Source of the DNA: Desulfotignum sp.
GTDB lineage: Bacteria; Desulfobacterota; Desulfobacteria; Desulfobacterales; Desulfobacteraceae
DNA: 37,854 nt
Assembly (NCBI GenBank): GCA_011389555.1
Contig: JAABUD010000119.1
Span: 1-37,854 of the forward strand
Direction: 5' to 3'
The position numbers and the translations under genes were made by a program. Of this stretch, positions 1 through 37,854 are shown piece after piece (the stretch's first letter is position 1; every line of letters begins with the position of its first letter). Under the pieces are notes generated by a model that saw nothing but the letters and a program-made list of their open reading frames with translations, did no database searches and was not told the DNA's origin.

Positions 1-689
1 GTATTGGCGATGGCACTGCCGGAAATGGACCCGAACAGGCCCGAGGCAATGACCGACACTTTGCCGGGACCGCCGATGCGGTGGCCCACTGCTGCCAGGG
101 GCCAGTCAATGAAAAATCTCTGGGCCCCGCATTTTTCCAGAAACGCCCCGAACAACACAAATAAAATCACATAGGTGGCCAGAACACTGGCCATGATGCC
201 GAAAACCCCGTCGCTTTTATAAAAAATGCTGATACACAATTCGGTAAACGGGGCCCCTGCATGGGAAATCAGATCCGGGGCTTTATAGCCGTATACCCCG
301 TACAGCAGGAGAACAACCCCCATTACCACAAAAATATTTCCCACCACCCGTCTGGCCAGCTCCACACCGATGAGCACCCCGACAACGGCAAAAACCATAT
401 CTACCTGGGTTTCCGCACCTGTCCGGTAGTTGATGGTTTCAAACATGATGATCCAGTAACCAATACATGCCACAGACAATACAATCAAAATATAATCAAA
501 TACCCGGCCGATGGTCGTCTTGGATTGATAGAGCAGGAAAACAAGCACATAGGTAATAATTATATATATCCCCCTGTGATACTGGGTGGCCATGGGCTGC
601 ACCACCGCAGCCCATGAATAGAAAAGGACCAGAGTCACTGCGCATATATCAAAAACAATCTGCTCAAATCGATTCAATTTATTGTACAC
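1..689 (-). CDS. TRAP transporter fused permease (DctQM type), 3' end cut off by window
   Basis: Integral-membrane permease of a TRAP transporter, which imports an organic acid using an ion gradient and an extracytoplasmic receptor. I translated it from the minus strand from a GTG at 689, seven bases after an AGGAAGG Shine-Dalgarno; an in-frame TTG just upstream is in a frame that stops at once. About 229 residues are visible. They begin MYNKLNRFEQIVFDICAVTL and show several hydrophobic helices, then FGAFLEKCGAQRFFIDWPLA and GGPGKVSVIASGLFGSISGS, which are hallmarks of the fused 4TM-12TM permeases that pair with TAXI receptors. The TAXI receptor gene lies just upstream on the same strand, which supports this. 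The substrate cannot be read from sequence. The rest of the gene lies beyond base 1. Confidence 0.9.
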   Translation of the reverse strand, partial: MYNKLNRFEQIVFDICAVTLVLFYSWAAVVQPMATQYHRGIYIIITYVLVFLLYQSKTTIGRVFDYILIVLSVACIGYWIIMFETINYRTGAETQVDMVFAVVGVLIGVELARRVVGNIFVVMGVVLLLYGVYGYKAPDLISHAGAPFTELCISIFYKSDGVFGIMASVLATYVILFVLFGAFLEKCGAQRFFIDWPLAAVGHRIGGPGKVSVIASGLFGSISGSAIAN

Positions 690-751
690 AACAAACCTTC
701 CTGTTCTCTAAAATTTTGTCGCGGGCATGCTGTTTTCCAGGGATCACCGGC

Positions 752-786
752 AAAGGCACGGGGATTTTTGCCCCGTGCCTTTTTTC
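752..786. terminator. Hairpin between TAXI receptor and permease genes
   Basis: A perfect stem AAAGGCACGGGG / CCCCGTGCCTTT with a 7-base loop lies between the receptor stop and the permease start. Read on the plus strand it is followed by a T-run, but no plus-strand gene needs it. Read in the operon direction it has only three U residues after the stem. I infer partial termination or 3'-end protection of the receptor mRNA, as is common where a transporter binding protein must be made in excess over its permease. Confidence 0.65.
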
Positions 787-813
787 ATACGATGATGACG
801 GATGGTACTTAGG

Positions 814-1776
814 TTACATTACCCCTTTTTCTTTCCAGAATTTTTCAGCGCCAGGATGAAACGGGGTGACAATCCCGGTGGGACCATTTTTGATGGACAT
901 GTTTTTAAAGGTGCTTTTCTGTTCCAGCATATGGGCAAGGCCTTCTTTTGTAAAAATGGCGGAAAGCATTTCATAAACCGCATCTGCCGAAACATCTTTA
1001 TTGGCAACCCAGAGGGCGGAATCCTGAAAAGAGGGAACGTCATAATCCACTCCTTTGTAGGTGTTCGCAGGCACCGTCAACTTGGCAAAATAAGGATATT
1101 CCTTATAAAAATCCGTGGCTTTGGCATCCGCTCCCAGATCAACCATGGCAATATCATTGGTCTGGGCAGCCATTATAACCGCACCGGAAGGAAACGCCGT
1201 GAACAGCCAGAAAGCGTCCAGCTGGTTGTTGCCGAATGCCTGGGCTGCATCATTATATCCCATGGCATTTCTTTCAATCTTGTCCCACACCCCCATGTGG
1301 GTGAAAAAAAGTTCACAGTTGGCAAATGCGCCGGAACCGGCATTGCCCACACCGACTTTTTTACCCACCAGGTCTTTTGTGCTTTTAATGCCGGAGTCGG
1401 CACGCACAATCAGCTGGGCCGGGGCACCGTATAACCAGGCGACCGCCATCACATTTTCGTACTTGGTGGTATCGTTTTTCATCCGGCCGTTGCGGCCCAG
1501 ATACACATGACCGGAATACACCACGCTCATATGCTGCCGGCCGGCATTGGTTTTCCGCAGATTTTCCACAGAGCCGGCGGATGACTGTGCCTGTACCCGG
1601 TAATCAGCCATCTCTTTAATGGGTTTGTACACCTGGATGGCATTGGCCACCACCTGAAACGTCCCGCCGGCAGGTCCGCCGCCGAACACGATTCTGTCCT
1701 TGGCAAAGGCCGAGTGGCAGAACGCCATGGAAACAATGGCAATAAACCCGATGAATAATAGATGTCTTGCTTTCAT
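814..1776 (-). CDS. TAXI family TRAP transporter solute receptor
   Basis: Periplasmic substrate-binding protein of 320 residues for the adjacent TRAP permease. The start chosen is the ATG of MKARHLLFIGFIAIV because an AAGGAGG Shine-Dalgarno lies seven bases upstream; a longer reading from 1827 has no such site. The N-terminus is a clear Sec signal peptide ending near AFA-KD. The mature part opens with RIVFGGGPAGGTFQVVANAI, the typical TAXI opening (GGxxGGT followed by a helix), and contains SSAGSVENL and LVGKKVGVGNAGSGA, both standard for the family. TAXI receptors bind small carboxylates such as glutamate or 2-oxoglutarate, but the ligand here is unknown. It is transcribed ahead of the permease with a stem-loop between them. 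Confidence 0.93.
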   Translation of the reverse strand: MKARHLLFIGFIAIVSMAFCHSAFAKDRIVFGGGPAGGTFQVVANAIQVYKPIKEMADYRVQAQSSAGSVENLRKTNAGRQHMSVVYSGHVYLGRNGRMKNDTTKYENVMAVAWLYGAPAQLIVRADSGIKSTKDLVGKKVGVGNAGSGAFANCELFFTHMGVWDKIERNAMGYNDAAQAFGNNQLDAFWLFTAFPSGAVIMAAQTNDIAMVDLGADAKATDFYKEYPYFAKLTVPANTYKGVDYDVPSFQDSALWVANKDVSADAVYEMLSAIFTKEGLAHMLEQKSTFKNMSIKNGPTGIVTPFHPGAEKFWKEKGVM

Positions 1777-1944
1777 ACAATCCTCCTTGTTGATGGGGTT
1801 AAAAAACGAACTGCGATATATATGCATACTACCCTACCAACACGAATGTAAAGGATCAATTGGAAGATTTCTGATTTTTCTGTAATAATTTTTCTTACAA
1901 ACAAAAGAAAAGCAGCATGAAAAAGGAATGCGGTTTTCCGGGGA

Positions 1945-2613
1945 TCATGACGGGTTTCCGGGGATTACCTGATCGATGCCGGTAAAAAGACGGGAAAACC
2001 GTTTGCCGTTTCGGGAATGGGTTGTGTAATAATTCAAACAAATGTCAACGATTGTCAGCACCTGGTCGTGGGAATGCAGGCCAGGCATTTCCATGGCCAG
2101 CCGGGGATGACGGCCCAGACGTCCCCCCAGCAGGACACGGAACCCGGACTGAACCGGTTCAAGGGTCTGGCCCGGGCAGACGTCAATACACTTACCGCAT
2201 CGCTGGCATCGATGCATATCGATGACTGGATCTCTGTCACAGCCCGGCATGTCTGTCAACCGGATCGCCTGATCCGGACACGCCTGAACACAGGCGCTGC
2301 AGCCCGTACAGCCGGTATCTCCCACCCCGGGGACCACGGCACCGATGATACCGATATCTGCGATCTGGGGGCGGGAACAGGCATTGGGGCAATCACTGAG
2401 CGCAACGCAAAATTGTTGATGGGGCCGGATATCCCCTTTTGTTGACGCTTTGAGAAATTCCAACAGATCCGCCTGTTTCAACAAAACGGTCACCTGTTTG
2501 GCAAGATCCGCAGTGGCCAAAGCAACATGGGGGCACCCGCGACTGCCGGAACAGACGGACACATCATATCCGGTCACCGGCTTTTTTCGGCCGGTCCCGG
2601 TCATCTTTGTCAT
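1945..2613 (-). CDS. Mini siroheme reductase-like protein with two [4Fe-4S] clusters (COG2221 type)
   Basis: A 222-residue redox protein combining a short sulfite/nitrite reductase half-domain with a bacterial ferredoxin domain. C21-x5-C27 and C75-x3-C79 match the siroheme-[4Fe-4S] binding pattern of sulfite reductases (C-x5-C...C-x3-C). They are followed by two ferredoxin motifs, C102-x2-C-x2-C-x3-C112 and C136-x2-C-x2-C-x3-C146. It is much shorter than DsrA or DsrB (about 400 residues) and lacks their N-terminal half, so it resembles small AsrC-like proteins. The start at ATG 2613 overlaps the stop of the upstream iron-sulfur gene as ATGA, indicating translational coupling; a longer reading frame from 2715 lies inside that gene. 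Substrate and partner are unknown. Assimilatory sulfite or nitrite reduction, or a sensor-type redox role, are all possible. Confidence 0.8.
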   Translation of the reverse strand: MTKMTGTGRKKPVTGYDVSVCSGSRGCPHVALATADLAKQVTVLLKQADLLEFLKASTKGDIRPHQQFCVALSDCPNACSRPQIADIGIIGAVVPGVGDTGCTGCSACVQACPDQAIRLTDMPGCDRDPVIDMHRCQRCGKCIDVCPGQTLEPVQSGFRVLLGGRLGRHPRLAMEMPGLHSHDQVLTIVDICLNYYTTHSRNGKRFSRLFTGIDQVIPGNPS

Positions 2614-3356
2614 GAAAGGATCTCTCCCCGGGCACTGATGGTGACCTGTGAAAACAAAATATCCATACCGCTGTTTTCCAGTGCTTTCTGAATAATATGG
2701 GGAAGTCCGGAACAACAGGGTACTTCCATGATCACCGCGGTGATGCTTTTAATCCCTGATTTTTTGAACACGTCCGTCAATTTGTCCACATATTCCTGGG
2801 AATCATCGAATTTGGGGCAGCCGATCATGACGGCCCGGCCCGCCAGAAAATCCTTGTGAAACGAGGGATAGGCCACCGGCACACAATCGGCTGCAATGAC
2901 CAGATCCGCGTCTTTTAAAAACGGTGCTCCGGCCGGTACCAACCGGATCTGAACCGGCCAGTGACCCAAGGCTGACGGCCCATCCGAACCGGTCGTTCGG
3001 GGCTGATTGGCACAGTCACACGACGTGTCGGAAAACGTTTTCAGGGCAGCAGACGGGCAGCCGCCGGAAATGACCGATTTTCCCCGGCCTGTCGATTTTT
3101 TTTCGTCAGCCTGTTGTTTGAGCAGTTCATGGACAGCCGCTTCATCAAATTCTTCGGCCTCTCTTTCCACAATATGCAATGCGTCCCGGGGGCAGTCACC
3201 CAGACAGGCCCCTAAGCCGTCACAATATTTGTCCGCAATGACCCGTGCCTTGCCATTCACGATCTGAATGGCGCCTTCTGCACAGGAAGGAATACAATTG
3301 CCGCAACCATCACATTTTTCATCATCGATTTCAATAATTTTTCTGAGCACTTTCAT
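2610..3356 (-). CDS. 4Fe-4S ferredoxin-domain protein, middle gene of redox operon
   Basis: A cytoplasmic protein of 248 residues. It opens with a ferredoxin-type site, C15-x2-C18-x2-C21-x3-C25, and a second, variant site, C45-x5-C51-x3-C55 (CDGLGACLGDCP). A longer C-terminal domain has further cysteines at 100, 113, 115, 158, 180 and the pair 214-215. This architecture is recurrent in anaerobes and is usually annotated only as 4Fe-4S binding protein; I know it beside redox-stress genes such as hcp in other species, but no hcp is visible here. The gene lies 46 bases after the HD-domain gene and overlaps the next gene by four bases, so the three form one operon. An electron-transfer or cluster-scaffold role for the siroheme-type protein is inferred. 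The precise function is unknown. Confidence 0.8.
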   Translation of the reverse strand: MKVLRKIIEIDDEKCDGCGNCIPSCAEGAIQIVNGKARVIADKYCDGLGACLGDCPRDALHIVEREAEEFDEAAVHELLKQQADEKKSTGRGKSVISGGCPSAALKTFSDTSCDCANQPRTTGSDGPSALGHWPVQIRLVPAGAPFLKDADLVIAADCVPVAYPSFHKDFLAGRAVMIGCPKFDDSQEYVDKLTDVFKKSGIKSITAVIMEVPCCSGLPHIIQKALENSGMDILFSQVTISARGEILS

Positions 3357-3402
3357 GATCTTATTCCTTTTTTATTTTATCTGTTTTACAGGGTCTTTGT
3401 TG

Positions 3403-4137
3403 TCATCCGTGTTGAATCAATGTCTGTCCGGCCAGTTCTTTTCCGGCATCCGTCAGATAAATGGTATCGATTTTCCGAACCAGGGTGTCTGAATCGATCT
3501 GCTCTTTTCCCTGACAGTCCTGCATATTGGCCAGCATGTCTGCATCATAGAGCACGTTGAAGTTACAGGTTTCCGAATCTTCGGGTTGATGATGGCGTGA
3601 AATGATATCGCACACCTCGTTGATCAGCGCTTCTTTGGCCCCCAGATCCTCCAGAATTTTTCGGGCCACTGGCGGGCCTTCGATCTGTTGATATTTTGCC
3701 TCGGCAGATCCATATTTTTCTTCCGCATTTTTGATCCCGATATCATGGAGATACGCTGCACAAAGAACCACGGCCAAATCGGCTTTTTCTTTTTTTCCAA
3801 TTTTTTCCGCATACCGGGCCACCCGTCCGGCATGGCCGATCCGTTTGAAATCCCTACCAAAATATTGTTTCATCTTCACCGCCACCCGGTCCTTTAACAG
3901 ATCCTCCTGCAGGCCCACAAACTCTTCCGGCAAGGTGCCCAGACATTGTTCCGCAAACTTGCAGTAGGCGGCACAACCGAAATCCATTTTCGGATTCACG
4001 ATCTTTTGGCTGCAACCGCCGCATCGACGGGTGGCATCATCCTTGAAAAATTCCATCAGATGCCCGCATTCCGGGCATTTGGTTTCAAAAATTGCATTCT
4101 GGTCCCAATACTGGGTATCTTGTCCCGGACATTTCAT
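3403..4137 (-). CDS. HD-domain phosphohydrolase with N-terminal zinc ribbon
   Basis: A 244-residue protein. The first 70 residues are cysteine-rich (CPECGHL, RRCGGC, CAAYCKFAEQC), consistent with one or two zinc or iron-sulfur sites. The rest is an HD hydrolase domain: IGHAGRVARYAEKI supplies the first His, AAYLHDIG the HD pair, and DIISRHH and DADML complete the metal-binding set. HD domains of this sort hydrolyse phosphate esters or nucleotides, but the substrate cannot be deduced. It is the first gene of the minus-strand operon with the iron-sulfur and siroheme-type genes, and it is divergent from a Crp/Fnr regulator with an FNR-like box in the shared intergenic region. That suggests a redox-responsive operon, which is inference. 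Confidence 0.82.
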   Translation of the reverse strand: MKCPGQDTQYWDQNAIFETKCPECGHLMEFFKDDATRRCGGCSQKIVNPKMDFGCAAYCKFAEQCLGTLPEEFVGLQEDLLKDRVAVKMKQYFGRDFKRIGHAGRVARYAEKIGKKEKADLAVVLCAAYLHDIGIKNAEEKYGSAEAKYQQIEGPPVARKILEDLGAKEALINEVCDIISRHHQPEDSETCNFNVLYDADMLANMQDCQGKEQIDSDTLVRKIDTIYLTDAGKELAGQTLIQHG

Positions 4138-4237
4138 CGGCCACCTTCCTTCATCGGGTTGATTTGTTTATCCATTCATTCACCTGGCAATCTGCTTTAC
4201 ATCCTGATGCAAATCTACTATAAAATGACAGGTAAAA

Positions 4238-4255
4238 CCTTGACCTGAATCAAGG
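4238..4255. promoter_or_regulatory. FNR/Crp-type inverted repeat in divergent intergenic region
   Basis: The sequence CCTTGA-cctgaa-TCAAGG is a perfect 6-bp inverted repeat with a 6-base centre. Its core, TTGAC-ctga-ATCAA, differs from the FNR consensus TTGAT-N4-ATCAA at one base. It lies about 37 bases before the regulator start at 4293 and about 100 bases before the start of the divergent HD-domain gene. I infer it is bound by the adjacent Crp/Fnr protein and controls one or both directions. Confidence 0.6.
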
Positions 4256-4292
4256 GATTCGTATATTTTTTGCAATTTTTTAAAAAGTGTCA

Positions 4293-5009
4293 ATGATTGC
4301 TGATCGTTCAATGGATACAAAAGCCGTGACCGGTATCGATATTTTACAGACCCTTCCCCTTTTTTCCGGGTTATCCGAGGATCTGTTGAAAATCCTTTCC
4401 GGGATTGCCGTCCGCCTGACGTTCAAACGGGGAGACATCATTTTTCACGATGGTGACAAAGGCAATGGAATCTATATTGTCGGTACCGGGAAGATAAAAG
4501 TATTCAAACTGTCACTGGATGGTAGAGAACAAATTCTTCATATTTACGGACCCGGTCACACGTTCGGAGAAGTGCCGGTGTTCCAGGGAAGGAATTTTCC
4601 CGCTTCCGCCATGACTCTGGAACCGTCGGAGATCGTTTTTCTGCCCAGAGACCGGTTTGTGAAACTTATCACCACCACCCCGGCGTTGAGTATGAACATG
4701 CTGGCCGATCTTTCAAAACGGCTGCGGGCCTTCACCATCCAGATCGAAGCGCTGAGCCTCAAGGAAGTGCCGGCCCGGCTGGCTGCCTATATATTGACGT
4801 TGTCCAGAGAACAGAAAAACCCTGTCCGGATCCACCTTCCCATCTCCAAAGCCCAGCTTTCCAACCTTATCGGCACCACACCGGAAACCATCTCCAGAAT
4901 GCTCAAAAAGATGGGGGATACCGGTTTGATAGGGGTTCAGACCCGAACCATCGAAATACGGGACAAAGAAGGTCTGATCGAACTGTCTGAATCCGGCCGG
5001 TTGCAATAA
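4293..5009 (+). CDS. Crp/Fnr family transcriptional regulator
   Basis: A DNA-binding regulator of about 238 residues. It has an N-terminal cyclic-nucleotide-binding-type beta barrel (LPLFSGLSEDLLKIL, then GDIIFHDGDKGNGIYIV and GPGHTFGE), a long dimerisation helix and a C-terminal winged helix-turn-helix whose recognition segment is TTPETISRMLKKM. That segment keeps the E-x2-S-R pattern that reads Fnr-type half sites. There are no cysteines in the N-terminal part, so it is not a [4Fe-4S] Fnr; a haem, nitrosative or metabolite signal is possible. The start is uncertain: GTG 4287, ATG 4293 and ATG 4311 are all in frame and none has a convincing ribosome site. It is divergent from the redox operon and upstream of the aldehyde oxidoreductase, both plausible targets. 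Confidence 0.88.
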   Translation: MIADRSMDTKAVTGIDILQTLPLFSGLSEDLLKILSGIAVRLTFKRGDIIFHDGDKGNGIYIVGTGKIKVFKLSLDGREQILHIYGPGHTFGEVPVFQGRNFPASAMTLEPSEIVFLPRDRFVKLITTTPALSMNMLADLSKRLRAFTIQIEALSLKEVPARLAAYILTLSREQKNPVRIHLPISKAQLSNLIGTTPETISRMLKKMGDTGLIGVQTRTIEIRDKEGLIELSESGRLQ

Positions 5010-5012
5010 TCC

Positions 5013-5040
5013 GTCACACCGGGGTGACAGGCTGCTTTTT
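5013..5040 (+). terminator. Weak hairpin plus T-run after the Crp/Fnr gene
   Basis: GTCAC-accggg-GTGAC forms a five-base-pair stem four bases after the stop codon, and a run of five T follows seven bases later. The stem is short, so termination would be inefficient. The same inverted repeat with a 6-base spacer also has the geometry of a Crp-type operator, and I cannot tell the two apart from sequence. Confidence 0.35.
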
Positions 5041-5183
5041 ATACTGGACTAAAATGCATTGTCATGGCATAAATGAAAGGTACAGATGTTTTGAAATCCG
5101 GGGCACGGGTCACTTCAGATTTGAAACATCATCATAGAAAAAATCACGAATACTGGACAAAACCGTTCAGAAAATCATTGTCA
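5041..5183 (+). repeat. Two copies of a composite motif upstream of the aldehyde oxidoreductase gene
   Basis: ATACTGGAC occurs at 5041-5049 and 5150-5158. Each copy is followed, after an A-rich stretch, by ATTGTCA (5058-5064 and 5177-5183). Distances between the two elements are 17 and 27 bases, differing by one helical turn. No good -10/-35 pair was found here. A regulator-binding role is inferred. Confidence 0.4.
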
Positions 5184-5214
5184 AATGTCCATTAACCTTG
5201 CCAAGGAGGAAAGC

Positions 5215-6942
5215 ATGGGAAAACTGTTGAGAATCAACACAAAAGAAAAAACCTTCAACTTTGAAGAAACACCTGAAACGTATGCCGGTTTAGGCGGAAG
5301 AGCCTTGACATCCAAAATGATTCTGGATGAGGTCCCGGCCACCTGCCATCCTTTGGGAAAAAACAACAAACTCATCTTTGCCCCCGGGGTTTTGTCCGGC
5401 TCCCCGGCCGCAGATTCCGGAAGACTGTCCGCCGGTGCCAAATCTCCTTTGACCGGCGGGATCAAAGAAAGCAACGCCGGTGGCCTGGTGTCCCAGAAAC
5501 TGGCAAAACTGGGGATCACCGCCCTGGTTCTGGAAGGCAAGCCGGAAGATGACGAATACAGCCTGGTGGTGGTGAACAAGGACGGGGTCCAGATTCTGCC
5601 GGCAACCGACCTGGTCAAAAAAGGCAACTATGCGGTCATGGAAACCTTATGGGACAAATACGGCAAGAATGTGGGGGTGCTCAGCATCGGCCAGGCCGGG
5701 GAACAAAGCCTGAAAGGCGCGTCCATCAACCAGGCGGACATGAACGGCCGTCCCGGACGGGCTCATGGCAGAGGCGGACTGGGTGCGGTCATGGGATCCA
5801 AAAAAATCAAAGCCATTGTCGTGGATGACTCCGGCGCCCCCCGGGTGGAAATCAAGGATCCCGAAGCGTTCAAGGCAGCCAATAAACGATGGGTGGAGAT
5901 GCTTCGAAACCATCCGGTCACCGGTGAAGGTTTGCCGGCATTGGGCACGGCCGTGCTGGTGAACGTCATCAACGAAGCCGGGACCCTGCCCACCAAAAAC
6001 TTCCGCTCCGGCCGGTTCGACCATGCCCAGGCCATCTCCGGCGAAGCCATGGCGGAAACCATTGAAAAACGCAACGGGATCACCACCGAGGGCTGTCACC
6101 CCGGATGTGTGATCAAATGCTCGAATGTCTATCACGGCAAAGACGGCAATTACCTGACCTGCGGGTTCGAGTATGAAACCATCTGGGCGTTCGGCGCCCA
6201 TACCACCATCTCGGATATGGACCATATCGCCACCCTGGACAAGCTGTGCGATGACTTCGGGCTGGACACCATTGAAACCGGCGTCACCATCGGGATCGCC
6301 ATGGAGGGCGGCATGATCCCCTGGGGTGACGGCCAGGCCGCCATCGACCTTCTTTCCAAAGTGGGCGAATACGCACCGGAAGGAAAAATCATCGGAAACG
6401 GAGCCTTGTTCACCGGAGATGCCCTGGGCGTGGACCGGGTACCGGTGGTGAAAAAACAGGCCCTGCCGGCATATGATCCAAGAACCTGCAAAGGCGTAGG
6501 CGTCACCTATGCCACCACGCCCATGGGGGCGGACCATACCGCCGGATACGGGGTGACGGCCAACATTCTGAGCGTCGGAGGAACCATCGATCCCCACAAG
6601 AATGAAGGCAACATCGAACTGTCCCAGGGACTTCAGATCGCCACTGCTGCCGTGGATGCGGCCGGCCTGTGCCTGTTCGTGGCCTTTGCGGTGCTGGACA
6701 ATGAAGACGGGCTCCCCACCGTGGCCCAGATGCTCAATGCCAGATACGGCCTGAACCTGACCCCGGATGACATTCTGGAACTGGGAAAATCCATTCTCAG
6801 GAATGAAAAGGAATTCAACAAAAAGGCCGGGTTCACTGAAATCGATGATCAGCTGCCGGAAATGTTCAACGAGCAGGTACCGCCCCATAATGTCAAATGG
6901 GACTTCACCATTGAAGATCTTCAGAAAACCCTGAACTTCTGA
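5215..6942 (+). CDS. Tungsten-type aldehyde:ferredoxin oxidoreductase (AOR family)
   Basis: Catalyses interconversion of aldehydes and carboxylic acids with ferredoxin as electron partner, using a tungstopterin and one [4Fe-4S] cluster; cytoplasmic. The 575-residue length suits the family. N-terminal pterin-binding features are present: GKLLRINTKEKTF, YAGLGGRALTS, GVLSGSPAADSGRLSAGAKS, and GRPGRAHGRGGLGAVMGSKK. Cluster ligands appear as C294, C298, C302 and C486 (DAAGLC). The first pair is C-x3-C, one residue longer than the C-x2-C-x3-C of the classical archaeal enzyme. The start at ATG 5215 has AAGGAGG five bases upstream; an in-frame ATG at 5185 does not. It stands alone between a Crp/Fnr gene and a strong hairpin terminator. 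The aldehyde substrate is unknown, and molybdenum versus tungsten cannot be decided from sequence. Confidence 0.93.
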   Translation: MGKLLRINTKEKTFNFEETPETYAGLGGRALTSKMILDEVPATCHPLGKNNKLIFAPGVLSGSPAADSGRLSAGAKSPLTGGIKESNAGGLVSQKLAKLGITALVLEGKPEDDEYSLVVVNKDGVQILPATDLVKKGNYAVMETLWDKYGKNVGVLSIGQAGEQSLKGASINQADMNGRPGRAHGRGGLGAVMGSKKIKAIVVDDSGAPRVEIKDPEAFKAANKRWVEMLRNHPVTGEGLPALGTAVLVNVINEAGTLPTKNFRSGRFDHAQAISGEAMAETIEKRNGITTEGCHPGCVIKCSNVYHGKDGNYLTCGFEYETIWAFGAHTTISDMDHIATLDKLCDDFGLDTIETGVTIGIAMEGGMIPWGDGQAAIDLLSKVGEYAPEGKIIGNGALFTGDALGVDRVPVVKKQALPAYDPRTCKGVGVTYATTPMGADHTAGYGVTANILSVGGTIDPHKNEGNIELSQGLQIATAAVDAAGLCLFVAFAVLDNEDGLPTVAQMLNARYGLNLTPDDILELGKSILRNEKEFNKKAGFTEIDDQLPEMFNEQVPPHNVKWDFTIEDLQKTLNF

Positions 6943-6969
6943 ATTTGAATGTTTCGCTTCTGAACTCCT

Positions 6970-7003
6970 GCTGCAGGGCGGAAAAATTTTCCCGCCCTGC
7001 AGC
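6970..7003 (+). terminator. Strong hairpin terminator after the aldehyde oxidoreductase gene
   Basis: A perfect 12-bp stem, GCTGCAGGGCGG / CCGCCCTGCAGC, with a 10-base A/T-rich loop begins 28 bases after the stop codon and is followed by GATTTTCT. The U-tract is short, but the stem is very stable. Confidence 0.75.
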
Positions 7004-7104
7004 GATTTTCTGGATTTATCCCGCCTGTTCTGGTATACCTTCAATGCCATATTGAAAACAGCACCACTTCTTTAACACTTAACAGCGAACCATATATATA
7101 GATC

Positions 7105-8409
7105 ATGAAACTGTTTGAATATCCTTCCAAAGACGCCCGGGCACGTGTCCAGGACATCATCGACCGGGGTCTGGGGTTTTCCAAAGCCGATTATGACAAT
7201 GTACAGGCGTTTATCGATGATGTCCGATCCCGGGGGGACGAGGCTCTGGTCGACTATACCAACCGGTTTGATTCAGATGCCGTCACCCTGGATACCTTCA
7301 AGGTGACGAATGCCGAGTTTGAACACGCTCTGAGCTCCGTGGATTCCCTGTTTCTGGACACCCTGGACCGGGCCATTGACCAGCTCACCCGGTTCCACGC
7401 CAAACAGAAGCAGAACGCATGGATCGACACGCCGAGAAACGGGGTCATGGTGGGGCAGCTGGTTCGTCCGGTAGGCGCTGCCGGCATCTATGTCCCCGGG
7501 GCCAAAGGCGGAAAAACCCCGCTGGTATCTTCCGTGCTCATGGGGGGAGTTCCGGCAAAAGTCGCGGGTGTGCCCGTCATCGCTGTGATGACCCCGCCCA
7601 TGGAAAATGGGGCGGTCAATCCGCATATTCTGGCAGCGGCCGCAAAAATGGGCATTACATCCGTGTTCAAGGCGGGCAGTGCATGGGCCATCGCGGCCCT
7701 GGCTTATGGCACCCGACAGGTGCCCAAAGTGGATGTCATTGTGGGACCGGGCAATATCTATGTCACCCTGGCCAAAAAAATCGTGGCCGGCAGCGTGGGG
7801 ATTGACATGATCGCCGGACCCAGCGAAATCCTGATTCTAGCGGACCATACCGCAGACCCGGAATTCGTGGCTGCGGACCTGCTGTCCCAGGCGGAACATG
7901 ATGCCATGGCCTCCGCCATACTGGTGACTGATTCCAGATCCCTTGCCGACCGGACCGCGGCCGCCCTGGACCGGCAACTGAACATGCTGACCCGGCAGGA
8001 CACGGCCCGGCAGTCCATTGATCATTTCGGGGCCATTATGGTGGTGCCGGACATCGAGACCGGCATCGATCTATCCAATCAGCTGGCCCCGGAACATCTG
8101 GAACTGATGGTGGACACCCCCTTTGACTATCTCGACCGGATTCAGAATGCCGGTGCCCTGTTCCTGGGGCATTATACCCCGGAACCGATGGGTGATTATA
8201 TTGCCGGCCCCAACCATGTGCTGCCCACAGCCGGCACGGCCCGGTTCTCCTCTGCGCTGAGCGTGGATCATTTCATCAAAAAAACCAGCCTGATTCACTA
8301 TTCAAAAGCCGCTTTTGAAAACGAAGCGGACGATGTGATCCGGCTGGCACAGATCGAAGGGTTGACCGCCCATGCCAATTCCGTGAAAATCAGAAAAATA
8401 ATTGACTGA
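7105..8409 (+). CDS. hisD: Histidinol dehydrogenase
   Basis: Zinc enzyme that carries out the last two steps of histidine biosynthesis, L-histidinol to L-histidine with two NAD+. The 434-residue length matches the family. Visible family motifs are RPVGAAGIYVPGAKGG, GPGNIYVTLAK, IAGPSEILILAD and GPNHVLPT. Zinc ligands corresponding to the E. coli set are Q262 and H265 (LLSQAEHD), D364 (PMGDY) and H423 (GLTAHA), and the general acid-base pair is E330-H331 (APEHLEL). No other his biosynthesis gene is adjacent, so histidine genes are dispersed here. The downstream genes hisS and aspS follow on the same strand with gaps of 73 and 40 bases and could be co-transcribed. No clear Shine-Dalgarno is visible before the ATG. 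Confidence 0.97.
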   Translation: MKLFEYPSKDARARVQDIIDRGLGFSKADYDNVQAFIDDVRSRGDEALVDYTNRFDSDAVTLDTFKVTNAEFEHALSSVDSLFLDTLDRAIDQLTRFHAKQKQNAWIDTPRNGVMVGQLVRPVGAAGIYVPGAKGGKTPLVSSVLMGGVPAKVAGVPVIAVMTPPMENGAVNPHILAAAAKMGITSVFKAGSAWAIAALAYGTRQVPKVDVIVGPGNIYVTLAKKIVAGSVGIDMIAGPSEILILADHTADPEFVAADLLSQAEHDAMASAILVTDSRSLADRTAAALDRQLNMLTRQDTARQSIDHFGAIMVVPDIETGIDLSNQLAPEHLELMVDTPFDYLDRIQNAGALFLGHYTPEPMGDYIAGPNHVLPTAGTARFSSALSVDHFIKKTSLIHYSKAAFENEADDVIRLAQIEGLTAHANSVKIRKIID

Positions 8410-8482
8410 CAGACCGTTTTTAAACTATATTGGGCGATTGTATGAAAATTTGGCAAAAACCCATACCTGAAGACACACCACC

Positions 8483-9742
8483 ATGCAGACCATTCGAGGG
8501 TTCAGAGACATACTGCCGGAACAGATCCGGCTGTGGCAGAAAGTGGAAAACCTGGCAATTGAGCTTTTCAATGCATTTGGATACCAGGAGATCCGAATTC
8601 CGATTCTGGAAAAAACCGGATTGTTCGCCCGGAGTATTGGAGAGGCCACCGATATTGTCGAAAAAGAGATGTACACCTTTGACGATCGGAACGGGGACAA
8701 ACTGACCTTGCGGCCGGAAGCCACCGCTTCCATCTGCCGGGCCTATATTCAGCACAAACTGTATGCCACGGAACCGGTCAGAAAATTGTACATGACCGGG
8801 CCCATGTTCCGGCGGGAAAGGCCCCAGAAAGGACGGTACCGACAATTTTATCAGATCGATGCCGAAGTGTTCGGAATTGATTCCGCATATGTGGACTGTG
8901 AACTGATTTTTTTACTTCACGAATTGTTCAAACGATTGGGTCTCACCGGGTTGACCGCCCATATCAACAGCCTGGGATGCCCGGACTGCCGCCCCCGGTT
9001 CACCCGGGCACTGCTGGATTTTTTAGGAGAACAGAAACAGGATCTGTGTGATATCTGCACCCGGCGGATGACCCGGAACCCGCTGCGGATTCTGGACTGC
9101 AAGGTGCAGACCTGCCAGGAGGCCCTGGCAGGTGCGCCGGCCACGGTGGATCATTTGTGTCCGGCCTGTGAAGACCATTTCAATACGGTCAAAACCACCC
9201 TGGAAAAACAGGGGGTGGATTTTTCGATCGATAAATCCCTGGTCCGGGGTCTGGACTATTACACCCGCACGGCCTGGGAGATTCAGACCACCAGCCTGGG
9301 CGCCCAGAGTGCCGTGGCCGGCGGCGGCAGATATGACGGCCTGGTCAAAGCACTGGGCGGTCCCGACACCCCTGCCATCGGATTTGCCATCGGGTTCGAT
9401 CGTTTAGTGGAGGTCATGGAACAGCTGACCCCCCTGCCGGCAGAACCCGGACCGGATCTGTTCATTGTGGCATTGGGAGATCCAGCCATGGAAATGGCAT
9501 ATCACCTGTCCTGCGATCTGAATCAGGCAGGCATTAAAACCGACACGGACTTCCGGGGAAAAAGCCTGAAGGCCTTGATGAAACGGGCGGACAAACTCAA
9601 TGCCCGGTATGTACTCATTGCCGGACAGACGGAACTGGACGACAATGCCCTGATTCTTCGAAACATGACAAACAAAGAACAGGTTTCCATCCCCATGGAC
9701 CGGCTGGTACCTGAAATCGAGACCTTGTTGAAACCCCGCTAA
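8483..9742 (+). CDS. hisS: Histidyl-tRNA synthetase
   Basis: Class II aminoacyl-tRNA synthetase that charges tRNA-His; cytoplasmic dimer. The 419 residues start with MQTIRGFRDILPEQ, the normal opening. Class II motif 1 region, motif 2 (YMTGPMFRRERPQKGRYRQF), the HisRS-specific signatures LVRGLDYYTRTAWE and GGGRYDGL, and a motif 3 segment (AIGFAIGFDRL) are all present. The C-terminal anticodon-binding domain runs from about residue 325. The cysteine-rich insertion CPDCRPRF...CDICTRR...CPACEDHF is seen in many bacterial HisRS and may bind zinc. It lies between hisD and aspS. Confidence 0.97.
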   Translation: MQTIRGFRDILPEQIRLWQKVENLAIELFNAFGYQEIRIPILEKTGLFARSIGEATDIVEKEMYTFDDRNGDKLTLRPEATASICRAYIQHKLYATEPVRKLYMTGPMFRRERPQKGRYRQFYQIDAEVFGIDSAYVDCELIFLLHELFKRLGLTGLTAHINSLGCPDCRPRFTRALLDFLGEQKQDLCDICTRRMTRNPLRILDCKVQTCQEALAGAPATVDHLCPACEDHFNTVKTTLEKQGVDFSIDKSLVRGLDYYTRTAWEIQTTSLGAQSAVAGGGRYDGLVKALGGPDTPAIGFAIGFDRLVEVMEQLTPLPAEPGPDLFIVALGDPAMEMAYHLSCDLNQAGIKTDTDFRGKSLKALMKRADKLNARYVLIAGQTELDDNALILRNMTNKEQVSIPMDRLVPEIETLLKPR

Positions 9743-9782
9743 CCCATTTTGACAAATATTCAATACATAAAGGACAGACCCG

Positions 9783-11570
9783 GTGAGTGATTTATTAGGA
9801 GACATGAAACGAACCCATTTTTGTGCCGATCTTCGGCAAACAGATATTGACAAAACCGTGGTGCTGATGGGATGGGTCCAGCATCGCCGGGACCATGGCG
9901 GAGTCATTTTTGTGGACCTGCGGGATCGGGAAGGCATCACTCAAGTGGTTTTCAACCCGTTGGTTTCACCCGTGGTTCATGAAAAAGCCCAGGAGATTCG
10001 AAGCGAATTTGTTCTGGGGATCAAAGGCAAAGTCGCGGCCCGGCCCGCGGATATGCGCAATCCCAAGATGGCCACAGGTGCCATAGAGATCCTGGTGGAA
10101 GAGCTCAAGATATTTTCTACAGCCAGAACCCCGATATTTCTCATTGAAGACCGGGTGGAAGCCTCTGAAAACATCCGGCTTCAATATCGGTATCTGGACC
10201 TGCGGAGGCCCCAGCTCAAGCACAATATCCTGGCCAGACACAAGGCCACCATGGCCATTCGAAATTATCTGGATCACAACGGGTTCATCGACATTGAAAC
10301 CCCGTTTCTGACGAAATCCACGCCCGAAGGGGCCAGGGACTATCTGGTGCCTTCCCGGGTCAACCCGGGCCAGTTCTACGCGTTGCCCCAATCGCCCCAG
10401 CTGTTTAAACAGCTGCTCATGATCAGCGGTTTCGACCGGTATTACCAGGTCGTCAAATGCTTCAGGGACGAAGACCTGCGGGCGGATCGCCAGCCGGAAT
10501 TCACCCAGATCGACATGGAACTGTCTTTTGTGAATGAAGAACAGATCATGGAAATTGCCGAAGGGCTGATCCAGGCCATTTTCAAAAATGTGCTGGACAT
10601 GGCCCTGGAAACCCCTTTCCCCAGACTGACCTATGCCGAAGCCATGGATCGTTTCGGCCTGGACCGGCCGGACCTGCGGTTTGATCTGGAACTGGTGAAT
10701 GTCTCCGATATTGTGGAACACACCGGATTCAAACTGTTTTCCAGTGTCGTCAAAAGCAACGGTCTGGTCAAAGCCATCAATGCCAAAGGCTGTGCATCCT
10801 TTACCCGCAAACAGATTGACGAACTCACGGAATTTGTCGCGGTGTACCGGGCAAAAGGGCTGGCCTGGATCAAAATCAAAGAGGAACAATGGCAGTCACC
10901 CATTGCCAAATTTTTCACGGTTGACGAGAAACAGGCTTTGACAGACCGCCTGAACCTGGAACCGGGAGATATCGTATTTTTTGTGGCGGACCAGCCGGCC
11001 ATTGCCAACGAAGCCCTGGGCCAGCTGAGAAATGAACTGGCCCGGCGCCTGGGCTTGATTTCTGACGATCAATTTTCATTCACCTGGGTGACCGATTTCC
11101 CGCTGATGGAATATGATGAAGCGGAAAATCGGCACCAGGCCCTGCATCACCCGTTTACCGCTCCCAATGAAACCGACATTCCCAAGCTTGACACGGCCCC
11201 CCTTGACGTCCGTTCCAGGGCCTATGACCTGGTACTCAACGGGATTGAAATCGGCGGCGGCAGCATTCGTATCCATGATACCGCGCTTCAGGAAAAGGTG
11301 TTGAACTGCCTGGGCATCTCCGATGATCAGGCCAGAGAAAAATTCGGGTTTCTCCTGGAGGCCCTGGATTCCGGGGCACCGCCCCACGGAGGCATCGCCT
11401 TTGGTCTGGACCGCCTGATCATGCTGCTGTGCCGGGAAGATTCCATTCGGAATGTCATTGCGTTTCCCAAAACCCAGAAAGCCACCTGTCCGCTGGCAAA
11501 CGCGCCTTCCACCGCTTCATCGGCTCAGCTGCTGGAACTGGGGATCCGGACAACCCATGTCGGGGAATGA
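9783..11570 (+). CDS. aspS: Aspartyl-tRNA synthetase (bacterial type)
   Basis: Class II synthetase charging tRNA-Asp (and tRNA-Asn if the cell uses the amidotransferase route, which cannot be judged here). The 595-residue length and the internal GAD insertion domain are the bacterial form. Motif 2 is FRDEDLRADRQPEFTQIDME; motif 3 is GGIAFGLDRLIMLLC. I chose the GTG at 9783 rather than the ATG at 9804 because the extra residues LGDMKRTH match the LGDxxRTH opening I associate with deltaproteobacterial AspRS, although the ATG has an AGGAG just upstream. A hairpin at 11595-11622 ends the unit, facing minCDE. Confidence 0.96.
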   Translation: MSDLLGDMKRTHFCADLRQTDIDKTVVLMGWVQHRRDHGGVIFVDLRDREGITQVVFNPLVSPVVHEKAQEIRSEFVLGIKGKVAARPADMRNPKMATGAIEILVEELKIFSTARTPIFLIEDRVEASENIRLQYRYLDLRRPQLKHNILARHKATMAIRNYLDHNGFIDIETPFLTKSTPEGARDYLVPSRVNPGQFYALPQSPQLFKQLLMISGFDRYYQVVKCFRDEDLRADRQPEFTQIDMELSFVNEEQIMEIAEGLIQAIFKNVLDMALETPFPRLTYAEAMDRFGLDRPDLRFDLELVNVSDIVEHTGFKLFSSVVKSNGLVKAINAKGCASFTRKQIDELTEFVAVYRAKGLAWIKIKEEQWQSPIAKFFTVDEKQALTDRLNLEPGDIVFFVADQPAIANEALGQLRNELARRLGLISDDQFSFTWVTDFPLMEYDEAENRHQALHHPFTAPNETDIPKLDTAPLDVRSRAYDLVLNGIEIGGGSIRIHDTALQEKVLNCLGISDDQAREKFGFLLEALDSGAPPHGGIAFGLDRLIMLLCREDSIRNVIAFPKTQKATCPLANAPSTASSAQLLELGIRTTHVGE

Positions 11571-11594
11571 CCCGGTTTTCCATGTAAACCCAAA

Positions 11595-11622
11595 CCCGTC
11601 AAGAAACATGTTTCCCGACGGG
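11595..11622. terminator. Hairpin between convergent aspS and minE
   Basis: CCCGTC-aa-GAAACATGTTTC-cc-GACGGG folds into an outer 6-bp stem and an inner 5-bp palindrome separated by a symmetric AA/CC bulge. It lies 24 bases after aspS and 25 bases after minE, so it can serve both directions. There is no long U-tract on either side. Confidence 0.55.
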
Positions 11623-11647
11623 CAAATACAACAGACATTCAGATGAA

Positions 11648-11914
11648 TCAAGCCCGTTTTCGTTTGACGTGGAGAATGGGGGTATTGAAAACCAGGGCCG
11701 ACACGTTGTCATCCCGTTTGACTTTCAATTCCAACGCATCTTTGTCAATCTCGAAATATTTTGAAATCACGTCCACAATATCCTGCTGAAGGTCGGTCAA
11801 TGTGGTGTCGTTGACTTCGAGTTTGTCATAGATCAAAGAGAATTGTAGACGCTTTTTGGCGGCATCCTTGCTGTTCTTTTTGCCGGTGAACCGTTTCAAT
11901 AATCCGCTGAGCAT
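11648..11914 (-). CDS. minE: Cell division topological specificity factor MinE
   Basis: An 88-residue partner that stimulates MinD ATPase and drives removal of the MinCD inhibitor from midcell. The start at ATG 11914 (MLSGLLKRFTGKK) has AAGGAG eight bases upstream; a longer frame to 11965 overlaps minD and lacks a site. The N-terminal amphipathic membrane-targeting segment is followed by a MinD-interacting stretch (AKKRLQFSLIYDK) and the C-terminal topological domain (LQQDIVDVISKYFEID). It is last in the minCDE operon, 14 bases after minD. Confidence 0.95.
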   Translation of the reverse strand: MLSGLLKRFTGKKNSKDAAKKRLQFSLIYDKLEVNDTTLTDLQQDIVDVISKYFEIDKDALELKVKRDDNVSALVFNTPILHVKRKRA

Positions 11915-11928
11915 ACAACGTCTCCTTC

Positions 11929-12723
11929 TTATTTTAACCCGAATGTCCGGCTTAGTTTCTGCCACATGCTGGTTTTGTAAACCGGCATGTCAATAGGCAC
12001 GTCTTCTCCGTTCAACCGCCTGGCAATCTGTCGAAACGCGGCCCCTGCCTTTGAATCATTCTGCAATACCAGTGGTGTTCCGGTATTGGAGGAGATCAAC
12101 ACTTTTTCATCCATGGGCACCAGTCCCACCAGATCGATGGACAGCACCTCCAGCACATCTTCATGGCTGAGCATTTCTCCGCGCATCACCCGGGCCGGTT
12201 CGATGCGGTTGACGATCAGCCGGGGGTTCAGGGACCGGGCATACAGCAATCCGATAACCCGGTCCGCATCCCTGACCGCCGACACATCCGGCGTACAGAT
12301 CACCAGGGCTTCATCCGCCGCCACCACGGAATTTTCAAACCCCCGTTCGATGCCGGCGGGTGAATCCATGATGATGTAATCGAACCGGGACCGCAGTTCT
12401 TTGGCCACCCGCTCCACGCCGGCGGTGGTCAGCACATCCTTGTTGTCGCTCTGGGATGCAGGAATCAGAAACAGATTTTCAATCCGTCTGTCCCTGACGG
12501 CCGCCTGTTCCACTTTGCAGCGGTCCTGGACCACATCCACAATATTGAAAACGATCCGGTTTTCCAACCCCATGACCACGTCCAGGTTCCGCAGTCCGAT
12601 ATCCATGTCCACAATGGCCACCCGATTTCCTTCAAGGGCCAGGGCGGCGCCGATGGAAGATGTTGCCGTGGTTTTTCCCACACCGCCTTTTCCGGATGTG
12701 ACAACAATGATTTTACCTTGCAA
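11929..12723 (-). CDS. minD: Septum site-determining ATPase MinD
   Basis: Membrane-cycling ParA-like ATPase of 264 residues that recruits MinC to the poles. The deviant Walker A motif KGGVGKTT at residues 11-18 follows MQGKIIVVTSG. Switch and Walker B features are VDMDIGLRNLDVVMG and YIIMDSPAGIERGF. The C-terminal MWQKLSRTFGLK is an amphipathic membrane-targeting helix. It follows minC by 29 bases and precedes minE. Confidence 0.97.
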   Translation of the reverse strand: MQGKIIVVTSGKGGVGKTTATSSIGAALALEGNRVAIVDMDIGLRNLDVVMGLENRIVFNIVDVVQDRCKVEQAAVRDRRIENLFLIPASQSDNKDVLTTAGVERVAKELRSRFDYIIMDSPAGIERGFENSVVAADEALVICTPDVSAVRDADRVIGLLYARSLNPRLIVNRIEPARVMRGEMLSHEDVLEVLSIDLVGLVPMDEKVLISSNTGTPLVLQNDSKAGAAFRQIARRLNGEDVPIDMPVYKTSMWQKLSRTFGLK

Positions 12724-12752
12724 ATCAACACCTCAACTGGTTAAAGTATAAA

Positions 12753-13442
12753 TTAAACGACCTCCGGCCAGGGCATTTTCCGGAACAGATTTGTTTTCAG
12801 ATAATCTTGTACCAGAATACCGCCATCACCGATACTGGCGAACATCGGCACGGTATGACTCGTCTTTTCACTGCCTGTGACCGTGACTGCCGCAATTTTG
12901 ACGACTGTGGGTTCAAAGTCAAGGGCGAACACAATGGCATCCTGGTTTTCCGGGTTCCCTGCATGCACCTTTCCAGCCAGCTTTCCCAAAACAATGATAT
13001 CTTTACCGGCAATAATTTCAGCCCCGGGATTCACGTCGCCGAAAATCACCACGTGCCGGGGGGTTTCAATTTTCTGACCGGACCGGACCCTTCCTCTGAG
13101 CATCAGCACGTCACTGCGGTGATGATTCCACCCTTTGGAAAGGTCCCGCTGACGGATTCTGCGAGTCGGCGCAGATGGTTTCTGGGAAGCGGCGGTCACC
13201 CGTCCCACCTCGAATTTTTCCATCAATCGGGTTTGAATCAGGGAAAAAAACTCTTCATGACCGCGGGCGTCTCCCATGTCTATGACGACACTGGCATTGA
13301 TTGCCAGGTGTTTCAATTTTTCGAACACCTGATCTATTTCAGTGATCAGCTGTTCTTTTGGCCGGGAAACATCCAGGGTAAGCCATAACCCGCCACCAAC
13401 GCCTTTGAGTTTGACAGGTGCCGCATTTTCAAAATGTATCAT
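12753..13442 (-). CDS. minC: Septum site-determining protein MinC
   Basis: FtsZ polymerisation inhibitor of 229 residues. The N-terminal domain (about 1-105) is divergent, as is usual. The C-terminal beta-helical domain is clear: LRGRVRSGQKIETPRHVVIFGDVNPGAEIIAGKDIIVLGKLAGKVHAG, here broken by its conserved elements RSGQ, GDVNPGAE, AGKDI and VHAG (residues about 115-165). It is the first gene of the minCDE operon, with a good promoter 50-80 bases upstream. Confidence 0.95.
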   Translation of the reverse strand: MIHFENAAPVKLKGVGGGLWLTLDVSRPKEQLITEIDQVFEKLKHLAINASVVIDMGDARGHEEFFSLIQTRLMEKFEVGRVTAASQKPSAPTRRIRQRDLSKGWNHHRSDVLMLRGRVRSGQKIETPRHVVIFGDVNPGAEIIAGKDIIVLGKLAGKVHAGNPENQDAIVFALDFEPTVVKIAAVTVTGSEKTSHTVPMFASIGDGGILVQDYLKTNLFRKMPWPEVV

Positions 13443-13491
13443 AATATCGGTTCAGTCACTGGCTTTTTCTCCTGCTTGCATATTCAGCCAG

Positions 13492-13520
13492 TTTATAAGA
13501 GATCCGCCATATCCTGTCAA
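13492..13520 (-). promoter_or_regulatory. Sigma-70 promoter for minCDE
   Basis: On the minus strand TTGACA (13520-13515) and TATAAA (13497-13492) are separated by exactly 17 bases. Transcription would begin near 13485, about 43 bases before the minC start. Confidence 0.75.
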
Positions 13521-13587
13521 GTGATGAATCCCGGAGGGTCTTTTTACACGCCCGTAAAATATCTGGAAGAAAAAACAGACTTTTTTA

Positions 13588-13615
13588 TTGACACCGGTAT
13601 TACAAAGCCTATAAT
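13588..13615 (+). promoter_or_regulatory. Sigma-70 promoter for aroF-aroB
   Basis: TTGACA (13588-13593) and TATAAT (13610-13615), both perfect consensus, are separated by 16 bases. Transcription would begin near 13622, leaving a leader of about 100 bases before the aroF ATG. It is divergent from the minCDE promoter. Confidence 0.8.
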
Positions 13616-13723
13616 ACGCAAACACAGGGTGTTCTTTTGTATAGAAACAGCTGTCGGGGTTGTCTTTTATATTGCCCTCCTTTGTAAATGCTGATAAAAC
13701 GCCTACAGTTTGGAGATCATATC

Positions 13724-14734
13724 ATGTTAATCGTCATGAAGAAAAATGCAACGGATCATCAAGTCCAGGTAATAGTTGCAGCGGTTGAAAAAAGAGGTTA
13801 TACCGCCCGGCCTATTCCCGGAGGAGACCGGGTTTCCATCGGAATCCTTTACAACACCGGCTCTGTGGATGCCGGTCATTTCCTGGGGTTCGATGGTGTA
13901 AAGGAGGTCATTCCGGTGACAAAACCCTATAAACTTGTCAGCCGGGAGTTCAAACAGGAAAATACCCGGATCCGTGTCGGAGAGGCGGTTTTCGGGAACG
14001 GCACCATGCCGGTCATTGCGGGTCCCTGTGCAGTTGAAAGCCTGGATCAGGTGCTGGCCATTGCAAACGCCGTCAAGAAAGCGGGCGCCAAGCTGTTCAG
14101 GGGCGGGGCCTTCAAACCCAGAACCTCTCCCTATTCATTTCAGGGACTTGGACAGCAGGGACTGGAATATTTGACCCGTGTCCGGGAAGAAACCGGCCTG
14201 CCTGTGGTGACCGAAGTGATGGATGTGGAAACATTTGACATGGTGGAAGCCTATGCGGATGTCATCCAGATCGGCACACGGAACATGCAGAATTTTGCAC
14301 TGCTGCGGCGCGCGGGAAAAGCGAAAAAGCCGATTATTCTGAAGCGGGGCATGTCCGCCATGCTTCAGGAATGGCTGATGGCGGCTGAATATATCATGGA
14401 AGAGGGAAACGCGGAGGTGATTCTGTGCGAGCGGGGCGTCCGGACCTTTGTCCGGCACAGCAGAAACACCCTGGACCTGTCCGTGGTGCCGGCAGTGAAA
14501 AAAGAAAGTCATCTGCCCATTATCGTGGATCCCAGCCATGCCGCCGGTGTCCGGGACCTGGTCGTTCCTTTGGCCTGCGCTTCGGCCGCACTCGGCGCCG
14601 ACGGTTTGATGATCGAAGTGCATAATCATCCGGAAGAAGCCTTGAGTGACGGGGGTCAGTCGCTTTATCCGGACCAGTTTGAACAAACCATGAAAAAACT
14701 GACCGGTATCCGTACCATTATTGAAGTATCATGA
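13724..14734 (+). CDS. aroF: 3-deoxy-7-phosphoheptulonate (DAHP) synthase, type I-beta with N-terminal regulatory domain
   Basis: First enzyme of the shikimate pathway: condenses phosphoenolpyruvate and erythrose 4-phosphate. The 336 residues match the Thermotoga-like form, with an N-terminal ferredoxin-like domain of about 70 residues ([18 protein letters not shown]...) that usually mediates feedback inhibition by Tyr or Phe. The catalytic barrel shows [33 protein letters not shown] and DPSHAAG. The start at ATG 13724 has TGGAG upstream; earlier in-frame starts at 13688 do not. aroB follows with a four-base ATGA overlap, so the two are translationally coupled and make 3-dehydroquinate in two successive steps. 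Confidence 0.96.
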
Positions 14735-15768
14735 TCACATCCCATCAAATCATGGGCCAGCAGGGCGTCTCGAAGATTCATGTGGGAGCCCGACTGACAG
14801 ACATCACGGATTATCTGCCGGATCAGCCCTTTGTGATCATCACCGATGAAAATATCAAGGCCCATTACGCCCATGATTTTCCTGAAGCCCCGGTTATAAG
14901 CATCGGCACGGGAGAGGCCGTCAAAACCCTGACCACGGTGTCGTTTATTTTGAAACAGCTGATGGCACTGGGGTGTGACCGATCCGTTTTTATCTTAGGG
15001 ATCGGCGGCGGCATTGTCTGTGATATTACCGGCTTTGTCGCATCCATTTTTATGCGTGGGGTGGATTTCGGGTTTGTCTCCACCTCGCTGCTTTCTCAGG
15101 TCGATGCCAGTGTCGGGGGGAAAAACGGGGTGAATGTGTCGGCTTACAAAAATATGGCCGGCGTGTTCAACCAGCCCCGGTTTGTGGTCTGCGATCCAAC
15201 CCTGCTTTCCACCCTGCCGGCTCCTGAAATTTCCAATGGCCTGGCCGAAATTGTCAAACATGCGCTGATTGCGGATGCCCGCATGTTGACGTTCATTGAA
15301 AACAATCAAAACCGCGCGTTGGCCCTGGATCCGGAAATCATTTTTCACCTGGTATCCAAATCCGTGGCCATCAAAGCCCGGGTGGTGCAGGAAGACGAAA
15401 AAGAAGCCGGGGCCCGTCGAAAACTCAACTTCGGCCACACCCTCGGCCATGCCATTGAAAACCTGGATCCATCCGGTCACGGCAGGGCCGTGTCCCGCGG
15501 AATGGTGGCAGCCGCAAGGTTTTCCTGCGAGAAAACAGGGTTTTTGGCTCAGGATACCGACCGGATTATCGATTTGCTTGAGGGACTGAACCTGCCCACG
15601 GACCTGAATTATGATACGGCCAAAATCTGTCACGCAGTCCAGCAGGACAAAAAAAAACAGGGAGACGGTTTGTTTTTTGTCCTGTTAGAAGCCATCGGAT
15701 CCGCCCGGGTGGAAAGAATCCATTTCACGGAGATCGCCGCATTTATCCAAAAGAATTTTACCTTGTGA
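14731..15768 (+). CDS. aroB: 3-dehydroquinate synthase
   Basis: Second shikimate-pathway enzyme; converts DAHP to 3-dehydroquinate with catalytic NAD+ and a metal. The 345-residue protein has GIGGGIVCDITGFVASIFMR (nucleotide site), STSLLSQVDASVGGKNGVN, EIVKHALI and the metal-binding NFGHTLGHAIE, all standard. The ATG overlaps the aroF stop as ATGA. Compared with E. coli AroB the N-terminal portion is shorter, but all catalytic elements are present. The C-terminus contains KKKQGDGLFFVLLEAIGSA, normal for the family. Confidence 0.96.
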   Translation: MITSHQIMGQQGVSKIHVGARLTDITDYLPDQPFVIITDENIKAHYAHDFPEAPVISIGTGEAVKTLTTVSFILKQLMALGCDRSVFILGIGGGIVCDITGFVASIFMRGVDFGFVSTSLLSQVDASVGGKNGVNVSAYKNMAGVFNQPRFVVCDPTLLSTLPAPEISNGLAEIVKHALIADARMLTFIENNQNRALALDPEIIFHLVSKSVAIKARVVQEDEKEAGARRKLNFGHTLGHAIENLDPSGHGRAVSRGMVAAARFSCEKTGFLAQDTDRIIDLLEGLNLPTDLNYDTAKICHAVQQDKKKQGDGLFFVLLEAIGSARVERIHFTEIAAFIQKNFTL

Positions 15769-15804
15769 TTCACATCCGGATCCATGAATACGCACAACTT
15801 TTCC

Positions 15805-15833
15805 TTGACAATTGATTGTCAATCCTATTTAAT
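15805..15833 (+). promoter_or_regulatory. perR promoter with operator palindrome over the -35
   Basis: TTGACA (15805-15810) and TTTAAT (15828-15833) are 17 bases apart. The same TTGACA begins TTGACAATTGATTGTCAA (15805-15822), whose 8-base arms TTGACAAT / ATTGTCAA are perfect inverted repeats. A repressor bound here would block RNA polymerase, so autoregulation by the PerR-like product is likely (inference). Confidence 0.7.
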
Positions 15834-15864
15834 TGTAAAAATGAATAATCAAACGGAAATCAAT

Positions 15865-16305
15865 ATGGACCGGTTCTCCCAACTGTGCCGGAATCAGGGG
15901 CTCAAAGTGACACCTCAGCGGATTGCTGTATACAAGGCGCTCAAGACGGCGAAAGACCATCCCTGTGCAGACAAAATCCATAAACAGCTTCTCACGGATT
16001 TTCCCAATATTTCCCTGGATACAGTGAACCGGACCCTGCTCACCTTTGCCAAAATCAAAATTATCGATATTGTCGAAGGACAGGGTGATCCCCGACGGTT
16101 TGACCCCAATCGGGAAGAACATCATCATTTTTACTGTCTGTCGTGTAACACCATCATCGATTTCCATGATCCGGATCTGACACAGATTCAGCTGCCGGAT
16201 GACATCACCCGTTCATTCACAATTACCGGAAAACGGCTGTGCCTGACCGGATATTGTTCCCGTTGCCGACACCTTGCCTCCGCCGGGGTAACGGCCGTTG
16301 GATAA
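15865..16305 (+). CDS. perR: Fur-family regulator, PerR-like
   Basis: A metal-dependent repressor of about 146 residues; the PerR class senses peroxide by iron-catalysed histidine oxidation. The winged-helix N-terminus (QGLKVTPQRIAVYKAL, SLDTVNRTLLTF) binds DNA. Structural zinc is held by C91-x2-C94 and C131-x2-C134. Regulatory-site candidates are H32, D80, H86-H88 and D99 (CNTIIDFHD). The last aligns with the Asp of PerR that distinguishes it from the Glu of Fur. Start choice: the predicted transcription start is near 15840, so ATG 15865 (weak ACGGAA upstream) is preferred over 15841; an ATG at 15784 lies before the promoter. rubrerythrin follows by 38 bases, supporting an oxidative-stress role. 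Confidence 0.85.
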   Translation: MDRFSQLCRNQGLKVTPQRIAVYKALKTAKDHPCADKIHKQLLTDFPNISLDTVNRTLLTFAKIKIIDIVEGQGDPRRFDPNREEHHHFYCLSCNTIIDFHDPDLTQIQLPDDITRSFTITGKRLCLTGYCSRCRHLASAGVTAVG

Positions 16306-16343
16306 TATTTTAATTTTTTCAAGACATTTTCAAGGAGAAAACA

Positions 16344-16919
16344 ATGAGCCCATTAAAAGGAACCCAGACCGAAAAAAATCTTTTAACCGCGTTTTCAGGT
16401 GAATCCCAGGCCAGAAACCGGTACACCTATTTTGCCAGTGCTGCCAAAAAGGAAGGATATGTCCAGATTTCAGACATTTTTACGGAAACCGCCAACCAGG
16501 AAAAAGAGCACGCCAAAAGATTGTTCAAGTTCCTGGAAGGAGGTGAAGTTGAAATCACCGCCGCTTTTCCGGCAGGTGTCATCGGTACCACGCTTGAAAA
16601 CCTGAAGGCTGCAGCGGAAGGAGAATCCTATGAATGGAACGAAATGTATCCGGAATTTGCCGCCACTGCCAGAAAAGAAGGATTCGATGCGATTGCCGCG
16701 GTCTTCGAAGCCATAGCGGTTGCGGAAAAGCAGCATGACAAACGCTATAAGGATCTGGCAGCCAATATCGAAGCCGGCACGGTCTTTAAAAAAGAGGCAC
16801 CGGTCAACTGGCGCTGCCGCAACTGCGGTTATCTGCATGAGGGTGACGAAGCCCCGGACATGTGTCCGGCATGCGCCCATGAAAAAGCCCATTTTGAGGT
16901 ACTGGGAGAAAACTGGTAA
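16344..16919 (+). CDS. rbr: Rubrerythrin
   Basis: A non-haem diiron peroxidase of 191 residues that reduces hydrogen peroxide to water in anaerobes, fed by rubredoxin or NADH. The four-helix ferritin-like domain carries the diiron ligands in SGESQARNRY, ETANQEKEHAKRL, EGESYEWNEMYPEF and AIAVAEKQHDKRY. The C-terminal rubredoxin-like domain has WRCRNCGYLHEG and CPACAHEK, giving C-x2-C twice for the Fe(SCys)4 centre. A good Shine-Dalgarno (AAGGAGA) precedes the ATG. It directly follows the PerR-like gene and probably shares its promoter. Confidence 0.97.
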   Translation: MSPLKGTQTEKNLLTAFSGESQARNRYTYFASAAKKEGYVQISDIFTETANQEKEHAKRLFKFLEGGEVEITAAFPAGVIGTTLENLKAAAEGESYEWNEMYPEFAATARKEGFDAIAAVFEAIAVAEKQHDKRYKDLAANIEAGTVFKKEAPVNWRCRNCGYLHEGDEAPDMCPACAHEKAHFEVLGENW

Positions 16920-16972
16920 TGGAATTGTTTTTCCCAAACCGCTGATTTCAGGTATCTTTCCAATCTTGTAAA

Positions 16973-17011
16973 TCAGGCCCCGGCCCTGTTGCCACAGGGT
17001 TCGGGGCCTGA
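16973..17011 (+). terminator. Large hairpin after rubrerythrin gene
   Basis: TCAGGCCCCG / CGGGGCCTGA make a perfect 10-bp outer stem and CCCTGT / ACAGGG an inner 6-bp stem with a 4-base loop. It starts 54 bases after the stop codon. There is no U-tract downstream, so it may protect the mRNA end rather than terminate by the classical mechanism. Confidence 0.55.
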
Positions 17012-17065
17012 CATTCCCCCGTTCAAAAAACCGGGCGACAAATGTCACATCGATCCATTCACTAT

Positions 17066-17094
17066 TTGACAAATCCGCCTGGTACCCCTATATT
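17066..17094 (+). promoter_or_regulatory. Sigma-70 promoter for trxA-trxB-bamD
   Basis: TTGACA (17066-17071) and TATATT (17089-17094) with a 17-base spacer. The leader downstream contains a direct repeat TTTATGCA at 17102-17109 and 17117-17124 and an inverted repeat TGTTAA-ccca-TTAACA at 17133-17148, just before the ribosome site. Confidence 0.7.
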
Positions 17095-17166
17095 TATAAC
17101 GTTTATGCATGAGTGATTTATGCACGGCTTCCTGTTAACCCATTAACAATCATTTAGGATACAATC

Positions 17167-17493
17167 ATGACCGATAAAATCATTGAAATTGACGACGATG
17201 GATTTGAAGAAAACGTATTGAAATCAGAAAAACCGATCATGGTCGATTTCTGGGCACCCTGGTGCGGCCCCTGCAAAGCCATCGCCCCCACAGTGGAGGC
17301 CCTGGAAAAAACATATGGTGATCAGATGACGTTCGCCAAAGTCAACGTGGATGAAAATCCGCTCAGTCCCAGCAAATATGGGGTTCAGGCCATTCCCACC
17401 CTGATTTTTTTCAAAAACGGTGAAATCGCCGACCAGATCACTGGCATGGTCGCCAAGGAAAAGCTGGAACAAACCATCAAAAACATTCTGTAA
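17167..17493 (+). CDS. trxA: Thioredoxin
   Basis: A small dithiol redox protein of 108 residues that reduces protein disulfides. The active site WAPWCGPCK sits near residues 29-37, followed by the conserved Asp-containing strand (FAKVNVDENP) and the cis-proline loop AIPTLIFFKNGE. Thioredoxin reductase is encoded 12 bases downstream, so the pair forms a complete NADPH- or ferredoxin-driven system. Confidence 0.97.
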   Translation: MTDKIIEIDDDGFEENVLKSEKPIMVDFWAPWCGPCKAIAPTVEALEKTYGDQMTFAKVNVDENPLSPSKYGVQAIPTLIFFKNGEIADQITGMVAKEKLEQTIKNIL

Positions 17494-17505
17494 GGAGATG
17501 ATGGC

Positions 17506-18432
17506 ATGCCTGCATTCGATCATGATCTGGTAATTATCGGTGCCGGTCCGGCCGGACTTACCGCCGGACTTTATGCTGCCAGGGCCAGAATGAATGTGCT
17601 GCTCATTGAAAAAGCAGTTCCCGGAGGACAAATCATCGTTACCGACTGGATTGAAAACTACCCGGGATTTCCCGAGGGGATCAGCGGGTTCGATCTGGCT
17701 GAAAAAATGAAAATTCAGGCCGAAGCCTTGGGCTTGAATATGGATACCGCGGAAGTGCAGTCCCTGAATTTGTCACCGGATGTCAAAGAAGTGATGCTTC
17801 AGGACAAAACAATCACAACCAAGAGCCTGATTATTGCCTCGGGAGCGTCTCCTAAAAAACTGGGCATCGGCGAAGACCGGTATATGGGCAAAGGAATTTC
17901 TTTTTGTGCCACCTGTGACGCCCCGTTTTTCAAGGAAAAAACCGTGGTGGCCATCGGAGGTGGAGACACGGCGGTCCAGGAAGCAATTTATCTGACCAAA
18001 TTCGTTAAAAAAGTGTATCTGATCCATCGCAGGGACGAGTTGCGGGCCACCAAAATTCTTCAGGAACGGGCGTTTGCCAACGATAAAATCGAGATCCTGT
18101 GGGATACCATCGCGACCGGCGTAGACGGATTTTTCGGTATTGAAGGCGTTCATGTGAAACACGTCAAAACCGGAGAGGAAAAAACCCTGAAAGCCGACGG
18201 ATGTTTTATCTGGGTCGGAATTTTACCCAACACCGCATTTTTGAAAGACGCGGTGGACACCGATGCATATGGATTTATCCGTGCCGATGCCCAGATGCAG
18301 ACCAATATCCCCGGGGTTTTTGCCGCCGGTGATGTGAGAAACACACCATTGCGGCAGGTTTCGACCGCCGTGGGCGACGGTGCCATTGCGGCGGTTTCCG
18401 CTGAACACTATCTTGAGAATGAATTCAAATGA
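17506..18432 (+). CDS. trxB: Thioredoxin reductase
   Basis: FAD-dependent disulfide reductase of 308 residues that regenerates reduced thioredoxin. The FAD-binding motif GAGPAGLTAG is near the N-terminus, the redox-active pair is FCATCDAPFF, the second nucleotide fold begins IGGGDTAVQEA, and the FAD-closing motif is GVFAAGDV. HRRDELRATK carries the basic residues (HRRxxxR) typical of NADPH-using enzymes, so NADPH is the likely donor. The gene follows trxA closely with AAGGAG upstream, and its stop overlaps the ATG of the next gene (ATGA). Confidence 0.97.
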   Translation: MPAFDHDLVIIGAGPAGLTAGLYAARARMNVLLIEKAVPGGQIIVTDWIENYPGFPEGISGFDLAEKMKIQAEALGLNMDTAEVQSLNLSPDVKEVMLQDKTITTKSLIIASGASPKKLGIGEDRYMGKGISFCATCDAPFFKEKTVVAIGGGDTAVQEAIYLTKFVKKVYLIHRRDELRATKILQERAFANDKIEILWDTIATGVDGFFGIEGVHVKHVKTGEEKTLKADGCFIWVGILPNTAFLKDAVDTDAYGFIRADAQMQTNIPGVFAAGDVRNTPLRQVSTAVGDGAIAAVSAEHYLENEFK

Positions 18433-19088
18433 AACAATTTCTTTGCCTGATATGCCTGGCTTATCTGATATCCGGATGCGCCCTGTTCGACAACCCCCGG
18501 CGGATGGATAAAACAGCGGACCAGTTGGCTGCTGAAGGTTCTTCCGCATTTATGAGAGAAAAATACAAGGCTGCCATCACTGCCTATACCGACCTGAAGG
18601 ACTGGTACCCTTTTTCACGGTATGCCATTCTGGCGGAGTTGAAAATTGCGGATGCCCATTTTCAGCTCAAGGAATATCTTCAGGCCATTGCCGCGTATGA
18701 GCAATTTGAAAACATGCATCCCAGGAATGAGGCCATTCCATACGTCATCAATCAAATCGGTCTGTGCTGGTTCCATCAGATCGATACCGTGGACAGGGAC
18801 ATCACTCCGGCAAAAAATGCCATGACCCAGTTCCAACGGCTCATGGAGCAGTTTCCGGATAACGAATACGCGCAAGAAGCGCCGGACCGAATCCGCATCT
18901 GCATCGACAAGATTGCCGGTCATGAGCTGTACGTGGCAAAATTCTATATGAAAACCGGACAGTACACGGCCGCACGGAAACGGTTCGAACACATCGTGGA
19001 ATTCTATCCCGGTACCCCCCAGAGTGAAACCGCATTGGGACTGATTCCGGAATGTGCGGCCCTGGCGGAAGCGGCTGAAAAAGAGTAA
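18429..19088 (+). CDS. bamD: BamD-like outer membrane assembly lipoprotein
   Basis: A 219-residue lipoprotein. The signal peptide ends in the lipobox LISGC at residues 14-18, giving lipidation and outer-membrane anchoring. The rest is helical, with TPR-like repeats (AAEGSSAFMREKYKAAITAY, LADAH-type AELKIADAHFQLKEYLQAI, and KFYMKTGQYTAARKRFEHI). The E-F-Y-P-x-T pattern near the C-terminus matches BamD/YfiO. BamD works with BamA to fold beta-barrel proteins. The start overlaps trxB by four bases, so translation is coupled. The alternative is a general TPR lipoprotein, but order and length favour BamD. Confidence 0.82.
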   Translation: MKQFLCLICLAYLISGCALFDNPRRMDKTADQLAAEGSSAFMREKYKAAITAYTDLKDWYPFSRYAILAELKIADAHFQLKEYLQAIAAYEQFENMHPRNEAIPYVINQIGLCWFHQIDTVDRDITPAKNAMTQFQRLMEQFPDNEYAQEAPDRIRICIDKIAGHELYVAKFYMKTGQYTAARKRFEHIVEFYPGTPQSETALGLIPECAALAEAAEKE

Positions 19089-19143
19089 TTTTGCCTTTAC
19101 TTTTTTCAAGAAACCGTGTACAAATTGCAGGTTTGATTTTTGA

Positions 19144-19149
19144 TATAAT
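19144..19149 (+). promoter_or_regulatory. Candidate -10 element for rpmB
   Basis: A perfect TATAAT lies 24 bases before the rpmB start. No good -35 is found at the right distance (TTGCAG is 14 bases away), so the promoter is only partly supported. Confidence 0.4.
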
Positions 19150-19172
19150 CTTTTTTTGGAGTGTTGATAAAA

Positions 19173-19367
19173 ATGTCTAAAGAATGTGCTATTTGCGGCA
19201 AAAAACCGTTGGTTGGCAACAATGTCAGCCATGCCCATAATCTGAACAAACGGCGTTTCAATCCCAACCTGCAGCGGGTTCGTGCCCGTATCAAACCCGG
19301 GTGTGTCAGAAAAATCGATGTGTGTACCCGTTGCATCAAAGCGGGAAAGGTGACCAAAGCTGCCTGA
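19173..19367 (+). CDS. rpmB: 50S ribosomal protein L28
   Basis: A 64-residue large-subunit ribosomal protein. [20 protein letters not shown] is followed by [12 protein letters not shown], the standard L28 core, and [11 protein letters not shown] at the C-terminus. Two C-x2-C pairs indicate the zinc-binding (C+) form. The start is ATG 19173 with GGAG 11 bases upstream; the in-frame GTG at 19161 overlaps that site. It is convergent with the phoH gene with only four bases between the two coding regions. Confidence 0.96.
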
Positions 19368-19371
19368 AAAG

Positions 19372-20691
19372 TTATAAAATTTTTGCAGCCAGTTCCGCCA
19401 GGTCGGAACGTTCCCCTTTTTCCAGGTGGACGTGGGCATACAGCGGCTGACCTTTCATCTTTTCGATGATATAGGCCAGTCCGTTTGTCTGGCTGTCCAG
19501 ATAGGGATGATCAATCTGGAAAATATCTCCGGTAAAAATAATTTTAGTCCCCTCTCCGGCCCGGGTGATGATGGTTCTTACCTCATGAGGTGTCAGGTTC
19601 TGTGCCTCATCCACAATAAAAAAGACCCGCACAATGGATCGCCCCCGGATATAGGAAATGGGGGTGATCACGATTTTTTCCTCCTCAAGGAGTTCCCGGA
19701 TCGGTTTGGCCTGTGAGTTCTGTTCGTTGAAATGATTCTGGATCACGGCCAGGTTGTCGTACAACGGCTGCATATATGGGTCCAGTTTGGAGGCCACGTC
19801 TCCGGGAAGAAACCCCAAATCCTTGTTACTCAGGGGCACGACCGGTCTGGCAACAAAAATCTGCCGGTAATGCTGTTTTTTTTCCAACGCCGCTGCCAGA
19901 GCCAAAAGGGTTTTTCCTGTACCCGCCTTACCTGACACGGTGACCAGCGGGATATCGGGATTGAGCATGGCATTGAGGGCAAACGTCTGCTCGGCATTTC
20001 TGGGTTTGATGCCGTAACACACCGTTGGCTGAATCAATTGAATGGACTGACGCAGCCCATCGTAAACGGCCAGTGCCGAGTTGGAACCATTCTTTAAAAT
20101 AAGATGCTCATTGGTATAAAAGGCTGTGTTCATTCCCAGGTCAGCAAAGGGCACTTCAAACGGTTTTTTGTACAATGCCTCGAAAACCTGTGGCGATACA
20201 TGTTCCACGATCTGAAGACCCGTATACATGTCCAGCAGATTTTCAACGAATCTCGAATTATAATTTTCCGTTTTCAATCCAATGGATCTGGCCCGAAGGC
20301 GAAGGTTCACATCTTTGGTAACAAAAATCACATGTTGAAACCGGTGTTTTTTGGCCACAGTATAAGCGATATTCAAAATCTTGATATCCGATGTGATTTC
20401 CGTGAAATTGTTCTTTATGACCTCATCCAGTGCCACATCCAGACAAATGGAAATCGCTCCTTTTCCATGCTCGACAGGCACCCCCTCGGTAAACATTTTT
20501 TCACTGGACAATGCATCCACCGTCCTCAAGAAGTCTCTGGCGTTGCAGTTGATAACGCTGTTCCCTTTTTTGAACTTATCCAGTTCTTCGATCACGGTGA
20601 TGGGAATATACAGGTCATTGTCCTTGAACTGGTGAATACATCCGCTGTCATGAAGAATGACATTGGTATCCAGGATAAAAATCTTCTTCAT
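19372..20691 (-). CDS. PIN-PhoH family ATPase/RNase-like protein
   Basis: A 439-residue protein with an N-terminal PIN nuclease domain (MKKIFILDTNVILHDSG, then EELDKFKKG, ARDFLRT and VTKDVNLRLRA, giving the acidic metal-binding residues) fused to a C-terminal PhoH P-loop domain (TVSGKAGTGKTLLALAAAL as Walker A, VFFIVDEAQN as Walker B, IITRAGEGTKIIFTGD). This is the PhoH2-like architecture associated with RNA unwinding and cleavage. It is the last gene of a long minus-strand run after rsh, 36 bases downstream of it. Confidence 0.92.
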   Translation of the reverse strand: MKKIFILDTNVILHDSGCIHQFKDNDLYIPITVIEELDKFKKGNSVINCNARDFLRTVDALSSEKMFTEGVPVEHGKGAISICLDVALDEVIKNNFTEITSDIKILNIAYTVAKKHRFQHVIFVTKDVNLRLRARSIGLKTENYNSRFVENLLDMYTGLQIVEHVSPQVFEALYKKPFEVPFADLGMNTAFYTNEHLILKNGSNSALAVYDGLRQSIQLIQPTVCYGIKPRNAEQTFALNAMLNPDIPLVTVSGKAGTGKTLLALAAALEKKQHYRQIFVARPVVPLSNKDLGFLPGDVASKLDPYMQPLYDNLAVIQNHFNEQNSQAKPIRELLEEEKIVITPISYIRGRSIVRVFFIVDEAQNLTPHEVRTIITRAGEGTKIIFTGDIFQIDHPYLDSQTNGLAYIIEKMKGQPLYAHVHLEKGERSDLAELAAKIL

Positions 20692-20727
20692 TGTTCACAT
20701 CTCCAGAAGAACAGGGCATAATTCAAA

Positions 20728-22878
20728 CTAATCATAGTGAACCACCCGTTTGACATCGATCACTTTTTTCACGCGCCTCAGGGCAGACATGATTTTGCGC
20801 AGCTGGTTTGAGCTTTCCACCATGATGGTAAAATAAAACATGGCCACACCGGTATCGGATGTGTCGGTTTTGGCATTGAGAATATTGGCGTTATTTTTGG
20901 ATATCACAGAGGCAATGTCCGCCAGCAGGCCGAACCGGTCATCGGTTTTGATCCGGATGCTGGCGGGATAGGAATCATGATGTTCGCCGCCCCATTGAAC
21001 ATCGATCAGCCGCTCCTGGCTCATTTTCAGGACATTGATACAGTTTTTACGATGAATGGTCACGCCCTGCCCCTGGGTGATATACCCGGCAATAGGGTCC
21101 CCGGGAAGGGGATTACAGCATTTGGAAAATTTCACCAGGACATCATTGAGCCCTTTGACAATAATCCCTGTATCTGCTTTCCGGGACCGGTTGTCTGTAC
21201 TTCTGGGCAGGACCTCTTCCTCTTTGTCTTCTTTCTCCAGATGAGGCACCGCCTTGTTCAGAAGCTGCAAGGGGGTCAATTTACCGAACCCCACATGGGC
21301 AATGAGATCATCCACGGATTTGAATCCGAACGTGTCTGCAACCGCCTTGATGTGTCCGGATTTGATCAGGGCATTGAAGTTCTGATTTTTCTTCCGGAAC
21401 AGTTTTTCACACATCTCTCTTCCCAGAGAATAGGAGCGCTCTTTTTCTCGGGCATTGATCAGGCCCCGAATCTTGGTTCTGGCTTTGACGGTTTTGACAA
21501 AGGCCAGCCAGTCCGGACTGGGAGTATGCCCTTTGGTGGTCATAATTTCAACGGTATCTCCGGTCTTGAGCTCATGGGCCAGGGGGACAATTTTTCCGTT
21601 CACTTTGGCCCCGGTACATTCCGCCCCCACTTCCGTATGGATCAAATATGCAAAATCCACCGGAGTCGCGCCCCTTGGAAGGGTTTTGATCTCACCGGCC
21701 GGGGTGATGACATAGATTTCATCCGGATACAGATCAATCCGCACATTTTCCAGGAACTCATCCGGATCCTTGAAATTTTCCTGATTTTCCACCAGATTCC
21801 GAATCCAGGCAAACATCTCTCCGGTGTTCTCATCGATATGATTCCCTTCCTTGTAACTCCAGTGAGCCGCGATACCGGCTTCCGCAATCTGGTCCATCTC
21901 CCGGGTCCGGATCTGAATTTCCACCCGCTCCCCTTTGGGGCCGATGACCGTGGTGTGGATGGACTGATACATATTGGGTTTGGGATTACCGATATAATCT
22001 TTGATCTTGTAGTAAATGGGCTTCCACATGGAATGGATGGCACCCATGGCGGCATAACACTGGGGCACGGTTTCGAGAATGATGCGAAAGGCGATGATAT
22101 CATACACCTCGTCAAAATCCAGGTCCTGGGAGATCATCTTCTGGTAGATGCTGTAATGCTGCTTGTACCGGCCCTTGATGTCACAGGGCAGCTCCATCTC
22201 TTCCATCTTGTAATGAAGACTGGTGGACACTTCTTTGATATAGTCTTCTTTTTCATCCTTGGCCCGGTTCACCAGGGCATCGATATTTTCATATTCGTCG
22301 GGCTGGGTGTAAAAAAAAGCGATGTCTTCCAGTTCATTTTTCACCCAGAATATCCCCAGCCGGGCCGCAATCGGCGCATAGATATCCAGGGTCTCCTGGG
22401 CAATGGCGACCTGTTTTTCCGGTTTTTTGTGATATTTCAGGGTTCGCATATTGTGCAGACGGTCCGCCAGCTTGATCAGCACCACCCGAATGTCATCGGC
22501 CATGGCCAGAATCATTTTTCTCAACGACTCCGCCTGCTGGGCCGCTTTGTTGGAAAACGGCAGGGCCGATAATTTGGTCACCCCTTCCACAATATGGGCG
22601 ACCCCCGGGCCGAACAGGGCCTGAATATCTTCTTTGGTGGCCGGGGTATCTTCAATCACATCATGAAGCAGGGCCGCAACGATACTTTCCAGATCCAGGC
22701 GCATATCCGCCAGGATCTGGGCGACTTCCAGAGGATGGGACAGATAGGGTTCGCCGGACAGCCTGACCTGACCCTCATGGACCCGGGCCGAATACACATA
22801 GGCCCGGTCAATGATATCCATGTCCCCATCCGGATTATACTCCAGTATGGTGTCCAGTATATCCGTGATCCGAATCAT
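20728..22878 (-). CDS. relA: Bifunctional (p)ppGpp synthetase/hydrolase (Rel/SpoT, RSH long form)
   Basis: Controls the stringent response by making and degrading (p)ppGpp. The 716 residues contain, in order: an HD hydrolase domain (H53-region helix, LLHDVIEDT at 71-78 with H72-D73 and E76-D77 intact), a synthetase domain (YKIKDYIGNPKPNMYQSIHTT at about 290-310, then EIQIRT), a TGS domain (DEIYVITPAGEIKTLPRGAT at about 386-405), a zinc-finger/helical region (KFSKCCNPLPGD) and a C-terminal ACT domain (TDDRFGLLADIASVIS). Intact hydrolase residues indicate a bifunctional enzyme rather than a RelA-only synthetase. It lies between proS and phoH, 36 bases from each. Confidence 0.95.
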   Translation of the reverse strand: MIRITDILDTILEYNPDGDMDIIDRAYVYSARVHEGQVRLSGEPYLSHPLEVAQILADMRLDLESIVAALLHDVIEDTPATKEDIQALFGPGVAHIVEGVTKLSALPFSNKAAQQAESLRKMILAMADDIRVVLIKLADRLHNMRTLKYHKKPEKQVAIAQETLDIYAPIAARLGIFWVKNELEDIAFFYTQPDEYENIDALVNRAKDEKEDYIKEVSTSLHYKMEEMELPCDIKGRYKQHYSIYQKMISQDLDFDEVYDIIAFRIILETVPQCYAAMGAIHSMWKPIYYKIKDYIGNPKPNMYQSIHTTVIGPKGERVEIQIRTREMDQIAEAGIAAHWSYKEGNHIDENTGEMFAWIRNLVENQENFKDPDEFLENVRIDLYPDEIYVITPAGEIKTLPRGATPVDFAYLIHTEVGAECTGAKVNGKIVPLAHELKTGDTVEIMTTKGHTPSPDWLAFVKTVKARTKIRGLINAREKERSYSLGREMCEKLFRKKNQNFNALIKSGHIKAVADTFGFKSVDDLIAHVGFGKLTPLQLLNKAVPHLEKEDKEEEVLPRSTDNRSRKADTGIIVKGLNDVLVKFSKCCNPLPGDPIAGYITQGQGVTIHRKNCINVLKMSQERLIDVQWGGEHHDSYPASIRIKTDDRFGLLADIASVISKNNANILNAKTDTSDTGVAMFYFTIMVESSNQLRKIMSALRRVKKVIDVKRVVHYD

Positions 22879-22914
22879 GGGCCGACCTTGTCCCGGCGGT
22901 TTCTGTATATCTTG

Positions 22915-24426
22915 TCAATACGCTTTGGCAAACAATACCCGCTCTTCACTTGGCTTGTCACAACAGACACACCGGCCGGATTCCCTGGAAGAATCCAAGG
23001 GGATACACCGAATGGTGACGGACAGCTCTTTTTTGATGCGCTCCTCACATTCTCGGGATCCACACCAGTGCGCATAGACAAACGCTCCGTTATGGGATCC
23101 TTTCGTATCTTTGTACATATCTTCAAACGCCTGCCAGGTATCGACATGAAAGGTGTTCTCTTTCTGGAATGCCAGGGCCCGGTCGAACAGAGACTGCTGA
23201 ATCTGGTCCAGAATGTCGGTGATGGTATGGATGAACGTTTCTCTGTCCATGCTTTCCTTCTGACCGGCATCCTGATCTCTTCTGGCCATGAACACGGTAT
23301 TGGCGGCAATATCCCGGGGTCCCAGTTCCACCCGGACAGGAATCCCTTTTTTCACCCAGTCCCATCCCCGGGCGCCGCCGATATCCCGGTCATCGATTTC
23401 CACTTCCACGGACCGGCCGTGATACATTTTTTCATTCAGGGCCGCTTTTAATGCATTGGCATTCTCCAGTACGTCCGAGTTGTCCTGATCTTTTTTCACA
23501 ATCGGCAGAATCACCACATGGGCCGGTGCAATCCGGGGCGGCACCACCAGGCCGTCATCATCGGAATGAACCATGATCATGCCGCCGATCATGCGGGTGG
23601 AGGTTCCCCAGGACGTGGTCCAGGCAAATTGTTCCTGGCCGTCCTCGTTCTGGAAACGGATGTCCGATCCTCTGGCGAAATTCTGACCCAGAAAATGGGA
23701 TGTGCCCGCCTGAAGGGCTCTTCTGTCCTGCATCATGGACTCGATACAGGTGGTGTCATCCGCGCCGGGAAACCGTTCCGATTCGGATTTGCGCCCCTTG
23801 ATCACCGGCATGGCAAGCCGATCCTGAACAAAGTCGGCATACAACGCCAGCATCTGATGGGTTCTGTCCACGGCTTCCTCCCGGGTGGCATGGGCCGTAT
23901 GACCTTCCTGCCACAGGAATTCGCTGGTTCTCAAGAACATGCGGGTACGCATCTCCCACCGCACCACATTGGCCCACTGGTTCAGCAGAATGGGCAGATC
24001 CCGGTAGGAGGAGGTCCATTTGGACATGGATTCCCCGATGATGGTTTCGGATGTGGGCCGGACAATCAACGGCTCCGCCAGTTCACCGGCCGGAACCAGT
24101 TTGCCGTCCGCCCCTTTTTCCAGTTTATGATGGGTCACCACGGCACATTCCTTGGCAAACCCTTCCACGTGCTCAGCCTCTTTTTCCAGGTATGACAACG
24201 GGATGAAAAGGGGGAAATAGGCATTTTTAACCCCGGTTTTCTTGAACTCGGCATCCATCTGCATCATGATGTTCTCCCAGATGGCATACCCCCAGGGTTT
24301 CATGACCATACATCCCCTGACCGGGGAGTTTTCCGCCATGTCCGATGCCTTGATGATTTCCTGATACCACTGGGCATAATCTTCTTCCCGGGTCGGGGTA
24401 ATGGCTGTTTTATTTTTGGTTCCCAT
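22915..24426 (-). CDS. proS: Prolyl-tRNA synthetase, type 3 (archaeal/eukaryotic-like)
   Basis: Class II synthetase charging tRNA-Pro. Its 503 residues and the absence of the editing insertion identify the type 3 form rather than the 570-residue bacterial form. Motif 1 region VRGCMVMKPWGYAIWENIM, substrate loop RPTSETIIGESMSKW, motif 2 MRTRMFLRTSEFLWQEGHTAHA and GTSHFLGQNFARG are clear. The C-terminal domain has a CGSRECEE...CVCCDKP zinc site and ends in a conserved tyrosine (FAKAY). The start overlaps the end of ispG by 17 bases. Confidence 0.96.
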   Translation of the reverse strand: MGTKNKTAITPTREEDYAQWYQEIIKASDMAENSPVRGCMVMKPWGYAIWENIMMQMDAEFKKTGVKNAYFPLFIPLSYLEKEAEHVEGFAKECAVVTHHKLEKGADGKLVPAGELAEPLIVRPTSETIIGESMSKWTSSYRDLPILLNQWANVVRWEMRTRMFLRTSEFLWQEGHTAHATREEAVDRTHQMLALYADFVQDRLAMPVIKGRKSESERFPGADDTTCIESMMQDRRALQAGTSHFLGQNFARGSDIRFQNEDGQEQFAWTTSWGTSTRMIGGMIMVHSDDDGLVVPPRIAPAHVVILPIVKKDQDNSDVLENANALKAALNEKMYHGRSVEVEIDDRDIGGARGWDWVKKGIPVRVELGPRDIAANTVFMARRDQDAGQKESMDRETFIHTITDILDQIQQSLFDRALAFQKENTFHVDTWQAFEDMYKDTKGSHNGAFVYAHWCGSRECEERIKKELSVTIRCIPLDSSRESGRCVCCDKPSEERVLFAKAY

Positions 24427-25507
24427 TCACATCCTCCGAATTTTGCGTCATTTTATCGATTTCATACAACAACTGGTCCACCAGCCGGTCCTGGGCCACT
24501 TTTTTAAATATTTTTCCTTTTTTAAACAAAATGCCGGTGCCATCGGCTCCGGCGATGCCGATATCCGCCTCTTTTGCTTCCCCCGGCCCGTTCACGACAC
24601 ATCCCATAATGGCAACTTTAATCTGAGTATCCCGTTCAAGTAAAGCTTTTTCTACATCTTCGGCAATTTTAAACAGGTTGATCCGGCACCGACCACAGGT
24701 GGGGCATGATATGATCTCCGGACCCCGTTGCCGCAACCCCAGTGCCCGCAGAATTTCATACCCGGTGCGGATCTCCTCCACCGGATCCCGGGTCAGAGAC
24801 ACCCGGATGGTATCCCCCAGTCCCTTGGACAGCAGCAACCCGATGCCGATGGCGGATTTGGTGATCCCGGCATACAACCCGCCGGCCTCGGTGACCCCTA
24901 CATGAAACGGCACATCGGTTTTTTGGGCCAGCAGCTGGTACGCTTCCACCGTCCGGGCCACATCCGAGGCTTTCAAAGACACCTTGATATCATCCAATCC
25001 CAATTCCTCCAGTATCCGGATATTGGTCAGTCCGCTTTCCACCATGGCCGGGGCTGTCGGTCCCAGCCGCTGTTCGATCTCTTTTTCCAGAGATCCGGCA
25101 TTCACCCCGATCCGAATGGGAATGCCATGGGATTTAGCACAGTCCACCACCTGTTTGACCTTGTGCCGGGCCCCGATATTGCCGGGATTGATGCGCAGCC
25201 CGTCCGCACCGGACTCGGCCGCTGCCAGAGCCAGTCTGAAATCAAAATGAATATCCGCGATCACCGGAATGGTGATCCGGTCTTTGATCTGTTGAATGGC
25301 CAAAGCATCCGCCATCTCCGGTACCGCCACCCGGATGATTTCACAGCCGGCCGCCGTCAGCGCATCGATCTGCTGAATGGTGGCTGTCGTATCCCGGGTC
25401 TGCGTATTGGTCATGGACTGGACCGAAATGGGCGCATCAGACCCCACCATCACCTGCCCCACCCGGATCTGCCGGGTTTTTCTTCTGGGGTTCACCAAAG
25501 AGACCAT
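24410..25507 (-). CDS. ispG: 4-hydroxy-3-methylbut-2-enyl-diphosphate synthase (IspG/GcpE)
   Basis: Iron-sulfur enzyme of the MEP isoprenoid pathway, converting MEcPP to HMBPP with ferredoxin or flavodoxin as donor. About 365 residues. The N-terminal barrel shows VQSMTNTQTRDT, IADIHFDFRLAL, RINPGNIG and GVTEAGG; the C-terminal cluster domain has SCPTCGRC and MGCVVNGPGEAKEADIGIAG. The start is ATG 25507, six bases after AAAGGA; in-frame ATGs at 25513 and 25525 overlap that site. It follows cbiR in the same direction and overlaps proS by 17 bases. Confidence 0.96.
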   Translation of the reverse strand: MVSLVNPRRKTRQIRVGQVMVGSDAPISVQSMTNTQTRDTTATIQQIDALTAAGCEIIRVAVPEMADALAIQQIKDRITIPVIADIHFDFRLALAAAESGADGLRINPGNIGARHKVKQVVDCAKSHGIPIRIGVNAGSLEKEIEQRLGPTAPAMVESGLTNIRILEELGLDDIKVSLKASDVARTVEAYQLLAQKTDVPFHVGVTEAGGLYAGITKSAIGIGLLLSKGLGDTIRVSLTRDPVEEIRTGYEILRALGLRQRGPEIISCPTCGRCRINLFKIAEDVEKALLERDTQIKVAIMGCVVNGPGEAKEADIGIAGADGTGILFKKGKIFKKVAQDRLVDQLLYEIDKMTQNSEDVNGNQK

Positions 25508-25571
25508 GCTCATTCCTTTACACATTCAGGCACGATTGATATCTGAACATACCACATCTGCCGCAACCGCA

Positions 25572-26369
25572 TCAACCCGGCAACAGGGCCGGTATATCAT
25601 CAAACACGTCTGACAGAACTGTCAGGGACCGATTCAGGTGAGACCGGTTGAACACCTCCAGACTCACGGTGCCCGGATACTGTTTCAACAGTTTTATGAC
25701 CTGACACAGCTGGTTTGTCGTCAACAGATCCAGACCGACATGGTCTTTGGTTTCCCCGTCCCGTGTTCTTACCCCGTGAAGATGCATCACGGCGATCCGT
25801 TCCTGAAACCGGGCCACACTGTGTGTCAGATCATACCCATACCGGAAATGATGGCCGACATCCAGACACACCTGCAGATCGTACACTGTCAGCAGCGGCA
25901 CCAGACAATCCGGGGGATAATCCAGTGTTTCCACGGAAAAGATTCCGGGGTCCGGCACATACTGCATCAGCCTTTCCAGGCCGTCCAAAGCCCGCTCCTG
26001 CCAGGCAGCCAGACCCCCGGGTGTGTCATGACCCGCCATTTCCAGATGCAACGTGTGTGTGGAAGGTGCCAGTGGGCGGCACAAATCCACCACCCGGGCA
26101 AGGGTATCAGCCGCATGCTGCCGGGCCTGTGCCGACGTATGGGTCAGACTCACATCCGTTGGTAAATGTATATTATACGTGACATCCAGCGTCTCGGACA
26201 ACCGGGCCAGCTCGGTAATTTCCGTTTGTTCGGGCAAGACGGTATCCGGCATGCTCTCGAATATCAGCAGTTCGATCTCATCAAACAACCGGCCGATCCT
26301 CTGCACATTGGGAAGGATATGATCCGGATAGATAAAGGATGTGGTGCCGATTCGAAACGGTCGTTTCAT
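25572..26369 (-). CDS. cbiR: Cobamide remodelling phosphodiesterase, CbiR-like
   Basis: A 265-residue TIM-barrel protein of the AP-endonuclease-2/xylose-isomerase-like superfamily. The sequence opens RIGTTSFIYPDHILPNV and continues DEIELLIFES, with metal-ligand-type residues in YNIHLP, HLEMAGH, SVETLDYP, VCLDVGHH, VMHLHGV and SLEVF. This matches what I know of CbiR, an enzyme shown in Akkermansia to hydrolyse the phosphoribosyl bond of cobamides so that the lower ligand can be exchanged. Location two bases after cbiB in a cobamide-loop cluster strongly supports it. Automatic annotation would often call it sugar phosphate isomerase/epimerase. Identification rests on motif recall plus context. 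Confidence 0.82.
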   Translation of the reverse strand: MKRPFRIGTTSFIYPDHILPNVQRIGRLFDEIELLIFESMPDTVLPEQTEITELARLSETLDVTYNIHLPTDVSLTHTSAQARQHAADTLARVVDLCRPLAPSTHTLHLEMAGHDTPGGLAAWQERALDGLERLMQYVPDPGIFSVETLDYPPDCLVPLLTVYDLQVCLDVGHHFRYGYDLTHSVARFQERIAVMHLHGVRTRDGETKDHVGLDLLTTNQLCQVIKLLKQYPGTVSLEVFNRSHLNRSLTVLSDVFDDIPALLPG

Positions 26370-26371
26370 CT

Positions 26372-27343
26372 TTATGATCCCTTCAAAACCGTGAATTTCA
26401 CCATGATCAGCATCACGGCACCCAGCAGCCCCGCAACCGACGCTGCCTGCATCAGCCGGCAGGCGCTGTGAATGGCTGAAATATCCGGATCACCAAACGG
26501 GCTTCCGATAATCGGCTTGTCCACCTGTCTGCCATGGTAGATGCCGGGGCCGCCCAGCCGGATCTTCAGGGCACCGGCAAATGCCGCTTCCGGAAACCCG
26601 GCATTGGGGCTTTTATGGTTCCTTCCCTCGGACAAACCGATACGCAATGCCCCGGCCCCGGAAATTCCCGGTACACAGCAGGCTGCAGCAGCAATCACAA
26701 ACACCGACAACCGGGCCGGGATGAAATTGGCCCCATCGTCCAGACGGGCCGACGCCCGGCCGAATAAAAGATACCGGTCATTTTTATACCCCACCATGGA
26801 ATCCAGGGTATTGATCATTTTATAGGCCACCGCCCCCGGCACCCCTGAAACCACCGCCCAGAAGAGCGGTGCCAGAAATCCGTCCACAAAATTTTCCGCC
26901 ACGGTCTCCACCGCAGCCCGGGTGACACCTTTGTCATCCAGATTCCGGGTATCTCTGCCCACAATCATTCCGACGTTTTCCCGGGCCGTTTTCAGATCTT
27001 TGGTTGACAACGGCCCGGCCACCTTCATGGCGGCATCTTTCAGGCCTTTGACGGAAAAACAATAATACAGCAGGACCGTCTGAACAGCGATACCCATCGC
27101 CGGATGGATCCACCCGGCCCAGAGGATCAACATCCACGCCAGCACATAGGTGGCGCCCACCAGAAAAACGGCGAAAAAAATTCCGGCTGTCAACGGATGG
27201 TTACAGATACGCCGGAAAAAGGGTTCCAAAAAGCCGATGGCTTTTCCCATGCCCACCACCGGGTGAGGCAGATTCCGGGGATCGCCCAGAAAATAATCCA
27301 GCACAAATGCAGCCAAAAGAATATACCCGCCCACCTCACTCAT
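26372..27343 (-). CDS. cbiB: Adenosylcobinamide-phosphate synthase (CbiB/CobD)
   Basis: Membrane enzyme that attaches the aminopropanol (or phosphorylated) linker to adenosylcobyric acid. The 323 residues include LDYFLGDPRNLPHPVVGMGK at the start, then several hydrophobic helices, VGRDTRNLDDKGVTRAAVET, AENFVDGFLAPLFW and MINTLDSMVGYKNDRYLLFG, all conserved in the family. It overlaps the preceding PLP enzyme gene by eight bases, which makes the linker used here, so the two steps are coupled. The active site faces the cytoplasm in the inner membrane. The C-terminus ends in a hydrophobic helix. Confidence 0.95.
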   Translation of the reverse strand: MSEVGGYILLAAFVLDYFLGDPRNLPHPVVGMGKAIGFLEPFFRRICNHPLTAGIFFAVFLVGATYVLAWMLILWAGWIHPAMGIAVQTVLLYYCFSVKGLKDAAMKVAGPLSTKDLKTARENVGMIVGRDTRNLDDKGVTRAAVETVAENFVDGFLAPLFWAVVSGVPGAVAYKMINTLDSMVGYKNDRYLLFGRASARLDDGANFIPARLSVFVIAAAACCVPGISGAGALRIGLSEGRNHKSPNAGFPEAAFAGALKIRLGGPGIYHGRQVDKPIIGSPFGDPDISAIHSACRLMQAASVAGLLGAVMLIMVKFTVLKGS

Positions 27344-28418
27344 GGGCCAGTGCCTTTTTCAAACTGGCAACCAGCTTTACATTACGTTCCCGGTCTTTGA
27401 GAGAAAACCGCACAAACCGATGGTTCAGTCCATGAAAATTGGTGCAGTCACGGATCAGAATCCGATCCTGCCCCACCGCTTTGCATACTTGTGACGCTGT
27501 CTGATCCTGCAGCCGGGCCAGAATGAATCCGGTATGACCGGACACCGGCCACAGCCCGGAGAAATCTTGTTTTTTTTCCAGAAACCATTGTTTTTCCCGG
27601 GCGATAAAGGCCCGGGTTTTGTCGGTAAACCGTGCCATCTGTTCCGGGTGGTCATACATTTCCTGAATCACGATCTGGGCCAGTGCATTGACATTCCATG
27701 GCTGACAATAGGCGTTGACCTTTTGGATCAGGCCCGCTGCCCCGCTGAGAAATCCGGTGCGCAGTCCGGGAATGGCAAATATTTTGGACATGGACGAAAG
27801 CACCAGCAGATTGGGAAACGGCCCGGCCTGGATGAAAGACAACTCTTCACCATCATCCACAAACGGCAGATAGGACTCATCCACCACAAAACACACCCCG
27901 GGATGGCGCTGCAACAGCGTTGTGACAAATGCGGGATCCAGCAGCACACCGGTGGGATTGTTGGGGTTGCAGATAAACACCAGATCCGCATGTGCCGCCA
28001 TCTTTGATACCCCTTCCAGATCCGGAGCAAATCCATTTTCACATTCTGCAATCCAGAATTCAGGCTCGATTTTGTGCATTCGGCACGCATCCGCGTAATC
28101 CGAATAGGTCGGTCCCAGAATCAGGACATTGTGCGCTTTCAGGGCCAGCGGAAGGGTGTATATGAACCAGGTGGTCCCGTTGCCGGCGATCACGGTGTCC
28201 GGATCGATGTCATGGTACCGGGCAAACCCCTGAACCATGGACCGGGCGTCCGGCTCCGGAAGATGCTGGATGACAGATACATTGTCTTGTATAACCTGTT
28301 TGATCCGTTCCGGTGGACCCATCGGGTTGATGTTGGCACTCATGTCGATAATCTCATCCACATGGCACCCCAGTTCCCGTGCCAATTCTGTTTTGTTGCC
28401 GCCATGGCCGATAATCAT
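27336..28418 (-). CDS. cobD: L-threonine-O-3-phosphate decarboxylase (PLP enzyme; Salmonella CobD)
   Basis: Makes (R)-1-amino-2-propanol phosphate, the linker between the corrin ring and the lower loop of cobamides. The 360-residue fold-type I aminotransferase-like protein has GHGGNKTELARELG, DMSANINPMGPP, GNGTTWFIYTLPLAL, CNPNNPTG (cofactor-binding Asn), VVDESY and SSMSKIFAIPGLRTGF, where the Lys of SMSK is the PLP Schiff-base residue. In the absence of context it could be confused with histidinol-phosphate aminotransferase, but its neighbours cbiB, cobS and cobU decide the role. The gene symbol follows Salmonella usage, and cbiB is called cobD in other nomenclature. Confidence 0.92.
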   Translation of the reverse strand: MIIGHGGNKTELARELGCHVDEIIDMSANINPMGPPERIKQVIQDNVSVIQHLPEPDARSMVQGFARYHDIDPDTVIAGNGTTWFIYTLPLALKAHNVLILGPTYSDYADACRMHKIEPEFWIAECENGFAPDLEGVSKMAAHADLVFICNPNNPTGVLLDPAFVTTLLQRHPGVCFVVDESYLPFVDDGEELSFIQAGPFPNLLVLSSMSKIFAIPGLRTGFLSGAAGLIQKVNAYCQPWNVNALAQIVIQEMYDHPEQMARFTDKTRAFIAREKQWFLEKKQDFSGLWPVSGHTGFILARLQDQTASQVCKAVGQDRILIRDCTNFHGLNHRFVRFSLKDRERNVKLVASLKKALAHE

Positions 28419-28433
28419 GATACCTTCCTTATT

Positions 28434-29204
28434 TTATAACAGGGCGGCCCCGCAGGCGAGAAACAACCCTGCTTCCATCAGTTCGGTCATGGCCCCGAGC
28501 ATATCCCCTGTGATGCAGTTCATTTTTTTCTTGTAAAACCATAAAATAACCAGACAGCCGATGAGAAACACCAGGTTCAAAATCAGGCCCTTATATCCCA
28601 GAAACAGGGAGAGGCACAAGGGTATGACACAAAAAATGAAATGTTTCGCTCCCAGCGGCGCTGCAAACAGGGCCAGACCGGTCCCTGCGTTTTTCCGGCC
28701 ATAGGAAAGAAACCGGATGCCAAAAATCATGGCGGCCCGGGCATAGGCCGGCACCAGGAGTAGAACCAGCAGTGTATCACCCGGTGCGGCGCTGGATTTT
28801 ACCGCATAGATACCTGCCAGTTTCACGGCCAGCACCCCCACGACGGTGACCAGCCCCATCATTCCGATTCGGCTGTCTTTCATGATTTCCAGGGCCCGAT
28901 CTCTGGGCCGGTGGCTGAAAATGCCGTCCGCTGTATCGCCCAGCCCATCCATATGAAACGCCCCGGTAACAACCAGAAGACAGAGCAGATCCATCAATGC
29001 CACAACCGGCAGGGGCCAGAAACGGGACACGACCACATCCGTCAGCACCACCAGACTGCCCAGAATCAGCCCCACCACCGGAAAAAACCGGATCATGCCC
29101 ATGGGTGAATACGCGGCATCCCGGCCGGCCGGCAGAATGGTCAAAAAGAGCAGACTGGCCCGCAAATCAGTGAAAAATCCCCTGGATGGAGAAGAAGATG
29201 TCAT
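28434..29204 (-). CDS. cobS: Adenosylcobinamide-GDP ribazoletransferase (cobalamin synthase)
   Basis: Inner-membrane enzyme joining adenosylcobinamide-GDP to the alpha-ribazole (phosphate) lower ligand. The 256-residue protein has FFTDLRASLLFLTILPAG, the acidic site GAFHMDGLGDTADGIFS, then RALEIMKDSRIGMMGLVTVV and multiple transmembrane helices, all diagnostic. Start ATG 29204 lies 10 bases after cobU stops; the thr-P decarboxylase gene follows 15 bases later. No cobT (which activates the base) is in the window. Confidence 0.96.
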   Translation of the reverse strand: MTSSSPSRGFFTDLRASLLFLTILPAGRDAAYSPMGMIRFFPVVGLILGSLVVLTDVVVSRFWPLPVVALMDLLCLLVVTGAFHMDGLGDTADGIFSHRPRDRALEIMKDSRIGMMGLVTVVGVLAVKLAGIYAVKSSAAPGDTLLVLLLVPAYARAAMIFGIRFLSYGRKNAGTGLALFAAPLGAKHFIFCVIPLCLSLFLGYKGLILNLVFLIGCLVILWFYKKKMNCITGDMLGAMTELMEAGLFLACGAALL

Positions 29205-29214
29205 GACGCGCTGT

Positions 29215-29817
29215 TCATGGTGAAATTCGATTTCCGCCCGGTTTGATTTGCAGGGCCTGGCCCGCCACTGTGAGTACCACCCGGTCGGCCGTATCCGCCA
29301 TGAACTGATTCACATGACCGGCCAGATCCCGGAACCGCCGGGCCAGGGCATTTTCCGGCACAATACCGTATCCCACTTCATTGGAGACCAGAAAAACCGG
29401 GCACTGAAGCCTTGAAAAAACCTGAGCGGTCTGCTTCAGACGATTTTCAATCGCCGGGTCGTCCATGTCGGCCCCCATCATATTCGAGATCCACAGGGTC
29501 AGGCAATCCACCAGAATCACATCGGCCGTATCTGCGTGAGCCAGCAGTTTTTCATGAATGTTCACCGGTTCTTCCACGGTTTCCCAGTCACATCCCCGTT
29601 CCGCCTGATGGGCCTGCACCCGCTGGGTCATTTCCCGGTCCCGGGGAACGGATGTGGCCAGAAAAAGTCTGCGCGGGCCGGGAACGGCATTGGCGGCATT
29701 CAGTGCATACCGGCTTTTACCGCTTCTGCAACCGCCGATAACCAGCGTGACAATCGGATTATTTTCCAAAATATCGGTTCTTTCTTTTGGTTTCAATTCA
29801 CGTTGAAAACGATACAA
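29215..29817 (-). CDS. cobU: Adenosylcobinamide kinase / guanylyltransferase
   Basis: Bifunctional cytoplasmic enzyme that phosphorylates and then guanylylates adenosylcobinamide. The 200 residues have a P-loop VIGGCRSGKSRYALN, then LATSVPRDREMTQRVQAHQAER and VDCLTLWISNMM, with the guanylylation His in AHQAER. A second diagnostic stretch is VSNEVGYGIVPENALARRFRDLAG. The only practical start is TTG 29817; no ATG or GTG lies in frame before an upstream stop, and a second TTG is 17 codons inside. It is the first gene of the cobamide cluster. I saw no B12 riboswitch in its upstream region. Confidence 0.94.
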   Translation of the reverse strand: MYRFQRELKPKERTDILENNPIVTLVIGGCRSGKSRYALNAANAVPGPRRLFLATSVPRDREMTQRVQAHQAERGCDWETVEEPVNIHEKLLAHADTADVILVDCLTLWISNMMGADMDDPAIENRLKQTAQVFSRLQCPVFLVSNEVGYGIVPENALARRFRDLAGHVNQFMADTADRVVLTVAGQALQIKPGGNRISP

Positions 29818-29868
29818 GATACCGTATCCATGAATGAAGATGCAACCCTAAAATCCAGTAAATTTTTA

Positions 29869-29899
29869 TGTTTACAATCCAAATGGTTTCATGTAAACA
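29869..29899. promoter_or_regulatory. Inverted repeat TGTTTACA-N15-TGTAAACA between cobU and the small gene
   Basis: Two 8-base arms, 29869-29876 and 29892-29899, are perfect inverted repeats in the region between divergent cobU and the gene at 29949. The same octamer occurs at 33690-33697. It could be an operator for either direction or a hairpin. No good promoter was seen nearby. Confidence 0.4.
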
Positions 29900-29948
29900 A
29901 AAGCAGTTCATTCATTACATGATGGTGTTAGGTGTAAAGGAGGCAGGT

Positions 29949-30266
29949 ATGATCACCCGAAGTACTAGCAACGTACTGAACCTGAAACCCGTAACCCGCG
30001 GCATGTGTTCCGATTTTTACCAAAAAATCAACACGGAACTCAGCAGTCCGGAAGCCATCAGAGAATCGGTTTCCTCTTGGCAGGACAACGAAAAAAAGCT
30101 CAACGAACTGTGGTGGATTCTCAACTACTATTCGGACTCCCTCGACCCGGAGCGGGAACTCAGGGCCCATGTGGAACATCATCTGGATGCCCTTGCCCTG
30201 GAAAAAAACGCTACACTGGAACCACCTTCCGCCCCGGACTCATCCACGGCAACGGACCCGTCCTGA
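29949..30266 (+). CDS. Small hypothetical protein upstream of NifA-like regulator
   Basis: A 105-residue, soluble, highly charged protein that I do not recognise. The start is ATG 29949 because AAAGGAGG lies five bases upstream, one of the best ribosome sites in the window; the frame open from 29868 has none. No signal peptide, membrane segment or cysteine cluster is visible: there is a single Cys (GMCSDF). The middle (SSWQDNEKKLNELWWILNYY) looks helical, and the last 20 residues are Ser/Pro/Thr-rich and likely disordered. It lies 45 bases before the sigma-54 activator gene, same strand, so a shared operon is likely. Confidence 0.75.
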   Translation: MITRSTSNVLNLKPVTRGMCSDFYQKINTELSSPEAIRESVSSWQDNEKKLNELWWILNYYSDSLDPERELRAHVEHHLDALALEKNATLEPPSAPDSSTATDPS

Positions 30267-30311
30267 AAACGCCCCGGCCGTCATGATCCCTCTTTGCCGG
30301 GAAAACCTGAT

Positions 30312-31832
30312 ATGAAATCCATTGAAGAAATCTCTTTGCTGTATGAAATCAGCGAAGCGCTGAACCAGCACATGGACATGAAAAAATCGTTGTTCAAGGT
30401 GCTGACGGTCCTGTCCGAATCCATGAACCTGGTCCGGGGTATTATTTTTCTGACCAACCGTGAAAACGGGGAAATCCGCATTGAAATCGCCCACGGGATT
30501 TCTCAAGAGACTACCCGGAAAATCAAATACCTTCCCGGAGAAGGCATCATCGGCAAAGTGGTGGAGACCGGCAAACCGGCTGTGGTTCCCCGAATCAGCA
30601 AAGAACCGTTGTTTTTAGACAAAACCCATTCCCGGAACATGACACAGGGCCAGGAGTATTCTTTTATCTGTGTGCCCATAAAAAAAGAAACTCAGGTGGT
30701 GGGGGCCATCAGTGCGGACCGGCCTTTTGAGGGAAAACAATCGTTGCAGCAGGGCGAAAAAACCCTGTCCGTGGTGGCGGCCATGCTGGCCCACCATGTC
30801 ATCAACATGGAAAGGGTCCGACTGGAAAAAGAAACCCTTAAAACAGAAAACCTTCGTCTCAAATCCGAACTGGAAAACCGGTACAGCTTTTCCAATATCA
30901 TCGGCAATTCCAATAAAATGCGGGAAGTGCTCCAGATGATCGCCCAGGTCGCTTTTTCTTCGGCCACGGTGTTAATCCGCGGGGAAAGCGGCACCGGAAA
31001 AGAGCTGGTGGCCAATGCCATCCACTACAATTCAGAACGGCACCACAAACCGTTCATCAAAATCAACTGCGCCGCCATTCCGGAAAACCTCATCGAAAGT
31101 GAGCTGTTCGGCCATGAAAAAGGGGCGTTTACCGGAGCGTCCCGCCTGAAAAAAGGCAAATTTGAACTGGCGGACCAGGGCACGATTTTCCTGGATGAAA
31201 TCGGCACCATGGCGCCGGGTGCCCAGGTCAAGCTGCTGCGGGTCCTCCAGGAAAAGGAATTTGAACGGGTGGGCGGATACAAACCCATCCAGACGGATGT
31301 CCGCATTGTGGCCGCCACCAACGCCAATCTCGAAGACATGGTCCAGCAGGGACGTTTCAGAGACGATCTGTATTTCCGGCTCAATGTATTTCCCATCTAT
31401 ATTCCCAGCCTGCGCATGCGAAAAACCGATATCATCCTGCTGGCCGACCATTTTCTGGAAAAATACCGGAAAACCCATGGCAAGGATATCAAGCGCATCA
31501 CCACACCGGCCATAGACATGATGATGGAATACCACTGGCCCGGCAATGTCCGAGAGCTGGAAAACTGCATCGAGCGGGCTGTGATTCTTTGCAACGAAGG
31601 GGCGATTCACTCCTATCATCTGCCGGCCACGCTTCAGACCGGTACTGAATCCAAGACCCTGCCTTTGTCCCTGGAATCGGCGGTGGCCAGCCTGGAAAAA
31701 GAAATTCTCATGGATGCTTTGAAAAACACTCAGGGAAATATCAAACACGCGGCCCGGTTGATCCAGATCACAGTGCGGAAATTCTCATATAAAGCCGCCA
31801 GATATGGTATCAATTACAAGGATTTTCGTTGA
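30312..31832 (+). CDS. NifA-like sigma-54-dependent activator (GAF-AAA-HTH)
   Basis: An enhancer-binding protein of about 506 residues that activates sigma-54 promoters. An N-terminal GAF sensor domain (about 15-165, with [20 protein letters not shown]) is followed by the AAA+ domain: [15 protein letters not shown] (Walker A), [15 protein letters not shown] (GAFTGA loop at 271-276, contacts sigma-54), GTIFLDEIG (Walker B) and [17 protein letters not shown]. The C-terminal Fis-type helix-turn-helix reads [20 protein letters not shown], where I would expect a RQIGYRLRKYGI-like helix in NifA. The NifA cysteine linker is not evident. Start ATG 30312 has only a weak ribosome site; the ORF is also open from TTG 30294. 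No nif gene is in the window, so its targets are unknown. Confidence 0.88.
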
Positions 31833-32325
31833 TTCGATATTCAGACCGGTCGGTCAGCTTGTTGAAAGAATCACCTTCCTGTACCATTTGGTGTAACAGG
31901 GCTTTGTCGTTTTCAAGCGGCAACCGGCCGGTCATCTCGGCCAGGGCCACCTGACGGCCGGCCGGATTGGTAAATTCGGCCCTGGCTTCCGCCCGGCCGT
32001 TCGCCGCCAGCCGGGTCAGCGTGATTTTGCACTGGATGGTCTCTCCGAAATACACCGGGCGCAGAAACCTGAAATTCATTCCTGTGGCCAGCCACCCCAC
32101 CTGGCCTCCGAATTCGCAGATCATGCCTCCCACCAGAAGCCCGTGACAGATCAGGTCGTTGAATCCTTTGGACCGGGTCCAGCGCGAATCGTAATGTACC
32201 GGGTTGTAATCTCTGGTCAGATCTCCGAACGCTTCGGTTTCTTCCTGTGAAAACCGTCTGGAAAAACAGAAGGTGTCCCCTGGCTGCAATCCATTGACCA
32301 TGCGTTCCCGAAGCGGATTTCCCAT
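31810..32325 (-). CDS. MaoC-like acyl dehydratase (enoyl-CoA hydratase type)
   Basis: A 171-residue single hot-dog protein related to (R)-specific enoyl-CoA hydratases. The catalytic Asp-His pair occurs as [11 protein letters not shown] (D-x4-H) and is followed by [11 protein letters not shown]. Acyl-CoA hydration or dehydration in fatty-acid or polyhydroxyalkanoate metabolism is the usual role; the exact substrate is unknown. Its last 23 bases overlap the 3' end of the sigma-54 activator gene on the opposite strand. It begins 11 bases after the stop of the M23 peptidase gene. Confidence 0.85.
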
Positions 32326-32336
32326 ATCTGTCCCGT

Positions 32337-33575
32337 CTATGGTGTAACCATGGCCACTGCCCGGCCATCGGTCAATTTTTCGACATATTCCGTCATCCTG
32401 ACCTCGAACCGGTACATTTCCTCCACAGGAACCGGTTCGACGCGGGTCACGGGTATGTCCAGAGGATTGATGTACCGGCCGTTCTTCGCCACCCGGAAAT
32501 CCAGATGATATCCCGTGGCCAGGCCGGTTTTTCCCACAAACCCGATCACATCTCCCTGGGAAACAGAACCGCCTTTTTTCAGGCCTTTGGCATAGCCGTT
32601 CAAATGATAATAGCTGGTTTCATACGCATTGACATGCCCAATGATCATATACCTGCCCATGCTTTTGTTGTAGGCCATCTCCTTGATGATACCATCCGCG
32701 ACGGTTTTGACGGGCGTGTTTTTCGGGGCCGCATAATCGATTCCCGGATGAGGACGGGTTTCTTTCAAAATGGGATGAAGCCGTTTTTGGGTAAACCGCG
32801 AGCTGATCCTGGAATAATTCAACGGCGATTTCAAAAATGACTTTTGAAGGGAGTTTCCTTTTTCATCGTAAAACCCGGCTTGTCCCTGTGTATCCGTGTA
32901 TCGAAATGCCTGATACGTTCTGCTGTTATTGACGAACACGGCTGCCAGGATTTGCCCGTATCCCTTGTGTTTGCCATATCTGAATCGCTTTTCCACCAGC
33001 ACCTGACACCGGTCTCCGGGCTGAATGTCTTTAGCAAAATTGATATCCCAGGCAAAAATATCGGCGAGATTCCAGGCCAGAGACGGGCAATATCCCGCTT
33101 TTCTCAACGCACTGCTGATATTGGATTCGATCTCCAGTTCGATGACTTCTTCTTCTATGTCATACTGGATCGGTGTTTTCAAAATCTCGAATCGATCCCC
33201 GGTTTTTCGTATCACCAGTCGGGACTGATCGTTGATCTCGTATTCAAAGTCTGAAAATTCATTCTGATACAGTGATATATGAAACGGCCGGCCGGATTTG
33301 AACCGGGTAAAAGGAAATATGGCTTTGCTCTGTTTTTCAAGACGGTAAATGGTGTTCAAAGGAAGATACGGCCCTAAAACGGCTGAGGCGGTATCCCCGG
33401 TTTTGAAAACACCGGACATCACTTTTTTTTCCAACGGATATATCTGATTTATTTCATTGGGATCGATGATACCATTTGGTACTTTCTGAGTCCGTGACAC
33501 CGCGCTTGTTGTTGAAAACAACCCGATCAGACCGCAGAACCCGAACACAAGGCCCACAAACATCCATTGTTTCAT
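32337..33575 (-). CDS. M23 family murein endopeptidase (MepM-like)
   Basis: A cell-wall hydrolase of about 412 residues, anchored by an N-terminal membrane segment (MKQWMFVGLVFGFCGLIGLF). A central region with OapA-like features precedes the C-terminal LytM domain: RPHPGIDYAAP carries the HxxxD zinc ligands, GRYMIIGH and SYYHLNGYAKG follow, and GKTGLATGYHLDFRV stands where canonical M23 enzymes have HxH. The final ligand is therefore Asp (HLD), a variant I have seen in related deltaproteobacterial peptidases. Start ATG 33575 is preferred over the TTG at 33617 because it begins the membrane helix; neither has a strong ribosome site. It cleaves peptidoglycan crosslinks if active. Confidence 0.85.
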   Translation of the reverse strand: MKQWMFVGLVFGFCGLIGLFSTTSAVSRTQKVPNGIIDPNEINQIYPLEKKVMSGVFKTGDTASAVLGPYLPLNTIYRLEKQSKAIFPFTRFKSGRPFHISLYQNEFSDFEYEINDQSRLVIRKTGDRFEILKTPIQYDIEEEVIELEIESNISSALRKAGYCPSLAWNLADIFAWDINFAKDIQPGDRCQVLVEKRFRYGKHKGYGQILAAVFVNNSRTYQAFRYTDTQGQAGFYDEKGNSLQKSFLKSPLNYSRISSRFTQKRLHPILKETRPHPGIDYAAPKNTPVKTVADGIIKEMAYNKSMGRYMIIGHVNAYETSYYHLNGYAKGLKKGGSVSQGDVIGFVGKTGLATGYHLDFRVAKNGRYINPLDIPVTRVEPVPVEEMYRFEVRMTEYVEKLTDGRAVAMVTP

Positions 33576-33686
33576 GTCAAGATCCGTCCACCGCCCGGTT
33601 TCATCTGTATGTTTCAAAATCAGCTGTCCTGTATGTGTTATGTGTTATCGTTGTTTTATTGTTTTTTTGGCGTAACCTAACCAAAA

Positions 33687-33700
33687 TACTGTAAACAGTA
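33687..33700. promoter_or_regulatory. Palindrome TACTGTAAACAGTA upstream of the M23 gene
   Basis: Two 6-base arms flank an AA centre, 14 bases after the pntB stop and upstream of the M23 gene. It contains the octamer TGTAAACA also seen near cobU. Read in the gene direction TTTT follows, so it could instead be a weak terminator of the pnt operon. Confidence 0.4.
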
Positions 33701-33713
33701 AAGCGATTTCATT

Positions 33714-35756
33714 CTACCTGCCCTGTTTTTTTATGGCCTTTGTCAAATCCCGGGCCGTGTCAGCGGCATCTCCGGTCAAAACAATGGTTTTGGGATCGTC
33801 ATACAGGGTATTGTCCACACCGGAGTACCCGGGGTTTGTATCAAAATTGCACACCACAATGGTTTTTGCCTCATGGGCGTTGAGGATCGGCATGCCCGAG
33901 ATGGGGGTGTCTTCCACATGGATGGCCGCCGGATTCACCACATCACAGGCCCCGAACACCAGAGCCACATCGGTTTGTGAAAATTCCGGGTTTATTTCAT
34001 CCATCTCCTTGAGCTTGTCATACTCCACTTCCGCCTCGGCCAGCAGCACATTCATGTGTCCGGGCATGCGCCCGGCCACCGGATGAATGGCAAACGACAC
34101 CTCTTTTCCCGATGATTCCAGCAGGTCGGCCAGTTCTTTCACCGGAACCTGGGCCTGGGCCCGGGCCATGCCGTAGCCGGGAATGATGATGATTTTCCGG
34201 GCGGACATCAGCCGGTCAAGCGCAGCATCGATCGGGGGTGTTTCCGGCCCGCTCCCATCCCCTGATTGTTTCGGACCCGTTGACGGGGTCTCGGTCAATT
34301 CCCCGAGCAGCTGTTCCATGGTCTGTCTGGCATTTCCCAGAAGCATCAGGGTGCTGGAATTGTGATACAGGGCATTGTCCACCCCGGAATACCCGGGCTG
34401 GTCATCCAGATTGCAGCAGATCACCTGTTTGGCCTCATGGGCGTTGAGGATCGGCATGCCCGAGATGGGGGAACCGTCGGTTTCCATGGCTGCCGGATTC
34501 ACCACGTCACAGGCACCGATCACCAGGCATAGATCCGTCTGTGAAAATGACGGGTTCACCTCATCCATTTCCACAAGCTTGTCATACTCCACCCCCGCCT
34601 CGGCCAGCAGCACGTTCATGTGCCCCGGCATGCGCCCGGCCACCGGATGAATGGCAAATGACACCTCTTTTCCCAATGATTCCAGCAGGTCGGCCAGCTC
34701 TTTCACCTGGAACTGGGCCTGGGCCACTGCCATGCCATATCCCGGCACCACAATGATGGTTTTTGCGTTTTGAATCTTCTCCGCCGCGGTTTTCAATGGA
34801 TCCGATCCGGACGGCCCTGTTTCATTTTTTTTGGATTCAACTCTCGTTTCATCGATGATTTGTTCCGGTTCAGACCCTTGCAGATCGGCTGGAAACAACC
34901 TTTTTTCAGCCTTTTCGTCCCTGTTTTCATCCAGGGGTGAAACCGGTTTGTCCGGCGCCTTTTCCGGTACGAATACATGATACAAACTTCGGTTCATGGC
35001 CCGGCACATCATATGGGTGAGAATGGATCCGGAAGCGGCCACCGTGGCGCCGCAGGCGATCAGCAGCTGATTTTCGATGATCATGCCGCACAAGGCTGCC
35101 GCCAGACCGGTGGTGGCGTTCAAAAAAGAGATGAGCACCGGCATGTCCGCCCCGCCCACACGGATGGAAAACAAGATGCCGAACAGGATGGACAGGGCAA
35201 ATATGATCAGATAGACGATCAGGGCCGCATTCACCGGCAGAAAAAAAGCAACGATCATCAGCACGATCACGATCCCCAGATTGGCCTTTACCAGCCGGGT
35301 ATGATTCGCCAGGATCGTGGGGATCTGCCCCAGCAGACCGGCGAGTTTCCCGGCCGCCACCATACTGCCTGAAAACGTCAATGACCCCACGGCAAGGTTC
35401 AGAAGCCCCGATATTTCATTCAAGGTCCCCATCTGGCCCGCTCCCCGCATCAATTCCACAAAGGAAAGAAAAAACGCGGCAATACCGCCGGCACCGTTCT
35501 GAAACGCCACCATGGCGGGAATCTGAATCATGGTGATTTTCCGGGCCACCCAGACTCCGGCAATGCCGCCCACCAGAAGACAGGCCAGCACCACAGACGG
35601 GTGCATGATGCCGTTTCTGTAAATCACCAGACCCATGGCACACGCCAGGGCCGCAGCAGCGGCCAGGTTCCCGTATTTTGCCTCCGACGGCCGCCGAAAC
35701 AGCCATATCCCGACAATCAGAACACCGATCAGACAAAAATCCAGCGCCATATTCAT
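33714..35756 (-). CDS. pntB: Transhydrogenase beta subunit with duplicated domain III
   Basis: Membrane subunit of proton-translocating NAD(P) transhydrogenase, which normally moves hydride between NADH and NADP+ coupled to proton flow. It has 680 residues; typical PntB has about 460. Residues 1-260 are domain IIb, about nine helices, with VGGADMPVLISFLNATTG and MCRAMNRSLYHVF. A charged linker (262-331) leads to a first domain III (about 332-486) and, after a Pro/Ser/Gly linker (487-518), a second (about 519-677). The glycine motif is GYGMAVAQAQ in copy 1 and GYGMARAQAQ in copy 2; both have HPVAGRMPGHMNVLLAEA, GACDVVNPAA and PGYSGVDN. Where E. coli has K-R-S for the NADP 2'-phosphate, these read NLD and NFD. 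The start overlaps pntAB as ATGA. Confidence 0.92.
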   Translation of the reverse strand: MNMALDFCLIGVLIVGIWLFRRPSEAKYGNLAAAAALACAMGLVIYRNGIMHPSVVLACLLVGGIAGVWVARKITMIQIPAMVAFQNGAGGIAAFFLSFVELMRGAGQMGTLNEISGLLNLAVGSLTFSGSMVAAGKLAGLLGQIPTILANHTRLVKANLGIVIVLMIVAFFLPVNAALIVYLIIFALSILFGILFSIRVGGADMPVLISFLNATTGLAAALCGMIIENQLLIACGATVAASGSILTHMMCRAMNRSLYHVFVPEKAPDKPVSPLDENRDEKAEKRLFPADLQGSEPEQIIDETRVESKKNETGPSGSDPLKTAAEKIQNAKTIIVVPGYGMAVAQAQFQVKELADLLESLGKEVSFAIHPVAGRMPGHMNVLLAEAGVEYDKLVEMDEVNPSFSQTDLCLVIGACDVVNPAAMETDGSPISGMPILNAHEAKQVICCNLDDQPGYSGVDNALYHNSSTLMLLGNARQTMEQLLGELTETPSTGPKQSGDGSGPETPPIDAALDRLMSARKIIIIPGYGMARAQAQVPVKELADLLESSGKEVSFAIHPVAGRMPGHMNVLLAEAEVEYDKLKEMDEINPEFSQTDVALVFGACDVVNPAAIHVEDTPISGMPILNAHEAKTIVVCNFDTNPGYSGVDNTLYDDPKTIVLTGDAADTARDLTKAIKKQGR
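33765..34181 (-). repeat. Second copy of tandem domain III repeat in pntB
   Basis: Encodes residues 526-664. It aligns gap-free with 34329-34745 at an offset of 564 bases. Over a 96-base block (34049-34144 against 34613-34708) I count about six mismatches. Confidence 0.85.
34329..34745 (-). repeat. First copy of tandem domain III repeat in pntB
   Basis: Encodes residues 338-476 of PntB. Over this 139-residue core the two copies differ at about 33 positions (about 76 percent identity, hand count), with no gaps. Confidence 0.85.
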
Positions 35757-36049
35757 GGGTTATCCCTTTCCTGCTTTTTTTTGAACATGCGCAGCATCCG
35801 GTCGGTGATGGTGAATCCGCCCACCAGGTTGAACGTGACCATGATCAACGCCACGGAACCGATGAGTTGTTCAACCGGGGAGGATGGGACGGAAAATAGA
35901 ATCAGCACCCCCAGAATGGTGACGGCGGATATGGCATTGGTCATGGACATCAGCGGGGTATGCAGAAGGGTGGGAACCCGTGAAATCAGAAAATACCCCA
36001 CCACGAATGAAAAAACAAATACCCCGACCATCAAAAAAAGATTGCTCAT
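35753..36049 (-). CDS. pntAB: Transhydrogenase alpha subunit, membrane part (domain IIa)
   Basis: A 98-residue membrane protein with three helices that forms part of the proton channel with PntB. It contains LLHTPLMSMTNAISAV and ends VGGFTITDRMLRMFKKK, both diagnostic. The position often occupied by a channel His (NAIHG in one class) is Ser (NAISAV). It is a separate gene, as in the three-subunit enzymes of Rhodospirillum and Thermus, and overlaps pntB by four bases. The upstream pntAA ends 31 bases before it. Confidence 0.93.
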   Translation of the reverse strand: MSNLFLMVGVFVFSFVVGYFLISRVPTLLHTPLMSMTNAISAVTILGVLILFSVPSSPVEQLIGSVALIMVTFNLVGGFTITDRMLRMFKKKQERDNP

Positions 36050-36080
36050 TGGTTGGCTCCCGATGGAAAATGAATGATGA

Positions 36081-37244
36081 TTACTCCGACAGACCCATGG
36101 CTTTCCGCGTCCCCTGATGAAGCAGCTCTCCCTGATGGGTCACCAGGGACTCTTTGATGATCTCATCGGTCATGTCGAATTCCGGGGTCTTGTTTTTGAA
36201 CAGATTTTCCACGAAATAGTACAGGTTGTTGGCATACAGCCATGAGGCATGTACCGGCAGAGACCCGGGAATGTTCTTGATGCCGCAGATGTAGACACCC
36301 TCGTACATCCGCTCTTTGCCCGGATCGGTCAATTCACAGTTTCCGCCCTGGTCGATGGATACATCCACGATCACGGATCCGGGCTTCATGGTTTCCACCA
36401 TTTGCCGGGTGATCAGGGTCTGGGCCACCTCGCCGGGCACCAGTGCGCTCAGAACAATGATATCGGCGTCCGCCACCAGAGGCCCCAGTGCCTGATGTTC
36501 TTTTTCCAGCCATTCCTGAGGCAGGGCTTTTGCATATCCCCCTTTTCCGATGACCAGTTCCGGCGGGGCTTCGAATCCCACCACCTTGACACCCAGGCTT
36601 TTTGCTTCATTTCGGGCATCCGGCCGGATATCCATGGCCTTGACCACCCCGCCCAGCCGTTTGCCGGTGGCAATGGCCTGAAGCCCCACCACACCGGTGC
36701 CCACCACCAGAATATTGGCCGGCTTGATCATGCCGATGGAGGTGCCGATCATGGGAATGAATTTGGGGAAATGGCCGGCTGCAATGATAATGGCCTTATA
36801 CCCGGTGATGGCACTCATGGATGTCAACGGATCCATGCGCTGGGCCCGGGATATCCGTGGAATCCCGTCCATGGTGAACGCCGTGATATGCCGTTGCTGC
36901 AGTTTTTTCACCCCCTCGTGATTGGATGGCGTGGCAGGATGAAGAAACGTGATCAGAATGGTATTTTTTTTCACCATATCGATCTCATGGATGTTGAACT
37001 GTTCATTGAACAGCGGTTCTTTCACCTTGAGAACGATATCGGATTTGTCATACAGTTCGACCGCATCCGCAGCAATGGCAGCACCGGCATTCCGGTACTG
37101 GTCATCGGGCACAAATACCCCGGCACCCGCGCTGGATTCCACCATCACCTCGAACCCGAGTTTGACAAACTTTTCAACTGTTTCCGGTAACGCAGCCACC
37201 CGGTCTTCATGGTACATGATCTCTCTGGGGATTCCGATTAACAT
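36081..37244 (-). CDS. pntAA: Transhydrogenase alpha subunit, NAD(H)-binding domain I
   Basis: Cytosolic domain I, 387 residues, which binds NAD(H) and exchanges hydride with domain III. The start is ATG 37244 (MLIGIPREIMYHEDRVA) with AAGGAG upstream; a longer frame to 37262 lacks it. The RQD loop (IPRISRAQRMD, with R130, Q135, D138) and the NAD fingerprint VVGTGVVGLQA (182-187), followed by AMDIRP (D205), are intact, so NAD(H) binding and hydride transfer look normal. SALVPGEVA and QGGNCELTDPG are further family motifs. It is the first gene of pntAA-pntAB-pntB, 112 bases after the nifJ stop; a hairpin lies between them. Confidence 0.95.
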   Translation of the reverse strand: MLIGIPREIMYHEDRVAALPETVEKFVKLGFEVMVESSAGAGVFVPDDQYRNAGAAIAADAVELYDKSDIVLKVKEPLFNEQFNIHEIDMVKKNTILITFLHPATPSNHEGVKKLQQRHITAFTMDGIPRISRAQRMDPLTSMSAITGYKAIIIAAGHFPKFIPMIGTSIGMIKPANILVVGTGVVGLQAIATGKRLGGVVKAMDIRPDARNEAKSLGVKVVGFEAPPELVIGKGGYAKALPQEWLEKEHQALGPLVADADIIVLSALVPGEVAQTLITRQMVETMKPGSVIVDVSIDQGGNCELTDPGKERMYEGVYICGIKNIPGSLPVHASWLYANNLYYFVENLFKNKTPEFDMTDEIIKESLVTHQGELLHQGTRKAMGLSE

Positions 37245-37315
37245 GATAAGGCTCCTTTTCAATTATCATCTGCATATCATCAAACAGATCAAAGGACCCG
37301 GCATATATATCGCAT

Positions 37316-37347
37316 ACGGGCCGGATCTTCGTTGAGATCCGGCCCGT
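37316..37347 (-). terminator. Hairpin between nifJ and pntAA
   Basis: A perfect 13-bp stem, ACGGGCCGGATCT / AGATCCGGCCCGT, with a 6-base loop begins 10 bases after the nifJ stop. No U-tract follows on the minus strand. Termination is likely but could be partial, leaving pntAA partly dependent on nifJ transcription. Confidence 0.65.
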
Positions 37348-37356
37348 TATGTCAGG

Positions 37357-37854
37357 TTATTTATCCTCTGATTTTCCGACGTCCGCCATCATTTTCAGCA
37401 TGTGGTACCGGTCCATCACCTCCTGCTCGATCTTTTTGCGCAGTCGCCTGGATTCCTCGGGAAAGCTTTTTTCCAGGGCGGCAAACCGCACCTCACCGCT
37501 CAAAAATTCCTGAAGACTGCCGTCCGGTTCTTTCGAATCCAGAAGAAAGGGATTCTTGCCTTCCTGGATCAATTCCGGATTATACCGGTACAACGGCCAG
37601 TATCCGCTATCCACAGCCAGCTTGCCTTCTTCCTGGGATTTTCCCATGCCTTTGCGGATACCCTGATTGATACACGGGGCATAGCAGATGATCAACGAAG
37701 GACCCGGATAGTTTTCCGCTTCCACCAGGGCCTTCATGGTCTGGTTCTTGTTGGCGCCCATGGAAATGGATGCCACGTAAATATATCCATAGCTCATCAT
37801 CATGCGGCCCATATCTTTTTTACCGATTTTTTTACCGGATGCCGCATATTTGGC
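37357..37854 (-). CDS. nifJ: Pyruvate:ferredoxin oxidoreductase, C-terminal fragment cut by window edge
   Basis: Converts pyruvate and CoA to acetyl-CoA, CO2 and reduced ferredoxin using thiamine diphosphate and iron-sulfur clusters. The open frame runs unbroken from the window edge (AKYAASGKKIGKKD...) through MSYGYIYVASISMGANKNQT, PGPSLIICYAPCINQGI and SGYWPLYRYNP, all conserved at the end of single-chain PFOR. The ATG at 37812 is internal. About 165 residues are visible, and the full protein would be about 1,170. It lies upstream of the transhydrogenase genes. Confidence 0.93.
   Translation of the reverse strand, partial: AKYAASGKKIGKKDMGRMMMSYGYIYVASISMGANKNQTMKALVEAENYPGPSLIICYAPCINQGIRKGMGKSQEEGKLAVDSGYWPLYRYNPELIQEGKNPFLLDSKEPDGSLQEFLSGEVRFAALEKSFPEESRRLRKKIEQEVMDRYHMLKMMADVGKSEDK

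Follow-up and report, generated by a model that had tools for sequence, protein, structure and literature searches.

A central question for transhydrogenase is how a single domain III serves hydride transfer and proton coupling by turns. A locus of Desulfotignum sp. poses it anew, with a pntB that encodes two domains III behind one membrane domain: is the doubled domain real, how far does it extend among relatives, and which nucleotide do the two copies bind? Natural enzymes with two, three or four domains III on longer tethers would be ready-made tests of the swivelling-domain model. The locus lies on contig JAABUD010000119.1, and the whole stretch of 37,854 nucleotides that was analysed is called the window here.

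Architecture of the window PntB

Domains I, II and III are all encoded together in the window operon pntAA-pntAB-pntB (Table 1), in which the start of pntAA is likely the ATG at 37244, behind AGGAG. A sequence-only reading of this DNA had described a 680-residue PntB in which a single membrane domain is followed by two domains III. That description is borne out by Pfam PNTB, which matches the protein in two stretches, and by a genome-level PNTB search that returns 465.3 bits (model positions 10-454) and 259.7 bits (model positions 292-455) in one stop-free frame, scores that exclude a chance repeat. The gap-free alignment of the two domains at an offset of 188 residues holds as well, over 158 residues of which 111 (70%) are identical. 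The doubled domain-III architecture of the window PntB is certain. Both domains had also been called complete, which is right for the fold, the AlphaFold2 model of copy 1 having a pLDDT of 94.4 and a TM of 0.98 to the R. rubrum domain III (1pno_B), and wrong for the NADP signature, which is absent in both copies. For the whole chain AlphaFold2 predicts both domains III as folded with moderate confidence (pLDDT 78.2, pTM 0.52) and residues 266-317 and 490-504 as disordered (pLDDT <50).

Table 1. Coordinates of the transhydrogenase genes and of the parts of pntB in the window
Feature	Position	Strand	Basis
pntB, 680 aa: membrane domain II and two domains III	33714..35756	(-)	ORF from ATG, Pfam PNTB
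Domain IIb (residues 1-265)	34962..35756	(-)	S139, N222, G252, R265 (E. coli numbering)
Long linker from domain II to first domain III (residues ~266-320)	34797..34961	(-)	pLDDT, R265-P313 spacing
Domain III copy 1 (residues ~321-486)	34299..34796	(-)	PNTB match, copy alignment, AlphaFold2
N-L-D (residues 449-451) at the K-R-S position of the NADP site, copy 1	34404..34412	(-)	Alignment
Inter-copy linker (residues ~487-509)	34230..34298	(-)	Residues 490-504 pLDDT <50
Domain III copy 2 (residues ~510-677)	33726..34229	(-)	PNTB match, copy alignment, AlphaFold2
N-F-D (residues 637-639) at the K-R-S position, copy 2	33840..33848	(-)	Alignment
pntAB (alpha-2, 98 aa; PNTB_4TM)	35753..36049	(-)	Stop overlaps pntB start as ATGA
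pntAA (domain I)	36081..37244	(-)	ORF opens at TTG 37262

A second Desulfotignum MAG locus (L032) has the identical 680-residue layout at 79% identity to the window PntB. A decayed second copy is rejected by purifying selection on both copies: dN is well below dS in each, with dN/dS of about 0.05-0.19 across seven pairs of near relatives and about 0.12-0.26 when the window is compared with its five nearest. In another Desulfotignum (L080, L031) pntB is disrupted by several stops, and in L030 PntB breaks off where domain III begins (361 aa), the next ORF being transposase-like by eye. Upstream in the window, the interval between the end of PFOR and pntAA holds a perfect 12-bp inverted repeat (37317-37346) that is terminator-like and without a T run. 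A functional link between PFOR and pntAA was rejected because, of 20 loci compared, L032 alone shares the PFOR cluster with the window.

The N-x-D motif and the spread of tandem domains

PMC9529548 places the KRS motif, positions 424-426, in the NADPH site and assigns the choice of NADP(H) over NAD(H) to loops D and E. K424 and R425 are present in 22/22 representatives of ordinary domains III (18 remaining after a 70% cut of 144 single domains, and 4 from tandem enzymes). The window copies are without KRS and read NLD and NFD, and both keep the GYG, HPVAGRMPGHM and D392 motifs. Domains with this N-x-D signature, here called N-type, have N424 in 92/92 cases and D426 in 91/92 (variant domains, the membrane-less L123 left out), with L, F, Y, M, I or W at position 425. 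In one- and two-copy enzymes Asn391 is replaced by Cys in 79/81 N-type domains; the three- and four-copy enzymes retain it in 11/11. The earlier interpretation was sound in treating the tandem as real and functionally interesting; its assumption that both domains bind NADP(H) is put in question by the absence of KRS from both copies. Judged from the alignments, a switch from NADP(H) to NAD(H) in the N-type domain III is likely.

A recount of 207 distinct PntB frames and fragments (loci up to L218) gives 146 single and 2 double KR types. N types comprise 34 double, 1 triple, 2 fourfold and 16 single, the last including the two membrane-less ORFs of L123 and L124; the second motif is unreadable in 2 further N types, and the motif was unread in 4 fragments. 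None of the 207 mixes KR and N motifs within one PntB.

A search of homologues for double domains III and their taxonomic range, as the sequence-only reading had proposed, finds pairs widespread in the family and the order. In the window's family 34/86 genomes have a PntB match. Two domains III in one frame are carried by 25 of these 34 (the second cut off in G042 and G055) and a single one by three (G046, G076 and G008, the domains of the first two being identical); the other six matches are truncated, broken or weak (G021, G052, G059, G065, G070, G071). Across the order 54/291 genomes match, with N-type pairs outside the window's family in f7, f23, f25, f30, f38, f55, f60 and f71 and single N-type domains III in f5 and f43, and one genome (G127) encodes both an ordinary and an N-type enzyme. 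The phylum sample has matches in 30/345 genomes, all 30 of which were read, and six are N-type (G000, G477, G492, G605, G646, G663). In the phylum of an Anaerolineales locus 108/301 genomes matched, and one of the 30 read is N-type (G691); in that of a Phycisphaerae locus 121/246 matched, and five of the 30 read are N-type (G690, G1010, G1031, G1098, G1235). The remaining 78 matches (scores up to 223.3 bits) and 91 matches (up to 219.1), respectively, are classed as ordinary by score alone, the lowest best N-type score being 237 and the highest ordinary one 233 in profile searches of the read genes. The earlier statement that no described example was known stands: among the matches listed, titles and abstract openings hold no description of a doubled-domain-III or N-type PntB, a search that leaves most subscription papers outside and does not prove absence.

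Larger arrays occur in family f112, with four domains III in G492 and G605 (1029 and 1030 aa), three in G663 and G1253, one in G1303 and at least two plus part of a third in G1309; four further matches there are ordinary single PntB. Tandem domains III exist with ordinary NADP motifs too. In family f128, 9/30 genomes matched, eight with two domains III and one with a single domain, and the tandem domains read KRS or KRG wherever the motif is readable. G526 (f123) resembles these enzymes, and the nine ordinary tandem enzymes, coming from two related families, count as about one event.

In a tree of 88 domains III, which omits 11 N-type rows (long, truncated or near-duplicate) and all but 6 of the ordinary ones, the N-type clade has a support of 100/98 (ultrafast bootstrap/SH-aLRT). 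Within the tree, 30 first copies form one clade (99/84), 29 second copies another together with the single domains of L005 and L027 (97/94), and the 11 domains of three- and four-copy enzymes a third (98/80); an earlier 115-row tree agrees with lower support (SH-aLRT 85 and 90). A separate N-type clade is very likely real. Because first and second copies fall into separate supported clades, the tree traces the order-wide pairs to one old duplication; L005 and L027 have lost the first copy, or had it collapsed in assembly. Tandem domains III arose at least two further times, as three to four copies in f112 and as the ordinary pair in f128. The window copies agree at 350/465 DNA positions (75%), and one 31-codon block (34578-34670 against 34014-34106) at 87/93. 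Since this block is near-identical and the dS between the window copies, 0.57, is the lowest (0.9-3.7 in all other computable two-copy N-type genes), the pattern suggests local gene conversion between them.

Conserved partners, tethers and a neighbouring gene

Outside domain III, the catalytic residues and most key channel residues are conserved. In domain I, residues R127, Q132, D135, D202 and R204 are invariant in 40/40 N-type and 59 ordinary sequences (R. rubrum numbering for the hydride-transfer loop), and position 138 of that loop is T in 32 and S in 8 N-type sequences, domain I of the three- and four-copy enzymes lying outside the loci compared. Domain I also retains its Rossmann aspartate, and a switch of domain I to NADP is rejected on the retention of D202 and R204 in all 40. 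Domain II has S139, N222, G252 and R265 in 48/48 N-type enzymes and D213 in 47/48. PMC5026163 describes the Asp213-Arg265 pair and, for domain I, a catalytic set of Arg, Gln, Asp and Ser. Both known channel histidines are missing in the window, where beta-91 is Asn and alpha-2 42 is Ser, and from 20/48 N-type enzymes with the window counted; as an N-type hallmark this was rejected, since 55/135 ordinary enzymes are also without both.

For the tether between domains II and III, PMC5742237 gives a linker of 14-19 residues in all homologues. We measured the R265-P313 spacing, which is 45-53 in 132/132 distinct ordinary single-domain sequences and 62-69 in 9/9 ordinary tandem ones. N-type enzymes have spacings of 51-85 (single, n=15), 52-112 (tandem, n=28) and 57-64 (three to four copies, n=5), the window PntB standing at 82. 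Within the N-type clade the spacing is independent of copy number, with single enzymes reaching 85 and tandem ones as low as 52. The linker is rich in Ala and Pro in ordinary tandem and in three- and four-copy enzymes (medians 0.45-0.54), and not in N-type tandem enzymes (0.20), the median of ordinary single ones being 0.22.

A conserved gene of about 145 aa (DPFGNLxDWG...NWRLREE...YYDARILA) stands directly before pntAA or slightly further upstream in 12/20 N-type loci (L110-L117, L121, L122, L127, L128; for example L112:13479-13910). Three copies have no Pfam match, and three no NCBIfam match. The gene occurs in 14/22 N-type genomes against 13/269 others (Fisher p 1.7e-11), a count that takes G021, with its truncated pntB, as N-type and leaves out three weak matches; in G178 it sits on a separate contig. 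Three domain-III-like ORFs that have no membrane part are likewise neighbours of this gene, in L123, L124 and, in degenerate form, L125. Those at L123:5058-5861 and L124:5062-5985 are free-standing, with C-N-Q-D and GACD, and their surroundings include ORFs that resemble, by eye, a histidine kinase and a sigma-54 regulator.

Nucleotide choice, mechanism and known systems

Taking these sequence comparisons together, we consider it probable that the N-type enzymes are a transhydrogenase clade of their own, with domains III that bind NAD(H) in place of NADP(H) and are used as alternating tethered arms. The nucleotide on domain III would likely be NAD(H), or else some dinucleotide that carries no 2'-phosphate, and the N and D of N-x-D would contact the free hydroxyls of the ribose in the manner of the sirtuin N-x-E. 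By analogy with repeated lipoyl domains it is plausible that two domains III act as tethered arms that alternate at the single domain I for hydride transfer and at domain II for proton coupling; the arms would take turns, and therefore one would exchange its nucleotide while the other is engaged. The idea of several domains III serving one protomer fits the separate conservation of the copies, the three or more expansions (up to four copies) and the longer stretch between domains II and III in ordinary tandem as against ordinary single-domain enzymes.

With NAD(H) at both sites, hydride exchange between free NAD(H) molecules would yield no net chemical work. An enzyme using NAD(H) at both sites would then have to act as a valve for protons under the control of NADH/NAD+, or else to give a partner the hydride from NADH that domain III binds tightly. 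We tentatively entertain, with some doubt, such a clade, in which the pmf would act on NADH held by one to four swinging domains III, with a strongly reducing hydride delivered to the partner or proton flow set by the valve; this would be a machine derived from transhydrogenase that does not produce NADPH.

With no obvious net reaction when NAD(H) is on both sides, another 2'-phosphate contact, invisible in the sequence, may exist. The N-type enzyme would then be an ordinary NADP(H) transhydrogenase in which other residues read the 2'-phosphate and the second domain III raises local concentration. This reading gives sensible net chemistry and agrees with the conservation of domain I and most channel residues, and it can point to clade-specific lysines (K338 in 31/32 first copies, K443 in 29/33 second copies) and to H415 (29/32 and 29/33, respectively). 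We nevertheless judge it unlikely, as in 91/92 domains the phosphate site has exchanged two positive residues and carries an Asp, no new basic residue among the flagged positions is common to all N-type groups, and the three- and four-copy enzymes keep D415 yet have N-Y-D.

Less likely still is a division of labour in which one domain III does the catalysis and its partner senses nucleotide, gating the enzyme or sending a signal to the conserved neighbouring gene and sigma-54 regulators. The conserved positions distinct to each copy, and the occurrence of the 145-aa gene beside both N-type operons and membrane-less domain-III-like ORFs, would suit a sensor. Both copies, however, keep the same invariant motifs under similar constraint, the further copies of three- and four-copy enzymes share 88-95% identity with the first, which does not look like a division into catalyst and sensor, and the window genome gives no match to the 145-aa gene. 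The window genome, with 317 contigs and 5.48% contamination, is fragmented and probably a MAG, which would suit a false tandem from assembly or binning. Such an artefact can practically be dismissed: the same layout occurs in 25 family genomes including one single-contig genome (G020), the tandem pntB of G058 sits on a contig of 5,589,073 bases, and the copy-specific clades span nine families.

If N-type domains III do use NAD(H), annotations and models that treat these enzymes as NADPH producers in sulfate reducers may need revision. An excerpt of PMC4969296 reports pntAB genes in D. autotrophicum and does not remark on their form; they would be an example, provided that the gene is N-type.

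Sirtuins (Sir2, NAD-dependent) have a related fold at the nucleotide end, the only part compared, and their N-x-E aligns with N-x-D. The N-x-E of sirtuins holds the ribose hydroxyls of NAD+. On the SIRT2 ribose contact itself the literature search yielded no more than an inhibitor-docking passage in one paper. An N-type profile matches a Sir2 profile with a probability of 77.6 and E 1.9e-5, with N424 aligned to the N and D426 to the E of the sirtuin motif, and the ordinary domain III profile does so with 10.6 and 0.0029; these are pairwise values with no database behind them, and the Sir2 profile comprises 21/25 loci of related genomes, selected on two further sirtuin motifs. The fourfold PntB is hit by NCBIfam Sir2 models, with E 7.8e-8 summed over its four repeats, and more strongly by thiamine-diphosphate enzymes (1.3e-12). 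An ordinary tandem PntB has a weak match to one Sir2 model (0.011), and the window PntB itself gives no Sir2 hit. Among the structural neighbours SIRT2 comes no higher than rank 24 (E 2.1e-3), and a thiamine enzyme ranks above it. The link to sirtuins is therefore a modest one, and we do not propose the N-type PntB as a member of that family. Flavin in place of nicotinamide, considered because N-x-D resembles ETF-alpha, was rejected on a non-significant profile match (probability 0.39) to 18 ETF-alpha sequences chosen partly for that motif.

Repeated lipoyl domains take turns in dehydrogenase complexes. The E2 components with several lipoyl domains resemble the tandem PntB in having repeated mobile carrier domains, some on Ala-Pro-rich linkers; the carrier in PntB would be a bound nucleotide, not a lipoyl arm, and the likeness is one of analogy. 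With the E. coli PntAB, Thermus and mitochondrial transhydrogenases the window enzyme shares the three-domain plan, the domain I loop, most channel residues and the domain III fold. It differs from them in having two domains III per protomer instead of one, N-x-D in place of KRS, GACD in place of GAND, and a domain II-III spacing of 82 as against 45-53.
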